NCBI RefSeq assembly: GCF_900166635.1
Contig: NZ_LT800497.1
Coordinates: 3,830,344-3,894,343 of the forward strand
DNA: 64,000 nt
From: Oceanobacillus timonensis
GTDB taxonomy: Bacteria; Bacillota; Bacilli; Bacillales; Amphibacillaceae
Direction of reading: 5' to 3'
The notes under the pieces are model-generated. The model was not told where the DNA came from. It saw only the letters and a program-made list of their open reading frames with translations, and searched no databases. Each line of letters opens with the position of its first letter. The first letter of the stretch is position 1. A program made the position numbers and the translations under genes. Positions 1 through 64,000 of this stretch are shown in pieces.

Positions 1-380
1 CCTTCCTGCCCAAACAGTTGCAGAATAATCACCATACCGATAAATCCTTGGTTTCCAAACAGAATAACATTTTCAAACACTGCCTTCCGTTCCATCGGCA
101 ATGTCATTTTTTTAGTAATAAACCGGCTTAAAAAAAGAGTCCCTCCCATGATATAAATGGAAAGGACAAACATAATAAAGGCACCATAAGCCTGTTCATA
201 TTGGAAAGGCATATGCATGGAGCTAATAATCAGACAAGGCAAAGCGACATATAATAATAGGGTGGTAAACGCACGCTGACCATCCTCCGAAATAAATCCC
301 TTCCGCCGGATAAACCAGCCGATTGCTACAATAATATACAATGAACCAATCTCGTATGCCAGTGTAAATAATGTATCCAT
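1..380 (-). CDS. AEC family transporter, N-terminal part (cut by window edge)
   Basis: About 126 codons from an ATG whose complement lies at 378-380, reading off the left edge. The product starts MDTLFTLAYEIGSLYIIV and shows three or four hydrophobic segments, including an early helix ending in FIRRKGFIS and the proline-containing stretch LLLYVALPCLIISS. This is the pattern of the auxin efflux carrier (AEC)/malate permease family, whose members export or import small organic acids across the cytoplasmic membrane. A second AEC gene lies at 7734-8672 but is not the same protein. The C-terminal half is outside the window, so integrity and substrate cannot be judged. A 69-bp gap separates it from xylulokinase upstream on the same strand. 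Confidence 0.75.
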   Translation of the reverse strand, partial: MDTLFTLAYEIGSLYIIVAIGWFIRRKGFISEDGQRAFTTLLLYVALPCLIISSMHMPFQYEQAYGAFIMFVLSIYIMGGTLFLSRFITKKMTLPMERKAVFENVILFGNQGFIGMVIILQLFGQE

Positions 381-449
381 GCCTCTCCACCTTCCTCTTT
401 CACATACCATTACAGGATATTCAGAAAGTGAGAAGCATGTGATGAATGA

Positions 450-1961
450 CTATCCTTCATCATTATTTCGATATTTCATTAAATCCTTATTGATTTGATT
501 GGTTGATGTATAAATAGATTGATATAATGCAAAAAGGTCTTTATACTTCTCTACATTTTCCGGAATAGGCTCCACCGTTTTTTCTTTTTCCAGAAAAACA
601 GCAGCACATTCCTGCAGAGATGAAAACCAACCCGATCCATATGCAGCCAGCATCGCAGCCCCCATTCCTGGTCCTTGTTCACTGCTCAGCTTAATTACTG
701 CGGCATTATATATATCTGCCTGTATTTGCAGCCATATATCACTTTTTGCACCGCCACCAATGGCAATAATGCGATCAATAACCTTTCCGTTTTCTCTAAA
801 AATTTCTACCGATTCATTTAAAGAAAACGTAATTCCCTCCATCACAGCTCTTGTAAAATGCTTCATGTTATGCGAACTGTCTATACCAATAAAGCTGCCG
901 CGGATGGTGGAATCAACATGAGGTGTCCGTTCTCCAACGAGATAAGGCGTAAATAAAAGTCCATTTGCTCCCACCGGTACGTCTGCTGCTTTATTTAATA
1001 AATCATCAAACGGCACATCTTTTGCAAACGTATTCTTAAACCACGATAAACTGTAACCAGCAGCAAGTGTAACCCCCATCGTGTAGTACGCATCTGGAGC
1101 AGCATGGTTTAAGTAATGTACCTTTCCTGCAAATGATTTATCTCCAGCATCCTCATAGGATAGAACAACACCGGAAGTACCTAAACTGGCCATCGTCTCC
1201 CCTTCTTCCAGGATACCGGCGCCAATCGCTCTACAAGCATTATCCGCACCACCTGCAAACACTTTTATTTGCTCGGATAAACCGGTTTGCTCTGCTATCT
1301 CTTTCTTGATATTTCCAACCATCGCATGAGAAGGAACCAGCGGAGGACAAAAATCAGGTTGAATATCAAAGGCTTCGCACATTTCTTTACTCCACGAACG
1401 ATCCTCCATATCTAATAACAATGTTCCAGCAGCATCAGAATAATCCATATGCAGCTCTCCAGTTAAACGAAACCGCAAATAGTCTTTGGGCAATAAAAAC
1501 AGCTTTGCTTGTTCATAATTTTCAGGTTCATGTTTTCTAACCCATTCCATTTTCGGTAATGTAAACCCCTCCAACGCGATGTTTTTAGGTAGTTGCAGAA
1601 GTTTGTCCTTCCCGACACGTTCCGTGATTTCCTGACATTCTACGGTTGTACGTGTATCATTCCATAAAATTGCCGGGCGAATCACTTCCTTATAGTCATC
1701 TAATAAAACCAGGCCATGCATCTGTCCGGAAAAGCTGATTCCTTCAATATCCGCCACATCACCAGTAAAACTGTCCGTAAGTTCGTTAAGACCAGAAATA
1801 GCCTGCTCCACCCAATCTTCCGGATTTTGTTCACTATGCCCGGCTTTCTCTTGCATTAATGGATATTCTTTAGCTACCTCTTGAACCAACTGCCCTTTCT
1901 GGTTCATCAAAAGCAGTTTCACAGCACTCGTTCCTAAATCAACACCAATAACATACTTCAT
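450..1961 (-). CDS. xylB: Xylulokinase (FGGY carbohydrate kinase)
   Basis: A 503-residue FGGY-family kinase of normal length. The N-terminus has the ATP-phosphate motif DLGTSAVK (about residues 8-15). SGQMHGLVLLD near residue 78 and LWNDTR near 99 are typical of xylulokinases, and IAIGGGAKSDIW near residue 400 is the C-terminal FGGY signature. XylB phosphorylates D-xylulose to D-xylulose 5-phosphate for the pentose phosphate pathway. No xylA or xylR lies next to it; the neighbours are a partial AEC transporter downstream and nadE upstream, so it may be an isolated pentose kinase. A purine-rich AGGAGAGG precedes the ATG by about a dozen bases. Family assignment is firm. Exact substrate is inferred, because related FGGY kinases can act on other ketoses. 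Confidence 0.85.
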   Translation of the reverse strand: MKYVIGVDLGTSAVKLLLMNQKGQLVQEVAKEYPLMQEKAGHSEQNPEDWVEQAISGLNELTDSFTGDVADIEGISFSGQMHGLVLLDDYKEVIRPAILWNDTRTTVECQEITERVGKDKLLQLPKNIALEGFTLPKMEWVRKHEPENYEQAKLFLLPKDYLRFRLTGELHMDYSDAAGTLLLDMEDRSWSKEMCEAFDIQPDFCPPLVPSHAMVGNIKKEIAEQTGLSEQIKVFAGGADNACRAIGAGILEEGETMASLGTSGVVLSYEDAGDKSFAGKVHYLNHAAPDAYYTMGVTLAAGYSLSWFKNTFAKDVPFDDLLNKAADVPVGANGLLFTPYLVGERTPHVDSTIRGSFIGIDSSHNMKHFTRAVMEGITFSLNESVEIFRENGKVIDRIIAIGGGAKSDIWLQIQADIYNAAVIKLSSEQGPGMGAAMLAAYGSGWFSSLQECAAVFLEKEKTVEPIPENVEKYKDLFALYQSIYTSTNQINKDLMKYRNNDEG

Positions 1962-2054
1962 CTCTGGTTCATCCTCTCCTCAATAGCTCAATATGTCTGG
2001 TTTTCACTCCAATAAAGAGCAAAAAAGGACGAATACACTATCCGCCCTCTGTTA

Positions 2055-2882
2055 TTATTTCCACCAATCATTATAGATAGAGGCAATCGGTTCCCGCTTA
2101 TGCATTGTCTTAATATAGTGACCTTCAATGACTTCTCTCGCTTCTTGGGATACTTCTTTTCCTTCTAAATAATCATCAAGTTCATCATAGGTGACCCCTA
2201 ATGCTTCTTCATCAGCTAAAGCTGGACGTTCATCTTCCAAATCAGCAGTCGGTTTTTTTAGATAGAGATGTTCGGGACATCCCAGCTCTTTCAAGATTTG
2301 CTTTCCTTGACGCTTATTTAATCCCTCCAGCGGTGCCAAGTCACAAGCGCCATCCCCGTGCTTGGTAAAGAATCCGGTAATTGCTTCCGCTGCGTGATCG
2401 GTCCCTAATACGAAACAATTATGCACTCCGGCCACGCTGTATTGCGCCTTCATACGTTCTCTTGCTTTTTCATTTCCTTTTAGAAAATCGCTGATATCGA
2501 CACCTGCATCACGTAATGATTTCACACTTGCATCTACTGCTTCTTTGATATTCACCGTAAGCATCTTTGAAGGCTGGACAAATTGAATTGCATCAGCCAC
2601 GTCATCCGCATCGCCCTGCTCTCCATAAGGCAATTCGACACCGATAAATTGATAAGGTGATGCTTCCTGCTCCTCGTTTAATTCATCTATCGCTAATTGT
2701 GCCAGTTTCGAAAGCAATGTAGAATCCTGCCCTCCGGATATCCCGAGCACAAAGCCTTTCGAAAAACTGAATTTATGCAGATATTCCTTCATGAAATCAA
2801 TACGGATGCGAATCTCTTCTTTCGGATCGATTTCCGGTTTTACATGTAATGTATGAATAACCGATTGCTGCAATTCTTTCAT
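2055..2882 (-). CDS. nadE: NH3-dependent NAD+ synthetase
   Basis: A 275-residue protein matching ammonia-dependent NadE. The P-loop SGGQDSTL is at about residues 49-56, and [22 protein letters not shown] is the conserved deamido-NAD binding region around 172-193. It adenylates nicotinic acid adenine dinucleotide and amidates it with ammonia to give NAD+. There is no N-terminal nitrilase (glutaminase) domain, so it must use free ammonia. It lies 90 bp downstream of pncB on the same strand, so the two probably form an NAD-salvage unit. The start is supported by a GGAG-type ribosome binding site just upstream of the ATG. Confidence 0.93.
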
Positions 2883-2972
2883 TTAAAGACACTCCTTTAT
2901 TAAAAACCATATCCATTTATTTGTAGTACAACGGCCTTTTAGCGGTACACGCAACATGCACCACCCTAAAAC

Positions 2973-4433
2973 TTAACGCGTTTGATTTTGTCCTACTTCT
3001 TTTTTAACTTTTTCAATATGTTCCATCTTACTGTTCCATAGTTTCACACTTAAATCGACAGGATATTCAGCCGGATAGTTTGTACGCTTATACTCATCCC
3101 AAAATAGCTGAAGCTGGTTTACGGCATAATTCTGTACATGGAGCAAGTTTGGACATTCGTAAACGATGTCTCCATCCACTACAATATCCTGATGTAAATT
3201 CACTGCGTCAAAATTCGAAACCATTTTCTTATAGTACGTATGCACCGGATGAAAAAGCATAATTTCGTCTTCCTTCTCCGGTTCCTCCTCTTCTAACGTC
3301 AGATAATCGCCTTCACTATGATGATTACATCTGTTGATAATCCGGTACACTTTTTTCTTGCCTGGTGTTGTCATCTTTTCCGGATTGCCGGATAGTTTAA
3401 TCGTATCCACCATATCTCCCTGTTCATCCTCAATGGATACCAATTTATATACTGCACCAAGTGCCGGCTGATCATATGCTGTTATCAATTTGGTTCCAAT
3501 TCCCCACACATCAATTTTTGCATGCTGGGCTTGCAGGCTGGCAATAGTATATTCATCCAAATCATTAGAGACGTAAATTTTCGCATGCTTAAATCCTTCT
3601 GCATCAAGCATTCTTCTTGCTTCTTTGGATAAATAAGCCAAGTCTCCGCTATCAATCCGAATCCCTTTAAAATCAATTTTATCCCCTAATTCTTTGGCTA
3701 CTTTAATTGCATTAGGTACACCTGAATTCAAGGTATCGTAAGTATCTACTAAAAATACACACTCCCGATGACGTTCTGCATATTTTTTAAAGGAAACATA
3801 TTCATCACGGTACGCTTGTACCATCGAATGTGCATGCGTTCCTGACACTGGAATTCCGAATAATTTCCCTGCCCGGACATTGCTTGTTGCATTGAAACCG
3901 CCAATGTACGCTGCTCTCGTACCCCAGACAGCCGCGTCCATCTCTTGGGCTCTTCTTGTACCAAACTCCATTACCGGGCTGTTTCTTACCAACTGTCGGA
4001 TACGTGAGGCTTTGGTGGCAATTAACGTTTGATAATTCACAATGTTTAACAGGGCAGTCTCCAGCAATTGTGCCTCTGCTAATGGTGCCTCCACACGGAT
4101 AATCGGCTCGTTTGCAAAAACAACTTCCCCTTCCCGCATCGATTTCAAAGAACCTGTAAACCGTAGTTCGCGTAAATACGCTAGAAAATCTTCTTTATAG
4201 CCCAATTCTTTTAAATAAGTTAAGTCCGATTCACTAAAATTGAAATTATGCAGATACTCGATAATCCTTTCTAAACCGGCGTAAAGACCATAACCATTGC
4301 CAAATGGAAGCTGACGAAAGTATAAATCAAATACTGCCTTGCGATTATGTATATTATCATACCAATACGTTTCCGCCATATTTATTTGATAAAGGTCTGT
4401 ATGCAGCATTAAGCTGTCATCGATATAATTCAT
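2973..4433 (-). CDS. pncB: Nicotinate phosphoribosyltransferase
   Basis: A 486-residue protein of the long Gram-positive PncB form. It begins with the typical DSLMLHTDLYQINMAETYW, contains MEFGTRRAQEMDAAVWGTRAAY (around residues 155-176) including the active-site region, and VSGTHAHSMVQAYRDEY near 198. It joins nicotinate with PRPP, using ATP, to make nicotinate mononucleotide, the entry step of the Preiss-Handler pathway. The next gene on the strand, nadE, performs the last step. A GGGAGG sequence precedes the ATG. No NiaR operator was identified in the upstream 500 bases by eye. Confidence 0.93.
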   Translation of the reverse strand: MNYIDDSLMLHTDLYQINMAETYWYDNIHNRKAVFDLYFRQLPFGNGYGLYAGLERIIEYLHNFNFSESDLTYLKELGYKEDFLAYLRELRFTGSLKSMREGEVVFANEPIIRVEAPLAEAQLLETALLNIVNYQTLIATKASRIRQLVRNSPVMEFGTRRAQEMDAAVWGTRAAYIGGFNATSNVRAGKLFGIPVSGTHAHSMVQAYRDEYVSFKKYAERHRECVFLVDTYDTLNSGVPNAIKVAKELGDKIDFKGIRIDSGDLAYLSKEARRMLDAEGFKHAKIYVSNDLDEYTIASLQAQHAKIDVWGIGTKLITAYDQPALGAVYKLVSIEDEQGDMVDTIKLSGNPEKMTTPGKKKVYRIINRCNHHSEGDYLTLEEEEPEKEDEIMLFHPVHTYYKKMVSNFDAVNLHQDIVVDGDIVYECPNLLHVQNYAVNQLQLFWDEYKRTNYPAEYPVDLSVKLWNSKMEHIEKVKKEVGQNQTR

Positions 4434-4973
4434 TTTTGACTTCCTCCCGTAGTTTATCGCTTTCTATTTTATTACCAAATAGATAAAGATACAACAACAT
4501 CGTTCCATCGATATAATTGGGATAGACAGGGTATACTCCGTTTCGTTTTCTTCAAATTTCCTGAAGACTAACGACTTTTTCTAAAAAAAGAATGCTTTCC
4601 TAAGATGGTTCAAAACATTTGTCACCCCTGCCCCTTCTTTTGATTCCGAGCGACTCCCTGTAATGCTGTTTCCCTTCTTTTTGCCTTCACAAACCCTGCT
4701 GGACAAGCTCATTTATCAACTTCTATCTTAGGGTTTCCTTCTATGTCTATTTTAGCCTGTCTGTTTAATAAAAGCATTCATCTTTTTTTGTTTATGTTCC
4801 GAAGATATCCTTTTCAGAAACAATAGAGAACACAGCAAGATCACTTGTATATCCATCAGGTAACATAACGTTTTTTCCATCGCATATCATTCAACCAAAA
4901 ACGGACCCAATAAATAATGTATAATTTCAAAATATTATAACCAAAAAAATAGGAATATCAAATAAGGCAGAAC
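4434..4973. other. Gap of 540 bases with no supported gene
   Basis: AT-rich intergenic sequence between pncB and a membrane-protein gene, both on the minus strand. It must carry the pncB promoter near its left end. No reading frame with a ribosome binding site, no strong terminator hairpin and no recognisable repeat or RNA was seen. Confidence 0.6.
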
Positions 4974-5621
4974 CTATTCTTTTGATTTGTTCGGAAAAAA
5001 GGTGTACGACCAGGAATAAATAAAATCAACGATAAAAATGAGCCCCCAAAGTTTAGATAGTGCAAATGCTGTTTCACTATGATAAGGTGACTGTTGGTAA
5101 TCGTCTGCTTCCACCCAGGAAAAATCCGTTACATAGGATATAGCTCCCTCTATACCGCCTGCCCCATAAATCCATAATCCTGCCTGTACACTAACAAAAA
5201 CAGCAAGATGAATCATGGCGCTAATACGATTCTTCCGGGCAATGTATTCGGGATTCTGCTGCCGTTTCATCAACTGGACATCTTTTTCCGTCAAAAGAGA
5301 AACACCACGCCACTTGCCGATTGTTTTCCGCATCTGGCGATCCAGACGTTTAAAATCGGCAATTCCAAATGTACATGCATACAGCACAAAAATGGTAACG
5401 ATTATCTGGAATGTGCTGATTTCTCCGGTAAGTCGATAAATATACAAGGCCAGCACCGCTTCCAATATAAACAGGATCAAAAAGAAACTGATAAAGACTG
5501 TACTCCAATTTCGTTTATTCAACAGGTATCGGGTAACTCCAAATAATAACAGCATCACAACCGAAAGTATCTCCGCTGCGATAAACCATTCCCATTGGAA
5601 ATTCAAAAGTGTTTCCTGCAT
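4974..5621 (-). CDS. Uncharacterised integral membrane protein
   Basis: I do not recognise a family. The 215-residue product has about five hydrophobic segments, near residues 12-32, 42-63, 70-88, 135-155 and 188-208. A basic cytoplasmic loop (about 92-130) carries ADFKRLDRQMRK and QQNPEYIARKN, and an acidic extracellular-looking stretch WVEADDYQQSP lies before the last helix. The start is supported by AGGAGATAAACG just before the ATG. It stands alone between pncB and a MerR-type regulator, with no obvious operon partner. Several plus-strand open frames inside it are shadows. The function is unknown. Confidence 0.7.
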   Translation of the reverse strand: MQETLLNFQWEWFIAAEILSVVMLLLFGVTRYLLNKRNWSTVFISFFLILFILEAVLALYIYRLTGEISTFQIIVTIFVLYACTFGIADFKRLDRQMRKTIGKWRGVSLLTEKDVQLMKRQQNPEYIARKNRISAMIHLAVFVSVQAGLWIYGAGGIEGAISYVTDFSWVEADDYQQSPYHSETAFALSKLWGLIFIVDFIYSWSYTFFPNKSKE

Positions 5622-5772
5622 CGTTTATCTCCTTTGTGATTCTTATATTTTATCGTTTCTACTACGCAGGAGAAAAGAAAAAAGTTTCATGACACTAAAG
5701 AAAACGAAGGCATTCGTTAAAGGGAGCCTTGAAAGTGTGTTTTGCTTTCTTAGAATCCCTTATGCTCTTGAG

Positions 5773-5806
5773 TGCAAAAAACGGAAAGAGTTTCCCCTTT
5801 CCGTTT
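5773..5806 (-). terminator. Rho-independent terminator after the MerR gene
   Basis: A 10-bp perfect stem, aaacggaaag at 5779-5788 paired with ctttccgttt at 5797-5806, has an 8-base loop. Read on the minus strand it is followed by a run of six T. It ends the 5816-6577 gene. Confidence 0.85.
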
Positions 5807-5815
5807 GGATTCTGA

Positions 5816-6577
5816 TTAATCTTTCGCATATTTCACAATGGCATCATGAAGAAGTTGAACCGCTTCTTTTCCGGCACCTTCATTATAATATTTTGCAAAC
5901 CGTTCATCCGCTACATACATTTGCGCCAATCCTTTATGCGCTTCTGCAGAATAATTTGGCCAGGAATACATCAGCCATTTTTTATGAAGTTCATACGTTT
6001 CTTTAGCTTCCGGTGCCTCCAGATCTTTTGTTTCTGCTAATTGTTCCAATTTCGTAAATAATGCACGTTCTATCCTTTGCATCTCTTGAACATCTTCTTC
6101 TCTAAGATTCATAAATTTTTTATTTGATTGTTCAACGGTTTCCTTCCCATATTTTTCTCTGATTTCCTCGCCATATAACTTTTCATTTTCCTCCAATCGT
6201 TCCTTTTTCAATCCTTCAAATTTTTCTTCCGCTGTCATCGTAATCTCTCCTTTTGTATATTGAATGGTTTTTTCGACTGTCGTCAGCAATTGATTTATTT
6301 TTTGCTTTTCCGCTTCTAATTTACGCTGATGCGCTTCTAAAGCTGCCAAGGTATTAAAAGCTGGATCATCCAGCACCGCTTGAATCTGTTCTAGTTTCAT
6401 TCCCATCGAGCGGTAAAGAAGAATTTGCTGCAGCCGGTTTATTTCTTCTTCTCCATACAGCCGATACCCTGCATCGGAATAGCTTGCAGGTTTTAATAAA
6501 TCAATCTGATCATAATACCGGAGTGTGCGTGTACTGATATTCGACATGTCCGCTACTTGTTTGATGGGATACTTCAT
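5816..6577 (-). CDS. MerR family regulator with TipAS ligand-binding domain
   Basis: A 253-residue TipA-like activator. Residues 1-70 form the MerR winged helix (YPIKQVADMSNISTRTLRYYDQ, then DAGYRLYGEEEINRLQQILLYRSMG). A coiled coil follows at about 75-110 (LEAHQRKLEAEKQKINQLL). The C-terminal TipAS domain runs about 135-253, with a tryptophan/tyrosine-rich region near KKWLMYSWPNYSAEAHKGLAQMYV. TipAS domains bind hydrophobic or peptide antibiotics and trigger transcription. The gene has a strong AAAGGAGG site and sits just downstream of a MerR-type promoter with a 19-bp spacer, so it almost certainly controls itself. No resistance gene is directly attached. Confidence 0.9.
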   Translation of the reverse strand: MKYPIKQVADMSNISTRTLRYYDQIDLLKPASYSDAGYRLYGEEEINRLQQILLYRSMGMKLEQIQAVLDDPAFNTLAALEAHQRKLEAEKQKINQLLTTVEKTIQYTKGEITMTAEEKFEGLKKERLEENEKLYGEEIREKYGKETVEQSNKKFMNLREEDVQEMQRIERALFTKLEQLAETKDLEAPEAKETYELHKKWLMYSWPNYSAEAHKGLAQMYVADERFAKYYNEGAGKEAVQLLHDAIVKYAKD

Positions 6578-6600
6578 TGTTTTCCCTCCTTTCCATTCTT

Positions 6601-6631
6601 ACTATAGAGATTGACGCAGCGTTAAGGTCAA
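6601..6631 (-). promoter_or_regulatory. MerR-type promoter/operator with 19-bp spacer
   Basis: On the minus strand TTGACC (complement of 6626-6631) and TATAGT (complement of 6601-6606) are separated by exactly 19 bases. The spacer region contains the dyad TTGAC...GTCAA. An over-long spacer with a dyad between the -35 and -10 boxes is the hallmark of promoters activated by MerR proteins. The -10 box lies 24 bases from the start codon of the regulator gene. Confidence 0.8.
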
Positions 6632-6654
6632 GACTTTTTTAAATAATATAAGAA

Positions 6655-6695
6655 AACGAAGGTTGTTACCACCTTTCTGGTTAACAACCTTCGTT
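6655..6695 (-). terminator. Terminator after the small secreted protein gene
   Basis: A long hairpin pairs about 6655-6670 with 6679-6695 (cgaaggttgttacc with ggttaacaaccttcg, one bulged base). On the minus strand it is followed by TTTTCTTATATTATTT. It terminates the 6710-7048 gene, just before the MerR promoter. Confidence 0.8.
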
Positions 6696-6709
6696 GCACT
6701 TACCTTGTT

Positions 6710-7048
6710 TTAAATGATTTCATTAAAAATTTGCCCACCGTTTAAATCAATTATTTTTAAGCGATTTGTATCCTTGATATAAATCGTCTTATATTTTTTC
6801 TGTTCATCCGCATCACCAATAAATAAAATACGTTTATACGGATTATCTTCAATCACTTGTACTGAATCATTTCCCGATGGCAATTGATTTTGAATTACTT
6901 CCATTTCTTCCTGTGCACTTCCATTTGTTTCCTTTTCAAATGTCGTTGGCTCATTATCTTCTGTCATTTCTTCTGCTTCTCCTGTGTTGGCATAGACTCC
7001 AGTAAATAATAATGCTCCCGTCGCTGCAGTTAGTAAAATGGTCTTCAT
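6710..7048 (-). CDS. Small secreted acidic protein, function unknown
   Basis: A 112-residue product with an N-terminal signal peptide (MKTILLTAATGALLFTGVYA, likely cleaved after ANT or nearby). A low-complexity acidic linker rich in E, T and N spans about residues 22-58. A more ordered C-terminal segment, PYKRILFIGDADEQKKYKTIYIKDTNRLKIIDL, looks like beta strands. It has a strong AAGGAGGTTTGACAA site before the ATG and its own terminator, so it is a single-gene unit. No family recognised. It is probably exported to the cell wall or medium. Confidence 0.75.
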   Translation of the reverse strand: MKTILLTAATGALLFTGVYANTGEAEEMTEDNEPTTFEKETNGSAQEEMEVIQNQLPSGNDSVQVIEDNPYKRILFIGDADEQKKYKTIYIKDTNRLKIIDLNGGQIFNEII

Positions 7049-7166
7049 TTGTCAAACCTCCTTGATTTCTTTACAATTACCAGTTTACTGGGTAGCGCCT
7101 TACAATGTCCTTAGAGAAAAATGAGAATTTGATGAGAAACCTCCTAAGTTTACCTTCTGTATTTTT

Positions 7167-7619
7167 CTACACCAAATCCATTTCCAGCCTCACCATGTCT
7201 ACAACCTGCATGCCATTTTCAAAAATTGGCTCCTCATAATGACGCAAAAAGAAGTCTCGATCAATGGAAACCATTCGAAAACCACATTTTTGGTACAGTG
7301 CTAGCTGGTTCACACCTGAATTTCCCGTTCCAATCTCCAGCGTACGGTACCCTTGCTGTTTTGCTTCTTGAATAGCATGCAATACCAGTTGTTTTCCCCA
7401 TCCTTGTCCATGAGAAGTCTCATCTACAGCGACATTAACAAGTTCCATCGTATCCGGCCTGGTCGGCAGCAAAACGTAAACACCAATGACCTTCCCCTCT
7501 TTTTCCAATACATAGCAGGTGCCCCGGGAGGTATAATCTCGGATGAATCTTTGCGATGGATCGGCGAGCAATAATAACTCCATAGGTAATGCTTCTTCTC
7601 TACGTAGCTGACGAATCAT
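7167..7619 (-). CDS. GNAT family N-acetyltransferase
   Basis: About 150 residues with the GNAT fold signature. Motif A is VNVAVDETSHGQGWGKQLVLHAIQEA (around residues 62-85), with GQGWGK as the acetyl-CoA pyrophosphate loop, and motif B is NQLALYQKCGF. I place the start at the ATG (complement of 7617-7619), giving MIRQLRREEALP, because AAGGAAGTG lies at proper distance. An in-frame GTG three codons upstream overlaps that site. The acceptor substrate is unknown. It is divergent from the AEC transporter at 7734, sharing a 115-bp promoter region. Confidence 0.85.
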   Translation of the reverse strand: MIRQLRREEALPMELLLLADPSQRFIRDYTSRGTCYVLEKEGKVIGVYVLLPTRPDTMELVNVAVDETSHGQGWGKQLVLHAIQEAKQQGYRTLEIGTGNSGVNQLALYQKCGFRMVSIDRDFFLRHYEEPIFENGMQVVDMVRLEMDLV

Positions 7620-7733
7620 ATTTTTCACTTCCTTATTATCAAATAGGCTTGTTTCTTTCTGGTGTTTCTTCTAATATTAATAATTATACAATGAATATAG
7701 TGTACCATTTTTTTAGATTCAAAGGAGAATACC

Positions 7734-8672
7734 ATGGATGTTACTACAGTTGCCTTAACAGTTATAATGATGGGAATTATTTTATTTATTGGCGCATTGG
7801 TAGCCTTAAAAAACACGATTACATATGAAGCAAAACAACTGTTCATGAGCGTTATTATTAACGTTGCTGTTCCATTTATTATTTTAAATGGGGTCTTTAA
7901 CACCGAATTAACGGATGACGTATTGCATCAAGTGGTGCTCATGTTTATTTTCAGCGTCAGTTTCAATATTTCTGCTATTGGTATTTGTTTCTTATTTGCG
8001 AAAATTATCGGCTTTTCGCTCACAAAATCAAAACAGATTGCTTTACTTGCCGCTATCGGCAACTCCGGCTTTATTGGTATTCCATTATGCGCTGCCATTT
8101 TTGGACCAATAGGCGGCTTACTTGCTGCTATTTTTGATGCAGGGCTGGATGTTGTTGTCTTTTCCCTTGGAATCTATTTATTACAAAGTGAAGACCGATT
8201 TGAATGGAGGCACCTAAAAGCATTGGTGAATATGCCGTTGATTGCCATCAGTTTTGGTCTTATTTTTGCTTTCAGCGGTTGGGAAGCTCCTGTTTTAATG
8301 AAAGATTTGGCCGGCATGCTCTCAGCGCTGGCTGGTCCCATGGCGATGCTTTACGTCGGATTCAGTCTGCCAGATCTTTTCCGCAGCAAACAGACGTTAT
8401 TTTTCCGCGAATTATGGATGCCTTTAGTCTGGAAACTGCTCATTCTGCCAGTACTGGTCATGGCTATACTGTCTTTCTTGCCAATAGAAACATTGCTCAA
8501 AAATATATTAGTCATCCTTGCTTCCATGCCAACCTTTATGCTTTCTGCTGTTCTCTTTTCTCGTTATACAGATAAAGAGCAGGAAGCCGTTGTTACATCG
8601 GTATTTTCCACATTGCTTGCTTTGGGAACAATACCACTGATAGCTTGGCTGGCCACCTTTTGGATAGGGTGA
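7734..8672 (+). CDS. AEC family transporter (auxin efflux carrier/malate permease type)
   Basis: 312 residues with about ten hydrophobic helices, matching full-length AEC permeases. Typical features are the broken helix VIINVAVPFIILNGVF near residues 40-55, and the central AAIGNSGFIGIPLCAAIFGPIG (around 102-123) with the N-x-G-F-x-G-x-P-L signature shared by malate and auxin carriers. The start has AAAGGAGAATACC before the ATG. It likely moves a small carboxylate across the membrane. It is transcribed alone, divergent from a GNAT gene, and ends at a hairpin shared with the convergent cupin gene. Confidence 0.88.
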   Translation: MDVTTVALTVIMMGIILFIGALVALKNTITYEAKQLFMSVIINVAVPFIILNGVFNTELTDDVLHQVVLMFIFSVSFNISAIGICFLFAKIIGFSLTKSKQIALLAAIGNSGFIGIPLCAAIFGPIGGLLAAIFDAGLDVVVFSLGIYLLQSEDRFEWRHLKALVNMPLIAISFGLIFAFSGWEAPVLMKDLAGMLSALAGPMAMLYVGFSLPDLFRSKQTLFFRELWMPLVWKLLILPVLVMAILSFLPIETLLKNILVILASMPTFMLSAVLFSRYTDKEQEAVVTSVFSTLLALGTIPLIAWLATFWIG

Positions 8673-8680
8673 TAACACAC

Positions 8681-8720
8681 AAAAGCAGACGAACATGTAT
8701 TCATGCGCGTCTGCTCTTTT
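8681..8720. terminator. Bidirectional terminator between the AEC transporter and cupin genes
   Basis: The stem aaaagcagacg (8681-8691) pairs with cgtctgctctttt starting at 8708. It has A-rich and T-rich flanks on both sides, so it can stop the plus-strand AEC transcript and the minus-strand cupin transcript. Confidence 0.8.
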
Positions 8721-8732
8721 ACTAAGATATCT

Positions 8733-9623
8733 CTATCCTTCTGCCTGCATTGCTGCTTCTTTCGTTCTTTCCACCGTCCCAAACGGATGATGCGGCGGTG
8801 CATAAACCGTATACAATTTTAAAGCTTCATCCCCTGTATTCGTAATATTATGCCATGTACCAGCAGGAACCATGATTGCACTATCCTCTTCCACATGCTG
8901 CTGAATCGTCAGATTATCCTGCCGATTCCCCATTTGTACCGTCCCTTCCCCTTCTTCAACACGTAAAAATTGATCCGTATCCGGATGCATCTCTAAGCCG
9001 ATATCGCTTCCCACCGGAATACTCATTAACGTAACCTGCAAATGTTCTCCTGTCCACAAGGCAGTTCGATAATTGGTATTGTTTTCTGCAGCATTTTCAA
9101 TATCAATAATGAACGGATTTCCTCCATGATCGGTAACACGGGAAGACATTGGATATGCTTGATGCACTTCTAGAAACCCTGCTAAAGAGTTGGCAATTTG
9201 GTAATCTGCCATCGCCAGCTGATAAAGCAGCTGTTTGGAATAAGGTTCATTGACTTGCTCACTCTTACGATAGTTTTCCTCATAGCCTTGAAGGGCTTGC
9301 TCATACATCCATTCGATACTGGCATTTTTCTCTTGTGCAGGCTCTGATTGTCTTATATCCAGCTGCTGGCCGGTAAGATATTGATAAGTCCGCTCCAGAC
9401 CTGCAGCTATTTGATTTTTGGATTGCACAGCGTATACAAGTCCTTGTGCAGATGCGTCATGCCTTAATGGCTCCACTGTTTGAAAATATAGCGGGAGCAA
9501 CGATACCTCTCGCTGCAATGTTTCCGCTACGATAGCAGCTGTTTGTTCATCGTGCGGATTTCCTTGATGTGCATTTGGATTCATTCGGTCCATCTGCTGC
9601 TGATAAAAAGGATGATAATACAT
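8733..9623 (-). CDS. Cupin-domain protein with helical N-terminal half
   Basis: 296 residues in two parts. Residues 1-165 are predicted mostly helical and start MYYHPFYQQQMDRMNPN; I do not recognise this part, though it recalls coat-associated or ferritin-like helical proteins. Residues 170-285 are a cupin_2 barrel with both metal motifs: MHPDTDQFLRVEEGEGTVQ (motif 1, H and E ligands) and PAGTWHNITNTG (motif 2, H ligand). Single-domain cupins of this type occur widely in bacilli with unknown or dioxygenase-like roles. The ribosome binding site (AAGGTAGG) is rather distant from the ATG. Substrate unknown. Confidence 0.75.
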   Translation of the reverse strand: MYYHPFYQQQMDRMNPNAHQGNPHDEQTAAIVAETLQREVSLLPLYFQTVEPLRHDASAQGLVYAVQSKNQIAAGLERTYQYLTGQQLDIRQSEPAQEKNASIEWMYEQALQGYEENYRKSEQVNEPYSKQLLYQLAMADYQIANSLAGFLEVHQAYPMSSRVTDHGGNPFIIDIENAAENNTNYRTALWTGEHLQVTLMSIPVGSDIGLEMHPDTDQFLRVEEGEGTVQMGNRQDNLTIQQHVEEDSAIMVPAGTWHNITNTGDEALKLYTVYAPPHHPFGTVERTKEAAMQAEG

Positions 9624-9694
9624 ATTTGGTCTGTTACCTACCTTTCCTTAATCTCCTATCAGCATATGTCCATGATTTAAAAATGGAACCACAA

Positions 9695-9727
9695 AAAGGA
9701 GAAGACATCTGAACTGTCTTCTCCTTT
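9695..9727 (-). terminator. Terminator after the methyltransferase gene
   Basis: A 13-bp perfect stem, aaaggagaagaca (9695-9707) with tgtcttctccttt (9715-9727). Read on the minus strand it is followed by T-rich sequence. It lies 68 bases past the stop of the 9795 gene. Confidence 0.75.
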
Positions 9728-9794
9728 CATATTTCATTACCTTATATTCAAATATCACCTATCATTTCTGCTTCCATTTCTTCCTGCTTGCCCG

Positions 9795-10538
9795 TTAAAA
9801 AGCTTTCTTCTCTGCTGCAATCATTAAAAACATCGGTCTGCGCCATTCATGCTTCATTTCCGGTATCTGTTGAAGCATTTCTTCGGATGGCACGGATTCC
9901 TCTACTCGTAAAATATCAAACCCTGCCCGGATTAAATCATTCATAAATACCGACACAGGACGATGATACTTTACCACTGTTTCATCTAAAAAGGAAGCTT
10001 CCCTTTTTCCCTCGATCTGATAATCATCCACCGGCCAATAAACAGGTTCTCCTGATTGGTCATAAATCCAATCTTGTTCTTTTCTTGCTGTAAAAATCGG
10101 ATGCTCTGCAGAGAAAACAAAACTCCCCCCAGGCTTCAAAACTCGATGAATCTTTTGAAATACATCGGATAATGATTCGATATAATGAAATGCAAGCGAA
10201 CTGATTACAACATCAAATGATGCTTCCGGAAAATCCATATCCTCGATTGCTTGCTGTACATACAAAATACCAGAATCATCGGTTAATTCTTCCGCACGGG
10301 CAAGCATTCGTTCCGATATATCGGTCCCTGTCACAGATGCTGCTCCCTGTTCCCTCGCATATCGGCAATGCCATCCAAATCCGCAGCCTACATCTAAGAC
10401 ATGCTTTCCTTGAAAACTCGGGAGCATCTCTTTTAATATATGCCATTCTCCAGCACCTTCCAACCCTTTCTTAGAACGGTCCATGTCAGCATATGCTTGA
10501 AAAAAATGGCGCTCATCATATTTATTCTGTTTCAACAT
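9795..10538 (-). CDS. Class I SAM-dependent methyltransferase
   Basis: About 247 residues when started at the ATG for MLKQNKYDERHFF, which follows GGAAGTGAT. An upstream ATG would add 15 residues without a good site. SAM-binding motif I is HVLDVGCGFGWHCRYA (around residues 43-58), followed by VTGTDISERMLARAEE (acidic ribose-binding residue) and VVISSLAFHYIESL (motif post-II). The C-terminal EHPIFTARKEQDW resembles the YafE/UbiE-like small-molecule methyltransferases of bacilli. The methyl acceptor is unknown. It is monocistronic. Confidence 0.88.
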   Translation of the reverse strand: MLKQNKYDERHFFQAYADMDRSKKGLEGAGEWHILKEMLPSFQGKHVLDVGCGFGWHCRYAREQGAASVTGTDISERMLARAEELTDDSGILYVQQAIEDMDFPEASFDVVISSLAFHYIESLSDVFQKIHRVLKPGGSFVFSAEHPIFTARKEQDWIYDQSGEPVYWPVDDYQIEGKREASFLDETVVKYHRPVSVFMNDLIRAGFDILRVEESVPSEEMLQQIPEMKHEWRRPMFLMIAAEKKAF

Positions 10539-10736
10539 ATCACTTCCTTCATTTCTCCAATTAACAGCTAATGAAAAAAGCATATTTATAAAAACATGCT
10601 TTATCTTTGAAAACTATGTATCTGACAGTAACCTTATTTAAAACAAGGTAAACGGTCAGACGATATCTTGTGGTGATAGTATAGTTCTAAATAAATAACA
10701 GAAGATGACGGAGAGGTTCAAAACTGCAATGATAAA

Positions 10737-11255
10737 TCATAAAATCTTTTCGTATCTGCAATGTTCATGATTTGTGCCTTTATAATCGTAACCGAAGCCT
10801 CTATATATTTGATTCAGCTTAGTATTGCTTTCTACACAATCCAATCGGATACGGCGCATCCCTTGTGTTTTTGTATAAGCTTCCATCCACTCGACAATCG
10901 GTTTTCCCAATCCTCGTCCGATGTGATCATAATCCACAGACAGACGATGCATATAAAAAGCATCCTCGCTGGATTGGCCCCAAATGTTTTTATCCCAAGG
11001 GGTCTGCATTTCATTTAAGGTGAATGTGGCAATTATCTCGTCGCCTTCTTTCACAACAAAAGTAGACCCGTCTTCAACGGACTGTCTTACTTCCGGATCT
11101 TCCTCATCCTGATCTAGAAATTCCCATTGCTTCAGCCGGCTTTTCTTCAACCATGTTGTCACACCTTTTAACAAGCGGAGTATGGCTTTCATATCTTCCT
11201 TTTGTGCAATATAGACATCTAACTCCTGATTAATTGATCCTACTTTTAACGACAT
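10737..11255 (-). CDS. GNAT family N-acetyltransferase
   Basis: 172 residues with GNAT motifs: MHRLSVDYDHIGRGLGKPIVEWMEAY (residues about 102-127; loop RGLGKP replaces the usual QGxGxG) and RIRLDCVESNTKLNQIYRGFGY near the C-terminus. FTLNEMQTPWDK before it is typical of this subgroup. Acceptor unknown. The ATG is preceded by AAGGAGGGCTGG. It is unrelated in close detail to the GNAT at 7167. It has no operon partner and lies between a methyltransferase and a PilZ gene. Confidence 0.85.
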   Translation of the reverse strand: MSLKVGSINQELDVYIAQKEDMKAILRLLKGVTTWLKKSRLKQWEFLDQDEEDPEVRQSVEDGSTFVVKEGDEIIATFTLNEMQTPWDKNIWGQSSEDAFYMHRLSVDYDHIGRGLGKPIVEWMEAYTKTQGMRRIRLDCVESNTKLNQIYRGFGYDYKGTNHEHCRYEKIL

Positions 11256-11360
11256 AAACCAGCCCTCCTTATATTCTTTGTATATTCGACATGAAAATTA
11301 AAAATTCCTTCTTTTAAGTTAAAAAAATAAATTCCGGCTCATTTTACAGAAAAAGACGGA

Positions 11361-12038
11361 CTACCCTTTTAATTTATTACGCACTTCTATTTGTTTGGAA
11401 ATACAAAATTGGATAATCTTTGATCGTGTTCCTTCTCTCATTTCTATAAACTCGATAGCATTTTTAAACATACCATTGGGTTGTTTCATAACATTTACAA
11501 TTTTACCACGAAATGCAACCATTTGCGATTCCTTTCTTGTTTTCAAATATAATGTTCCTGTAACCTTATCGCCAAATTCCACTAATTGAGAACGTGTAAG
11601 GAAGGCAACCCCACCGCCGCTTATATCATGCGTTGTAACGGTGATTGTTTCGTTTTCATTTTCCTCGGAATGCTCATCCGACGCTTCAGCAGGAGGCAAC
11701 GTCAGCTGCATGTCTTCCATCGCTTTCACCCGGAAAAACTGTCTTCGCTGCACAACTTGTATTGCTTCCTTGTCAGGCTTCGTTATAGAAGTCTTTCCAT
11801 TTTGTTGACGATGGATGATAGCGTCAAATTTATGTAACCCTTTTTCATCTTCATAAAAATATACCGTCACAGGCATGCCATTTTCAATAAGCATGGATAC
11901 ATTTTGTTTATTTACAGGTCGTTGAATGATTAATTCAGACTCGTTTCGAATCAGTTGTGTGAAATATTTTTTCCCCTCAGCATTGATAATTTCAAATAAT
12001 TGACCATCCCAAAACCCCGTGTATTCTTTTTCCTTCAT
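11361..12038 (-). CDS. PilZ-domain c-di-GMP receptor, YcgR/YpfA-like
   Basis: 225 residues from the ATG giving MKEKEYTGFWDGQLFEI; GGGAAAGAGG lies upstream, and a longer in-frame start lacks support. The N-terminal half (to about 95) is a YcgR-type barrel. The C-terminal PilZ domain has the c-di-GMP motifs QRRQFFRV (RxxxR, about residue 92) and DISGGGVAF (D/NxSxxG, about 138). Such proteins slow flagellar motors or tune adhesion when c-di-GMP rises. No flagellar gene is adjacent. The acidic insert PPAEASDEHSEENENE between the two motifs is unusual for this family and suits a halotolerant host. Confidence 0.85.
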   Translation of the reverse strand: MKEKEYTGFWDGQLFEIINAEGKKYFTQLIRNESELIIQRPVNKQNVSMLIENGMPVTVYFYEDEKGLHKFDAIIHRQQNGKTSITKPDKEAIQVVQRRQFFRVKAMEDMQLTLPPAEASDEHSEENENETITVTTHDISGGGVAFLTRSQLVEFGDKVTGTLYLKTRKESQMVAFRGKIVNVMKQPNGMFKNAIEFIEMREGTRSKIIQFCISKQIEVRNKLKG

Positions 12039-12361
12039 AAAGATACCTCTTTCCCAGTTATTAAAGATAGATATAGTACACAATCATTCATAAGAGAATG
12101 TCCGTTTAACCTTCCCACGTCCTGTTTCTTTTTTATCTCTTCAGAATGTAGGCATTTAGACCGGACTCTTATTTCCTAATTATACCGTGATTTTAAAATT
12201 TTTGTAGGGTCATTTTACTTTTTATCCAACTTTCTTTAAATATAGTAATACAGGGAAAGAAATAGATTCACGTTGTTTTCTTATTGACCTTCAGACGGGA
12301 CGGTATAACGATATATACCGTTCATGGTTATTTCCAGCTTGGTTGGTGCACGCACTTTTCG
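12039..12361. other. Gap upstream of the PilZ gene, with a small palindrome
   Basis: About 320 bases without a supported gene; plus-strand open frames that begin here run antisense into lutC. It presumably carries the PilZ promoter. The only structure seen is an 8-bp inverted repeat, acggtata (12300-12307) with tataccgt (12314-12321), that could be an operator or weak hairpin. Confidence 0.5.
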
Positions 12362-12394
12362 AAAAAAGCTTCTCCCCATCGGAAGAAGCTTTTT
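12362..12394 (-). terminator. Terminator of the lutABC genes
   Basis: An 11-bp perfect stem, aaaaagcttct (12363-12373) with agaagcttttt (12384-12394), is followed on the minus strand by T residues. It lies 27 bases past the lutC stop. Confidence 0.85.
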
Positions 12395-12420
12395 CTATGA
12401 AACAAGGAACATTTCCTGCC

Positions 12421-13125
12421 TTAATCATCCACCACAACATAGGTTACTTTTACCGGCCCATGCACACCAACAATCAGATTCATTTCAATATCTGCACTAT
12501 TACTCGGTCCGGTTACAAAACAAACACTGGAAGGAGGAACAACGCCCTTTTCATTCTCTTGATGAATCTTCTCTGCCGCCTGTGTCATCCTTGGAACGAT
12601 GGTTTCTTTCGGAATAATGGCAATATAACATGTCGGCATTAAGCTGATGGAGCGCCCATTATCTTTATTAGTCATCAATGCAACTGTTCCTGATTCCGCA
12701 AGCGTGATATCACTAAAGGAAATACCGACGTCTGTTCTTTCGGCAATCACTTGGTTTTCTTTGCCAAGACTTGCATCCCATATGTGTACATCTGCCTCTT
12801 TCGCAAAAGTTTCATAAGCTTTATCCAGTCCATACTCCGGATTACGCTTATCATTCGACGCGATAATAGACGTTGCCTCATAGCCATCTACTATTTTCTT
12901 CAATGCATCCTGCAAATTCCTTTTGTCTGTTCGGACAAAATCGGTATGAATTACTTTACAATGCTCTTTAAGCACTTCAATAAGTGCTTCCGTAGAATAA
13001 TCTTTAAAAACCTCATATTGCGGTTGAACACTGTATTCTGGTCGGCTCACGCCTTCTCTTTTTTGCGGTCGGCCCAAATTTGCTGCAAGGTTGCTCAGGA
13101 AGGAGTCTCGATTTTGAATAGCCAT
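12421..13125 (-). CDS. lutC: Lactate utilisation protein C
   Basis: 234 residues starting [20 protein letters not shown]. The true start is the ATG at complement 13123-13125, which overlaps the lutB stop by one base (TAATG); a longer in-frame reading upstream lies inside lutB and lacks support. The LUD domain signatures VGISFSDITLAESGTVALMT and VCFVTGPSNSADIEMNLIVGVHGP are present. LutC is the small subunit of the LutABC iron-sulfur complex that oxidises L-lactate to pyruvate. It is the last gene of the operon. Confidence 0.93.
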   Translation of the reverse strand: MAIQNRDSFLSNLAANLGRPQKREGVSRPEYSVQPQYEVFKDYSTEALIEVLKEHCKVIHTDFVRTDKRNLQDALKKIVDGYEATSIIASNDKRNPEYGLDKAYETFAKEADVHIWDASLGKENQVIAERTDVGISFSDITLAESGTVALMTNKDNGRSISLMPTCYIAIIPKETIVPRMTQAAEKIHQENEKGVVPPSSVCFVTGPSNSADIEMNLIVGVHGPVKVTYVVVDD

Positions 13126-14549
13126 TATGCTTCTCCTCCTTTTTGACGTTGGTTCCACCAGCTGCGGAAAGATTGCTTTCCTGGTGCCGGGAAGTCGCGG
13201 GAATCTGTCCATCCTTTTAACGGCCCTGGACCATGTTCTACATATTCCGCTTTTGTCCATGGCTTTAATGCCGTTCTTGCGACTTTCGTACTTAATTTAT
13301 ACGCTGCTGGATTGGATGCCCATTGCGCAAAGCCTTTCATCATGATTTTTTCGGAAACAGGAGATTTTTTCTCTTCTTCTACAATAATTTCACGATGCCG
13401 GATTAATTGTTCATGTAATGGGATTTTCACCGGACATGCTTCCGTACAAGCCGCACATAAAGAGGAGGCATATGGCAATTCTTTATGATCCTCATAGCCA
13501 TCCAAAAGCGGCGTTAATACAGCGCCAATCGGCCCCGGATAAATAGAGTTATATGCATGTCCGCCGACATGACGATACACAGGACATACATTAATACAAG
13601 CTGCACAGCGTATACAATGAAGCGCCGATTGAAATTCCGTTCCTAAAATTTTAGAACGGCCATTATCAACAATAACCAGATGATAATCGTCCGGCCCATC
13701 AATTTCCTCTTCCAGCCGTGCACCTGTGATGGTTGTAATATAACTGGTCAGCTTTTGGCCGACAGCCGCTCTCGTCAGTAAACTGACTAACACTTCCATA
13801 TCCTCCCAGGTTGGCACCAGCCTTTCCATTCCCATCACGCTGATTTGCGTATCCGGTAAAGAAGTCACCATTTCCGCGTTCCCTTCATTCGTCACGAGTG
13901 TCACGGAACCGGATTCAGCAATAGCAAAATTACAGCCGGTAATGCCTACATCCGCGGATAAGAAATCCTGCCGCAGCTGTTCTCTGGCAAATGAAGCTAA
14001 TTCTTCCGGTGTATCTGATTGCTCATAGCCTTTCTTACCCCGGAAAGTATCTTGAATTTGCTGCCTGTTTTTATGCAGGGCAGGGGTTACGATATGGGAT
14101 GGCGGATCCTCATCCAATTGCAGAATCCATTCTCCTAAATCCGATTCCACCACCTCTGCACCTGTTTGTTCTAATGTTTGATTTAAACCAATTTCCTCCG
14201 TAACCATCGATTTTGTTTTAACTACCTTTTTCGCTTCTTTCTTTTTCACTACACTCTCAATGTATTCATTCGCTTCTTCTGCCGTCTCTGCAAAAAAGAC
14301 ATTCCCGCCGCGTTTTTCTACTTCTTCGCTGAGCTGATATAAATAGTAATCAATGTTTTCCAATGTATGAGAGCGGATTTCCGAACCGAGCTGGCGCCAA
14401 TCTTCCCAATTGCCCAGCTCTTCCGCCTGGGTTAAACGTCCATCCCGGAACCTTCCCTGTGCAGAGGAAACGGCTTGTCGCATAAAATCGTTGTCAATCC
14501 CTTGATCAATTCGTTCCTTATAAGGAGTTTCACTAATTTTTATGCTCAT
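13125..14549 (-). CDS. lutB: Lactate utilisation iron-sulfur protein B
   Basis: 474 residues from the ATG giving [17 protein letters not shown]. This start overlaps the lutA stop by four bases (ATGA), so the genes are translationally coupled. The N-terminal LUD domain contains [20 protein letters not shown]. Two 4Fe-4S clusters are bound by [14 protein letters not shown] (about residue 310) and [13 protein letters not shown] (about 360). LutB is the electron-transfer subunit of the L-lactate oxidase complex. Length and motif order match Bacillus LutB. Confidence 0.94.
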
Positions 14550-15289
14550 ACTGTTACGCCTCCCTGTTCGTTGGCATGTGTATTTAAAATTTCCGTGATA
14601 TGCATGACTTTCACGTCTTTCCCTTCTCTGCGCATACGACCGCCGATATTCATTAAGCACCCCATATCACCGCCGACAAGGTACTCTGCTCCTGTTTCCG
14701 ATACATGCTGCGACTTTTCTTTCACCATTTCCTCTGATATATCTGCGTTTTTCACTGCAAATGTACCGCCAAACCCACAACAGTCTTCTTTAATCGGCAG
14801 TTCTACAAAGTCAATTCCTTTCACGTTTTGAAGCAGCTTAGCTGGTGCGTCCTTCACGCCTAAGATACGAGTCATATGACAGGAAGGATGATAAGTCACT
14901 TTTCCCTCAAATGTAGAACCGACATCCGTTACACCTAAGACATCCACAATAAACTGCGTCACCTCGTACGATTTATTAGCTAACGCTATCGCTGGCTGCT
15001 CCCATTCCGGATCTCCTTTGAATACATTTGGATATTCTCGAAGCATGCCAACGCAAGAACCGGATGGTCCAACCACATACTCCGAATCTTTAAAGGCCTT
15101 TATCATCTGTTTCATCGCTTTTTTCGCTTCACTTAAATAACCGCTGTTATACGCAGGTTGTCCACAGCAAGTTTGTGCTGCTGGAAAATCTACTTCGCAG
15201 CCTAGACGCTCTAATAATTCCACGGTATTTTTACCAACATCTGCAAAAACAATATCACTGACACATGTTATGAACAAAGATACTTTCAT
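14546..15289 (-). CDS. lutA: Lactate utilisation protein A
   Basis: 247 residues starting [15 protein letters not shown]. The ATG follows GAGGTGGAGGAA; the in-frame GTG three codons earlier is within the ribosome binding site. It has two CCG (cysteine-rich) domains, [10 protein letters not shown] near residue 45 and [11 protein letters not shown] near 165, as in glycolate oxidase GlcF and heterodisulfide reductase subunits, which hold iron-sulfur or haem-like cofactors. It works with LutB and LutC in lactate oxidation. It is slightly longer than Bacillus subtilis LutA (about 238). Confidence 0.93.
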
Positions 15290-15330
15290 TTCCTCCACCT
15301 CTTCTATTAAATCATGACATGAACGAGGGT

Positions 15331-16044
15331 TTACTTCTTATCAAGTTCTTGAAATAGCAGTTGTTCTACATTTTCTAAATGCTCATACATTTTTTCTCTG
15401 GCTTCATTGGTTTGTCTATTTTTGATTGCTTGATAGATACGTTCATGCTCATCATATAAAATATGTGACCGGTCTTTTGTGTACAATAAAACCCGTCGTG
15501 TTTCACGAATCGTTTCGGACATTAATTCGGAAACACTCCCCATTAAATGAATCAGTAAATTCATTTGCGTTGCCTGCGCTACAGCCATATGAAAATCAGC
15601 ATCCGCCTGCTCGGCAAGCTGTTCATTTCCTTTTGCATCTATCATCATCTGTAGCGCCTGTTCCATTTTTTCCAGGTCCTTGCCTGTATGGCTCTCTGCA
15701 GCATATGCGGCAGTGCCAACTTCTAAAATTTTACGGACCTGATACAATTCTTTCACATCATTCTGCTTCATCAAAAAGGCCGTGCTGACAGGTAAAGTAA
15801 AACGCTCCGCATCAAATGCTTTTACATACGTCCCCTCACCTTGATGCATTTCGATTAACCCCATCGAGCGGAGTCCGCTGAGCGCCTCCCTAATTGCAGA
15901 ACGCCCCACTCCAAAACTTTTGGCCAGCTGTTCTACAGAATCCAGCTTATCGCCTGACTTCAATTTTCCATCTTTAATCATATTGATCAATGAATCTGCG
16001 ACTTGTTCATATATTTTTTCAGTTTTTATACGCTTATACTCCAT
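15331..16044 (-). CDS. lutR: GntR/FadR-type regulator of lactate genes
   Basis: 237 residues from the ATG giving [19 protein letters not shown], preceded by AGAGGAGTTGACAAA; a longer in-frame start is not supported. The winged helix (about 10-75) includes [35 protein letters not shown]. The C-terminal FCD effector domain (about 90-230) has [12 protein letters not shown] and [14 protein letters not shown], with the acidic/histidine metal site. LutR represses lut genes until lactate is present. It lies between lutP and lutA, 41 bp from lutA, so it is probably co-transcribed. Confidence 0.88.
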
Positions 16045-16164
16045 TTTGTCAACTCCTCTGGTTCGTGAATCTATTTTAATCCATTCCCAGAGGTTTTTAA
16101 AGTCTTCCTGTACCATCACAAAAAACGGGCTGTAAAACTTCCTCATCAATGAAGGTTTGTTTTA

Positions 16165-17754
16165 TCAGACAAAAAATGCAATGGCAATAAACCCAACAAC
16201 GCCTATCGCCAGTCCATAGAAAATGGCCGGAATCAGCGTTTTTCGGATAATATCTCCTTCTTTACCGCTTAAACCTACGACAGCGCTTGCTGCAACGACA
16301 TTATGCACGCAAATCATATTTCCAGCGCCAGCCCCCATTGCTTGAGCAGCCATCACGGTATTAACATCTAAACCTAATTGATTTGCCACACTGTATTGAA
16401 TTGGTGAAAAAGTTAACGTAGATACAGTCGCACTTCCCGTAATAAAAGAACCCAATTCACCTAAAAATGGAGCTACAAACATCCATATGAATCCTAAATG
16501 TTCTGCCATACTCTCAGCAATATACTGCGGCATACTGACCAATTCTTCTGTATTGATTCCTGAATTTGTAAAAACATGTACCATCGCTAAAGTAGCTACT
16601 AAAGAAATCGCAGTTGTCTGCATCGTTGCTAGCGAATCCTTCGATGCACTGAAAAAAGTACCAATCGATTTGCGATGGATAAATACCGATATAATTGCTG
16701 CAATGACTAAAATGGTTCCCGGTGAATGCAAAAACTCCCAATCGGAATCCACACCCTCCACACCAAAAATCGTTGTCCAGGTAAAATCAATGGCAGTCTG
16801 TGTAAATTCTTGCAGCCAAGGGATAATTCTCGTCATTAATAACAAGGCAACCACAATAACATAAGGCATCCAAGCTGATCCAATACGCATCGTATGCTCA
16901 TCTGTCTTCACCTTAAAGCCGAGGCGCATCGCTTCTTTCCATGCTGTTTTTGGAAGCAGCCAGCCTTTTTTGGCTGTAACGGTTGCCACTACCAGCCCTG
17001 TTAACGAAGCTAGAATAGATATAAATTCCTGTCCAAATACCACTGCATAAAACAGTGCAGATAAGGTATAGGTTACTCCAATCAGAAGCGTCCACGGAAG
17101 CATTGGCAGCGCATATTTAAACCCTCTGTTTTCTCCAAAAAATAAGGTCATGATAACAATGAGAATAAAAGGTATAAATGTCCCTGCAAAAACATCTAAT
17201 GATGTTATCCGTACACCGACTGCATTAAAAAAAGCAGCATCAGCACCCGGTATGTTACTTAGCCCTACTGCTAACGGTGTACCAACAGCTCCAAAAGCTA
17301 CCTGTGCACTGTCAGCAATCAAAGCCAATGTTGCTGCAACAACCGGCCGGAAACCCAAAGCCACCATTAATGGCGCTGTTACCATTGCCGGTGTCCCAAA
17401 ACCAGCTGCTCCTTCAATGACTCCGCCAAACAAAAAGGCAACGATAATTACCTGTACACGCATATCTTCTGAAATACTCTGAAAACCTTGATTAATTCGA
17501 TCAACTGCCCCGGTTTTACGGAGTGTATTAAGTAATACGAGTGCCCCAAACAAAATCCATAAAATCGTTAATGTTTTATGCGCCCCTTGAAAAACGGACG
17601 ATAAAATAACATTGCTTTCCATCCCCCAAAAAATCATCGCTACGGCAATGACAATTACTGCACTTAATGACATTCCTTTCATCGCCGACATGCGTAAAAG
17701 AACTAAAAACATAAACGGTGCAATAATTGCAACTAATGCCAAAAACAAGTACAA
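16165..17754 (-). CDS. lutP: L-lactate permease
   Basis: 529 residues with about twelve to fourteen transmembrane segments, typical of the LctP/LutP family. Signatures include [20 protein letters not shown] (around residues 115-134), and the duplicated [18 protein letters not shown] and [20 protein letters not shown] near the C-terminus. It takes up lactate by proton symport. The start is probably TTG: AAGGGGG lies seven bases before it and no nearby ATG or GTG has a site. It heads the minus-strand lut cluster. The leader contains a cre-like site and a large hairpin. Confidence 0.92.
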
Positions 17755-17773
17755 ACAAATTCCCCCTTATGCA

Positions 17774-17787
17774 ATGAAGCGCTTTCA
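17774..17787 (-). promoter_or_regulatory. Cre-like (CcpA) site upstream of lutP
   Basis: On the lutP strand the sequence TGAAAGCGCTTCAT matches the catabolite response element consensus except for one missing base in the right arm. It sits 20-33 bases before the lutP start and touches the base of the hairpin at 17786-17840. Catabolite repression of lactate uptake by CcpA would be expected; binding is inference. Confidence 0.45.
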
Positions 17788-17840
17788 GATAGTATGTATA
17801 GATAAGGTCATCAGATGACCTTATCTATACATACTATCTG
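17786..17840. repeat. Perfect 26-bp inverted repeat in the lutP leader
   Basis: Bases 17786-17811 are the exact reverse complement of 17815-17840, with a three-base loop (cag). No mismatch occurs in 26 pairs. On the plus strand it is followed by ATATTTTTTC, as in a terminator; on the lutP strand the T-run is before it. It lies between the lutP start and the divergent lacI gene. Confidence 0.9.
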
Positions 17841-18270
17841 ATATTTTTTCTCATTTCAAGGTTAAATTAGAATTATTTTTATCTTATCTCGATTACAACA
17901 GAAATTGATATTGCACCTAGATTTGATGAAAAAGCTGCAACCTGGCACGCTTCCACACTTTAATATGTATCACCATGTTTTCGTCCGAAAAATTTCTTCT
18001 TTAACAATTGAATACGATGAAATCCATTACACCTTTCAAGCAATTTTCACAGCAAATTTTAAAATATCGCGCTAGTTTTATGAATATTATCTGTGGGACG
18101 GACGTATTTTTATAAAGAGGAGCCATTTACTCCTAATTTTCATTCCTACCCAGGAACAAATTATTAACTATTGCATTTTTTTAACCATCAGAAATCGTTT
18201 ACATTGATACTATCATTTTACTCTCCCTCCTCATTTGCTGTTTATTACTTGTTGTGAAAGAGGTTGTGTC
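17841..18270. other. Divergent intergenic region between lutP and lacI
   Basis: About 430 bases with no supported gene. It must contain the lutP promoter (minus) and the lacI operon promoter (plus). A cre/LacI-like operator is listed separately at 18189. Confidence 0.6.
18189..18203 (+). promoter_or_regulatory. Cre-like or LacI-type operator before the sugar operon
   Basis: CAGAAATCGTTTACA matches the consensus WTGNAANCGNWWNCA at all but the first two positions, including the central CG. It lies about 70 bases upstream of the lacI-family start codon, where CcpA or the operon's own LacI protein could act. Confidence 0.45.
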
Positions 18271-19260
18271 ATGGCGAATATACAGGAAGTTGCAAAACAG
18301 GCAGGAGTTTCTATTGCCACCGTTTCACGCGTTTTAAATAACACATGCAATGTTTCCGAAAAAACACGTTACAAAGTAGAAAAAGCTATCCAAGAATTAA
18401 ATTATGCTCCCAGTATGCTGGGAAGAAACTTACGAAACTCGGAAAGTCGATTACTTCTCGTTCTTATTCACACCTTTTCTAATCCTTACTATACCGAAAT
18501 CATTAACGGTATTGAAGATTATGCCATTGAGAACAACTATCATATTCTGCTTTGCGAAACAGATGGTAATTTACAGCGCGAAGACATATTCCTCAATATG
18601 ATTCGTAATAAGTTGGCAGACGGGATGATTTCCATGAATCCTACCATGCATGTCAATAAACTGAAGGAACTATCAATGTCCCATCCCATCGTGCTTTGCA
18701 GTGACTATTACGAAGATGCAAACATCCCTTATATTGCAATTGATAATACTACTGCTGCTTATCGGGCAGTAAAATATCTAATTACCATGGGAAATAAAAA
18801 AATTGGCTTGATTAATTTTAATGAAGACCTGCTCTATGCAAAACAGCGGCGAATTGGCTTTGAAAAGGCATTAAATGAATTTCAATTACCCATCTGTAAT
18901 GCATGGATTCACCATAGTGAAGGATTGACTTTTCAGGACGGTGTAGAAACAATGCGGCGCATGCTGCGTTCGAAGGATCGTCCTACTGCTATATTTGCCA
19001 TTTCAGATACATTAGCGATTGGAGCCATCAAAGAATTGCACGCCCATGGAATAAAAGTTCCGGAAGAAATGGCCATTATTGGATTTGACAATATTGCTTT
19101 TTCCAGCATGACAACACCTACATTGACAACCGTTTCGCAGCCAACGTATCAAATGGGCTACCGTTCAGCAAAAATGGTCATTGACCGTATTCAAGGGACG
19201 ACCGTTGAAAATATCATCATGGATTATGAGCTAATTATTCGAGAATCGACACTGGGATAG
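18271..19260 (+). CDS. LacI family regulator of the adjoining sugar operon
   Basis: 329 residues from the ATG giving MANIQEVAKQAGVSIATVSRV, with GAAAGAGG upstream; a 12-codon longer frame has no site. The helix-turn-helix is at residues 4-25 and the hinge helix near 50-58 (LGRNLRNSES). The periplasmic-binding-type effector domain follows, with NPYYTEIINGIEDYA, PTAIFAISDTLAIGAI and the C-terminal IIGFDNIAFSSMTTPTLTTV. It sits 11 bp upstream of a dehydrogenase gene, followed by an ABC sugar importer, so it is the likely local repressor and probably autoregulated. The inducer is unknown. Confidence 0.9.
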   Translation: MANIQEVAKQAGVSIATVSRVLNNTCNVSEKTRYKVEKAIQELNYAPSMLGRNLRNSESRLLLVLIHTFSNPYYTEIINGIEDYAIENNYHILLCETDGNLQREDIFLNMIRNKLADGMISMNPTMHVNKLKELSMSHPIVLCSDYYEDANIPYIAIDNTTAAYRAVKYLITMGNKKIGLINFNEDLLYAKQRRIGFEKALNEFQLPICNAWIHHSEGLTFQDGVETMRRMLRSKDRPTAIFAISDTLAIGAIKELHAHGIKVPEEMAIIGFDNIAFSSMTTPTLTTVSQPTYQMGYRSAKMVIDRIQGTTVENIIMDYELIIRESTLG

Positions 19261-19271
19261 GAGGGTTCGAA

Positions 19272-20282
19272 ATGATTGTAGGGATTATTGGTTGCGGATC
19301 GATTACACGTTTCCGGCATGCTCCAGAATATACAGCAAATCCATCTATTGAAGAGATTGTTTTCTATGACAGAAATACCGAACGTGCAAAAGAAATGGTT
19401 CGATTATTCGGTGGAAGAACTGCTTCGTCCCTGGAGGCATTACTTCAAGACGCAACCATTGATGCCATCAGTGACTGCTCTTCGAATGAAGCACATTATT
19501 TTCATACCATAAAAGCTCTAGAAGCCGGCAAGCACGTTCTTTGTGAGAAACCGATTGCTACTACCGTTAAACAGGCAGAAGAAATGGTACTTACAGCGAA
19601 AAAGGCAAAAAAGCTGTTCATGGTTGACCACAATCAACGTTTGACAAAAGCGCATCAAAAAGCACGTGACATCCTTCAAGTAAAAGAGCTTGGTGATATT
19701 TTATCCTTTCAAACCACTTTTGGACATAGTGGTCCGGAAGATTGGGGAGCGACGAAATCAAATGCAACCTGGTTTTTTAAAAAAGACCGTTCTCATTTCG
19801 GAGCAGCAGGCGATTTAGGTATTCATAAACTGGATTTGCTCTTTTATCTGCTGGATGACGAGATAACCGACATTCATTCCTATACAGCCACCTTAGATAA
19901 AACAGATGAAAACAATCGTCCCATTGAAGTAAATGACAATGTTGTCTGTATTTTAAAAACAGAGAAAGGTAGTATTGGCACTGCCACTTTCTCTTGGACT
20001 TATTACGGCGAAGAAAATAACTCTACTACCATTTACTGCCAGAAAGGAATCATAAAGATATACCACAATAAGGAGTACCCGCTCATTATTGAAAAGAAGA
20101 ATGGCGAAAAAGTCTATTATGCTTTAGAAGCGATTCAAACCAACACAAATCAAACAAACTCAGGAATCATCGATGCCTTTATCCATTGTATTCAAACAAA
20201 TGAAAAACCTATTGTCAGCGGAGAAGATGCATTAAAGTCCTTACGACTGCTGGAGGCAATTATCCAGAAAAAGAAGATGTAA
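19272..20282 (+). CDS. Gfo/Idh/MocA family NAD(P)-dependent oxidoreductase
   Basis: 336 residues. The N-terminal Rossmann fold has GIIGCGSITRFRHAPEY. The family motif HVLCEKPIATT (about residues 90-100) holds the catalytic lysine, and GAAGDLGIHKLDLLFYLL (around 176-193) carries the catalytic histidine. These enzymes oxidise hydroxyls of sugars or cyclitols. It is the second gene of a LacI-ABC operon, with the start at GGAGGGTTCGAA-ATG, so it should act on the imported sugar or its product. It is shorter and divergent from the other Gfo/Idh proteins in the window. Substrate unknown. Confidence 0.87.
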   Translation: MIVGIIGCGSITRFRHAPEYTANPSIEEIVFYDRNTERAKEMVRLFGGRTASSLEALLQDATIDAISDCSSNEAHYFHTIKALEAGKHVLCEKPIATTVKQAEEMVLTAKKAKKLFMVDHNQRLTKAHQKARDILQVKELGDILSFQTTFGHSGPEDWGATKSNATWFFKKDRSHFGAAGDLGIHKLDLLFYLLDDEITDIHSYTATLDKTDENNRPIEVNDNVVCILKTEKGSIGTATFSWTYYGEENNSTTIYCQKGIIKIYHNKEYPLIIEKKNGEKVYYALEAIQTNTNQTNSGIIDAFIHCIQTNEKPIVSGEDALKSLRLLEAIIQKKKM

Positions 20283-20488
20283 TGGATTTCATAGAGCAGA
20301 ATATCATGCTGTAGGCCATTTCTCTAATGGTAAAATAATTTTTTCTGCCGCTTATTTGAAGGAAAGGGGGCGTTTCCCGCATCCAATGAACCAGATTTCC
20401 ATATTACCCGCTTAAGCTGACGGTAAACGGTCACTCTATGCTAGATGTAAAGCATTACCTAAAGATGCATAAATCGAGGAGGTTTCCT

Positions 20489-21475
20489 ATGAAGAAAAAA
20501 AGTTTGGGCTTTTTAATAATGGTTTTTCTCATGCTTTTATTGGTTGCTTGTGGGTCGGGAAATGATTCTGGTGAGGCGGCAGAAGATAACGGAAATGACA
20601 GCAAGGAAGCGGAAGAGCAATATAAAATCGGTATTCTTGCTCCAGAAGTAACACATGGCTGGGTTGCTGCAGTTGCTTATCATGCCGAAGAACGCGTAAA
20701 AGAATTAGGCGATCAAGTCGATTATCAAATTCAAACCAGCAGTAATGCGGAACAAATGACTTCCCAATTGGATGATTTAACGACTTGGGGAGCAGATGCC
20801 ATCGTAGCTTTCCCACAATGGGAAGGCATGGAAGTCCCGATTCAAAATGCCATTGACAGTGGGATAACCGTCGTTAACTTTGATATCGCGATTGATGTGG
20901 AAGGCGTTTACCGTGTCGCAGGCGATAATGAAGATATGGGAGTCCAAGGAGCGAATTACATTGTAGATAAAATTGGAGAGGAAGGAAATGTGGTTGTCCT
21001 TGAAGTGCCTTCATCCGGATCGGTATCTGAATTACGAACAAAAGGATTCGAGGAAGCCATGGCAGAAATTGCTCCAGATATGAACCTGATGACATATGCT
21101 ACAGAATTCACGCGGGAAGATGGATTAGCTGACTTCTCCGATATCCTGACTTCTGTTGAGGAGATTGATGCCGTTTATTCGATTGACGACGAGACTTCTG
21201 TCGGTGTCCTGCAGGCAATTCAAGAATCAGGAAGAACAGATATTCAAGTCGTTACCGGCGGTGGTGGCATGCAGGAATATTTTGAAATGATGCCAGAAAA
21301 TGAAGATGTCTGGATTCAATCCGCATTATACAGCCCTATTATGGTAAAAGATGCTGTTGACATCGCAATAGATGTTCTAAATGGCGAAGATGTAGAAGAA
21401 GAGACCATCATTCCAACCACTGTCGTTGACCGGGATAACTATGAAGAATTCCTGGATGAAAATTCACCGTATTAA
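20489..21475 (+). CDS. Sugar ABC transporter substrate-binding lipoprotein
   Basis: 328 residues from the ATG giving MKKKSLGFLIMVFLML, preceded by GAGGAGGTTTCCT. The lipobox LVAC puts the lipidated cysteine at residue 21, followed by an acidic linker. The rest is a ribose/galactose-type (type I periplasmic binding) fold: YKIGILAPEVTHGWVAAVAY, WGADAIVAFPQWEGMEVP and GITVVNFDIAID. It captures sugar outside the membrane for the ATPase and permease encoded next. The 200-bp gap before it, after the dehydrogenase gene, could hold an internal promoter or processing site. Confidence 0.9.
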   Translation: MKKKSLGFLIMVFLMLLLVACGSGNDSGEAAEDNGNDSKEAEEQYKIGILAPEVTHGWVAAVAYHAEERVKELGDQVDYQIQTSSNAEQMTSQLDDLTTWGADAIVAFPQWEGMEVPIQNAIDSGITVVNFDIAIDVEGVYRVAGDNEDMGVQGANYIVDKIGEEGNVVVLEVPSSGSVSELRTKGFEEAMAEIAPDMNLMTYATEFTREDGLADFSDILTSVEEIDAVYSIDDETSVGVLQAIQESGRTDIQVVTGGGGMQEYFEMMPENEDVWIQSALYSPIMVKDAVDIAIDVLNGEDVEEETIIPTTVVDRDNYEEFLDENSPY

Positions 21476-21532
21476 TCCAAAAGGGAGCAGGAGCTCTTGC
21501 TTCCTTTCCATCCATTGCTTCGAGGTGATGAC

Positions 21533-23032
21533 ATGCTTATAGAATTACAAAACATTCAAAAGTCATTTGGTAAAAATCATGTTCTAAAAGATGTTTCCCT
21601 TTCGATTAAAGAAGGCGAAATTTGTGCATTGCTTGGGGAAAATGGCGCCGGAAAATCAACCCTGATGAACATCTTAGGCGGTATTCATCAGCCGGATGCA
21701 GGCTGTATATATGCAGATGGGAAAGAAAGGTCCTTAACCAGCCCCGAGCAGTCCATTAATCTGGGAATCTCCTTTATTCATCAGGAACTAAATTTAATCA
21801 ATGATCTGCCAATCTATGAAAATATGTTTTTAGAAAGTGATTATAAAAAAGGATTCAGACGCGTCCAACACCAGAAAATGATTCAGGAAACAAAGGAAAT
21901 CTTTGAACGCATGCATGTAGATCTTGACCCCCGTACGCTTGTGAAAGATTTGGATGCTTCCTATAAACAAATCATTGAAATCTGTCGTGCGGTTACCATG
22001 AATGCTTCTGTCATTATCATGGACGAACCGACGACATCGCTCACGGATTCTGAAATCGAACGTGTATTTACCATGATGCGGCGTTTACGAGAGCAGCAGG
22101 TCGGTATCGTTTTTATTTCGCATAAATTAAAAGAAGTTATTGAAGTTTGTGACACTTATACTGTACTCCGGGATGGCAAGCTTGTCTCTGAAGGGCTGGT
22201 CAGCGATGTAACAACAAAGGATCTTGCCCGTTTTATGGTAGGCTATGATGTCCGGACCGATCAATTGGTTCAGCAGCGTGACCGCGGCGAAGAAATCTTG
22301 CGCGCAGAAAAGCTAACGTATAACGCAGCTTTTTCCAATATCTCTTTCTCGATTCATCAAGGGGAAGTGGTTGGCTTTACCGGCCTTTTAGGCGACGGAC
22401 GCAGTGAACTGTTTCAATCTATTTTTGGAGCAGATGATATTTCATCCGGAAAACTATTTCTTTACGGAAACGAAATACACATTCATACAACCATGGATGC
22501 TATCAAAAATGGGATTGGGTATCTTCCAAGAAACAGAAAGGAAAACGCCATTATTAAGGATATGGATATTCTTGAGAATAGTGCCATCGCCTCTTGGAAG
22601 AGACATGCAAAATGGGGAATTATCCAAAATGCCATCCATAAAGAAAAGTTAGATGCACTTCGAAAGCAACTTAAGATACGGATGACGGATTCTTCAAACA
22701 GTATCTTGCATCTCTCTGGCGGGAACCAGCAAAAGATTGTTCTAGCTAAATGGCTTTCAACAGACCCACGCATTTTGATTTTAGATAATCCCACGCAAGG
22801 AGTAGACGTTGGGGCGAAAGAAGATATATATGATATTATCCTGCGTTTAGCTGATGAAGGAATCGGGGTCATTATTCTTTCAAGTGAAGCAAATGAGATA
22901 TTAAGACTTTGTAATCGAACGTATGTCATGTATCACGGGCGTCTGCAAGGAGAGCTGGAAGGCGTGGAAATGAATGAACAAGCTATTATGGAATTGGCTA
23001 CAGGCGGTGATGCTTTCATTTCAACGGTTTGA
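21533..23032 (+). CDS. Sugar ABC transporter ATP-binding protein (RbsA/MglA type)
   Basis: 499 residues with two fused ABC domains, the normal CUT2 arrangement. Domain 1 has Walker A GENGAGKST (about residue 36) and Walker B VIIMDEPTTSLTD; the signature region is LDASYKQIIEICRAV. Domain 2 has the degenerate Walker A GLLGDGRSE, signature LSGGNQQKIVLAKWL and Walker B ILILDNPTQGVDVGAK. It powers uptake through the permease at 23129. The start is the ATG after CGAGGTGATGAC; a longer in-frame reading is not supported. Confidence 0.93.
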   Translation: MLIELQNIQKSFGKNHVLKDVSLSIKEGEICALLGENGAGKSTLMNILGGIHQPDAGCIYADGKERSLTSPEQSINLGISFIHQELNLINDLPIYENMFLESDYKKGFRRVQHQKMIQETKEIFERMHVDLDPRTLVKDLDASYKQIIEICRAVTMNASVIIMDEPTTSLTDSEIERVFTMMRRLREQQVGIVFISHKLKEVIEVCDTYTVLRDGKLVSEGLVSDVTTKDLARFMVGYDVRTDQLVQQRDRGEEILRAEKLTYNAAFSNISFSIHQGEVVGFTGLLGDGRSELFQSIFGADDISSGKLFLYGNEIHIHTTMDAIKNGIGYLPRNRKENAIIKDMDILENSAIASWKRHAKWGIIQNAIHKEKLDALRKQLKIRMTDSSNSILHLSGGNQQKIVLAKWLSTDPRILILDNPTQGVDVGAKEDIYDIILRLADEGIGVIILSSEANEILRLCNRTYVMYHGRLQGELEGVEMNEQAIMELATGGDAFISTV

Positions 23033-23128
23033 TTCAACCAGATCACCATTATCCAGCCAATAGCTAACAACAGCAGCTGTCCCGCTGTATCGGTTTCTTT
23101 TATTCCGTAACGAAAAGGGGTGTACCTT

Positions 23129-24175
23129 TTGGTAGAAAAAAGCAGGAGTCATTTTCACTCATTTATCACTTGGTTTAAACATCGATGGTCCACCAGCCCA
23201 TTATTTAGTATTTTTATAGCGCTGATTGTTATGATTATCTTACAAACGATTGTATTGGGTTTTGACTACCCTTCATTTGGCGAATGGTTTACTTCCTGGA
23301 TCAATAACTGGATTAATATTTTGCGGAACAATGCCAGTGTAGCCATTATTGCGCTTGGAATGACGTTTGTTATTATGACAGGCGGTATCGATTTAGCGGT
23401 GGGGGCAACACTTGTAGCAACAGGGGCACTGACGATGACGTTGCTTGATGTTGGAACAAGCGGTCTCTTACATTCTATCGGTATCTCTGGATGGCTCGCT
23501 ATTCTGGTAACGATCCTGCTTGTTATTCTTTTTGGCTATTTACTTGGTTCCCTCATCGGGGTGACGGTCACACGAGGAATGGTGCCGCCTTTCATTGCCA
23601 CCTTAGGAGCAATGATGGTCTTCCGCAGCGTAACACAGCATTTCATGCAAGGTTCCGCTCCACGTGTCCCTGCTGAATTTTTACAAATTGCCAACTTTAA
23701 AATCGGAGACTATATGATTATGCCTATTATTTACTGGGCTATCATCGCGGCAATACTGTATTATATTTCTAAAAACACTACCTTTGGAAGACAGATTATC
23801 GCAGTCGGTTCCAATGAAAGAGCAGCCAGGCTCTCCGGAATTAATGTGAAACAAGTGAAATACCGCGTTTATGCCTTATCCGGAATGCTGGTAGCCATTG
23901 CTGCTATTATTCAAGTTTCCCGGATTGGTTCGATGGATTTTGCTGGATCAGGGCGTGGTATGGAAATGGATGCCATTGCCGCGGCAGTTGTGGGAGGTAC
24001 AAGTATGATGGGCGGAAGGGGTTTTATTCTCGGAACCGTTTACGGGGTGTTAATTATATCTGTGCTGAACAATCTGCTTAATCTCTTCGGAGTCCCTCCA
24101 TTGCTCCGTGATGCGTTTAAAGGAATAATTGTCATTGCAGCTGTGCTGTTACAGCGAAAGGAAAAAACCGCATGA
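23129..24175 (+). CDS. Sugar ABC transporter permease (RbsC type)
   Basis: About 348 residues with eight to ten transmembrane helices. It carries the CUT2 permease signatures GMTFVIMTGGIDLAVGATLV (about residues 83-102), SNERAARLSGINVKQVKY (the ATPase-coupling loop) and AIAAAVVGGTSMMGGRG. The likely start is TTG at 23129, eight bases after AAAGGGG; the alternative GTG at 23120 overlaps that site. Only one permease gene exists, so a homodimer is expected. Its stop codon lies inside the terminator stem. Confidence 0.92.
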   Translation: MVEKSRSHFHSFITWFKHRWSTSPLFSIFIALIVMIILQTIVLGFDYPSFGEWFTSWINNWINILRNNASVAIIALGMTFVIMTGGIDLAVGATLVATGALTMTLLDVGTSGLLHSIGISGWLAILVTILLVILFGYLLGSLIGVTVTRGMVPPFIATLGAMMVFRSVTQHFMQGSAPRVPAEFLQIANFKIGDYMIMPIIYWAIIAAILYYISKNTTFGRQIIAVGSNERAARLSGINVKQVKYRVYALSGMLVAIAAIIQVSRIGSMDFAGSGRGMEMDAIAAAVVGGTSMMGGRGFILGTVYGVLIISVLNNLLNLFGVPPLLRDAFKGIIVIAAVLLQRKEKTA

Positions 24176-24192
24176 CTCTTGTCATGCGGTTT
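24165..24192. terminator. Bidirectional terminator between the ABC operon and LxxG protein gene
   Basis: A 12-bp perfect stem, aaaccgcatgac (24165-24176) with gtcatgcggttt (24181-24192), and a four-base loop. On the minus strand it is followed by six T. It includes the permease stop codon on the plus strand. Confidence 0.85.
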
Positions 24193-24198
24193 CCTTCA

Positions 24199-26004
24199 TT
24201 AAAACAAATTCATTAATTTATCCCAAAACCCTTCGTCCTCTTCCTCTTCTTCTACATCTTCTGTATCTTCTTCCGGCTGAATACTGTCTGTTTGAATCAC
24301 AAACTGAACCGAGTTGGTAATATCATCATTGTCTTCAGATACAAAAGATACTGGATCAAAATCGGATTTATCATATTGCGAAATCATCTTATCAATTTCT
24401 TCCTGCATCTCATCAGGAATATTTTGTGTAGCATCATACAACTCACTGGTTCCATCCTGTAATTCATCAGCGCCATTAGCAAGTTCGCTCGAACCTGATG
24501 CAGATTCGCTAATTCCATTATGAATGTCCGCATAAGAAGTACTGAGTTCACCTACTCCATTCGTATAGGAAACCAGCCCTTCATGGAATTGATTATAATT
24601 GTCTGCCATCGTATCGACACTTGTTATAAATTCATCCAGCCCTTCATCAATATTTATTTCTCCAACAGACTGGTCTAATTCATCGGCAAAATCACGGACA
24701 TTATTGGCAATATCACTGGTAGAAGTTTGAAATTCATCCAGTGTCGGTTCCACGGCATCAAACGATTCCACGGATTCATTATAGACAGCTAAGGCATCTT
24801 GAGCAGCTTCATAGGTACCAATCAATTCATCAACCATCTCTGAATCCAGCTCACTATCATATAATGCCTGGTAATCCTCCTCAGTCAGTGTTGCTTCCGG
24901 TATGTCATCCATAGCTGTTTTTAATGCTTCTTTCGCATCCCCATATCCTGCTGACAATGTATCCAATTCGTCAGCTAAGTTTTCCATCTCTGAAGCCATA
25001 CCTGACGCAGCTTCTGTCATACTACTTAATTCTTCTATTCCATCCACGCCTGTAAATTGGCCAACTTCCTCTTGTACAGACTGAAATGCATTATTTATTT
25101 CTTCCGACGCACCCGTTAATTCACCACTGGAATTATTCAACTCATTTAAACCATCTTGAAATTCAGAAGAACCATTTTCTAAATCACTTAAACCGCCGGA
25201 CAATCCGCTGACTCCATCACCAAGCTCACCTACACCTTGATTAATGTCAGCAATCGCATCAGTTAAACTCTGAAATTCTTCTGTAAGAGAATCCGTGTCG
25301 GGCCCGTCAACAGAAAAGGATGATGGCAATGCGGAAATTTCCATCCCTTCCATCTCAAATTGGTCTGTATCTGCATGAATGGTCAATGTTTCCGTCTCTC
25401 CCGGCATCACGGTAAATGCTATCTGTTGATCTTTTCCTGAACTGGCGATCGTTGCATCTTCCGCTTCCACATTATAGAAATAGTCCGTATTAAGCGGCTG
25501 GGATATTTGCAGCATGTAATTGTCAAAGAAGACATTCTCTTCAGCTTCTTCATTTTCTTCCACTTCTATTTCAATGTCTACCGAACCTGACTCGCCAATT
25601 ACCTCCTGTGGATCGACTTCTTCTCCATCTAAATAATAGTGAATGGAAAAATTCCAAGGTAATTCCCGCGAAAGGTTTCCCTGATAATAAAAATTATCTT
25701 CTGTTGCTTCCATACGAATTTTATCTCCGTCTTGCTCCATTTCCCCCGTATCCGTTAAGTTTTTGATCGATTCATAGTTGCCATAGTCTTCTATAATCCC
25801 TGTCTGATTAAGTTCAAATCCATTGACAACATAGATATTTTCTAATGTGCCGCCCGTTGCTAAATTCGCGTAGATAACCTCATTCTTTTCTTCCACTTCC
25901 GCTTCTTCATCTGTATCGTCTGAAGACGCCGCAAAGGCTGTATTCATCCATGGAATAAAGAATAGAGCCAATGTGAGCCAAATCCATTTAGTTGTTGTCT
26001 TCAT
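24199..26004 (-). CDS. Secreted LxxG-repeat protein, partner of the MMPL exporter
   Basis: 601 very acidic residues. A signal peptide (MKTTTKWIWLTLALFFIPWM, cleaved near AFAA) leads to a beta-rich N-terminal region (about 40-235) and then a long helical repeat region (about 240-560). There, heptads such as GVSGLSGGLSDLENG, GANELQDGTSEL and LANGADELQDG repeat, the pattern known from YhgE/Pip and related Gram-positive envelope proteins. The C-terminus is a cluster of E and D ending in FWDKLMNLF, with no clear membrane anchor. It overlaps the MMPL gene by 17 bp and has its own AAGGAGGAAAAAC site, so the two are co-expressed and likely act together outside the membrane. Confidence 0.8.
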   Translation of the reverse strand: MKTTTKWIWLTLALFFIPWMNTAFAASSDDTDEEAEVEEKNEVIYANLATGGTLENIYVVNGFELNQTGIIEDYGNYESIKNLTDTGEMEQDGDKIRMEATEDNFYYQGNLSRELPWNFSIHYYLDGEEVDPQEVIGESGSVDIEIEVEENEEAEENVFFDNYMLQISQPLNTDYFYNVEAEDATIASSGKDQQIAFTVMPGETETLTIHADTDQFEMEGMEISALPSSFSVDGPDTDSLTEEFQSLTDAIADINQGVGELGDGVSGLSGGLSDLENGSSEFQDGLNELNNSSGELTGASEEINNAFQSVQEEVGQFTGVDGIEELSSMTEAASGMASEMENLADELDTLSAGYGDAKEALKTAMDDIPEATLTEEDYQALYDSELDSEMVDELIGTYEAAQDALAVYNESVESFDAVEPTLDEFQTSTSDIANNVRDFADELDQSVGEINIDEGLDEFITSVDTMADNYNQFHEGLVSYTNGVGELSTSYADIHNGISESASGSSELANGADELQDGTSELYDATQNIPDEMQEEIDKMISQYDKSDFDPVSFVSEDNDDITNSVQFVIQTDSIQPEEDTEDVEEEEEDEGFWDKLMNLF

Positions 26005-28063
26005 GTTTTTCCTCCTTGCGAAACTTCATTCCTAACGATGTCTTTTGTAGCAAAGTATCACTGTATACAAGTAATGCAGGCAGTAAAGTGATAACAAGAA
26101 TAAATGCCAAGAGTGCTCCTCTTCCTAACAGTAAGCCGATAGAACCGACAACTGGATTGGAAGAAGTCATCCATAAAACAAATCCGACGATGGATAAAAT
26201 GGATGCCGAAACGGCAATGGAGAAAATTTTATCATCCAATGTCATTTTGATTGCCTTCCATTTTGGCATATATCTTCTATAATTTTTATATGTTTCCGTT
26301 AATAATATCGCATAATCGACCGTTGCCGCCAGCTGTACCGTACTAACTATCAGATAACCGATAAAAACCAGCGGAGTGCCTGTGAAATATGGAATAGCCA
26401 AGTTCATCCAGACCGCTGCCTGAATAACCAGCAGTAATACAATCGGGAAAGAAATGGAACGGAAATTAAATAACAGCACAATCCCTACTCCAAGAATCGT
26501 TAACAGATTCACCAGCTGGTTATCCTGGGAAACGATCTCCTTCATGTCATACAGAGACGCACTTTCTCCTAATGCAACTGCTTCCTCTCCATAATAGGAA
26601 GAAGCAATATCCCGCACATCTTCCACAATAGCAAAAGGAAGATCTCCCTCAGTTCCTGCTTCAGTATTCACAATAATCCGGCTGTAATGTTCAGACAGAA
26701 ATTGTTCCGTCGCCTCTTCATCTAAAAAGTCCTGCGGGATGACACTGCCAACCATGGTTGCATAGCTGATGACAGAGGACACCTGATTGACATCTTCCAA
26801 ATTTTGAACCATTTCCTGTTCCTTTCCAACGTCATTGTTCGGAACAAGTAATACGATAGAAGTTGACTCCCCGAAACTTTCTTCAATTTGTCTTATATCC
26901 GCTCCGAGGCGTGTATCCTCCGGCGTTTCTCCCATTCCATATGTGAATGTTGTACTGCTTTGTGCCAAAAAGCTCGGAACAAGCAGAAGAAATACTAAAA
27001 TCAGGACAGGCAACCTTAATTTCAACAGTTTTTTTCCTAAACCTTCAAAACGCGCTGGTATAAATGGACGGTGCTGCGTACGGTCAATCCAGCGATAAAA
27101 TACAAGGGTAAAGGCTGGCAGGAAAATCATGACACTGATTAAGCTTAAAATGATTCCTTTTACTAGGTTTAACCCTAAGTCAGATCCAATTTCAAAACGC
27201 ATAAATAATAACGCCGCAAACCCGAAAATCGTGGTCAGAGAACTAGCGCCGATAACCGGCCATGACTCTTTCATAGCTGATTTCATCGCAGCTTCCGGTT
27301 TATAATCCTTATTCCGGTAATCTTGAAAACTATGCAATAAGAAGATCGCATAATCCAAAGATACGGCAAGCTGCAATATCGGGGCTACCGATTGGGTGAC
27401 AAACGAAATCTCTCCAATAAATATGTTTGTTCCTAAGTTAATTAAAACAGAAACACCGATAGCTGTTAGGAAAAACACTGGTTCCATCCATGAGCTTGTA
27501 GACAGAATCAGGATAATGATAATAATCGGCACGAGAAGCGCTGCAGCATACATGCTCTCTGTCCCGGTCATTTCCTGCTCTGTCGCGGTATTCACTGCTT
27601 CACCGGAAACAGCATTTTCTTCGCCAATCAAGTCATAAATAGCATTGGTAGCATCCACTTCTTCTCCGTTAGCAATCGTAACAGAAAAAAGAGCATTGTC
27701 ATCTTTATAATAGGTCTCCACCGTATCTGTATCCGAAACTTCAATCGGTGTCTGGATATCCATCACATCATCCAGCCAGAGAACTTCTGTTACACCATCT
27801 ATCGCATCTAGCGCTTCTTTATATTCCATCGCTTCCTGAATCGAGACATCCCCGACTAGAACTCTTGCATTTGCGATGCCACTATCAAATTCTTCTTCCA
27901 TTATTTCTAAAGCCTGTGTCGATTCTGCTTCATCCGGCAGATAATCCTGCATATCGTAATTCACATCAACAAACAGTATTCCTGCCAAGGAAAGAATCAT
28001 AAGTGTTATAAAAATGGTTACAATTGTTTTCTTAAAACGAATAATTAAATTTGCCACAGTCAT
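25988..28063 (-). CDS. MMPL/RND family exporter
   Basis: 691 residues with twelve predicted transmembrane helices in two halves: one N-terminal helix, a large extracellular loop (about 35-165), five helices, then the same again. Typical sequences are ILQLAVSLDYAIFLLHSFQDYR (around 228-249) and TVQLAATVDYAILLTETYKNYR (around 567-588), the paired proton-relay helices with SLDYA and TVDYA. MMPL proteins export lipids, siderophores or toxic compounds using the proton gradient. The start may be the ATG given or a GTG two codons inside, which lies better relative to GAGGA. A divergent TetR gene is the likely regulator. Confidence 0.88.
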   Translation of the reverse strand: MTVANLIIRFKKTIVTIFITLMILSLAGILFVDVNYDMQDYLPDEAESTQALEIMEEEFDSGIANARVLVGDVSIQEAMEYKEALDAIDGVTEVLWLDDVMDIQTPIEVSDTDTVETYYKDDNALFSVTIANGEEVDATNAIYDLIGEENAVSGEAVNTATEQEMTGTESMYAAALLVPIIIIILILSTSSWMEPVFFLTAIGVSVLINLGTNIFIGEISFVTQSVAPILQLAVSLDYAIFLLHSFQDYRNKDYKPEAAMKSAMKESWPVIGASSLTTIFGFAALLFMRFEIGSDLGLNLVKGIILSLISVMIFLPAFTLVFYRWIDRTQHRPFIPARFEGLGKKLLKLRLPVLILVFLLLVPSFLAQSSTTFTYGMGETPEDTRLGADIRQIEESFGESTSIVLLVPNNDVGKEQEMVQNLEDVNQVSSVISYATMVGSVIPQDFLDEEATEQFLSEHYSRIIVNTEAGTEGDLPFAIVEDVRDIASSYYGEEAVALGESASLYDMKEIVSQDNQLVNLLTILGVGIVLLFNFRSISFPIVLLLVIQAAVWMNLAIPYFTGTPLVFIGYLIVSTVQLAATVDYAILLTETYKNYRRYMPKWKAIKMTLDDKIFSIAVSASILSIVGFVLWMTSSNPVVGSIGLLLGRGALLAFILVITLLPALLVYSDTLLQKTSLGMKFRKEEKHEDNN

Positions 28064-28160
28064 TCCTCACTACCTTGCTGATTTCATTCATATAATTTAT
28101 TATTATAAAGACACACTGTCAGTTAGACAACAAACAGTTGCATAAAATATGTACGTTCCA

Positions 28161-28183
28161 CAACAAAAATCTATGATTTGTTG
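28161..28183. promoter_or_regulatory. Candidate TetR operator
   Basis: In the 170-bp region between the divergent MMPL and TetR genes, caacaaa (28161-28167) and tttgttg (28177-28183) form an inverted repeat. A second, imperfect dyad (actgt...acagt) lies about 40 bases to the left. Position and symmetry suit an operator for the TetR protein; not proven. Confidence 0.3.
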
Positions 28184-28232
28184 GATAACAGCTAAAATTT
28201 CATACTTTGTTCATAAAAGGAGTTAATCAATC

Positions 28233-28787
28233 ATGACTCAAAAACTCGACCGCAGAAAACGTTATACAAGAATGGCCCTAAAAAATAGTCTGATGGAGTT
28301 GTTAAAAGAAAAACCAATTTCCTCTATTACCATAAAAGAAATATGTGAACAAGCGGACATTAACCGTTCTACCTTCTACAGCCACTACGCAGATCAATAT
28401 GATTTATTGACCAATGTGGAAGATGAGATTGTTGATGAAATGAACCAGGCATTAATGCAATACGACTATACAAAAGAAAAGGAAGCATTAGCGATGCTAA
28501 CATACCTGCTTGAGTATGTTTACAGCCGGCACGAACATTTCCGGATTCTTTTCAGCGAGCACGGCAATAAAAGATTCACATATAAAGTCATGTATGCTGC
28601 CCAGACGCATATTATGAATAATTTCAGTGAACCGGAATATAAAATTAGTAAAACAGCTGCCAAGTACCTTACGATTTATTCCATCAGCGGCAGTATTACC
28701 GTGATTGAATATTGGCTGGAAAGCGGCATGAAGGAGTCTGTCGATGAGATGGCTAAAATCATTGCGGAAATGAGTAAACCGTGTTGA
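28233..28787 (+). CDS. TetR/AcrR family regulator
   Basis: 184 residues. The N-terminal helix-turn-helix is RYTRMALKNSLMELLKEKPISSITIKEICEQADINRSTFYSHYADQ (listed by position: about 9-54). The C-terminal domain with AMLTYLLEYVYSRHEHFRILF and TKYLTIYSISGSITVIEYWLESG-like text (from about residue 135) matches the C-terminal domain common in Firmicute regulators placed beside MMPL exporters. Divergent from, and 170 bp away from, the exporter, it probably represses that operon. The start has AAAGGAGTTAATCA before the ATG. Confidence 0.88.
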   Translation: MTQKLDRRKRYTRMALKNSLMELLKEKPISSITIKEICEQADINRSTFYSHYADQYDLLTNVEDEIVDEMNQALMQYDYTKEKEALAMLTYLLEYVYSRHEHFRILFSEHGNKRFTYKVMYAAQTHIMNNFSEPEYKISKTAAKYLTIYSISGSITVIEYWLESGMKESVDEMAKIIAEMSKPC

Positions 28788-28894
28788 ACATGATGAAAAA
28801 GCTATCGGGATTTGCTCAAATTTTATCACGGTAAATTTTTTCTAAAATACATTAAAAATCTAATATACATCACATTAGATGGTTAAAAACGCAA

Positions 28895-28932
28895 AAAGAC
28901 GGAATCAAAATTACGTTTTTCATTCCGTCTTT
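28895..28932 (+). terminator. Terminator after the TetR gene
   Basis: An 11-bp stem, aaagacggaat (28895-28905) with attccgtcttt (28922-28932), and a 16-base loop. It lies about 110 bases past the stop codon. Confidence 0.6.
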
Positions 28933-29264
28933 CACAATAAAAATTCCATTTTAGCACTTTGCTTTCCCCCTATAAAACCAATAGGATGAAAACAAATTTA
29001 TTATTGCTGGGGGATGTGGTAAAATAATGCTAAACACAGTCAAAGAAAATACAAACCGTTATCACGCAAAGAATCCTGATTATGATGGACTCTGGAAAAA
29101 TTTAATTGAAGCATTGTTTCAAGAATTTATGGAATTTTTTGCACCGGATTTATCGCCGGAAATTGATTTTGAACGAGGAGTGCATTTCGAAAATCTGGAG
29201 CTTTTTCAATTTATAAGAAAATATATAATTTTTCCGAAATTAAATTTTTATCCAGGAATAGCCA

Positions 29265-29415
29265 TGTCCAGCTCCAAGCACCAAAAACTAGGAGATTTCA
29301 CGTCGTGCCCTACGATAAGTCATCATCGGTTCGTTACCTCACCGTGATTCCTTTATCTCAGTTACGCCGCTCCAATCTCTACGTTTTTAAACGGGTGCTT
29401 TGCGCTTTTCGTTCT
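29265..29415. repeat. Interspersed repeat element inside the Rpn gene
   Basis: About 150 bases, from GTCCAGCTCCAAGCACC to GGGTGCTTTGCGCTTTTC, with inverted ends: AGCACCAAAAAC on the left, and GTTTTT then GGGTGCT on the right. The 5' gtccagctcc and 3' tgcgcttttc edges resemble a family of short non-coding repeats I recall from Bacillaceae genomes. No coding capacity. It lies where the Rpn gene loses its frame. Exact borders are uncertain. Confidence 0.5.
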
Positions 29416-30089
29416 TTATAATGAAACACAAAAAAGGAACCAAGTATTCAGATAAAATCGTCAACGTTCAACTAAAGAACGGAGAGGAAAAATATATCTT
29501 TATTCATATTGAAGTGCAGGCGGCTGGCAAAGATGAATTTGCCGAGCGCATGTTTAAATATTTTTACCGGATTTACGACAAGACGAAACGCCCGATTTAC
29601 TCTATTGCTCTGTTGACCGACGTCAGCCAAGAGGAGCATAAAGAAGCGTTCCATTACGCTTTTTACGGCACGGAACTAACCTATGCCTATAATACCTATC
29701 TTTTTCATGAAAAAGATCCGGAAGAACTGAAAAAATCAGATAACCCATTTGCTTTAGCCGTGCTTGCCGGGATTTATGCCAGTCAGAACAAGAAGAAGAC
29801 AGACGAAGCCAACCAAAAAAGATACCAATTTAAACAGCAGCTGCTCAACCTGACATTTGAAAAATATTCACATCGCACAAACTATCTTGCAGCTTTATTG
29901 TATTTTATTGATTATATGATGCTGATTCCACCGGACTTGCAGGAACAATTGTATGAAACATTACCCATCGCACAAGACGAAAAGGAGGAGAAAAAAATCA
30001 TGGGTTTAGAAAAGTTGAGAGATACCCCCACGTTCGGAAGACTGTACAGAGAAATTGAAGAAAAAGCAACCAAAGAAGGGTTGGAGAAA

Positions 30090-30141
30090 GGTATAGAACA
30101 GGGAATAGAGCAAGGCATAGAACAAGGTATAGAACAGGGTA
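30090..30141 (+). repeat. 12-bp tandem repeats coding for GIEQ
   Basis: Four imperfect copies of ggtatagaacag and variants code for repeated GIEQ in the C-terminal tail of the Rpn gene. Such tails vary in copy number between family members through slippage. Confidence 0.8.
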
Positions 30142-30300
30142 AACTAGAAGAGAAGCAACATTTTGCTAAGCAGCTGTTAAAACGAAATTATTCAGACGAC
30201 GAAATATCTGAATTAACCAGGCTTCATCTTGAAGAAGTAAAAACGCTTCGGAAATCACTTAAAGATTAATGTGCAAGCAAAACGAGCAAGTTGCCCATTT

Positions 30301-30340
30301 TTTATGCAGGAAGAAAGTTTTGGTTTTCTTCCTGCATAAA
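30301..30340 (+). terminator. Hairpin downstream of the Rpn gene
   Basis: A 16-bp perfect stem, tttatgcaggaagaaa (30301-30316) with tttcttcctgcataaa (30325-30340). No long T-run follows on the plus strand; on the minus strand the left flank provides aaaaaatgggc. It may stop both the Rpn and the convergent SDR transcripts. Confidence 0.55.
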
Positions 30341-30395
30341 TGTGGATAAAGATATATTTAACGAATTGTTAGCAATCCTGTCTTCGATTCCGGCA

Positions 30396-31166
30396 TTACA
30401 TAAACTTGCTTAAATCCGGGTATCCAGTCACAGCCCATCCACCATCTACAATTAAGCTGGCTCCGTTAACATAGGATGCTTGATCACTAACAAGGAATAA
30501 CGCTGGGCCGGCTATTTCTTTTGGATCCCCGGCTCTATCCATAGGAATACGATCCAAATAAGCTTCATTAATGGCGTTAACATCTGTTAAATCAGAAGTC
30601 AGTGGTGTGGATACCAGTCCCGGCAGGATAGCATTGACACGAATGCCATGCTTGGCCATTTCGAGCGCCGCATTTTTTGTGAGCATCTCCACTCCGGCTT
30701 TTGCAGAAGAATAAGCTGCTCCGTAATGCATTGGAACATGTGCATTTAAAGAAGCAACATTGACAATTGCTCCGCCGCCATGTTCTTTCATGTATTTTGC
30801 TTCATGTTTTAACGATAAGAAGACCCCATTCAAACATAAATCAACCGTGAAATTCCAATCTTCTTCCGGCTGATCAATGATTGCTCCTGATTTAGATGCA
30901 CCAGCAACGTTAAAGGCCATATCAAGTCCGCCAAATGCTTCTGTCGTTTTGTGAACAAGATTTTTAATATCTTCTTCTTTCGTAACATTTGTTACAACAC
31001 CTAATACATTTCCTTTATGGTGTTGCTCCAGCTCTTTCAATTTTTCTTCATTTAAATCTGCTATCCCTACTTTCGCACCAGCTTCTACCAAGTTTTGCAC
31101 CATGGCATAACCGATTCCGGACGCTCCACCAGTTACGATCGCAACTTTCCCTTCTAGTGTAGTCAA
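30396..31166 (-). CDS. Short-chain dehydrogenase/reductase
   Basis: 256 residues, classical SDR. It has the cofactor loop TGGASGIG (about 12-19), acidic IADLN after beta-2 pointing to NAD, NVAG near 87, catalytic S and YxxxK in YGAAYSSAKAGVEML (about 147-161), and the C-terminal GASLIVDGGWAV. The start is TTG after GGGAGGAAATAAAA. The substrate is not evident; glucose-1-dehydrogenase-like or 2,5-dichloro-cyclohexadiene-diol-type SDRs look similar. It is divergent from the acetoin reductase gene across a 390-bp region. Confidence 0.87.
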   Translation of the reverse strand: MTTLEGKVAIVTGGASGIGYAMVQNLVEAGAKVGIADLNEEKLKELEQHHKGNVLGVVTNVTKEEDIKNLVHKTTEAFGGLDMAFNVAGASKSGAIIDQPEEDWNFTVDLCLNGVFLSLKHEAKYMKEHGGGAIVNVASLNAHVPMHYGAAYSSAKAGVEMLTKNAALEMAKHGIRVNAILPGLVSTPLTSDLTDVNAINEAYLDRIPMDRAGDPKEIAGPALFLVSDQASYVNGASLIVDGGWAVTGYPDLSKFM

Positions 31167-31554
31167 TTTTATTTCCTCCCTTTATTTTACTACCTAAAGC
31201 ATACGCTTTCATTTTTAGAGTTGTCAAAAAAGACCCTCTCCATGCTGAGAATATAGTGGAAAATATTTTTTATCACTATGGAATTCATCTCCCTGACAAA
31301 AAGTTACATGTGCACATATGCATACATAAAATAATCTGTACTGTACAAACTCACCTTATAAACAATTTTAATGAATCCCTTCCTCGATATACAGAAGACT
31401 ATCTAACACGGCTGTCAACCTTTTCTCCCAGTGTAAATAGGAGAAAATAATGTATTAGCACTGCCTTATTTTGTTTCAATCATATCAAAAAGGGAATCAT
31501 AATAGAGATATCAGTCATACATTCCATTTAAAATGAACTTGGAGGAATTTTATT
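31167..31554. other. Divergent promoter region between two SDR genes
   Basis: About 390 bases without a supported gene. A 64-codon plus-strand frame at 31256-31450 has no ribosome binding site or recognisable sequence. The region should hold both SDR promoters. Confidence 0.6.
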
Positions 31555-32328
31555 ATGTCAAAAGTAGCAATTGTAACTGGTTCTGCAGGAGGACTAGGAA
31601 AAGGAATAGCAAAACGGCTTAGTGAAGACGGCTTCAAAATTGTTCTGCATGATATTAATAAAGAAATGCTGGATAGTACGTTAAACGAATTTAAAGATGC
31701 CGGCGCTGATGCTGTTGCCATTTCCGGTGATGTGTCTAAACGCGATGACCAATTTAATCTGGTTAAAGAAGCAGTAGAAGCGTTTGGACAGCTGGATGTG
31801 TTTGTAAATAATGCAGGGATTGACGTTGTTTCCCCGTTCCTTGAAATTGATGAGAATGAACTGAATAAAACTTTTTCAGTAAACGTGAACGGAACTGTAT
31901 TTGGCACACAAGCTGCAGCAAAACAATTTATTAAACAAGGAACAAAAGGAAAAGTAATTAATGCATGTAGTATTGCCGGGCATGAATCGTATGAAATGCT
32001 GGGTACTTATTCTGCTACCAAGCATGCGGTCCGTTCTTTCACGCATACGGCTTCCAAAGAGCTGGCAGCAGATAATATCCGCGTCAATGCATATTGCCCA
32101 GGTGTAGCAGGTACATCCATGTGGGATCGTATTGATGAAGAAATGGTAAAATACTATGACAATATGGAACGCGGAGATGCTTATAAGCAGTTTGTTGACG
32201 GCATCTCACTGGGACGTTCTCAAGAACCTGAGGATGTTGCAAACCTTGTTTCCTTCTTAGCTTCTGATGATTCCGATTATATTACAGGACAGGCTATTAT
32301 CACAGACGGCGGAATTGTGTATAGATAA
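31555..32328 (+). CDS. butA: Acetoin/diacetyl reductase ((S)-acetoin forming)
   Basis: 257 residues very close in pattern to ButA-type SDRs. Cofactor loop [12 protein letters not shown] (about 8-19), LHDINKE after beta-2, NNAGID near 86, catalytic S in [21 protein letters not shown], then [19 protein letters not shown] (about 181-199), which is diagnostic of meso-2,3-butanediol dehydrogenase/acetoin reductase. It reduces diacetyl to acetoin and acetoin to butanediol, using NADH. The start has TTGGAGGAATTTTATT before the ATG. Monocistronic, with a strong terminator. No acetoin synthesis genes lie nearby. Confidence 0.88.
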
Positions 32329-32396
32329 TAACCGAGGAAACCGTTGAAATTTTTATTCCGCAAAAAAGAAACATCTTAAATTGCTTTTTATGCACT

Positions 32397-32432
32397 AAAA
32401 GCAGCCGTTATCATTGAGATACGGCTGCTTTT
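32397..32432. terminator. Bidirectional terminator after butA
   Basis: A 12-bp stem, aaaagcagccgt (32397-32408) with acggctgctttt (32421-32432); inner bases can extend it. It serves butA on the plus strand and the 32435 gene on the minus strand. Confidence 0.8.
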
Positions 32433-32434
32433 CA

Positions 32435-32758
32435 CTAATCAAGTATGGGAATAAAATACATAACCGGGCACTCACTCGGATGGAGATCATGGATGATTTT
32501 CTTTACCTTCTCAACCTGGTGAATCATGCAGCGGAATTCTGCCTTACAAACGGTTTGTAAGCATTCGCTTTCGATAGGTACAGACATTTCCAATGATGCA
32601 AATTCCAAGGGTCGGGAATAATGTTTATATTTTGTATAAGAAAGAACGTTGTCCTGATTGCCATAGTGTAAAAATCCATGTTCATGAAGCTGCTCCCGTA
32701 AAACACTGATATACTCCTCTGCCATCAGCACTTCTACCTTTACAAAATCAATATTCAT
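32435..32758 (-). CDS. Stand-alone YqfO/Nif3-associated PII-like domain protein
   Basis: 107 residues. The order VKVEVLMAEEYISVLREQLH, a GNQDN position, RPLE, then a terminal SECPVMYFIPILD matches by eye the small ferredoxin-like domain inserted in Nif3/YqfO proteins (pattern: EEY, LRE-L-E-G, GNYD, RP, HPYEEP-YD-PL). Stand-alone copies exist in some bacteria; their role is unknown. Typical HPYEEP is here HPSECP. The start follows GGGGGATATGG. It shares a terminator with butA. I infer the family by pattern only. Confidence 0.55.
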   Translation of the reverse strand: MNIDFVKVEVLMAEEYISVLREQLHEHGFLHYGNQDNVLSYTKYKHYSRPLEFASLEMSVPIESECLQTVCKAEFRCMIHQVEKVKKIIHDLHPSECPVMYFIPILD

Positions 32759-32819
32759 CCATATCCCCCCTTTTTAGAACTGTTTTTCTCTAATAAATGA
32801 ATGCGATTTTACACAGCAA

Positions 32820-33410
32820 CTACTCATTCACAGCTGCAAGATGATTTGTATTATTATAATCCACGACACGCCATTCCCCATGTTCACAAGCAAATGTTGT
32901 CATGGATGTATTTTGAAGAAATGTAATCCCTGTTCCTAACTTCTCTTTTGAAATAATAGACAAAAGGGCATTAATTAATGCACCATGGGAAACAATCAGA
33001 ACACGCTCCCCAGGGTACTTTTCACAAACTTCTTCTAGCCCCTTCATCGCTCTTTCCTTTAACGCTTCAAATGTTTCTACATTCGGAATCATTTCCCGAT
33101 CAGGAAAATAGCGGTTTCTATCCGCTATGTCCATTCCTTCCGCATCACCATAAGAACGTTCTACAAAATCAGGCATTTCATGCAAAGGCAATCCTAAGTC
33201 CTTGTTAATAATTTCTGCTGTTACCTTAGCACGCGCTAATGGACTGGTAATGAGTACGGTCGGTTCAAATTTTTCCGCAGCCGCGCAGCAAACTTTCGCT
33301 TGTGATTCTCCTGTTTTATTTAAAGGAATATCTGTCTTTCCCTGAATTCTTTTTTCTTTATTCCAATCGGTCTCCCCATGCCGTATCATACAAATCTCTG
33401 TCAAAGCCAT
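32820..33410 (-). CDS. Histidine phosphatase family protein (phosphoglycerate mutase-like)
   Basis: 196 residues with the catalytic RHG motif MIRHGETDWNKEKRIQGKTD (about 8-27), the second arginine in SPLARAKVTAEII, the acidic residue in ERSYGDAEG and the second histidine in VLIVSHGALINALL (about 147-160). Broad-specificity phosphatases such as PhoE/YhfR have this length. It could dephosphorylate sugar phosphates or cobalamin/nucleotide intermediates. The start follows AGTGGGGAA. It is a separate unit from the methionine operon, from which a terminator hairpin separates it. Confidence 0.85.
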   Translation of the reverse strand: MALTEICMIRHGETDWNKEKRIQGKTDIPLNKTGESQAKVCCAAAEKFEPTVLITSPLARAKVTAEIINKDLGLPLHEMPDFVERSYGDAEGMDIADRNRYFPDREMIPNVETFEALKERAMKGLEEVCEKYPGERVLIVSHGALINALLSIISKEKLGTGITFLQNTSMTTFACEHGEWRVVDYNNTNHLAAVNE

Positions 33411-33498
33411 TTCCCCACTTTCGAACTATTTTTCTCATTAATCCTATTCTAGCACTATTTCTGCCTGTTTATCTATTAACTTGTGTTTTTTCGCAATA

Positions 33499-33537
33499 AA
33501 AACAGGCTGAGGGTTCCAATCTCCCTTAGCCTGTTTT
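33499..33537 (-). terminator. Terminator of the SAM-controlled operon
   Basis: A 15-bp stem, aaaacaggctgaggg (33499-33513) with cccttagcctgtttt (33523-33537) containing one G-U pair. On the minus strand TTTTATT follows. It ends the 33585-36556 operon. Confidence 0.8.
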
Positions 33538-33584
33538 AACTGTTTCTTTTGTTTCCATACAATGTGATTACGCGTTGTTTCTTT

Positions 33585-34691
33585 TTACTCTCCCCAGACT
33601 TCTCTGGCTGTATCTACAATATATTTTAACTTGTTCCATTGATCTTCCTCCGTCAACAAATTGCCATGATGCGTGGATGCAAAGCCGCATTGCGGACTGA
33701 TACATAATTGATTTTTCGGAACATACTGCGATGCCTCTTTTATCCTTGCTTTAATATTTTCTTTATCTTCTAATTCACCATATTTCGAAGTAAAGACACC
33801 CAACACGACGCGTGGTCCGCCGTCCGGAATGTATTGAAGCGGCTCAAACCCGCCGGAACGATCATCATCATATTCCAGGAAGAACCCGTCTACTTTTTCT
33901 TTTGCAAATAAAGTTGGAGCTATTTTTGCATAACTGCCTTCAAAAGCCCATTTCGAACGATAATTTCCACGGCAAAGATGGGTAGTAATGGTTAAATCTT
34001 CCGGTTTGTCTTCTAATACGCTGTTTAATACATGCAGTGCTAAATCAATAAAATACTGACGGTCTTTTCCATCTTCGGTTGTCGGGAAATTCTCTACATT
34101 CAATCCTGCAATGTATACATCATCCAGCTGCAAGTAACGGCACCCTGCATCATAAAAAGCTTTAATCGCGTCTCGATATGTTTGGATGACATCTTCTGCA
34201 AATTCTTCCAGATTTGGATAAACTTCCGAATTAACAATTCCTTTCGCAAATAATTGATTCGGACTTGGAATCGTTTGTTTCGCAATCGCACGATCACCAA
34301 CAATCTCTTTAAATTCCACAAACTCTTTTACATGCGGATGATCCGGATTAAAAGAAACCTTTCCTGTTACACGTACGTTATAGCGTTCTGTTTCTTCTCC
34401 AACAAAGACAAAACCTTGGTCCGGCACATACCCTTCCACACCATTTAAATGCTCCTGAAAATCGGTATGCCAGAAACGGCGTCTGAATTCTCCATCTGTC
34501 ACCGCACTTAAACCAACTTCGATTTGCTTATCTACAGCACGCTTAATTTCTTCCGTTTCAATTTGATGAAGTTCTTCTTTAGAAATAGCCTCTTCTTGAA
34601 AATTCTTTCGAGCCTGGTGAATACGTTCCGGTCGTAATAAACTCCCAACATGATCGGCACGAAATGGTGCTTTTACTGCTGTTTTTGTCAT
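33585..34691 (-). CDS. MetE C-terminal-like methyltransferase (YxjG/YxjH type)
   Basis: 368 residues resembling the catalytic half of cobalamin-independent methionine synthase. It starts RADHVGSLLRPERIHQARK. Zinc ligands are visible in TITTHLCRGN (H and C, about 237-246), FFLEYDDDRSGGFEPL (E) and ISPQCGFAS (C). Bacillus YxjG/YxjH, also S-box controlled, are of this kind and make methionine from homocysteine, probably with a methyl donor other than full-length MetE uses. It is third in a SAM-riboswitch operon with a cyclase and a homocysteine methyltransferase. No N-terminal folate domain. Confidence 0.85.
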   Translation of the reverse strand: MTKTAVKAPFRADHVGSLLRPERIHQARKNFQEEAISKEELHQIETEEIKRAVDKQIEVGLSAVTDGEFRRRFWHTDFQEHLNGVEGYVPDQGFVFVGEETERYNVRVTGKVSFNPDHPHVKEFVEFKEIVGDRAIAKQTIPSPNQLFAKGIVNSEVYPNLEEFAEDVIQTYRDAIKAFYDAGCRYLQLDDVYIAGLNVENFPTTEDGKDRQYFIDLALHVLNSVLEDKPEDLTITTHLCRGNYRSKWAFEGSYAKIAPTLFAKEKVDGFFLEYDDDRSGGFEPLQYIPDGGPRVVLGVFTSKYGELEDKENIKARIKEASQYVPKNQLCISPQCGFASTHHGNLLTEEDQWNKLKYIVDTAREVWGE

Positions 34692-34727
34692 TTTATTCCT
34701 TCTCCTCTTTTTAGTAATTATGAATAC

Positions 34728-35477
34728 TTATGGCAAAATGGCAAATGAACGAACTGGAAAACCACTTGCTTTTTCAGGTTTCGGACTAATGTTAAAGATG
34801 ACCGCACCCTTCGCTGGTAATTGATCCAAATTTGTTAAAAGTTCCACTTGAAATGTATCTTGTTCCAGCACATAATACTCGCCGATTAAAGACCCATTTT
34901 TTCTGGCATCGACAGCTGCATCGGTATCAAACGTTTCATGTCCTACTGCTTTAATCTGTCTTTCTTCAAACAAGAATTGCAGCGCATCCAATCCCCATCC
35001 GGGTAAATGACTGTCTCCATTTGCATCCTTATTCTCAAATGTTTCTCTATCCGGCCAGCGTTTGCTCCAATCCGTCCGCAATGCTACAAATGTGCCCGCT
35101 TCAATTTTTCCATGTATTTCTTCAAAAGCTAAAATATCTTCCACCGTTAAAATATAATCATGATTCTCCCCGACAGCTTCCGATTTATCAATCACAACAA
35201 GCGGGAGGACAACTTCTTTTAAGTCTAATTCTTCTAAATAGCGCTGATCACGAACGAAATGGATGGGCGCATCAATATGCGTGCCATATTGTCCGGAAAC
35301 GCTGAATTGCTGTGCAAAAAAACCGTCATCATGCGTGTATAATGTTTCAAACTCGGCATCCTTAAATGCTGCAAAATGCGGAGAGCTCGGCCCAAATGTA
35401 TGCGTTAAGTCTACCCACGTTTTTGTTTTCAATATATCAAGCGCTTGTAAGACCTCATTTTCTTTTGTAACTGTCAT
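34728..35477 (-). CDS. Cyclase-family metal-dependent hydrolase in a methionine operon
   Basis: 249 residues of the cyclase/kynurenine-formamidase superfamily. VSGQYGTHIDAPIHFVRD (about 59-76) holds the metal-binding HxD and H residues; the usual first H of HxGTHxD is Q here. KAVGHETFDTDAAVDARK follows near 166. Family members hydrolyse amides or lactones (for example N-formylkynurenine). It sits between two methyltransferase genes, with 36- and 26-bp gaps, under an S-box riboswitch, so its substrate should belong to sulphur or one-carbon metabolism. That link is inference. Confidence 0.8.
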   Translation of the reverse strand: MTVTKENEVLQALDILKTKTWVDLTHTFGPSSPHFAAFKDAEFETLYTHDDGFFAQQFSVSGQYGTHIDAPIHFVRDQRYLEELDLKEVVLPLVVIDKSEAVGENHDYILTVEDILAFEEIHGKIEAGTFVALRTDWSKRWPDRETFENKDANGDSHLPGWGLDALQFLFEERQIKAVGHETFDTDAAVDARKNGSLIGEYYVLEQDTFQVELLTNLDQLPAKGAVIFNISPKPEKASGFPVRSFAILP

Positions 35478-35503
35478 GATAAATTGCCCCCTCCTCTATT
35501 ACC

Positions 35504-36556
35504 TTAAGCTTTTGTCTTATAATCTGTAATATGATCCTGCAATGTATCGTCTTCACCAAATAAGAAATGTTTATGCATATCCGGAGAATAAATGGAATTA
35601 ATTGTCTCCATTCCAACAGCCTCTGCTACCGCACGAAGCATTGCCGGTGAAGCTCCACAGCACAATCCAATGTAATTGATACCGATGCTATGTGCTTTTT
35701 TCGCCCATTCCGCCAGTTCATAACGGTTATGATAAAGCGGATCCAGCGAAGTCGGGAAAGTGGTTTCTGTCGGCAAATGACAGCTGCACCCTCCATCTGG
35801 CAAGTTAAAGAATGTCGGATTCTCTTCCGTTGTCCGGTACGGAATCGGCAATGCTCCTACATATCCATTTACATTGTCACGAATCTTCTCTAAATACGGC
35901 TGCATCGTATCCGGCCCGCGGAAACAGTTCATCCCGACAACTAAAGCGCCGTTATCTTCTAAAATCTTACATGACTCTTCCACTGTGTAACCATCACGCA
36001 AGATATTTTCACCCATTAATCCCAAGGTAATTACTGCCGGCAGATCATATTTTTTAATTTCTTCTAACGCAATGAATGCTTCTTCATGATAGTAGAACGT
36101 TTCCCCGTTAATATAGTCAACATCCTCATCTTTACACCATGAAGCCATCTCGTTAAACATGGCTCTAACTTTATTCTTGGACTCCTGATCTTCCGGATTG
36201 AAAATATTGGTATTCGAAATGTTTCCGGCAACCAAAGCTTCTTCCGTCGGATGTTCTTGCGCTACTTCCTTTGCTAATTTAATAGCATTTCGATTTAAAG
36301 GCTCTAATAAATCTTCTTTGCCGATGATGCGCATTTTTTCACGATGTGCGTTGTATGTAAAAGCAAGCACCACATCCGATCCTGCTTTCATATAATCACG
36401 GTACACTGCTTTCAATGTTTCCGGATTATCCAATGCTACTTCCGGTACAAAAGATCCTGCCTGTAAGTATCCTCTGCGCTCTAGTTCAAATAAATATCCT
36501 TCCCCTGCAATAACTGTTCCCTGTTTTAAACGTTCTTCCAAACTTCTTTTCGCCAT
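35504..36556 (-). CDS. Homocysteine S-methyltransferase family protein
   Basis: 350 residues from the ATG giving MAKRSLEERLKQGTVIAG, preceded by GAGGAATGGAGAA; an in-frame upstream extension overlaps the riboswitch end. The zinc site is formed by VVGMNCFRGP (about residue 210) and the CC pair in IGLCCGASPAMLRAVAEA near 300, as in MmuM and betaine-homocysteine methyltransferase. YMKAGSDVVLAFTYNAHREK is the typical N-terminal barrel region. It makes methionine from homocysteine with an unknown methyl donor such as S-methylmethionine or betaine. First gene of a SAM-responsive operon. Confidence 0.85.
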   Translation of the reverse strand: MAKRSLEERLKQGTVIAGEGYLFELERRGYLQAGSFVPEVALDNPETLKAVYRDYMKAGSDVVLAFTYNAHREKMRIIGKEDLLEPLNRNAIKLAKEVAQEHPTEEALVAGNISNTNIFNPEDQESKNKVRAMFNEMASWCKDEDVDYINGETFYYHEEAFIALEEIKKYDLPAVITLGLMGENILRDGYTVEESCKILEDNGALVVGMNCFRGPDTMQPYLEKIRDNVNGYVGALPIPYRTTEENPTFFNLPDGGCSCHLPTETTFPTSLDPLYHNRYELAEWAKKAHSIGINYIGLCCGASPAMLRAVAEAVGMETINSIYSPDMHKHFLFGEDDTLQDHITDYKTKA

Positions 36557-36616
36557 TTCTCCATTCCTCCCATAAACTTTTACTTGTGATGTGCTGCCGA
36601 TAAGATGATACAAACA

Positions 36617-36770
36617 CGAAAAAACCTCTTCTTTTCAGAAAGAAGAGGTTTGAGTACGATATCAATGTCTCTCCTTATCTGCTAGCTTCTGCTACTGGAA
36701 TTGGCACAGTTCTTTTCTAAGTCTGTTGCCGAGGCTTCCAAGGGCCAGTCCCTCCACCTCTCTGGATAAG
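36617..36770 (-). promoter_or_regulatory. SAM-I (S-box) riboswitch with terminator
   Basis: On the minus strand, CTTATCCAGAGAGG at the 5' end (complement around 36757-36770) is followed by GGAGGGACTGGCCC, GGAAGCCTCGGCAAC and a closing GCAGATAAG (complement around 36673-36681). These are the conserved S-box aptamer elements. Downstream, AACCTCTTCTTTCTGAAAAG... folds a 10-bp terminator stem (complement of about 36623-36650) followed by six T. SAM binding favours the terminator, so the three-gene operon is on when SAM is low. Confidence 0.95.
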
Positions 36771-37110
36771 AAAATGTATTGCTATTTATTTGTTGTAGAT
36801 AACTATATATGTATTTGAATTCTTTGTCAATATGAATTTTTAAAAAATATTTCAAGCATACAACGTTTATAACAGCCAGCCATATGTTTAACGAACCCCT
36901 ATAATGGGGTACATTGATATTGTAGCTAAAAAGTCATAAAATGTTCAAAAAGTATAGACAGCATTGAAAAATAAGCATATAATACACTTTAAGCTCTTAT
37001 CAATAAACGTTAATATATTGAAATCGTTCTTCAATATTGGTATAATTAAATTTTTCTCTAACATAAAGATAGCTATCCTATATGAAAGCGAAAATGGAAG
37101 GAGGGCGTAG
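36771..37110. other. Intergenic region between the S-box and small-protein genes
   Basis: 340 very AT-rich bases. It should hold the promoter of the S-box operon (minus) and of the 37111 gene (plus). No gene, repeat or other RNA was recognised. Confidence 0.55.
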
Positions 37111-37413
37111 ATGTTGAATAGACATTTGATGATTGCTATGATGATTATCATTTTACCAATCACACAACTATCTTCAGGTATACATCACAGCTACCTTCTC
37201 ACCGAACAAGAGATGCTGGTTGATACCCAAATGTCTCAAGACTTAGGCTTGGGCGGAAATGATCAGTCAGATAAATCATTTATAACATACCCGGCTTTAG
37301 TCATTGCTTTATTCTTACTGGGAACATTTAGTTTATTTACGATGATTGTAAGTATCAACCGCACAAAACGGCTGATGACGCCCGTTTTCTATCAATCCAA
37401 TTTCGTAGTTTAA
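37111..37413 (+). CDS. Small membrane protein, function unknown
   Basis: 100 residues. An N-terminal hydrophobic segment (about 5-22, MLNRHLMIAMMIIILPITQL) may be a signal anchor. A middle soluble part is rich in Q, D and S. A second helix (about 60-82, YPALVIALFLLGTFSLFTMIV) is followed by a basic RTKRLM end. The start has GGAAGGAGGGCGTAG before the ATG, an excellent site. It is followed 46 bp later by a 39-codon membrane peptide gene and a shared terminator, so the two form a small operon. No family recognised. Confidence 0.65.
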   Translation: MLNRHLMIAMMIIILPITQLSSGIHHSYLLTEQEMLVDTQMSQDLGLGGNDQSDKSFITYPALVIALFLLGTFSLFTMIVSINRTKRLMTPVFYQSNFVV

Positions 37414-37459
37414 TCCTCTTTTGAAATAAATCAAACTTTCAAAAGAGGAGGTTGACAAA

Positions 37460-37579
37460 ATGATGATTTTCAGATTTATTGTGATTGGATTCTTTGCACT
37501 GACCGCATTATCCGCATTCACTTATCAAGGCATCGAGGTTTCTCATGCAATCGCGGAATTGTTCAGAGCAAGAACTTAA
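37460..37579 (+). CDS. 39-residue membrane peptide
   Basis: A short gene with an almost perfect ribosome binding site, AAAAGAGGAGGTTGACAAA, immediately before ATG. The peptide begins MMIFRFIVIGFFALTALSAF, a single transmembrane helix, and ends with the amphipathic SHAIAELFRART. It lies between the 100-residue membrane protein and a strong terminator at 37595, so it is very likely transcribed with it. Function unknown; small hydrophobic peptides of this kind can be membrane-complex subunits, regulators or toxins. No antitoxin-like RNA was seen. Confidence 0.65.
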   Translation: MMIFRFIVIGFFALTALSAFTYQGIEVSHAIAELFRART

Positions 37580-37594
37580 TGCATGATATACAGC

Positions 37595-37630
37595 AAGGCA
37601 GCCAATGCTCATCCATTGGCTGCCTTTTTT
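37595..37630 (+). terminator. Terminator of the small-protein operon
   Basis: A 13-bp perfect stem, aaggcagccaatg (37595-37607) with cattggctgcctt (37614-37626), followed by a T-run to 37630. It probably also stops the convergent YitT transcript. Confidence 0.9.
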
Positions 37631-37642
37631 ACTTGCATTCTT

Positions 37643-38506
37643 TTAATCGAAATTTCCGCATCGTACTTCCGTTACCTCATGAACCGTGATAAATGCCTCC
37701 GGATCAACATCTTGAATAATTTCCTTCATTTGACTTTCTTCCAAACGGGTTATAATACTTTTCACTTGTCGGAATTCTTTTTTCGAGTATCCGCCTTCTA
37801 CATGCTGCACCGTACAACTACGTCCTAAACGGTCTCTGATTTCTTTGATCATTTCATCCGCATAGCCGGTGATAATATATACTGCTTTTGTACTGCTCAA
37901 ACCTTCTTCAATCAAGTGAATGACTTTCGAAGCAATAAAATAAGCAATTCCTGACATTAAAGCCCCTCGTAAACCAAATACTGTCGATACCACAATAAAC
38001 ACAAATAAATTAAGGAATAAAATCAAATCACTCGTTCCAAAGGGGAGCTTACGTGATAACAGCACTGCTAACATATCGATACCGTCCAATGCCCCGCCAT
38101 TACGGAGTGCAAGCCCCATACCGAAACCAATAATAATCCCGCCAACCACTGTCACCAGCAAGGTATCTCCTTCAATTCCTACTATCGTCGGGATATGATG
38201 CATCATACTTGTACTGATAGCCAGGGAGGCAATTCCGAGGATGGATAACAACGCAAAACCTTTGCCAATTTGTTTATATCCTAAGTAAATAAATGGAATA
38301 TTTAAGATAGCAATTAAAACTCCCAGCGGCAATCCTGTCCATTGCGAGCCAACGATACTCAGGCCGGTAACCCCACCGTCAGAAACACTATTGGGAATCA
38401 ATACCGCTTCCAGCCCATAAGCGGTAATAAACCCGCCAATAACAATAATGAGGCCTCTTAAAAAAAACATTGTCTTTCTCGATATTTTCGATTGCGCTTT
38501 ACTCAT
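37643..38506 (-). CDS. YitT family membrane protein
   Basis: 287 residues. Five or so hydrophobic helices in the first 185 residues include FFLRGLIIVIGGFITAYGLE, SDGGVTGLSIVGSQWTGLPL, and GIIIGFGMGLALRNGGALDG (about 128-147), the YitT_membrane pattern. The C-terminal soluble DUF2179 domain (about 215-285) ends ITVHEVTEVRCGNFD. YitT proteins are widespread in bacilli and their function is not settled. I prefer the ATG after AAGGAAAATGTG; an in-frame GTG lies one codon upstream. No operon partner. Confidence 0.88.
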   Translation of the reverse strand: MSKAQSKISRKTMFFLRGLIIVIGGFITAYGLEAVLIPNSVSDGGVTGLSIVGSQWTGLPLGVLIAILNIPFIYLGYKQIGKGFALLSILGIASLAISTSMMHHIPTIVGIEGDTLLVTVVGGIIIGFGMGLALRNGGALDGIDMLAVLLSRKLPFGTSDLILFLNLFVFIVVSTVFGLRGALMSGIAYFIASKVIHLIEEGLSSTKAVYIITGYADEMIKEIRDRLGRSCTVQHVEGGYSKKEFRQVKSIITRLEESQMKEIIQDVDPEAFITVHEVTEVRCGNFD

Positions 38507-38793
38507 CACATTTTCCTTCTTTCTATTGCATTGTTGCTATTGTGTAAAATAAAATAATCGTCCGTCTGCTTTACCGTTACTTCCCTTCCTGCTTGCGTTG
38601 AAGTTTTAGATTGCTTCTTAGACTTAGATTTCCTTATTTCACTTAAAATAACCTTATAAATACATTTTTTTCAATATTAATTATTATACGCTTCTCTGTT
38701 TCAAACTCAAATGTTATGAAGGTGGAAGATTTGTTTAAAAACGGTGAAACCAATACATGCATTTATTCGTAACTATTAAAAGAGGTGATAGAA

Positions 38794-39003
38794 ATGAAAA
38801 ATCATGAAGGATGTATGAAATGTGGAAGCCGAAATGCGGATTCAAAAGATGTTTCCATGACAGGATCCGGCTTATCTAAAATGTTTGATGTACAACATAA
38901 TCGTTTCACTGTCGTATTCTGCAAAGATTGTGGATACTCCGAGTTTTATAATGCAGAAAGCTCTACAGCTAGTAACATTTTTGATTTATTTTTCGGAGGA
39001 TAA
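38794..39003 (+). CDS. Small zinc-ribbon protein
   Basis: 69 residues starting MKNHEGCMKCGSRNADSKDV. Two CxxC knuckles, CMKC near residue 7 and CKDC near 48 (VVFCKDCGYSEFYN), form a zinc ribbon like those of the nucleic-acid-binding YhfH/DUF2116-type small proteins of bacilli. The C-terminus is STASNIFDLFFGG. The ATG has AAAGAGGTGATAGAA before it; an in-frame GTG within the site is unlikely. Monocistronic with its own terminator. Exact role unknown. Confidence 0.8.
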   Translation: MKNHEGCMKCGSRNADSKDVSMTGSGLSKMFDVQHNRFTVVFCKDCGYSEFYNAESSTASNIFDLFFGG

Positions 39004-39064
39004 TTTCTCGCAGCAAGTCGGTTTAGCTAACGGAATTAGATTGCTTTTTTAACATTTTGATAAG

Positions 39065-39106
39065 CAGAAAAAGAGCATGGTTCTTTACGCCATGTTTCTT
39101 TTTCTG
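39065..39106 (+). terminator. Terminator after the zinc-ribbon gene
   Basis: A hairpin pairs agaaaaagagcatgg with ccatgtttctttttct, with a mismatch in the middle and a short loop. It lies 60 bases past the stop. Confidence 0.65.
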
Positions 39107-39270
39107 TAGAAATGCGTTCGTACTTCTATTCACCTTGACTTGATAACAATACAACTACCACAATGCTTTTTCTGTCATCTTCAAAATAGCTTTACATTCC
39201 CTTATCCCCTTTGATATGATGATTTCCTATATACATTTTTTAAAATACATTACAAAGGAATCATATATAT

Positions 39271-40500
39271 ATGCGTCTCTCCAAAAAAGCTTTTACAAAA
39301 CGATACTATCTATTCTTATTACTCCTGGCTATTTTGCTGATTGCAGCAACATTACGTTCCCCAATCACGTCTGTCGGACCGCTTATCCCTCTGTTCCGCG
39401 GAGAATTAGAAGCTTCTAATGGCATGATTGGTTTAGTAAATACGATGCCCCTGCTTGCGTTCGGTTTGTTTTCGCCATTTGTACCCAGGATATCCAGCAA
39501 ACTCGGGATGGAAATAACATTATTAATCGCGATGGTTGTGCTGTCTATCGGTGTATTTATTCGGGCGAATAGCGGAATAGAGCTCTTACTTTTTGGCACC
39601 TTGTTGACCGGAATGGCTATCGCTGTTGGAAATATACTAATGCCGGGGCTGATTAAGTCAACTTTCCCTTATCGAATGGGACTCATGACTGGAGTGTATT
39701 CCGTTTCGATGAATGCGTTCGGAGCGCTTGCTTCTGGTATTTCCGTACCAATTGCTTCCATATCCGGATTCGATTGGCGTCAGGCTATGCAAATATGGAG
39801 CTTTCTCTCCTTGGCAGCTGTTATTGTCTTATTACTGCGTTTGCCTGCCGCGCGTTCAGCGGATAAAAAAGTGTTTGTCAACGTAAAAAGCCAGCCGTCT
39901 AAAGCGATTTTCAAATCAAAAATTGCCTGGGCTGTCACCTTTTTCATGGGGCTGCAATCGTTCATACCATATAGTTTATTTACGTGGCTCCCGGATATCT
40001 TTATTGCAAAAGGGTTTGACGAAAGCGAAGCCGGATGGTTAATTGCTATTTATCAAGTTGGACTTATCCCAACAACATTTATCGCACCCATTCTTGCCGG
40101 GCGGATGAAGAGTCAGCAGCTGCTCGGCTGCAGCGCCGGATTGCTATTTTTCTTTGGCTTATTAGGCGTTGCTTTTACTTCATCCCATCTGATTATTGTC
40201 TTTCTGATATTAACCGGTGTCGGTGCCGGGACCGCGTTCAGCATGGCCATGATGTTCTTTGTTTTACGCACCAATTCTGCTATGGAATCGGCGCAATTGT
40301 CCGGCATGGCGCAATCTGTTGGGTATATCGTCGCTTCTACAGGCCCGCTGTTCCTAGGAACAATCGCTGATAAAACGGGAGGCTGGGCTGTGCCATTTAT
40401 TATTTTAATGGCTGCATCCTTAATCATTGCCTTTCTTGGGATTATTGCAGGAAAAGATGAAAAAATTTCTTTTGAAACAGAAGAAGTAGCAGCCAAATAA
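39271..40500 (+). CDS. MFS transporter, CynX/NimT type
   Basis: 409 residues with twelve transmembrane helices. It matches the CynX/NimT group: LLIAATLRSPITSVGPLIP (about 22-40), then GELEASNGMIGLVNTMPLLAFGLFSPF and AIAVGNILMPGLIKSTFP (about 110-127). These transporters move cyanate, 2-nitroimidazole or other small anions. Here the substrate is unknown and no cyanase gene is adjacent. Start: AAAGGAATCATATATAT before the ATG. Monocistronic. Confidence 0.87.
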   Translation: MRLSKKAFTKRYYLFLLLLAILLIAATLRSPITSVGPLIPLFRGELEASNGMIGLVNTMPLLAFGLFSPFVPRISSKLGMEITLLIAMVVLSIGVFIRANSGIELLLFGTLLTGMAIAVGNILMPGLIKSTFPYRMGLMTGVYSVSMNAFGALASGISVPIASISGFDWRQAMQIWSFLSLAAVIVLLLRLPAARSADKKVFVNVKSQPSKAIFKSKIAWAVTFFMGLQSFIPYSLFTWLPDIFIAKGFDESEAGWLIAIYQVGLIPTTFIAPILAGRMKSQQLLGCSAGLLFFFGLLGVAFTSSHLIIVFLILTGVGAGTAFSMAMMFFVLRTNSAMESAQLSGMAQSVGYIVASTGPLFLGTIADKTGGWAVPFIILMAASLIIAFLGIIAGKDEKISFETEEVAAK

Positions 40501-40519
40501 GTTTATATGTAAACTATAC

Positions 40520-40567
40520 AAAAAACCAGATGGTCGAAGAAAAATTCCTTCGACCATCTGGTTTTTT
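40520..40567. terminator. Bidirectional terminator between the MFS and fbp genes
   Basis: A perfect stem of 19 bp, aaaaaaccagatggtcgaa (40520-40538) with ttcgaccatctggtttttt (40549-40567). It serves both convergent genes. Confidence 0.9.
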
Positions 40568-40573
40568 CTTTTC

Positions 40574-42505
40574 TCAATTAATATAACGATAGTTCATCAG
40601 CTGATTCAGCATATCAATTTCATCTTGCAGTTTAGCTCCAATATTGGTTTCTCTAACCTTTTTCCGTTCCAGTTCTTTGTCCACAACCCGCCGAACAGAT
40701 AAGACATCTGCTCCATTTAAAACAACATCCTCTTTAGAATTAAAATGCTGGTGGGCAACGAGCTGCATACCAAATGAATTATATAATAAGGTATAACCGG
40801 CAATTCCGGTAGTAGATTGATATGCTTTTGAAAATCCGCCGTCAATAACAATCATTTTCCCATTCGCTTTGATCGGATTCTCCCCGTCAATTTCTTTTAC
40901 CGGCGTATGACCGTTAATAATGTGCCCCTGTTCGGGATCCAAATCAAATTCTTCCAGCACTTTATGGCACATATCTACATTTTCACGTAAATAATAATAT
41001 GGGTTTTTTTCCTCTTTATGGGACGTCTTGTCAGAAATAAAGTAACGTTCAAACGTCGTCATCGCCCGTTTTCCAAAGAGAGAGGAATATTCTCCTGTCC
41101 ATAAATACCAAACCATATCTGTTGCCAAATCATCCGTTGTCTCTTTATCTGCAAAAGCATCACGCAAATAGGATTCAAATTTATCCAGCAGTTCTCTTCC
41201 TTTGTACGCTCGATCTTCAATCCACATCGGTTCCATATCGCCGTTTTTATCGACTGGCATACAGCCATGAATCAACAGATTACCATTATATTTGAGATAC
41301 AGATTTCCTTTTTTCATTAAGAAATTCATATGTCTTTTCAACTTCTCTGATTGTTGTACAGAGAGCAACAACTTGTCGATAACTTCTTCCTCTTCTGGCA
41401 ACAGCTTGGCCGGATCAGCAGGGTCAATAGTAGAAAAACAAGTATTTTCCAACGTGTATGTTTTTCCATAAACCGTAATTTCCTGTTTCTCGTAATCGGT
41501 TTTCTCCAATACTAGTCTTTCTTCCATATTGAAGAAAGGCCGGCGTTTAATAATTGGACTTTCCAATTTGAATTGAATCATGGCGATTGCCTGATGAATC
41601 TTAGTAATCTGCATTTTTTCCTGATCAGAGTTTTCCTGATCCGGATTCTTCTTCGGACGGAAAGCAGAATTATCATCATAATATTTCTCTGCTAAAGTAA
41701 GTAACGGGCGCAGATTAATACCATACGCATCTTCTATGATATCCAAATTATCGTAACGCGCACAAATTCGGATAATGTTCGCCAGACACACTTTGGAGCC
41801 GGCGTACGCGCCAATCCACAGCACATCATGGTTCCCCCATTGTATATCAACGGAATGATGATTAATCAAGGTATCCATAATTTTATCCGGCTCTGGCCCA
41901 CGGTCGTAGATATCCCCAACCACATGCAAGTGGTCGACTACCAGACGCTGGGTAGTATACGACAAACCGATAATCAGTTTTTCAGCCTGACCAAGCGAGA
42001 TAATCTTTTCAATAATTTTATCATAATAAGGCCGCTTATTCGTATATTCATCTGTTTTATACAACAGCTCTTCAATAATAAACACAAAATGCTCCGGCAA
42101 CGCCTTACGAAGCTTAGAACGCGTATATTTAGAGGAAGCATAGGCTATCAGATGAATCATATGCTGAATTTTCTCTGCATACCAATCATCTAAGTCCTGC
42201 TTTGAATTGAATTGATGTCTAATCAGTTTCAGCTTTTCTTCCGGATAATAGACAAGTGCCGCGAAATCATTAATATCTTCCTCTGACAATGTATCTTTAA
42301 AAATATCATTTATCTTCTCTCTTACCTTCCCGGAGCCATTTCGTAAAACATGCTGGAAAGCTTGGTACTCCCCATGCAAATCACTTACAAAATGCTCTGT
42401 TCCTTTAGGCAGATCCAGAATTGATTCTAAATTGATAAGTTCTGTTACTACTTTTTCTTCACTATCAAATTTTTCCGCTAATAAATCAAGGTATTTTGTG
42501 TCCAC
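40574..42505 (-). CDS. fbp: Fructose-1,6-bisphosphatase, class III
   Basis: 643 residues, the normal length for the Firmicute class III enzyme. Metallophosphatase motifs: [19 protein letters not shown] (about 38-56), [17 protein letters not shown] (about 195-211), [14 protein letters not shown] (about 222-235) and [20 protein letters not shown] near 540. It dephosphorylates fructose 1,6-bisphosphate in gluconeogenesis and is unrelated in sequence to classes I and II. The start is GTG, preceded by GAAGGGGGAATGTAAAG. Its position beside the lactate and sugar loci is consistent with growth on gluconeogenic carbon, but it is its own unit. Confidence 0.95.
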
Positions 42506-42606
42506 CTTTACATTCCCCCTTCGGAATATGCCGTATTATTTTTAAAATAGTATAGCACATTTGGTTGGGAGTTGCAGTTATAACAAGTTACAGCAATAAT
42601 TTCTTC

Positions 42607-43446
42607 CTAAAAAAAGATAGCTCTAAATTGCTTGGGAGAAATATTCACGTTTTTCTTAAAGGTAGTTATAAAATGAGAAGTACTGTTAAACCCACATTCA
42701 ACTGCAATTTCTTCAATTGATAGATTGGTATGATGTAACAATTTTTTAGCATGATTCACCCGATAATTAATCAAATATTGAATCGGTGAGCTATCCATCA
42801 GTTTTTTAAACATTCTTGAAAAATAATATGGGCTTAAATATACATGATTCGCAATATCATCCAGCTTAATATCTTTTTGAAATACATCTTCTATAAAGGC
42901 AATTGCTTGTTTTATTTTATTTTCCATCAGCTGATTAGATAGATTAGAATATTGATTCAGTTCATATAAAATTTGCTGAATATAAATCGAAGCGAGATGT
43001 TCCTCCATATTATCTTGTTCCATCATTTTAATAATTCTCTCCATATAACTTATCAAAATGTGATCGTCATACAATTCATAGACGCATCCATTTTTAGAAT
43101 ATAACAAATCAAAGTATTCCTTACTTGAGTTTCCAGAAAAATGAAACCAATCAAATCTTGTATTGTTAGTATTGGCTTTATACATGTGAGGATATTGACA
43201 GTCTAAAAAAATAAAAGAATTTTCAGGAACAATAAACGAACGACCTTTATATTGAAGGTAAAATTGACCTTCTTTAATATAAATAAATAAAAAGCTTGCT
43301 AATTCTTCCCGTTTAACTTGATATTTTTTTGTAGAATAATATTTACCTGAATTAATCACATAATATAGAGCTTTTTTGGCAAAATCATTTGTCATAGCAA
43401 AATATTGTCTAGATGGCTTTAAAACACCTTCATCTTTTATATTCAT
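42607..43446 (-). CDS. AraC family regulator
   Basis: 279 residues from the ATG giving MNIKDEGVLKPSRQYF, preceded by GGGAGGGAGCTT; the longer in-frame reading has no site. The N-terminal cupin-like sensor (about 20-140) has GQFYLQYKGRSFIVPENSFIFLD and YPHMYKANTNNTRFDWFHFSG. The C-terminal double helix-turn-helix (about 180-278) has LDDIANHVYLSPYYFSRMFKK and IEEIAVECGFNSTSHFITTFKK. It is divergent from the Gfo/Idh, IolE-like and MFS genes and most likely activates them on binding a sugar. Confidence 0.88.
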   Translation of the reverse strand: MNIKDEGVLKPSRQYFAMTNDFAKKALYYVINSGKYYSTKKYQVKREELASFLFIYIKEGQFYLQYKGRSFIVPENSFIFLDCQYPHMYKANTNNTRFDWFHFSGNSSKEYFDLLYSKNGCVYELYDDHILISYMERIIKMMEQDNMEEHLASIYIQQILYELNQYSNLSNQLMENKIKQAIAFIEDVFQKDIKLDDIANHVYLSPYYFSRMFKKLMDSSPIQYLINYRVNHAKKLLHHTNLSIEEIAVECGFNSTSHFITTFKKNVNISPKQFRAIFF

Positions 43447-43480
43447 AAGCTCCCTCCCGCATATCAATTTCATTAATAAA

Positions 43481-43492
43481 TAAAGCGCTTTA
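43481..43492. promoter_or_regulatory. Cre-like palindrome between AraC and the dehydrogenase
   Basis: TAAAGCGCTTTA is a perfect 12-base palindrome with the AGCGCT core of catabolite response elements, but lacks the outer G and C. It lies 35 bases upstream of the AraC start. Confidence 0.4.
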
Positions 43493-43661
43493 AGATATAT
43501 TTTAAAATATGTCATTAGAATAATCCAAGAAACAGACGAAAGCAAGATTCTTAAATTTTATAGCAATATTAACTAATGACTTGTCCTAAAAACTATAATA
43601 GAATTCTAAATGCAATAAAGTTTACAAAAACTTAACCAAAATTTTATAGGAGGTAATTTAA

Positions 43662-44783
43662 ATGAATGTGAAAATTGGACTTATAGGTGCTGGATGGATG
43701 GGAAAAACTCATACTAACTCATTTGTAAACGCTTTAATGATTTTCGGACCTGAATATGGTAAACCAATATTCGAAGTCGTATCTGATGTAAATGAGGAAG
43801 CAGCTCAGGTAGCTTGCGATCAGCTCGGTTTTTCAAGATATACTACAGATTGGAAAGATATTGTTACAGATGAAAACGTTGACATAGTCGATATCGCAAC
43901 TCCAAACGCTTTTCACTATGATATTGCTAAAGCTGCTTTAGAAAATGGAAAACATACTTATTGTGAAAAGCCTTTAACGTTAACTGCCGATCAATCTCTT
44001 GAGTTAGCTGAACTTGCAAATAAAAAAGGTGTAGTTAATTACGTTGGCTATAATAATGTAATGAATCCTGCGAGTGCTTATATAAAAGACCTTGTCGAAT
44101 CAGGAAAACTTGGCAAGATTGTTAAATTTACCGGAACTTATGATCAAGATTCTTTACTAGATGAATCTCTTCCAATTTCATGGAGACATATTAATAAATT
44201 TTCCGGTTCAGGTGCAATCGGGGATTTAGGCTCACATTTACTTAGTGTTTCACAAATTATATTAGGTAACATCGAAAGTGTAAATGCTTTATCAAAAACA
44301 GTTATTAAAGAACGCCCAACTAAAGCAGGTTCTGATAAATTACAAAAAGTAGAAAACGATGATGTTATTTCACTTCTAGCAATCTATGAGAATGGTGCTA
44401 TTGGAACGATTTCTTCAAGTAGAATCGCTTCTGGTCGCAAGAATCATTTAGCTTATGAAATACAGGGCACAAAAGGATCTGTGCACTATACACTAGAAAG
44501 AATGAATGAAGTAAACGTCTATTTCACTTCAGATAATGAAGCAGATCGGGGATTCCGTACTATATTTTTAGGTCCTACACATAAAGGATATAGCGCTTTT
44601 TATCCTGCTGCAGGAATTTCCATGGGGTTCAACGATATGAAAATATTGGAGACACATGAATTATTATCTGCAGTTACAAAAAACACTGAATATACATGTG
44701 ATTTTGCATTTGGAGCAACTATTGATAAAACAGTAAGCGCTATTCTAAAATCTGCAAAGCAGCAAAATTGGGTTCAACTATAA
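43662..44783 (+). CDS. Gfo/Idh/MocA oxidoreductase (levoglucosan dehydrogenase-like)
   Basis: 373 residues. The Rossmann motif is GLIGAGWMGKTHTNSF (about 6-21). KHTYCEKPLTLTADQS (about 103-118) carries the catalytic lysine, and GSGAIGDLGSHLLSVSQ the catalytic histidine near 184. The YDQD, ISWRH and SSSRIASGRKN segments belong to the longer Gfo/Idh subgroup that includes levoglucosan and other glycoside C3-dehydrogenases; assignment from memory of pattern. Start: AGGAGGTAATTTAA before the ATG. Followed 13 bp later by an IolE-like gene and then a sugar porter, suggesting oxidation of an imported cyclitol or glycoside. Confidence 0.85.
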   Translation: MNVKIGLIGAGWMGKTHTNSFVNALMIFGPEYGKPIFEVVSDVNEEAAQVACDQLGFSRYTTDWKDIVTDENVDIVDIATPNAFHYDIAKAALENGKHTYCEKPLTLTADQSLELAELANKKGVVNYVGYNNVMNPASAYIKDLVESGKLGKIVKFTGTYDQDSLLDESLPISWRHINKFSGSGAIGDLGSHLLSVSQIILGNIESVNALSKTVIKERPTKAGSDKLQKVENDDVISLLAIYENGAIGTISSSRIASGRKNHLAYEIQGTKGSVHYTLERMNEVNVYFTSDNEADRGFRTIFLGPTHKGYSAFYPAAGISMGFNDMKILETHELLSAVTKNTEYTCDFAFGATIDKTVSAILKSAKQQNWVQL

Positions 44784-44796
44784 GGAGGAATGATGT

Positions 44797-45693
44797 ATGA
44801 ATATTAAATTAGGTTCTGCACCAGATTCATGGGGCGTATGGTTTACAGAAAATGAAAAACAAATACCGTGGGAACGTTGTTTAGATGAGATGTCTGAGGC
44901 TGGGTACAGCGGTCTGGAGCTCGGTCCTTGGGGTTATCTTCCAAATGAATATAATAAACTAAAACAGGAATTAGACAGGCGGAACCTAAAATTAGTAGCA
45001 ACAACATTGGTTGGGGATTTAACATCTAAATCAAGAACAGATGATTTAATCCAGCAATTGGATAATATGAGCGAGTTGCAATTAAAATTTCCAACAGCAA
45101 AGTATGTTGTTTTAATTGATGATTGTTATACGGATTTATTTACGGGAGAGTTGGTCCGTTTACCTAAATTAAATGATAAAGAATGGAAACAATTCGTTAA
45201 TAATGTAGATAAAATCAAAGACTATGCAAAGAAGAAATATGATTTAGAAGTTGTCTTTCATCCGCATGCACAAAGTCATATTGAAACTGAGGAACAGATT
45301 GAAAAGTTACTTCAAGATAGTGATGTGAACCTTTGTCTGGACACAGGGCATCATGCCTATATGGACGGTGATTCTGTTGAATTTATGCGAAAATACCACG
45401 AACGTATTCCATACCTTCATATTAAGAACTGTGATTTAGAAGTAAGAGAAAAGATGCAGAAGGAAAACTGGTCTTTTGCGAAAGCAGTCAGTAAAGATAT
45501 TATGTGTGAACCGGAAAAAGGGGTTGTTGACTTTGAAGCATTTATCGATGTTTTAAAGGATATTGATTTTGAGGGATGGGCAGTTGTCGAGCAGGACATG
45601 TACCCTGCTCCATTTAATAAACCTTATCCTATTGCGAAAAGAACTTTTCACTATGTAGATGATTTGATAAAAAAGAAAGCGCTGACTAAATAA
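44797..45693 (+). CDS. IolE-like sugar isomerase/dehydratase (TIM barrel)
   Basis: 298 residues of the xylose-isomerase-like TIM-barrel superfamily. The N-terminal LGSAPDSWGVWFTENEKQIPWERCLDE-type start (residues about 5-31; key APDSWGVW) is shared with inosose dehydratase IolE. Metal-binding residues are expected in VVFHPHAQSHIET (about 150), NLCLDTGHHAYMDGD (about 180) and the terminal WAVVEQDMYP (about 262). IolE dehydrates 2-keto-myo-inositol; relatives in this position isomerise or eliminate 3-keto-glycosides. Overlapping function with the upstream dehydrogenase is inferred from the 13-bp spacing. Start: AAGGAGGAATGATGT before ATG. Confidence 0.82.
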   Translation: MNIKLGSAPDSWGVWFTENEKQIPWERCLDEMSEAGYSGLELGPWGYLPNEYNKLKQELDRRNLKLVATTLVGDLTSKSRTDDLIQQLDNMSELQLKFPTAKYVVLIDDCYTDLFTGELVRLPKLNDKEWKQFVNNVDKIKDYAKKKYDLEVVFHPHAQSHIETEEQIEKLLQDSDVNLCLDTGHHAYMDGDSVEFMRKYHERIPYLHIKNCDLEVREKMQKENWSFAKAVSKDIMCEPEKGVVDFEAFIDVLKDIDFEGWAVVEQDMYPAPFNKPYPIAKRTFHYVDDLIKKKALTK

Positions 45694-45712
45694 AGTTAAA
45701 ACTATCCTTGAG

Positions 45713-45763
45713 AAAGATATCATGAGGACTCAAGATAACATTTACTTCATGATGTCTTTTTTT
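45713..45763 (+). terminator. Hairpin between the IolE-like and porter genes
   Basis: The stem aaagatatcatga (45713-45725) pairs with tcatgatgtcttt (from 45747) with one G-U pair and a 21-base loop, followed by seven T. It could limit read-through into the porter gene. Confidence 0.6.
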
Positions 45764-45813
45764 CAAATTTAATCGTTTAGTTATTGTGGCGTTTTAACAT
45801 GGGAGGAAATAAA

Positions 45814-47238
45814 ATGAGCCAACCAAAGAATAATCGATATATTCTATCAGTTGTACCGATTATAGCCTTAGCAGGGTTGTTATTTGGATATGATACAGCT
45901 GTTATTTCTGGGGCAGAGCAGTCTATTCAACGGTATATGATTGAACCACTTGGTTTAGGATCCTTTACACATGGTTTTACAGTATCAAGCTCTTTAATAG
46001 GTTGTATTATTGGCGGATTTATATCTGGATTCTTGGCAAATAAGATTGGCAGAAAAAAAACGTTAATCTTGGCCGCTATCCTCTTTTCTATATCTGCCTT
46101 TACTAGTGCCTATCCAGAAATTCTGTTCTTTACAAGAGATGAATCGTCACCTGGGCTATTATTAATGTTTAACCTCTACCGTATTATTGGTGGTATCGGA
46201 GTTGGTATTGGATCAGCAATTGCTCCTGTATATATCAGCGAATTAACACCAAAGCAAAGTCGTGGTAAATATGTTTCCTTGTACACATTATCTATAGGTA
46301 TTGGAGCCCTTATTATTTATATCGTAAATATGAATATCACTTCTGGTCAATCACTTACTTGGATTGATGATATTGGTTGGAGATATATGCTTTTATCCGA
46401 ATTAGTTCCTGCCTTGCTATTTTTCTTTTTATTGTTATTCGTACCAGAAACACCAAGATATTTAGCATTAAAACAGGATTATGATAAAGCAGCTATGGTA
46501 CTTGCCAAAGTGAACGGATCAAATGAAAAAGCAAAAGCTATATTAGTAGATATTAAGGAATCATTTCGATTAGAAGGAACTAAAAAGACCAATATCTTTA
46601 CTTACGGCAAGTTAGTACTATTTGTCGGCATTATGGTTGCAATCTTCCAGCAATTAATTGGAATCAATGTTATTCTTTACTATGCTCCTCGTATCTTTGA
46701 AGAGTTAGGAGCTGGACAGTCTGCTTCCATGTTTCAAACGGTAATTGTTGGTATTGTTAATGTGGTTTTCCAAGCGCTGGCTATTTTACTAATCGACAGT
46801 ATTGGTAGAAAACCAATGCTAATAGGCGGATCTATCCTTTGTGCCTTTAACTTATTTATGGTTGCAATTTTAGCATACTTTGAAATTTTTGGTATTTCCA
46901 CCTTAATTTTTGTACTTTTATTTGCTGCCAGCTTTCAGTTAACATGGGGTGTTGCCACATGGGTAGTAGTGTCAGAAATCTTTCCAAACCGTATTCGTGG
47001 ACAGGCTGTATCAATAGCAACAGCATTACACTGGGTTGCAAACTTGACTGTTTCTTCCACCTTTCCCGCAATTCAAGATATTTTAGGTGGTATGGCATTT
47101 TCTATCTATGCAGTATTAAGCTTGCTTGCTGCAGTATTCATTTGGAAATTTGTACCAGAAACAAAAGGAAAAACGTTAGAAGAGTTAGAAAATATTTGGA
47201 TTGATAATAAAAGTTCAAAGAAAAAAGTAATAATGTAA
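45814..47238 (+). CDS. MFS sugar porter (IolT/CsbC-like)
   Basis: 474 residues with twelve helices, from the ATG giving MSQPKNNRYILSVVPI after GGGAGGAAATAAA; a ten-codon upstream frame is not supported. Sugar-porter signatures: LLFGYDTAVISGAE (about 22-35), NKIGRKKTLI, then FVPETPRYLALK (about 210-221), and the final KFVPETKGKTLEELENIW. Proton-linked uptake of inositol, xylose or similar. A close paralogue is at 52138 and a C-terminal relic at 63110. Probably expressed with the two enzyme genes upstream, despite the intervening hairpin. Confidence 0.88.
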   Translation: MSQPKNNRYILSVVPIIALAGLLFGYDTAVISGAEQSIQRYMIEPLGLGSFTHGFTVSSSLIGCIIGGFISGFLANKIGRKKTLILAAILFSISAFTSAYPEILFFTRDESSPGLLLMFNLYRIIGGIGVGIGSAIAPVYISELTPKQSRGKYVSLYTLSIGIGALIIYIVNMNITSGQSLTWIDDIGWRYMLLSELVPALLFFFLLLFVPETPRYLALKQDYDKAAMVLAKVNGSNEKAKAILVDIKESFRLEGTKKTNIFTYGKLVLFVGIMVAIFQQLIGINVILYYAPRIFEELGAGQSASMFQTVIVGIVNVVFQALAILLIDSIGRKPMLIGGSILCAFNLFMVAILAYFEIFGISTLIFVLLFAASFQLTWGVATWVVVSEIFPNRIRGQAVSIATALHWVANLTVSSTFPAIQDILGGMAFSIYAVLSLLAAVFIWKFVPETKGKTLEELENIWIDNKSSKKKVIM

Positions 47239-47257
47239 ATCCGTGTAGCAACTTCTA

Positions 47258-47310
47258 ACAAAAATAGCTGTCGTCCAATGCACAAGCATTTTGCGACAGC
47301 TATTTTTGTT
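47258..47310. terminator. Bidirectional terminator between porter and dehydrogenase genes
   Basis: A perfect 17-bp stem, aacaaaaatagctgtcg with cgacagctatttttgtt (ending at 47310), and T-runs on both sides. It separates the plus-strand porter and the minus-strand Gfo/Idh pair. Confidence 0.9.
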
Positions 47311-47318
47311 TTATACAG

Positions 47319-48344
47319 TTATACAGTTGCCTGTTCTTCTAATTCAGCAAGTTTAACGGTTCGTTGTTCCAAATGCGACATTTCAGCAGCTTTTGCCAGT
47401 AGTTCTGCTTTCTGTCCATCATCTCCACTGCAAACAAGTGATTTATTTTGAAGAATCGATGCTGCAAAGGATTCAATTTCTTTCTCATATGCTTCATGAT
47501 AACGATCAAGAAAGAAATTCTTTAATGGATCGATTGACGTTCCCACTTCATTAGCGATACGTACATTTGTGATCTCTTCATTATCCGCAGATACCAGTCC
47601 CTTATTTCCAAAAACTTCAATTCGCTGGTCATAGCCATAAACAGCTTGCCTGCTATTATCAATAACCCCGATAGCTCCATTTTCAAAGGTTAAAAGAATA
47701 ATCGCTGTATCGACATCATCACATTTTCCAATTTCAGGATCAATTAAGTTATCTGCTTTTACAGTTACGTCAACAACTTCGCTATTACTTAAATACCTAG
47801 CCATATCGAAGTCATGAATCGTCATGTCCATAAACATCCCTCCTGAGCGTTTAACATATTCAATCGCCGGAGCTTGCGGATCTCTGGATGTGATTTTTAT
47901 AATTTGTGGAGTACCGATGTTTCCTTCCATTACAGCATGGTGTACTTTTGAGAAATGCTTATCAAAGCGACGATTAAAACCAATTTGTAAATTCACATTA
48001 TTTTTCTTAACAGCCTCTAACGCGCTTCTTGTCTCTTCTTCATTAAAACTAATCGGCTTTTCACAGAAAACATGCTTTTTAGCTCTGGCCGCCTGAACAA
48101 TATAATCAGCATGTGTATCTGTACTTGAACAAATGAAAACGGCATCAATTTCTGGGTCTTGGAAAATATCATCTGTATTTTTAGTAATTAGTACCCCGCT
48201 ATCTTCTAGTTGACTTCCTTTTAAGTGGTCGATATAAACATCAGATATCGCCTTTAATTGATAAAGATCCGATTTCAACATATTCCCAATATGCAGCTGA
48301 CCAATACGGCCGGCTCCAATAACAGCAACGGTTAATTTATCCAT
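47319..48344 (-). CDS. Gfo/Idh oxidoreductase, inositol 2-dehydrogenase-like
   Basis: 341 residues close in layout to IolG. Rossmann GxGxxG in VAVIGAGRIGQLHIGNML (about 6-23), AKKHVFCEKPISFNEEET (about 88-105) with catalytic lysine, RSGGMFMDMTIHDFDMARYL (about 165-184) with catalytic aspartate and histidine, and GRRFDKHF-like NRRFDKHFSKVH. IolG oxidises myo-inositol to 2-keto-myo-inositol using NAD. It is upstream-paired with the 48374 gene (29 bp apart). Start: AAGGAGAATGTTTTATT before ATG. Substrate could be another cyclitol or sugar. Confidence 0.87.
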   Translation of the reverse strand: MDKLTVAVIGAGRIGQLHIGNMLKSDLYQLKAISDVYIDHLKGSQLEDSGVLITKNTDDIFQDPEIDAVFICSSTDTHADYIVQAARAKKHVFCEKPISFNEEETRSALEAVKKNNVNLQIGFNRRFDKHFSKVHHAVMEGNIGTPQIIKITSRDPQAPAIEYVKRSGGMFMDMTIHDFDMARYLSNSEVVDVTVKADNLIDPEIGKCDDVDTAIILLTFENGAIGVIDNSRQAVYGYDQRIEVFGNKGLVSADNEEITNVRIANEVGTSIDPLKNFFLDRYHEAYEKEIESFAASILQNKSLVCSGDDGQKAELLAKAAEMSHLEQRTVKLAELEEQATV

Positions 48345-48373
48345 AATAAAACATTCTCCTTTTTATATAATGA

Positions 48374-49369
48374 TTATTTTGTTATATCAACTGGCTGCTT
48401 TTCCTGCATCGAAGTAAGGCAAGCTTCCAGTACACGCATGTTTCGTATTGTATTTTCCGCCGTATTGACAGGTTCTTTGCCTTCGAGGATACAAGCGGAT
48501 AGATGCTCTATCCCAATGTCATAAAAATAACCTTCCAGTATTTCTTCTCTGTGATGCCCGTCTTCCCGATCAATGATTATTTTACCAATTCCATCCTCAT
48601 GCGGCACATACGCCTTTGAAACCGTTACTTTCCCATTGGTTCCGACTACTTCATAGGTTTGACGTCCAGCCATATTCATACTGCAATTAAAAGAAGTAAG
48701 CAACCCGCTTTCCATCTCCATTGTGACAGCAGCAGCCTGGTCCACATCATACGAATCATATAACTGTTCCATACCAAAAACACGAACAGGTTCCTCCCCG
48801 AGAATCATACGAATCGCATGGATTTGATAGCAGCCTAGATCATATAAACTGCCGCCGCCCAAACTGCGATCGGCACGAATATTTCCCTCCAAGCTATGTA
48901 AAACAAAGGAAAGACCCGTATTCATATGTTTTACTTCACCAATCTCTCCAGATTGAATTAATTCTTTTACTCTATTGTGCTGCGGATGAAATTGATACAT
49001 AAAGGATTCCATAAAGATAACATTATTTTCTTGGCAAACTTGTATCATTTCAACCGCTTCTTGATAGGTCAGGGACGCTGGCTTTTCACAGAGTACATGT
49101 TTTTTATGCTTGGCAGCCTCTTGTACCCATTTCGCATGTAATCCATTTGGCAAAGGAATATACACAGCATCAATTTCGGAATCATTTAACAGATCCATAT
49201 AAGATGAATAAGCTTTGGGAACATGAAACTGTTCCTTTACTTTCGCTTCTTTTCCACTTTCGCTGGCAACAGCAGCTACCTCAGCGTTGGGCGCTTTTAA
49301 AATAGCAGGTATTACTTGCTTTACTGCTATTTCAGCACCACTCAGGACTCCCCATTTAACCGTATTCAT
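48374..49369 (-). CDS. Gfo/Idh/MocA oxidoreductase (dihydrodiol dehydrogenase-like)
   Basis: 331 residues. N-terminal GVLSGAEIAVKQVIPAIL has an altered dinucleotide loop (GxxSxAxIA type, seen in the dihydrodiol/xylose dehydrogenase subgroup). KHVLCEKPASLTYQEAVEM (about 89-107) carries the catalytic lysine, and GGSLYDLGCYQIHAIRMILG (about 172-191) the catalytic tyrosine/histidine region. This subgroup oxidises sugars such as D-xylose or 1,5-anhydrofructose. Start: GAAGGAGATGGACAAAT before ATG. Forms an operon with the IolG-like gene downstream. Confidence 0.86.
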   Translation of the reverse strand: MNTVKWGVLSGAEIAVKQVIPAILKAPNAEVAAVASESGKEAKVKEQFHVPKAYSSYMDLLNDSEIDAVYIPLPNGLHAKWVQEAAKHKKHVLCEKPASLTYQEAVEMIQVCQENNVIFMESFMYQFHPQHNRVKELIQSGEIGEVKHMNTGLSFVLHSLEGNIRADRSLGGGSLYDLGCYQIHAIRMILGEEPVRVFGMEQLYDSYDVDQAAAVTMEMESGLLTSFNCSMNMAGRQTYEVVGTNGKVTVSKAYVPHEDGIGKIIIDREDGHHREEILEGYFYDIGIEHLSACILEGKEPVNTAENTIRNMRVLEACLTSMQEKQPVDITK

Positions 49370-49752
49370 ATTTGTCCATCTCCTTCTTCATTGATTTCAT
49401 TTTTTCTATATTAACGTTAGATTAACAGAATGAAAAGGGTTACAAAATGGTGTTCTGTAAGCCACTTTTTCATATTTGTTGACTATTTCCTAAACAGACA
49501 GCTGACAATCAAATAGGAACCTATTTTCTGAAAATAAAACGATATTTGAAATAATCATGTTAAACCGTTTCATTTAGATCATCCATGGCACACTTGTATG
49601 AGATACTGTAGAATAGGAATAAATAACGCTAAAATAAAGCAATGAAGTGATGATGGAACTTAATAAAAGAATAAAGAAATTGTTTACATGATATAAGTAA
49701 TTATTCCAGTTAGTACATGATATAGCAATATTTTTTAAGGGGGCGCTTATTT
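49370..49752. other. Divergent region between Gfo/Idh and DeoR genes
   Basis: About 380 AT-rich bases without a gene. It should carry promoters for both directions. The sequence ttgtttacatgatataag near 49680 resembles a promoter or degenerate operator but has no clear symmetry. Confidence 0.5.
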
Positions 49753-50508
49753 ATGATGAAAGCACAACGAGTAAATGCGATATTGGAATACGTAAAAGAA
49801 AAAGAATCTGTATCGCTTGATGAACTAGTTGAGCGATTTAATGTATCCAAAAATACAATTCGCCGCGATATTCAAGAACTAGTTGATAATGATAAAATGG
49901 TAAAGGTCTACGGCGGAGTATCTATTTCTCAGCCTTTAACCGTTCCTTATCAAGATAGGAAAGTCAAGCAATTCCATGAAAAACAGAAGCTTGCAAAATT
50001 AGCAGCGGAATATATTGAGGATGGAGATATTATTTTTATTGATTCAGGAACCACTACAGTAGAGCTGCTAGACTTTATCAAGTATAAAAATGTTACCATC
50101 GTCACCAATAATCTGGATTTTACGTTAGATGCCAGTGCTTATCCGAATTTAAATATTTATTCAACTGGTGGTGTTTTCGAACGTTCTACCAGATCTTATG
50201 TCGGCACAGAGAGCGCAGAAGTTATTCAAAAATATAACTTTAATAAAGCTTTTATGGCTTCAACAGGTATCTCACTGGATAAAGGGATAACCAATTCCTC
50301 TCCATTGGAAACACAAGTAAAAGCAAAAGTGATTAGAAAAAGTGAACAAGTGTTTATTCTCGTCGATCATACAAAATTCGATAAGTATGCATTGACAACC
50401 TACTGTGATTTTGATGACATTGATTATTTGATAACGGATCAAGAACCTCCGCAAGCGTATATCACACATAGTAAACAGAACCAATATGAAGTGGTTTTTC
50501 CAAAGTAA
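49753..50508 (+). CDS. DeoR family transcriptional regulator
   Basis: 251 residues. The N-terminal helix-turn-helix is SVSLDELVERFNVSKNTIRRDI (about 18-39). The DeoR sensor domain follows, with DGDIIFIDSGTTTVELLDFI (about 94-113, phosphosugar-binding loop) and the later STGISLDKGITNSSPLETQVK. DeoR proteins sense phosphorylated sugars and usually repress PTS or kinase genes. It precedes PTS IIB and IIA genes and faces the Gfo/Idh pair, so either may be its target. Start: AAGGGGGCGCTTATTT before the ATG. Confidence 0.9.
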   Translation: MMKAQRVNAILEYVKEKESVSLDELVERFNVSKNTIRRDIQELVDNDKMVKVYGGVSISQPLTVPYQDRKVKQFHEKQKLAKLAAEYIEDGDIIFIDSGTTTVELLDFIKYKNVTIVTNNLDFTLDASAYPNLNIYSTGGVFERSTRSYVGTESAEVIQKYNFNKAFMASTGISLDKGITNSSPLETQVKAKVIRKSEQVFILVDHTKFDKYALTTYCDFDDIDYLITDQEPPQAYITHSKQNQYEVVFPK

Positions 50509-50688
50509 TTTTAAAAGAATGCGCATCAAATGATTTTATGCAGAAGATTTGCATTTTTAGGGTAAACTCTTTAATATAAGGTAAAGCTTCGCACTGTGAA
50601 AAAGTGCACAAACATCAAGAAGTTTCTTTTTTATATTTTCAATTGCATGAAGCAGTGTAACAAATATAACAAAAAAAGAGGTGTAAGG

Positions 50689-50985
50689 ATGGAAAAAGTG
50701 ATTGTAGTATGTGAAGCAGGAATAACAACAAGTTTATTAGTAAAAAAATTAAATGATCTAGCCCAAGAAAAAGAACAAGATATCGATATTCAATCGAAAA
50801 GTCTGGAAGAAGGATTGGATTACATTAAAGAACATGATATAGATGTTGTATTATTGGGACCACAAATTCACCGCAGTGCTGAGAAATATGAAGCATCAAC
50901 GAATGCAAAAGTCGCTAAAATTTCGGTAAAAGATTATAACGCCATGAATGTTTACAGTATTTTTGAACAAATAAGCGAGGCGTAA
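50689..50985 (+). CDS. PTS lactose/cellobiose family IIB component
   Basis: 98 residues starting MEKVIVVCEAGITTSLLVKK, with AAAAGAGGTGTAAGG before the ATG; a longer upstream frame is not credible. The conserved early cysteine (C8 in VVCEAGITTSLLV) is the phosphorylation site, and DVVLLGPQI matches the family. IIB passes phosphate from IIA to the incoming sugar on IIC. The IIA gene follows three bases later, but no IIC gene exists here. It is therefore an orphan pair that must use a IIC encoded elsewhere, or act in regulation. Confidence 0.85.
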   Translation: MEKVIVVCEAGITTSLLVKKLNDLAQEKEQDIDIQSKSLEEGLDYIKEHDIDVVLLGPQIHRSAEKYEASTNAKVAKISVKDYNAMNVYSIFEQISEA

Positions 50986-50988
50986 ATA

Positions 50989-51297
50989 ATGGCAATCGAT
51001 GTAGAAGTATTTATGCCTTTGATTACAGAAGCTTCTCAAGCCAAAACGTTAGCCTATCAGGCATTAGGTCTTGCAAAAGCACAAGATGTGCACGGTTATG
51101 AAGCAGGAATAGCTGATGCTAAAAAGCACTTGATAACTGCTCATAAAAAACAGACAGAGCTTTTGCAATTAAACAGTCGTGAACAGCAAACAGATATTAA
51201 TATTTATGTCATCCATGCGATGGATCATGTGACAAACGCTCAAATGATTTGTGATATGGCGCAAGAGTTAGCGGAACTTCATTTGAAAAATAAATAG
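50989..51297 (+). CDS. PTS lactose/cellobiose family IIA component
   Basis: 102 residues with the IIA(Lac/Cel) layout: ITEASQAKTLAYQALGLAK (about 9-27), AHKKQTELLQLNS (about 48-60), and IYVIHAMDHVTNAQMICDMAQELAE-type ending, where the histidine in VIHAMDHV (about 77) is the phosphorylation site. It receives phosphate from HPr and hands it to IIB. Three bases separate it from the IIB gene. Its last 13 codons and terminator are duplicated at 60105-60206. No IIC gene follows; the next 500 bases are a transposase relic. Confidence 0.88.
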   Translation: MAIDVEVFMPLITEASQAKTLAYQALGLAKAQDVHGYEAGIADAKKHLITAHKKQTELLQLNSREQQTDINIYVIHAMDHVTNAQMICDMAQELAELHLKNK

Positions 51298-51309
51298 TAG
51301 AAAAAATCT

Positions 51310-51344
51310 CCTGTAATCGGTGTATACCTATTGCAGGATTTTTT
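51310..51344 (+). terminator. Terminator after the PTS genes
   Basis: The stem cctgtaat (51310-51317) pairs with attgcagg (51330-51337) including a G-U pair, followed by six T. A near-identical copy is at 60171-60206. Confidence 0.75.
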
Positions 51345-51369
51345 ATAAAAAGACTTATAGCAAATCGAA

Positions 51370-51850
51370 CAATACTAATATTAATCACTCAATTTTCACA
51401 CGCTGGAATAAACATGTACCCCTTGATATAGTTAGATAGACTAGCCACTCGTTGCTGTACTTGATTTTTGATTAATTTTAAGACTACTTTATCGGTAAAT
51501 TGAATCGTATTATCTGAAAATTTGATTAACTACTACAAAGTATCAACCTAATCAAGTTCATCTATTTCTTAAAATAATCCATCCAACGTTCAATTACCCA
51601 TGTGACAACGATTTTGACCAAAAAAGCACGGTATATTTTGTGAATATAATCGTGATAGGCTGATAAAGGTATCATAAAAATGGTTTTGAACTCTATTTGT
51701 AGACTTAAAAGTGATTTAATTGTCTTTAAAAAGACTTCAATATCCAGCCCTTCTCATAGATATAAATAATTTCTTCATTGCTAAGCATGAAATTTGAAAA
51801 CGGGTTTTAGGTTTAATTCTTTATTTCCACTTTTGAATCGCATAGCGGGT
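51370..51850 (-). pseudogene. Relic of an IS4-type transposase
   Basis: On the minus strand, after allowing for frameshifts, one reads NEEIIYIYEKGW, then IEVFLKTIKSLLSL, then SAYHDYIHKIYRAFLVKIVV and IERWMDYFKK, and near the end VQQRVASLSNYIKGYMFIP. The W-(D)-IEVFFK-KS run followed by YD..YISAH/RY is typical of IS4-superfamily DDE transposases around the last catalytic glutamate. Stops and single-base losses are frequent, and no N-terminal part or inverted repeats were found, so this is an old remnant. It lies where a PTS IIC gene might have been. Confidence 0.5.
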
Positions 51851-51896
51851 GGTTTATATTTTGCTAAATAAAGGCTCAATTATCTAAAGTCATAAT

Positions 51897-51928
51897 AAAA
51901 AAGCAACGGATTTTTTCCGCTGCTTTTT
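51897..51928 (-). terminator. Terminator downstream of the second porter gene
   Basis: aaaaaagcaacgg (51897-51909) pairs with ccgctgcttttt (51917-51928) with one bulge. On the minus strand T residues follow. It is about 210 bases past the 52138 stop. Confidence 0.55.
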
Positions 51929-52137
51929 GTTACAGAAATATTATTTTGTATATTCCAATAATTTCAATTTTACGAATCATGGCTTTATCACATTCATTCT
52001 TCTCCTCGGTGACTTCGCGAATTTGAGCATTCCATCCTCTCTTCGTTTTCTGTAAAATTAATGATTGTTTTTTTATATAGTTCTATCCATCATGTTCACA
52101 GAACCAATGCCCTGAAATTTTTGGTGAAAATTAAAAC

Positions 52138-53577
52138 TCATTTTATATTTTGAAAACGTTGATTCTCAACTGGACGTTTACTCCATATTTCTTCTATCTC
52201 CTCCAATTTTTTACCTTTTGTTTCAGGCAAAAATTTCCATATAAAGAAGACAGACAATACACATAATCCGCCGTAAATTGTGAAAGAAGCCGGGCCGAAT
52301 GCATCGTTTAACATAGGAAACATGGATGATGCAGCTAAATTTGCTATCCAATGCAATACTGACGCAAGCGCAACTGCTTTTCCTCGAATTTTATTAGGAA
52401 AGACCTCTGAGACAACAATCCATGTGACTACCCCCCATGTTAACTGGAAACAAGCGACGTATAATAAGATGCTAACCAAGGTAATAATTCCAAAAACATT
52501 CATAGAACCAAGTATTGCAACCAAAAATAAACTAATGGCGCAACCAATTGATCCAACCATAAGTAATGGTTTTCTACCTAGGCTATCAACAAATTTCAGT
52601 GCAAGTGTCATGAAAATTACGTTGACAATCCCAACGATTACTGTCTGGAACATAGAAGCAATCTGTCCTACTCCCATACTTTCAAAAATACGAGGAGCAT
52701 AGTACATGATTACATTAATTCCTATTAGTGGCTGAAAAATATGAACAGCGACACCGACAAATATAACTAATCCCCCGTATGAAAACAGACGTGCCTTTTG
52801 TGATGTTTTATTAAATATTGTTTTTTTAATCTCTGAAATGATCTGGCTAGCCCTTTCCTTCGAATTGTGCACTCTTTCAAGAATTGAACTTGCTTTTTGA
52901 ATTTCGTTGTTAAAAACGAGATACCTAGGAGTCTCAGGTACAAAGAAAAGCAAGGATAAAAATAATAAAGCAGGTATCATTTCAGAAGCAAACATATATC
53001 TCCAGCCAATATCACTTACCCAAGCAGTCGTTTGAGCAGAAGCAATCAGCAAATTTACAGTATATACAGACAGTTGACCAATTCCAATAGATATTGTATA
53101 CACAGCTACATACTTCCCGCGACTTTGCTCAGGTGAAATTTCACTGATATACATAGGTGCAATCGCAGCACCAATTCCAATCCCAATCCCTCCAATAATG
53201 CGGTAAGTATTGAAAGCAATTAAAAGAGAAAATGATGCATCCCCTTTTGTAAAAAAGAACATTTCAGGATATGCACTGCCAAGTGCCGAAAAAAAGAATA
53301 AGAATCCTGCCAGAATGAGCGTTTTTTTACGTCCTAATTTATTGGCTAGTAATCCTGAAATAAGTCCGCCTATGATACAACCTATATGTGCACTAGAAAC
53401 AGTGAACCCATGGGCAAATGACCCCAATCCAATACTGTTAATTAAATACTTTTGTACATGCTGCTCCGCTCCTGAAATAACAGCAGTATCATACCCAAAC
53501 AACAGACCAGCTAAGCCAACGGTCATTACAATCGCAAGCAGATATCGATTATTTTCATTCGCTTGAACATATTGCAT
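52138..53577 (-). CDS. MFS sugar porter (IolT/CsbC-like), second copy
   Basis: 479 residues with twelve helices, parallel to the 45814 porter throughout: LLFGYDTAVISGAEQHVQKY (about 20-39), NKLGRKKTLILAG, FVPETPRYLVFN, INVIMYYAPRIFESMGVGQ, and KFLPETKGKKLEEIEEIW at the C-terminus. It is clearly a paralogue, not a recent duplicate, as substitutions are scattered. Start: GGAGGGAAAAGT before the ATG. A cre-like site lies 24 bases upstream. Likely uptake of a monosaccharide or inositol-type substrate for the neighbouring flavoprotein enzymes. Confidence 0.88.
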   Translation of the reverse strand: MQYVQANENNRYLLAIVMTVGLAGLLFGYDTAVISGAEQHVQKYLINSIGLGSFAHGFTVSSAHIGCIIGGLISGLLANKLGRKKTLILAGFLFFFSALGSAYPEMFFFTKGDASFSLLIAFNTYRIIGGIGIGIGAAIAPMYISEISPEQSRGKYVAVYTISIGIGQLSVYTVNLLIASAQTTAWVSDIGWRYMFASEMIPALLFLSLLFFVPETPRYLVFNNEIQKASSILERVHNSKERASQIISEIKKTIFNKTSQKARLFSYGGLVIFVGVAVHIFQPLIGINVIMYYAPRIFESMGVGQIASMFQTVIVGIVNVIFMTLALKFVDSLGRKPLLMVGSIGCAISLFLVAILGSMNVFGIITLVSILLYVACFQLTWGVVTWIVVSEVFPNKIRGKAVALASVLHWIANLAASSMFPMLNDAFGPASFTIYGGLCVLSVFFIWKFLPETKGKKLEEIEEIWSKRPVENQRFQNIK

Positions 53578-53600
53578 ACTTTTCCCTCCTATTTAAACAT

Positions 53601-53614
53601 ATGAAGCGCTTACA
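53601..53614 (-). promoter_or_regulatory. Cre-like site upstream of the second porter
   Basis: On the porter strand TGTAAGCGCTTCAT fits the catabolite response element except for one missing base in the right arm, the same deviation as at the lutP site. It is 24 bases before the start codon. Confidence 0.45.
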
Positions 53615-53873
53615 TTTATCGAATAAAATTTTTAATATAGTGCCATCAAGAAATATATATAAGATAAATAAGGTATGGCTCAGAATTCCTTTAAATATCC
53701 AATGCTAAGGTGTATTTTTAAGCGTAATGTGAATCTCATCATAATCCATAAATCATCCTAATTCTCGTTTGATCTATCTGTCTTTATAGTCTATGAGCAG
53801 AAGACAGAATCTGGCTTTTTTCGACATGAGGGTGGAAAACGACTTCATGGTTCACTACAAAGCACTTTAATCC

Positions 53874-54072
53874 TCATAATTCCTGCTTGATAAATGCTTT
53901 GGGAATCCTCCATTTCGCAATATAGTCGAAATAATAGACATATGTCTCACTCTTTGTCTCCAAAATATAATGGATTTTGTTCCTTGTATTTCATATTTTT
54001 AAGGTAGCTTTTAAACAGGTGGTATACCATTCCAATTCTAGATTTCAGTAAATAATCAGGGATTCGCACCAT
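53874..54072 (-). pseudogene. Broken coding fragment of unknown family
   Basis: On the minus strand a frame from 54072 reads MVRIPDYLLKSRIGMVYHLF and continues to YFGDKE, then hits a stop at 53947-53949. A one-base shift there continues as ETYVYYFDYIAKWRIPKAFI to KQEL and a stop at 53874. The two halves join into a plausible 66-residue protein end. No ribosome binding site, so the 5' end is probably missing. I do not recognise the family. It lies directly after the FAD oxidoreductase gene on the same strand. Confidence 0.4.
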
Positions 54073-54092
54073 TAATTTCAAGCGTCTTTTGA

Positions 54093-55436
54093 TTAAATTA
54101 TGATTGAACCACCTTGTGCCAGAACCTTTCGTAACTTTGATATCTCCATATTTTGCACTGATCTATTAGAATGAAGTGCGAGATAAGCCGCAACTCCTGC
54201 GGCTTCACCAGTCTGATTCATGTTCACCATCACTCGGACCCCGGCGTAGGCATTATAATCCACATCCAGTATTCTACCTGCAACTAACACATTGGGATAT
54301 TTCTCTGGAACAAGTGAACGGTATGGTATTTGATAATAAGTTGGTTCTTTTTCTAATGGACCACGCCAATGGCTGACTTCTACCGGATAACCCGGGCGTG
54401 TGTATACTTCCTCTCCATTTAAATAACGATAAGTAATGCCTGGTTTATTATCATGGTGGATATCGATACGATAGCTGCCATTCGCTATTGCGTCATCAAA
54501 TTGTTTACCATATAATACATCATTTTCATTTAACTGATACTTACACTGTACATGACGAGTTTCTCGTATTCCTATATTCGAAGGGAGAGAAGCCAAAGAA
54601 ATACTTTGATTTGAACAATATTTTCGAATAAGGTCCATATATGCCCTTACTTGACGTCGACCTTCTATTTCACTATTCGTTAGAGAACGCCCATCTACAC
54701 AATTTGCATTATAAACCCTTGTTCCGGAAAGCATATAAAGATCCTTTGCTCCTGGTATATATTCACCCCAGTTAGAACCCTCGGGAAAACCAAATTCTTT
54801 TCCATGCTTTAAAAACAATTCATTTATATCCACCCCATCTATAGAAGACCACCCATTTATTTTGGCGTTAGTGGTGGGTGGTTGTTTATGTTCTGATTCT
54901 TTATACGGGATCTCCAGGTCGTGACACAAATCGCCATCACCTGTCGCATCTATGAACATAGAAGCGAGTATAACCCCTCTCCCAGATTTATTTTCAACGA
55001 TTACGCCTTTCAGCATATCCTGCTCCATATAGGGTCCGACGTAAAATGTATGCAAAAAAGGGCCCACATTCTCTTCTTTCACCATCTCATCCAATTCAAT
55101 TTTGAGTTCCTCCGTATTTAAAACAAATCCAGAGTTATAGTTCTTTTTAACAGTGCGAACTGCATTTCTTCTCTTCAAACGTTCAACTGTTTCTTGCGTG
55201 AGTCCAGCTATGATTTGTTTATCAAATGTTGTATTATACACGCTATGCCAAATATTCACCAAAGCTGAAGTGGCCACACCACCAAATGAATTTTGTTTTT
55301 CTACAATAATAACTTTTGCCCCAAGCCGAGCAGCACGTATGGCTGCAAAAACCCCCGTACAGCCTCCTCCAAGAATACATATATCTGCTTCTGCAAAAAC
55401 AGGGGTTTGCTTAGCTGGTTCTGTTATTTCCTTCAT
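54093..55436 (-). CDS. FAD-dependent oxidoreductase (FAD_oxidored family)
   Basis: 447 residues. The FAD-binding Rossmann motif is ADICILGGGCTGVFAAIRAA (about 16-35), followed by KVIIVEKQNSFGGVATSALV (about 40-59), where the GG-(V)A-(T) run after the ribose-binding E is typical of PF12831. FIDATGDGDLCHDL (about 161-174) is the second family signature, and VLVAGRILDVDYNAYAGVRVM (about 395-415) the C-terminal cofactor contact. Members are linked to carbohydrate degradation; reactions are mostly unknown. Weak ribosome binding site (GGGAATGG). No signal peptide: cytosolic. A second, larger member is at 55968. Confidence 0.85.
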   Translation of the reverse strand: MKEITEPAKQTPVFAEADICILGGGCTGVFAAIRAARLGAKVIIVEKQNSFGGVATSALVNIWHSVYNTTFDKQIIAGLTQETVERLKRRNAVRTVKKNYNSGFVLNTEELKIELDEMVKEENVGPFLHTFYVGPYMEQDMLKGVIVENKSGRGVILASMFIDATGDGDLCHDLEIPYKESEHKQPPTTNAKINGWSSIDGVDINELFLKHGKEFGFPEGSNWGEYIPGAKDLYMLSGTRVYNANCVDGRSLTNSEIEGRRQVRAYMDLIRKYCSNQSISLASLPSNIGIRETRHVQCKYQLNENDVLYGKQFDDAIANGSYRIDIHHDNKPGITYRYLNGEEVYTRPGYPVEVSHWRGPLEKEPTYYQIPYRSLVPEKYPNVLVAGRILDVDYNAYAGVRVMVNMNQTGEAAGVAAYLALHSNRSVQNMEISKLRKVLAQGGSIII

Positions 55437-55967
55437 TAAAACACCATTCCCATTTTTAAAAATTTTTCTTTTTATAAAATTTTATATTTTTTACAAATTT
55501 AAACTAATTCTTTTTGCTTCTTTCCTCACATCTTCTTGAATGTTAGTGCTCCAATCTGTGCGATTAAGAATATGTTATTTCTAATTTTGTATTTGGCAAT
55601 TTTAGAAATATTTTACCCCTTAAGAAACTCTTACTTATGAAATCACTTAAATAGAATTACATTAATGACGTCAGTACTATCTCAGACGAACTCTCCAAAT
55701 CTGTATTCATTTAATGTGCTGTCTCAGGTAAACATTTGGCTTACGGTCTCCCTTCAGCTAAAATTTATCAAGATACCAGGAGAATCTTCACCATGAAACA
55801 ATCCTATTGCATTTTGGAGGACATATATTAGTCATCTCAGGATATCCTCCACTTCCTATGAAAAAAGAAGTAACCAGATTCTGATTTGTCATTCAGGGAG
55901 TCCACTGGCCCCCCTGAATGTATTGCCTTCATACCAATCTATCTAAATAGTTACGTTATTACTAGGG
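55437..55967. other. Gap between the two flavoprotein genes
   Basis: About 530 bases with no supported gene. A hairpin (cattcaggg at 55890 with cccctgaatg to 55920) lies 48 bases past the 55968 stop and may act as a weak terminator on the minus strand. A 23-codon minus-strand open stretch near 55500-55570 ending in a stop could be another eroded gene end, but cannot be assigned. Confidence 0.45.
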
Positions 55968-58295
55968 TTAGTAACATCTAATTTCATAGACTGCTGCAGA
56001 AGGATCTCCATTAGTTGCATGAATGGTTAGTCTTAGACGATCGGTGCTAACTGTTTGATTTAATTGATGTTTGCGTTGACGTTGATAGTTATCAGTCACT
56101 CGTAATACTTCTCTCCACTCTCCATCAACCCAAAGACTTATACTGTAGTCTTTGGCACATTGCGAATCACGATAAAACGACTCGTAGGAGTGATACTCAC
56201 GCAAGATGTTACCAGGAAATGTGATTTCAATTTGTGAAATAGCTTCTATATTGTCCCATGATAATTCAATCCAAGGTGCCTCAGGGGCTTTTTCATCTGA
56301 ACGCCATAAATTTGTGGAACGATATGGTCTTGTATAGCCGCTAAGCACATTTTTTGCTTCGTAACAGTTTTGCTCTGGTTCAACTTTATAACTCATAGTA
56401 ATTCCATGATCATATCTTCTCATCCGTTCGCCAATATCAAAGGAACATACTTGACCAGGTTCAATTTTACCTGCCCTATGCCATTCCACATTTTCATTTT
56501 CAAATAAATCTAGTCGAATATAGCCCTCAACAGGCAAACCATTGGAAGTATTTAGCTGTACATCCCATGAAATCCATTGATTGTTTCCAGGTGGCAACTC
56601 TAACGTTGTTTCAGCTAATTGCGCAACACCGTTTAATGAATAATCCCATATATCCTCTACAGAATATACCTTCGCTTGCAATTTTTCTGTTTCATTTGAA
56701 TGATTTGTCAAACATACGGATATAGTGTCAACTTTATCATTACCAGTCGCTATCCATTGACCTCTACGTTTTTTTAAACGATCAGATTCTTCACCTTGGT
56801 GTTGTGTCTTCCAAAACCTTAGTCCTTCGTGAACCCCCTGTGTATTAGGACCGACGCCAACACTAGTTGCTTCACTACTTGCCGTTACTTTTGCTTTTCT
56901 AGCTAAATCATTTTCATCCTCATTTTTTGTATTTAATAAAAAGCAACCATCCCTAAGAAGTTGTTGTTTGACTATATCAATATGGTTGTCAGCTACTTTA
57001 GGTGGATGTACACCGAGTTTAACGGATTGTGCTGCTGCAGTACCGACTCCTTGACCCATGATGGCTGTAGTACCCATCACCCTAACAGTTCCTAGCGCTG
57101 CATGTGTGGCACTTACGTTTCGACCAGCCATCATTAAATTGTTTACATCCTTTGATATCATCATGTTTAAAGGAATCCCATATGGTCCACAAAGTGTTTT
57201 TCTTTGGAACTTAGTATCTACTTTATATCCTTCCATCGCACCTGGTTCACTTGAAGGTGCTAATAATCCACCTGGAGTGTGTAAATCAACATTCCAGCCA
57301 CCAAACGCAACTTCGTCTTCAAATACTTTTTTATTAAGGGGATCATGTTCTGTCATTAAATATCTCCCCATGATTCTTCGGCTCTCTCTTTTACCAGGTA
57401 CCTGACCAATCCATTCCAGTGCATAATTTTTAGCTACTTCTTTTAATTCAGGATCTTTATTTTTAATCCAGTCCCAAACACCCAGCGTGTGTCTGGTTAA
57501 CTCATGTCGAATATCTTCATTTTCATAAATAGTATCCCATGGTACACCAATTTCCAACCACCAATATCCAGCACGATACCGGTCATTTTCCTTATGACCA
57601 GTATGTTCTAAAGGTCTTCCTTGATTATAGAAGAAACTAGCATCTTCATAATGTTTAATCCAGTCAGGAGCTTTAAATGGGACAGGTTTTCCCATATCCA
57701 CTGCCTTAAAATGGAGAGAGCTTCCTAGTACATTTTTACTCGCTTGTTCAGGTGCATGTGGTTCATTAAACTCCTCACGAGCTTCTTCTCCTAATCTCCA
57801 TTCACATCCAGCTCTGTCAGCCACAATGCCGTCACCTGTGCAATCAATAAATACCTTCCCCTTAAGAGTTAGCTCGACCTCGGCATTAAGGATATGACAG
57901 ACAACACTATCTATTGTACGGTCATCTTTTTTATTTACGCCTTGAACTGTTGTATTTAAAAAGAATTCTAAATTAGGTGTACTCATTGCCATATCATAAA
58001 TAGTCATATCCCACACACTATTGGTCCAGCCATTTTCGTTTATCTCCTCATGGTTTCGAGCTCTTTCTTCTATTAATAGTTCAGAAATTACTCCCGTTTC
58101 TCTTGCGTAATAATGAAAGGCAGCGGAACCATGTGTTGTCACTCTAATCTCTGAAGAACTGTTCCCTCCAAAAACAGGACGATCTTGAACAATCACTGTA
58201 TTTGCACCATTTCTTGCTGAAGAAATAGCAGCGCAAATACCAGCTAAACCTCCACCACATACAACTACATCAAACGTTTTAGTTTCCGATTTCAA
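55968..58295 (-). CDS. Large FAD-dependent oxidoreductase with C-terminal beta domains
   Basis: About 775 residues. The FAD_oxidored part (1-450) has FDVVVCGGGLAGICAAISSA (about 7-26), VFGGNSSSEIRVTTHG, FIDCTGDGIVADRAGCEW (about 150-167) and LMMAGRNVSATHAALGTVRV (about 390-409). After residue 460 come beta-rich regions. The last 150 residues look like a galactose-binding/discoidin-type domain (LWRSDEKAPEAPWIELSW, ISQIEITFPGN, RLRLTIHATNGDPSAAVYEI). No signal peptide is present. I choose the TTG eight bases after AGAGGGG; a GTG three codons earlier is possible. It probably oxidises a carbohydrate. It follows a LacI gene and an ABC permease stub on the same strand. Confidence 0.82.
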   Translation of the reverse strand: MKSETKTFDVVVCGGGLAGICAAISSARNGANTVIVQDRPVFGGNSSSEIRVTTHGSAAFHYYARETGVISELLIEERARNHEEINENGWTNSVWDMTIYDMAMSTPNLEFFLNTTVQGVNKKDDRTIDSVVCHILNAEVELTLKGKVFIDCTGDGIVADRAGCEWRLGEEAREEFNEPHAPEQASKNVLGSSLHFKAVDMGKPVPFKAPDWIKHYEDASFFYNQGRPLEHTGHKENDRYRAGYWWLEIGVPWDTIYENEDIRHELTRHTLGVWDWIKNKDPELKEVAKNYALEWIGQVPGKRESRRIMGRYLMTEHDPLNKKVFEDEVAFGGWNVDLHTPGGLLAPSSEPGAMEGYKVDTKFQRKTLCGPYGIPLNMMISKDVNNLMMAGRNVSATHAALGTVRVMGTTAIMGQGVGTAAAQSVKLGVHPPKVADNHIDIVKQQLLRDGCFLLNTKNEDENDLARKAKVTASSEATSVGVGPNTQGVHEGLRFWKTQHQGEESDRLKKRRGQWIATGNDKVDTISVCLTNHSNETEKLQAKVYSVEDIWDYSLNGVAQLAETTLELPPGNNQWISWDVQLNTSNGLPVEGYIRLDLFENENVEWHRAGKIEPGQVCSFDIGERMRRYDHGITMSYKVEPEQNCYEAKNVLSGYTRPYRSTNLWRSDEKAPEAPWIELSWDNIEAISQIEITFPGNILREYHSYESFYRDSQCAKDYSISLWVDGEWREVLRVTDNYQRQRKHQLNQTVSTDRLRLTIHATNGDPSAAVYEIRCY

Positions 58296-58335
58296 ATCAA
58301 ACACCCCTCTACATAAATTAAAATTGTGTTTTTTA

Positions 58336-58446
58336 TTATCCTTTTATTGGACAAATTGCTAACTCTTTTCTAAAGTACTTTTGAATAATAAGGAATAATA
58401 CGAAAATAATAAATACTGCATTAATAGATGCGTTGATTGCTTCCAT
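58336..58446 (-). pseudogene. C-terminal stub of a sugar ABC transporter permease
   Basis: 36 codons reading MEAINASINAVFIIFVLFLIIQKYFRKELAICPIKG and stop (shown here by position; key features are a hydrophobic helix, then QKYFRKEL and terminal KG). CUT1 permeases of the MalG/LplC type end with a helix followed by FQKYF-x-KGL-x-AGAVKG. The rest of the gene, its partner permease and the binding protein are absent. It begins five bases after the LacI stop, so a deletion joined regulator to permease end. No ribosome binding site. Confidence 0.6.
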
Positions 58447-58450
58447 AAAA

Positions 58451-59464
58451 TCATTTTTGGTTTTTACCACTTGAGTTTCTGACAATTAGTTGAGTATCTA
58501 ACTTAACTTCCTTTTTATTAATAGTTTCAGATGATAACATATCCAGTAACATTTCTGCGGCTTGTTTCCCCATTTCTTTTCTCGGCAAATCGACCGTTGT
58601 TAAATTAATAATGTGCAGCCTTGAAATCTCTAAGTTCTCAAAACCGATAACAGATATGTCATTTGGAACGATATAGTTTTTTTTCTTTAACCAATCCAAA
58701 GCGCCAATAGCTAAAAGATCATTTGCAGCGAAAACTGCTGTAATATTCGGATTTTTTTCCAGGAGAGTTTTCATACCATATCTACCATCCAAGATTTTGG
58801 AACCAGGAATGGTAATATTTTGGTCTAAAAGGTCGATATTATAATGTTTCAAACAATCTAAATATCCTTCAAACCTATCTTCCTCTTCCCTTGATTCTTT
58901 CGTCATTCCTATAAATCCAATATTGGTATGACCTAATTTGATAAGGTATTCAACTGCGTTATATGTTGCTTGATAATGGTTTACGTCAATGGAAGATATA
59001 TTAAGCTCTTGTTCATTTTCACTCAGACTTCTTAAAAAGACGATTGGTATTTTTAATTGGTTGATTGTGTTTAATAATTCCTCATTAAGGTTACTAGGTT
59101 TCATTATAATTCCATCAATTTTTCTTTCTAATAAACTTTTAAGAAAATCTTTTTCTTTTTTTACTTCCAAAAAGGTATTCCCGTAAATTAGTTGATACCC
59201 ACTTTTTGATAAAATTTCTTCAACTCCCAGTGCTACTTCCGAAAAGAAAGGATCTGTAATATCAGATAGCATAAGCCCTACCATATTAGATTTCTTTTGG
59301 ATTAAACTTCGTGCATTAGCGTTAGGTGTGTAGTTAAGCCTTTTCATTTCTTCTAAGACTTTTTGTCTTGTTTCCTTTTTTACGTCTGGTTTATCATTGA
59401 GTGACCTAGATACTGTTGACACGGATAATCCAAGCTCTTTTGCGATATCTTTAATTGTTTTCAT
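58451..59464 (-). CDS. LacI family regulator of the flavoprotein operon
   Basis: 337 residues starting MKTIKDIAKELGLSVSTVSR, with AGGAGGAGGATAA before the ATG. Helix-turn-helix at 3-24, hinge helix LIQKKSNMVGLMLSDIT (about 58-74), effector domain with DPFFSEVALGVEEILSKSGY, TAVFAANDLLAIGALDWL and ISVIGFENLEISRL, and the C-terminal EVKLDTQLIVRNSS. A perfect operator (CGGAAACGTTTCCG) lies 25 bases upstream of the start, so it is autoregulated. Two broken copies of its 5' end lie upstream in tandem. Confidence 0.92.
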   Translation of the reverse strand: MKTIKDIAKELGLSVSTVSRSLNDKPDVKKETRQKVLEEMKRLNYTPNANARSLIQKKSNMVGLMLSDITDPFFSEVALGVEEILSKSGYQLIYGNTFLEVKKEKDFLKSLLERKIDGIIMKPSNLNEELLNTINQLKIPIVFLRSLSENEQELNISSIDVNHYQATYNAVEYLIKLGHTNIGFIGMTKESREEEDRFEGYLDCLKHYNIDLLDQNITIPGSKILDGRYGMKTLLEKNPNITAVFAANDLLAIGALDWLKKKNYIVPNDISVIGFENLEISRLHIINLTTVDLPRKEMGKQAAEMLLDMLSSETINKKEVKLDTQLIVRNSSGKNQK

Positions 59465-59488
59465 TTATCCTCCTCCTTATATATTTTT

Positions 59489-59502
59489 CGGAAACGTTTC
59501 CG
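59489..59502. promoter_or_regulatory. LacI-type operator, copy 1
   Basis: CGGAAACGTTTCCG is a perfect palindrome; the symmetry extends to 24 bases (59484-59507). It sits between the lacI start and its upstream region. LacI-family proteins bind such CG-centred palindromes. Confidence 0.8.
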
Positions 59503-59624
59503 AAAAAAACTATAAGATAAAGATTATCTTTTCAATAATCTTTTATTTTTACTTGAATTATTCACAAAGCATATTTTTTAATAATTTTCAAATCAAATTT
59601 GCTGCCTTTGTTCCACTCACTAGA

Positions 59625-59711
59625 GGTATATTTCACTTATCATTAAGCGATTCTAGATACTATTAATACAGATAATCCAAATTCTTTTGCGGTATCGTTT
59701 ATTATTTTCAT
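59625..59711 (-). pseudogene. Broken second copy of the lacI 5' end
   Basis: From the ATG complement at 59709-59711, the frame reads MKIINDTAKEFGLSVLIVSR, parallel to the intact MKTIKDIAKELGLSVSTVSR. After a one-base shift SLNDK follows, then a stop. A TTTATCCTCC ribosome binding region and operator 2 lie upstream just as in the intact gene. It codes only the DNA-binding helix region. Confidence 0.75.
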
Positions 59712-59735
59712 TTATCCTCCTTCTCATATATCTTT

Positions 59736-59749
59736 CGGAAACGTTTCCG
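59736..59749. promoter_or_regulatory. LacI-type operator, copy 2
   Basis: CGGAAACGTTTCCG, identical to copy 1, 247 bases away. The flanking actataagataaagatta and ttcaataatc sequences are also shared with copy 1. Confidence 0.8.
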
Positions 59750-59904
59750 GAAAAACTATAAGATAAAGATTATTTTTTCAATAATCTCTTTTACTTGAAA
59801 TATTCACAAAGCGTATTTTTTAATAATTTTCAAATCAAATTTAAAAATATAGCAGAAAACTTGCTAATAAATCGTATTTGCTGCTGTTGCCCAACTTCTC
59901 TAGA

Positions 59905-59995
59905 AGGTATATTTCACTTATCATTAAGTAGTCTAGATACTCTTGGCAAAGATAATCAAAGTTCTTTTTGCGATAGATTTTATTATTTTCCTTCC
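59905..59995 (-). pseudogene. Broken third copy of the lacI 5' end
   Basis: More decayed than copy 2. With two frameshifts one reads KIIKSIAK, then KEL-LS, then VSRLLNDK and a stop, matching the intact N-terminus (MKTIKDIAKELGLSVSTVSRSLNDK positions 2-25). The start codon is lost. Confidence 0.65.
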
Positions 59996-60021
59996 CTTTT
60001 CCTCCTTTCAACATCATTTTC

Positions 60022-60033
60022 GGAAACGTTTCC
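60022..60033. promoter_or_regulatory. LacI-type operator, copy 3
   Basis: GGAAACGTTTCC, 285 bases from copy 2 and about 360 bases upstream of the plus-strand Gfo/Idh gene. Outer bases differ from copies 1 and 2 on one side. Confidence 0.75.
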
Positions 60034-60104
60034 AAGAACTATAACATACTAGATTTTATTTTTCAATACTCTTTTATTCACTTAGATCTTTTTGACATAG
60101 ACAT

Positions 60105-60146
60105 ATGGTGCAAGAGTTAGCGGAACTTCATTTAAAGAATAAATAA
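60105..60146 (+). pseudogene. Duplicated C-terminal fragment of PTS IIA
   Basis: Fourteen codons ATG to TAA read MVQELAELHLKNK, against MAQELAELHLKNK at the end of the 50989 gene. The DNA is nearly identical from here through the terminator. No upstream IIA sequence is present. Confidence 0.85.
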
Positions 60147-60170
60147 TAAAATAAATAATAGAAAATACTT

Positions 60171-60206
60171 CCTGTAATTGGTGTAAACCTATTGCAGGAT
60201 TTTTTG
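60171..60206 (+). terminator. Duplicated PTS terminator
   Basis: cctgtaat (60171-60178) with attgcagg and six T, matching the terminator at 51310-51344 with few changes. Confidence 0.7.
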
Positions 60207-60391
60207 TATAAAAAGAAATGAACAGCGAATTTAACCATACAGAAGATATCAATCAAATTCTTTACAAAAGTTAACAATAAATTAATCATAAATTAATAAA
60301 AACTTGACTAAATATTAATTTTTATAATAGTATATAACATAGAAACAAAGATAGTGAACATATCTATAAATTTAACAAAGGAGAATTTTAA

Positions 60392-61411
60392 ATGAAAACG
60401 CTTAAAATTGGTGTTGCAGGTTTAGGTAGACTAGGCCTGATTCATGCAGAAAATATCTATAATCTAAAAGGAGTCGAATTGACAGCGGTTTCTAATTTAG
60501 ATGAGGAAGTAAATAACCAGGTAAAGGAAAAATATAAGGTACCAAATGTTTACACAAATTATGAGGAGATGTTGGAACAGACGGAATTGGATGCTGTTTG
60601 TATCGTTACACCATCCGGATTCCATACAGAGCACATTCGTTTAGCGCTGAAGAAGAACTTGCATATTTTTTGTGAAAAGCCAATTGGTTTAGAAGTAGAA
60701 GATATCAAACAAATGATAGACGAAATTGAGAAGAGTGACAACATTTTTCATTTAGGATTTATGAGAAGATTTGATGATGATTATTTATATGCGAAAGAAA
60801 TGATAGATAGCGGACAAATTGGAGAGATTTCGTTGATTCGTTCCTACAGTATTGACCCAATCCAGGGGTTAGACAGCTTTGTCAACTTTGCTAGGCAGAG
60901 TCCAAGCGGTGGTTTGTTCCTTGATATGAGTGTCCATGATATTGATGTTATCAGGTGGTTGACAAAATCTGAGGTTTCAACTGTTTGGGCAACTGGAACA
61001 AATAAAGCTGCACCGGAATTGGATGAACTGAATGAACTGGAATTAGGCACAGTTACCATGAAATTGGACAATAATGTAACCGCTTTGCTAGTTGCTGGAC
61101 GCACAGCTTCACATGGTTACCACGTAGAAACAGAAATTATCGGAACGAATGGAATGCTAAGAATTGCTGCATCTCCTGAAAAAAATAAAGTAGCTGTATT
61201 TAATGAACATGGGGCAGTACGCCCGTCTTCTCAACATTTTCCTGAACGATTTGCAGGAGCTTATATAAATGAATTGAAAAACTTTGTCCACTGCATTCGT
61301 GAAAATCAACAACCGGAAGTGACTGCTGTTGATGGTTTACGTGGTACCGAAGTAGCGTTAGCATGCCAAGAATCATTTGATGAAAATAAGCTAGTTGATA
61401 TTCAATATTAA
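60392..61411 (+). CDS. Gfo/Idh oxidoreductase, inositol 2-dehydrogenase-like
   Basis: 339 residues. Rossmann GVAGLGRLGLIHAENI (about 7-22), LHIFCEKPIGLEVEDI (about 90-105) with catalytic lysine, FMRRFDDDYLYAKEMI (about 124-139), and SGGLFLDMSVHDIDVIRWL (about 168-186) with catalytic aspartate and histidine. It is IolG-like, parallel to the 47319 protein but clearly diverged. Start: AAAGGAGAATTTTAA before ATG. It precedes a sodium symporter gene by 34 bp, forming a two-gene uptake and oxidation unit. LacI operator 3 lies upstream. Confidence 0.87.
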   Translation: MKTLKIGVAGLGRLGLIHAENIYNLKGVELTAVSNLDEEVNNQVKEKYKVPNVYTNYEEMLEQTELDAVCIVTPSGFHTEHIRLALKKNLHIFCEKPIGLEVEDIKQMIDEIEKSDNIFHLGFMRRFDDDYLYAKEMIDSGQIGEISLIRSYSIDPIQGLDSFVNFARQSPSGGLFLDMSVHDIDVIRWLTKSEVSTVWATGTNKAAPELDELNELELGTVTMKLDNNVTALLVAGRTASHGYHVETEIIGTNGMLRIAASPEKNKVAVFNEHGAVRPSSQHFPERFAGAYINELKNFVHCIRENQQPEVTAVDGLRGTEVALACQESFDENKLVDIQY

Positions 61412-61445
61412 TGATTAAAGCACACAATCTAGGGAGGAGAATACG

Positions 61446-63038
61446 TTGAATTTATTTAGCATTATCAGTTTTGTTATGGTACTGGTGTTAATCTATTTCT
61501 ATGCTTATTATCGTACTAGAAAGATAGATAAAAAAGATTCAGAGGGGTACTTTTTAGGTGGGCGTTCCCTTATTGGAACAACAGTTGGTATGACGATTAT
61601 TATGACTAACCTATCAACAGAGCAACTAGTAGGGCAAAATGGTCAAGCTTATGTAGCTGGCATGGAAGTAATGGCTTGGGAAGTAACTGCTGCCGTTGCA
61701 ATCGTTATGCTAGGTTGGGTTTTTTTGCCTAAATATTTCAAGTATGGTATCAATACTATTTCTGATTTTATTGAAATAAGGTACGATACATTCACTAAAA
61801 GAATTGTATCTATTTTGTTTATATTTACTTACATTGTCAGTTTTATGCCAGTAGTTCTATACTCTGGAGCACTGATTTTTAATGATTTATTTGGAATTGA
61901 GCAATATTTAGGTGTCAGCAGAATAACAGCTGTAATTATCATCTCAACAGTTATTGGTTTAGTTGGTGTAACCTATTTGTTTGTTGGAGGACTCTCACTT
62001 ATTGCTCATAGTGATTCGCTATACGGTATTGGTTTACTTCTTGGCGGATTGACAATTACAGTGTTAGGTTTGATTGCACTCGGAGAGAATAGCTTTTTCG
62101 CTGGTTTGGATAACTTTTTAACAAGTCATCCAGAAAAATTAAATGCTTGGGGGGCACTAGACTCGCAAATTGTACCGTGGCCCACATTATTTTTAGGAAT
62201 GTTATTCAATAACTTGTATTTCTGGTGTACAAACCAAATGATTGTACAAAAAGCTTTAGCTGCAAAAAACTTAAAAGAAGCACAAAAAGGTGCCATGATT
62301 GTTGGGGTCTTTAAAATTTCCGGCATGTTTTTCTTAGTTATTCCAGGAGTTATCGCATACAATATGTTTGGTGATGGTATGCAAATGGACCTTGCTTACC
62401 CTGCATTAGTAGCAGAAGTATTACCTAACTGGGCTTCAGGTCTGTTTGGAGCAGTAGTATTTGGAGCAATTATGAGTTCTTTTGTCGGATCATTAAGTGC
62501 CACCGTTACTTTATTCAGCTTAGACTTTTATAAACCGGTTATCAATAAGCAAGCAACCAACCGTCAAATTGCAAAGGCAGGAAGAGTTTTAACGATTGTC
62601 ATTGGTGCTATTGTTGTTCTTGTTGCACCGTTAATCTCTTTATTCCCGCAAGGATTATATGCAGTTATACAAGAGTTTAATGGATTGTATAGTATGCCGC
62701 TTTTAGCAATTATCCTAGTAGGCTTCTATTCTAAAAAGACCTCAGCTGCTGGTGCGAAAATTACATTAATCTTTCATATTATTGTGTATGCACTGTCTAA
62801 GTTAGTTATTCCAGATGTTCATTATCTATATGTTTGGAGTGTCCTGTTTCTAGTAGATTTAGCTATTCTATATTTCTATAGCCAAAGGAAACCATCTCAG
62901 GAAGATTTCCAATTCGACAAATATCAAAACAAAGTAGATATTACTCCTTGGAAACATGTTAGATGGGTTGGTATTCTAATTCTAGTGGTTGTTGTAACAT
63001 CCTATGTTGTCTTTTCACCACTTGTATTGGCTAGATAA
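61446..63038 (+). CDS. Sodium:solute symporter (SSS family, sugar type)
   Basis: 530 residues with about fourteen helices. SSS signatures: SEGYFLGGRSLIGTTVGMTI (about 34-53), STEQLVGQNGQAYVAGM (about 57-73), LFNNLYFWCTNQMIVQKALA (about 255-274), and ASGLFGAVVFGAIMSSFVGSLSA-type sodium-site helix (about 332-354). It resembles YidK/SGLT-like sugar or inositol symporters. The start is TTG after GGGAGGAGAATACG. Coupled to the dehydrogenase gene upstream. It adds a sodium-driven route beside the two proton-linked porters in this island. Confidence 0.9.
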   Translation: MNLFSIISFVMVLVLIYFYAYYRTRKIDKKDSEGYFLGGRSLIGTTVGMTIIMTNLSTEQLVGQNGQAYVAGMEVMAWEVTAAVAIVMLGWVFLPKYFKYGINTISDFIEIRYDTFTKRIVSILFIFTYIVSFMPVVLYSGALIFNDLFGIEQYLGVSRITAVIIISTVIGLVGVTYLFVGGLSLIAHSDSLYGIGLLLGGLTITVLGLIALGENSFFAGLDNFLTSHPEKLNAWGALDSQIVPWPTLFLGMLFNNLYFWCTNQMIVQKALAAKNLKEAQKGAMIVGVFKISGMFFLVIPGVIAYNMFGDGMQMDLAYPALVAEVLPNWASGLFGAVVFGAIMSSFVGSLSATVTLFSLDFYKPVINKQATNRQIAKAGRVLTIVIGAIVVLVAPLISLFPQGLYAVIQEFNGLYSMPLLAIILVGFYSKKTSAAGAKITLIFHIIVYALSKLVIPDVHYLYVWSVLFLVDLAILYFYSQRKPSQEDFQFDKYQNKVDITPWKHVRWVGILILVVVVTSYVVFSPLVLAR

Positions 63039-63043
63039 ATTAT

Positions 63044-63088
63044 AAAGAAAGCAAATCTCCCTCTTTATTGAGGGCATTTGCTTTCTTT
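63044..63088 (+). terminator. Terminator after the symporter gene
   Basis: A 13-bp stem, aaagaaagcaaat (63044-63056) with atttgctttcttt (63076-63088); an inner ccctc/gaggg adds to it. T-rich tail follows. Confidence 0.85.
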
Positions 63089-63109
63089 TATATTTTGCTT
63101 ATTTTTTAT

Positions 63110-63256
63110 CTACAACTCTGATTTTTTATCAGACTTTTTCTCAACCCAAATATTCTCTAACTCTTCCAACGTCTTTCCTTTTGTCTCCGGTACAAACTTC
63201 CAGATAAAGAATACGGCAACCACGCTGAGCACTCCATAAATCGTAAAAGTCATTCC
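63110..63256 (-). pseudogene. C-terminal relic of a third MFS sugar porter
   Basis: About 48 codons on the minus strand read GMTFTIYGVLSVVAVFFIWK, then FVPETKGKTLEELENIWVEK and a short basic tail to a stop at 63110-63112. This matches the ends of the 45814 and 52138 porters. The rest of the gene is missing at the left of an AraC fragment beginning within 40 bases. Confidence 0.85.
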
Positions 63257-63292
63257 GTTAAGTTATCTTCTTTATATAGCTCATTAAAAGTC

Positions 63293-64000
63293 ATGGACAT
63301 ACAGCTAGATTTAGTCGAAGAAGGATGGACTTTCGATTGGCATGAACATCCTTATTTTGAATTTATCTACTGCAAATCTGGTCATCTGCAGCAATGGATT
63401 GATGATCAATCATACGAATTAACTGGAGGCAGTTCTATCCTCGTTTGCGCATATAAAAAACATAAAACTATCGCACTGGAATCATCGGAGTATTTATGTT
63501 TTCATTTCGATATTGATATATTTGGCATTTATTCGTTATTTAACCAAGTTAAAAATCCATTAATTGAAAAAGACCAAGCCATAGATGATCATCCTTTTTT
63601 ACTAATTGGTTAAACAAGTTAATCATTGATTTCCATATCAAAAGTCAAAAAAAATCGAATCATTTAAGTCAGGACGCTTATATTGAAGGGATGAATTCCG
63701 GCATTCAAATTTTGCATCTACATGCCAGAATATTGGAATGTATTAGTCTATTGGCCTCTTATTTCGAGAAGAGCGAAGGAATTCAAGTCGCCAAGTTAAC
63801 TCCATCTGAAATTGATTTAGCAACAAAAGCATTAAAATATTTAGATGAACATTTCTTGAGACCGATTCGAATGGAAGAATTAGCGCAGCATATGAATTTT
63901 CACCGATCATATATCAGTACCATCTTTAAAAAAGCTTATGGTCTATCACCAACAGAATATCTCACAAAAGTGAGGGTGCGAGAGGCAAGTAAAATGTTGA
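63293..64000 (+). pseudogene. AraC family regulator, frameshifted and incomplete
   Basis: The first frame (63293-63613) codes a cupin-like sensor: EEGWTFDWHEHPYFEFIYCK, then GGSSILVCAYKKHKTIAL. It ends just after a run of six T at 63595-63600. One added T would continue into NKLIIDFHIKSQKKSNHLSQ, then LHARILECISLLASYF and the helix-turn-helix MEELAQHMNFHRSYISTIFK and LSPTEYLTKVRVREASKML, which runs off the window. The ATG lacks a ribosome binding site and the frame is open upstream, so the 5' end is probably also lost at the junction with the porter relic. It may be a sequencing error, phase-variable tract or true pseudogene. Confidence 0.7.

Follow-up and report, generated by a model that had tools for sequence, protein, structure and literature searches.

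We have analysed a locus at which the gene for a LacI-family repressor is preceded by partial tandem copies of its own control region and start. The locus lies within the window, by which we mean the whole 64-kb stretch of DNA under study, and comprises the following features:

51254-51372, plus strand: left direct repeat, in which the 3' end of the PTS IIA gene (50989-51297, intact) is followed by a stem-loop
51374-60102: 8.7-kb insertion holding an MFS transporter, two FAD oxidoreductases, lacI and the three repeat units; absent from the genus mates G018, G008 and G023
55968-58304, minus strand: FAD-dependent oxidoreductase of 778 aa, the presumed target gene (PF12831, E 9.4e-87; 78% identical ortholog near the LacI ortholog in genome G290)
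58342-58437, minus strand: C-terminal remnant of an ABC permease of the sugar type, lying between the genes for LacI and the FAD oxidoreductase (15/32 identities with the G290 permease, E 4e-6 in a single comparison)
58451-59464, minus strand: intact gene of a lacI-family repressor, 337 aa (PF00356 HTH, E 2.5e-16; PF13377, E 4.9e-34)
59391-59637, minus strand: repeat unit 1, with lacI codons 1-25, RBS, putative operator 1 and upstream sequence (direct repeats at a spacing of 247, alignments)
59458-59605: tract of low divergence between units 1 and 2, a candidate gene-conversion tract (8 mismatches in its 143 columns, 24 in the 98 columns outside it; p 0.019 by permutation)
59490-59501: putative operator 1, exact palindrome at the centre of a 24-bp perfect palindrome (inverted repeat)
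59624-59647: junction of units 1 and 2; all 24 nt recur at 59905-59928
59638-59917, minus strand: repeat unit 2, with a decayed lacI 5' piece, start codon and RBS, a frameshift, putative operator 2 and upstream sequence (repeats, alignments, protein comparison)
59737-59748: putative operator 2 (exact palindrome scan)
59905-59928: junction of units 2 and 3, with the same 24 nt as at 59624-59647
59918-60080, minus strand: repeat unit 3, with the most decayed lacI 5' piece, its start codon lost, putative operator 3 and a promoter-like site (repeats, alignments, protein comparison)
60022-60033: putative operator 3 (exact palindrome scan)
60038-60066, minus strand: promoter-like site TTGAAA-17-TATAGT, its second hexamer preceded by TG, lying 4 bp upstream of operator 3 (consensus match only)
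60103-60222, plus strand: right direct repeat, a remnant of the PTS IIA 3' end with its stem-loop

The product of the intact gene is a member of the LacI/GalR family, as its helix-turn-helix (HTH) domain (PF00356) and its periplasmic-binding-like domain (PF13377) both score above the curated cut-offs; in the profile search, no model reached an equivalog cut-off. Read on the minus strand, every unit shows the same order of AT-rich upstream DNA, promoter-like hexamers, operator, RBS and lacI start. Units 1 and 2 are linked by repeats of 103 nt at 86%, 54 nt at 96% and 40 nt at 95%, and units 1 and 3 by a repeat of 51 nt at 80%. Similarity between the units therefore extends well beyond the 12-bp palindrome and includes relics of the LacI N-terminus, which in the two extra units are 70% alike over 20 aa and 71% alike over 17 aa with a stop (with the N-terminal 80 residues of LacI as query, E 9e-6 and 0.001; with the whole protein, 1.9e-4 and 0.012). 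Unit 2 has kept its start codon and RBS and is frameshifted after codon 20, with a stop at codon 23; unit 3 is also frameshifted and has lost the start codon. In both units the lacI homology stops after codon 25, and a whole-protein search of 59465-60391 found nothing of LacI residues 26-337 better than E 0.99. The repeat length is 247 from unit 1 to unit 2 and about 280 from unit 2 to unit 3, a difference accounted for by a 37-nt gap in unit 1 relative to unit 2, smaller gaps being present on both sides. The upstream homology of unit 3 runs out at about 60080. The first-pass annotation had described palindromes that are each accompanied by an RBS region and a lacI HTH start, an intact gene (58451-59464, minus strand) arising from copy 1 only, and a stepwise decay of copies 2 and 3. 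All of this is borne out by the comparisons, and so is the view of the array as the remains of a LacI 5' end whose operators have survived. Its estimate of the first 25-30 codons per copy is right in that the HTH start is recognisable, but the upper figure is too long for the two extra copies.

The exact palindrome GGAAACGTTTCC was found at the three positions that had been claimed, 59490, 59737 and 60022, by a pattern scan of the 64-kb window (n=3). Five further matches in the window carry two mismatches each, and the resulting eight matches at up to two mismatches were reached in 0 of 100 shuffles. In the whole genome (4,485,339 bases in three contigs), exact GGAAACGTTTCC is confined to these three sites. 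When one mismatch is allowed, the genome holds 13 sites, the three exact ones included, against 15 for a reversed control pattern; as one-mismatch sites are no commoner than this control, only the exact sites can be given meaning. The generalised pattern GGNAACGTTNCC occurs three times in the window against an expectation of 0.02.

We consider that this palindrome is very probably the operator of LacI, because GGNAACGTTNCC goes together with the recognition helix of the protein. In 33 sampled LacI loci, made up of our own, 29 among the genus matches listed and those of G290, G771 and G258, GGNAACGTTNCC was searched in the 700 nt upstream of each locus (230 nt for L013). It was present upstream of all loci with the recognition-helix motif SVSTVSR (6/6) and upstream of none with other helices (0/27). 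The nearest site lies at -28 to -65 in the six SVSTVSR loci, our own being at -37 of lacI. GGNAACGTTNCC was generalised after most of the six loci had been seen, with G258 added last and fitting the pattern, and the six loci are related, so that this result is an association and not six independent tests. According to a published study of the LacI/GalR family (PMC2978694), local regulation has been used for operator finding, and a central CG is conserved in the operators. The palindrome at our locus likewise has a central CG and is associated with the recognition helix. LacI would accordingly be predicted to bind at all three palindromes.

Several GGNAACGTTNCC sites are also present upstream of lacI in G290 (-40, -167 and -179, with no HTH relic there) and in G258 (-51, -63 and -570), so that the window is not alone in having multiple sites ahead of a lacI of this type. 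The operators of G290 are tandem adjoining palindromes with a period of about 12 bp, arranged in two groups 139 bp apart (L107 11944-11971 and 11809-11832). In G258, an operator-like GGTAACGTTTCC lies 570 bp from lacI within the start of a divergent open frame (L115 925-936). Short upstream DNA repeats of 13-30 nt were seen in 6/31 other LacI loci (G258 left out); those of G290 are its operators, and none of the repeats extends into a coding piece.

The edges of the units record how the array arose. A 24-nt sequence, AGGTATATTTCACTTATCATTAAG, spans the left edges of units 2 and 3, and no other copy was found in the window at up to three mismatches. In its left half, AGGTATATTTCACTTATCATTAAG consists of the far upstream end of the unit next to it, which makes it the joint of a tandem duplication; the array as a whole consists of homologous units placed head to tail with a common junction, as expected of a tandem segmental duplication. 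In the coding part, the three pairs of units are about equally alike (80-82%): copy 2 agrees with copy 1 at 61/74 columns and with copy 3 at 59/74, and the remaining pair at 59/74. In the leader and promoter, unit 3 is 0.60-0.68 alike to the other units. A simple unequal crossing-over, in which copy 2 would be a chimera of copy 3 and copy 1, was considered and rejected; it fits the control region but not the coding part. Since the coding part of copy 2 is no nearer to copy 3 than to copy 1, crossing-over explains the data less well than does gene conversion involving copies 1 and 2 or selection acting on the control region. With G290 as outgroup, units 2 and 3 stand together against unit 1 and G290 at three informative columns, unit 3 and G290 stand against units 1 and 2 at four, and unit 1 differs alone from the other three at four; these few columns do not fix the order of events.

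Units 1 and 2 are much closer in the control region, where they agree at 123/131 columns, than in the coding part, with 60/73 (Fisher p 0.014), and the difference is clearer when the coding and far upstream parts are combined (p 0.0005). The simplest reading is an old array whose units 1 and 2 have swapped their control region by gene conversion, with purifying selection on the control region of these units as the alternative. Unit 3 matches unit 1 at 12/12 operator columns, whereas elsewhere in the aligned control region the figure is 48/74 columns (p 0.009, one-sided Fisher test), and the longest invariant run over the three units, of 16 columns, includes the operator (column shuffling p 0.04). 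The operator of unit 2 is indistinguishable from its conserved control-region surroundings. The evidence for selection on the operators is accordingly moderate and comes from unit 3. The first-pass annotation had stated that the operators survive better than the coding parts, especially in copy 2. This holds for operator 3, which outdoes its own non-coding surroundings, while in copy 2 it is the whole control region that was kept. Similarly, its suggestion of selection to keep several operators draws moderate support from copy 3 and none from copy 2. Recent origin or gene conversion could also preserve the sites in the absence of selection.

The promoter-like site of unit 3 sits in the position homologous to those of units 1 and 2. 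The same hexamers recur in units 1 and 2, where they are 15 bp apart and end 6-7 bp short of the operator; the spacer of 17 bp is peculiar to unit 3. These spacer lengths come from direct pattern matches; MAFFT alignments placed the unit 3 promoter a few bases off. A promoter consensus scan gave no clear excess over shuffles (15 found against 11.5 expected, sd 4.0). This arrangement suggests that the outermost unit, unit 3, may hold the working promoter.

The array is part of a cluster that is lineage-specific. In G018, the genes for an iolG-like dehydrogenase and a symporter come after those for a DeoR-type regulator, PTS IIB and PTS IIA; the window has these last three genes at 49753-51297. 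Its nucleotides 50001-51373 and 60103-63257 match G018 at 87%, the matching stretches in G008 and G023 are 83-87% identical (query 50001-64000 of the window), and the iolG-like and symporter proteins are 91-96% identical in all three genomes. The flanking repeats, of about 115 bp, are 81% identical over 114 nt (51254-51353 against 60103-60216) and agree at 91/106 positions in a five-way alignment, in which both repeat copies share at six columns a state unlike that of all three empty sites. The stem-loop in them was seen by eye; its loop of about 12 is beyond the limit of the scanner, and the terminator scan lists none. The segment probably arrived by an insertion that duplicated a long target, as could happen if it integrated by crossover in a shared stretch; that the relatives lost it by excision through such repeats is a formal possibility. 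The insert has a G+C of 0.353, close to the values of its flanks (0.356 and 0.346), and is therefore not marked as foreign by composition. The direct repeat excepted, nothing linked the left insertion flank to the repeat units at better than E 0.1, and two weak matches (E 0.01-0.05) fall within the region upstream of iolG.

At the end of the inserted cluster opposite the permease remnant lies an MFS sugar-type transporter. Long stretches of the insert are devoid of any large gene (51374-52137, 53578-54092 and 55437-55967) and possibly represent decayed genes; the open frames in 51380-52130 are all short. Behind the symporter gene, a 106-aa frame (63293-63613) matches cupin and AraC ligand-binding domains only, and may be a truncated or frameshifted AraC-type regulator.

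Among the 28 genus genomes, our own included, no syntenic lacI was found, and the best other match to the 778-aa FAD oxidoreductase was partial (E 1.4e-11, 31%). The closest genus LacI proteins among the matches listed are 49-50% identical and lie beside other genes. Similar DNA was found in 6/27 other genus genomes as one short match of 26-50 nt each, and the scan of genome contigs gave 10 loci with LacI proteins of at most 36%. At E <= 1e-85, and with our own counted, LacI was found in 2/398 sampled genomes of the class, 1/398 of the phylum and 3/397 of the order; the only proteins besides our own were those of G771 (51%), G258 (48%) and G290 (68%). The FAD protein was found at E <= 1e-40 in 6/397 sampled order genomes (own included), with G290 as the only one above 50% besides our own, and at E <= 1e-150 in 1/24 genomes of the family of G290. 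A plasmid record of Paenibacillus urinalis holds a FAD oxidoreductase homolog of 52%, with no LacI annotated in the stretch shown. G290, which belongs to another family, thus has both proteins, at 68% (LacI) and 78% (FAD oxidoreductase). Between the two genes it carries an intact solute-binding protein and two permeases. As only 32 C-terminal codons of the last permease are recognisable in the window against a whole transporter in G290, the cluster here has probably lost its ABC transporter.

Our preferred reading, to which we give a probability of about 0.75, is that a segment with the control region and start of lacI was copied in tandem within the inserted cluster, that the extra coding pieces decayed, and that the operators are most likely still LacI sites. 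The lacI promoter, operator and RBS together with codons 1-25 would have been duplicated in tandem within the lineage-specific FAD-oxidoreductase/LacI insertion, and recombination between the repeats would have led to an array of three units. The extra coding pieces would be non-functional and decaying. The LacI made from copy 1 could bind all three palindromes and would most likely repress its own operon there, and transcription may begin at the best preserved promoter, in unit 3, and pass through the dead copies. Retention of the three operators by recency, conversion or weak selection is the best account of their survival.

This reading has to be weighed against others. The array could be a neutral relic of tandem duplication and decay, in which operators 2 and 3 persist by chance, recency or gene conversion and have no regulatory role. 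We give this slightly less than an even chance: the tract shared by copies 1 and 2 (59458-59605) covers the full control region, including AT-rich upstream DNA with no evident function, and the permease remnant between lacI and the FAD gene is another case of decay at the locus, but operator 3 is complete (12/12) in a background of 65%, and the lacI genes of G290 and G258 likewise have more than one upstream site. That same conservation of operator 3 (12/12 against 48/74), with the sites at -40 and -167/-179 of the G290 ortholog that lack an HTH relic, would favour selection maintaining three operators for stronger autorepression or for looping between distant operators, which we regard as unlikely, if less so than the alternatives below. 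DNA looping had been proposed in the first-pass annotation, and the case for it is weak. Several operators are indeed present, but their centres are spaced at 247 (O1-O2), 285 (O2-O3) and 532 bp (O1-O3), or 23.5, 27.1 and 50.7 helical turns at 10.5 bp, so that O1-O2 is out of phase. Moreover, the 337-aa LacI matches NF007075, a LacI-type model of 358 positions, only to position 335. The last 23 positions, at the C-terminal end which we take to hold the tetramer-forming tail, are unmatched, and such a tail is therefore unlikely in this protein, judged by its sequence. Looping by a LacI tetramer is accordingly unlikely; looping would need another partner, and in general it is weakly plausible. 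It is also conceivable, and rather improbable in our view, that duplication of the front end served as a route to multi-operator control, with the dead pieces as leader, the unit 3 promoter driving lacI and repression at three sites; the G290 locus would have got there differently.

Two further proposals of the first-pass annotation have fared worse. Operators 2 and 3 lie between the two transcription units and might act on the divergent iolG-symporter unit at 60392, but about 270 bp, in which the remnant PTS stem-loop lies, separate operator 3 from the iolG promoter. In addition, the iolG promoter region (60300-60391) is nearly identical in G018, similar in G023 and inside the matched stretch in G008, and neither GGAAACGTTTCC nor GAAACGTTTC was found in the fetched stretches of these three genomes, which have no LacI insert. 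Because the region is conserved in relatives that lack the insert, the coupling is unsupported and we hold it to be very unlikely; the control of iolG probably predates the insert. The least likely reading is that lacI was replaced several times in succession by incoming lacI genes, with the copies as relics. The cluster is an insertion flanked by direct repeats, and so this place may well have received foreign DNA. Nevertheless, the extra pieces both stop after the same 25 codons, share the 24-nt junction and have coding pieces that are 80-82% alike, and no later lacI pieces were found in 59465-60391 (nothing better than E 0.99 for residues 26-337). We therefore rejected successive replacements in favour of tandem duplication.

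The locus resembles the autoregulated LacI/GalR repressors of Bacilli in its HTH and periplasmic-binding-like domains and in an AACGTT-centred palindrome close to its own gene, as at the five related loci. It differs in having three identical sites in duplicated units with coding remnants; an upstream HTH relic at E <= 0.01 was seen in 0/32 other LacI loci of the 33 sampled (listed genus matches and G290, G771 and G258). The G290 cluster has the same regulator and enzyme and several GGNAACGTTNCC sites upstream of lacI, but its lacI 5' end is unduplicated and its solute-binding protein and two permease genes are intact. Partial tandem gene duplications leave head-to-tail direct repeats with a common junction and a single intact copy, and the present array has all of these; what was copied here, however, is a control region with its operator, so that the relic can stay functional regulatory DNA. 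In the lac system of E. coli, several operators serve one LacI-type repressor by looping. Our locus shares the several operators for one such repressor, whereas here they come from duplication, the spacing of operators 1 and 2 is out of phase and the regulator does not match the model to its end. Narrow term searches of the literature found no description of duplicated LacI 5' ends.

In summary, the array adds a new case to a class of event that is already known. It is mostly an ordinary duplication relic, which may have left a gene with three operators. The locus offers a snapshot of a control region that was copied along with a piece of its regulator gene, with the extra operators remaining. 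Should the extra sites be functional, the locus would show that a single step can give rise to multi-operator repression. If they are idle, the locus is a duplication relic with a seemingly conserved operator, which calls for caution in motif-based prediction of regulons.
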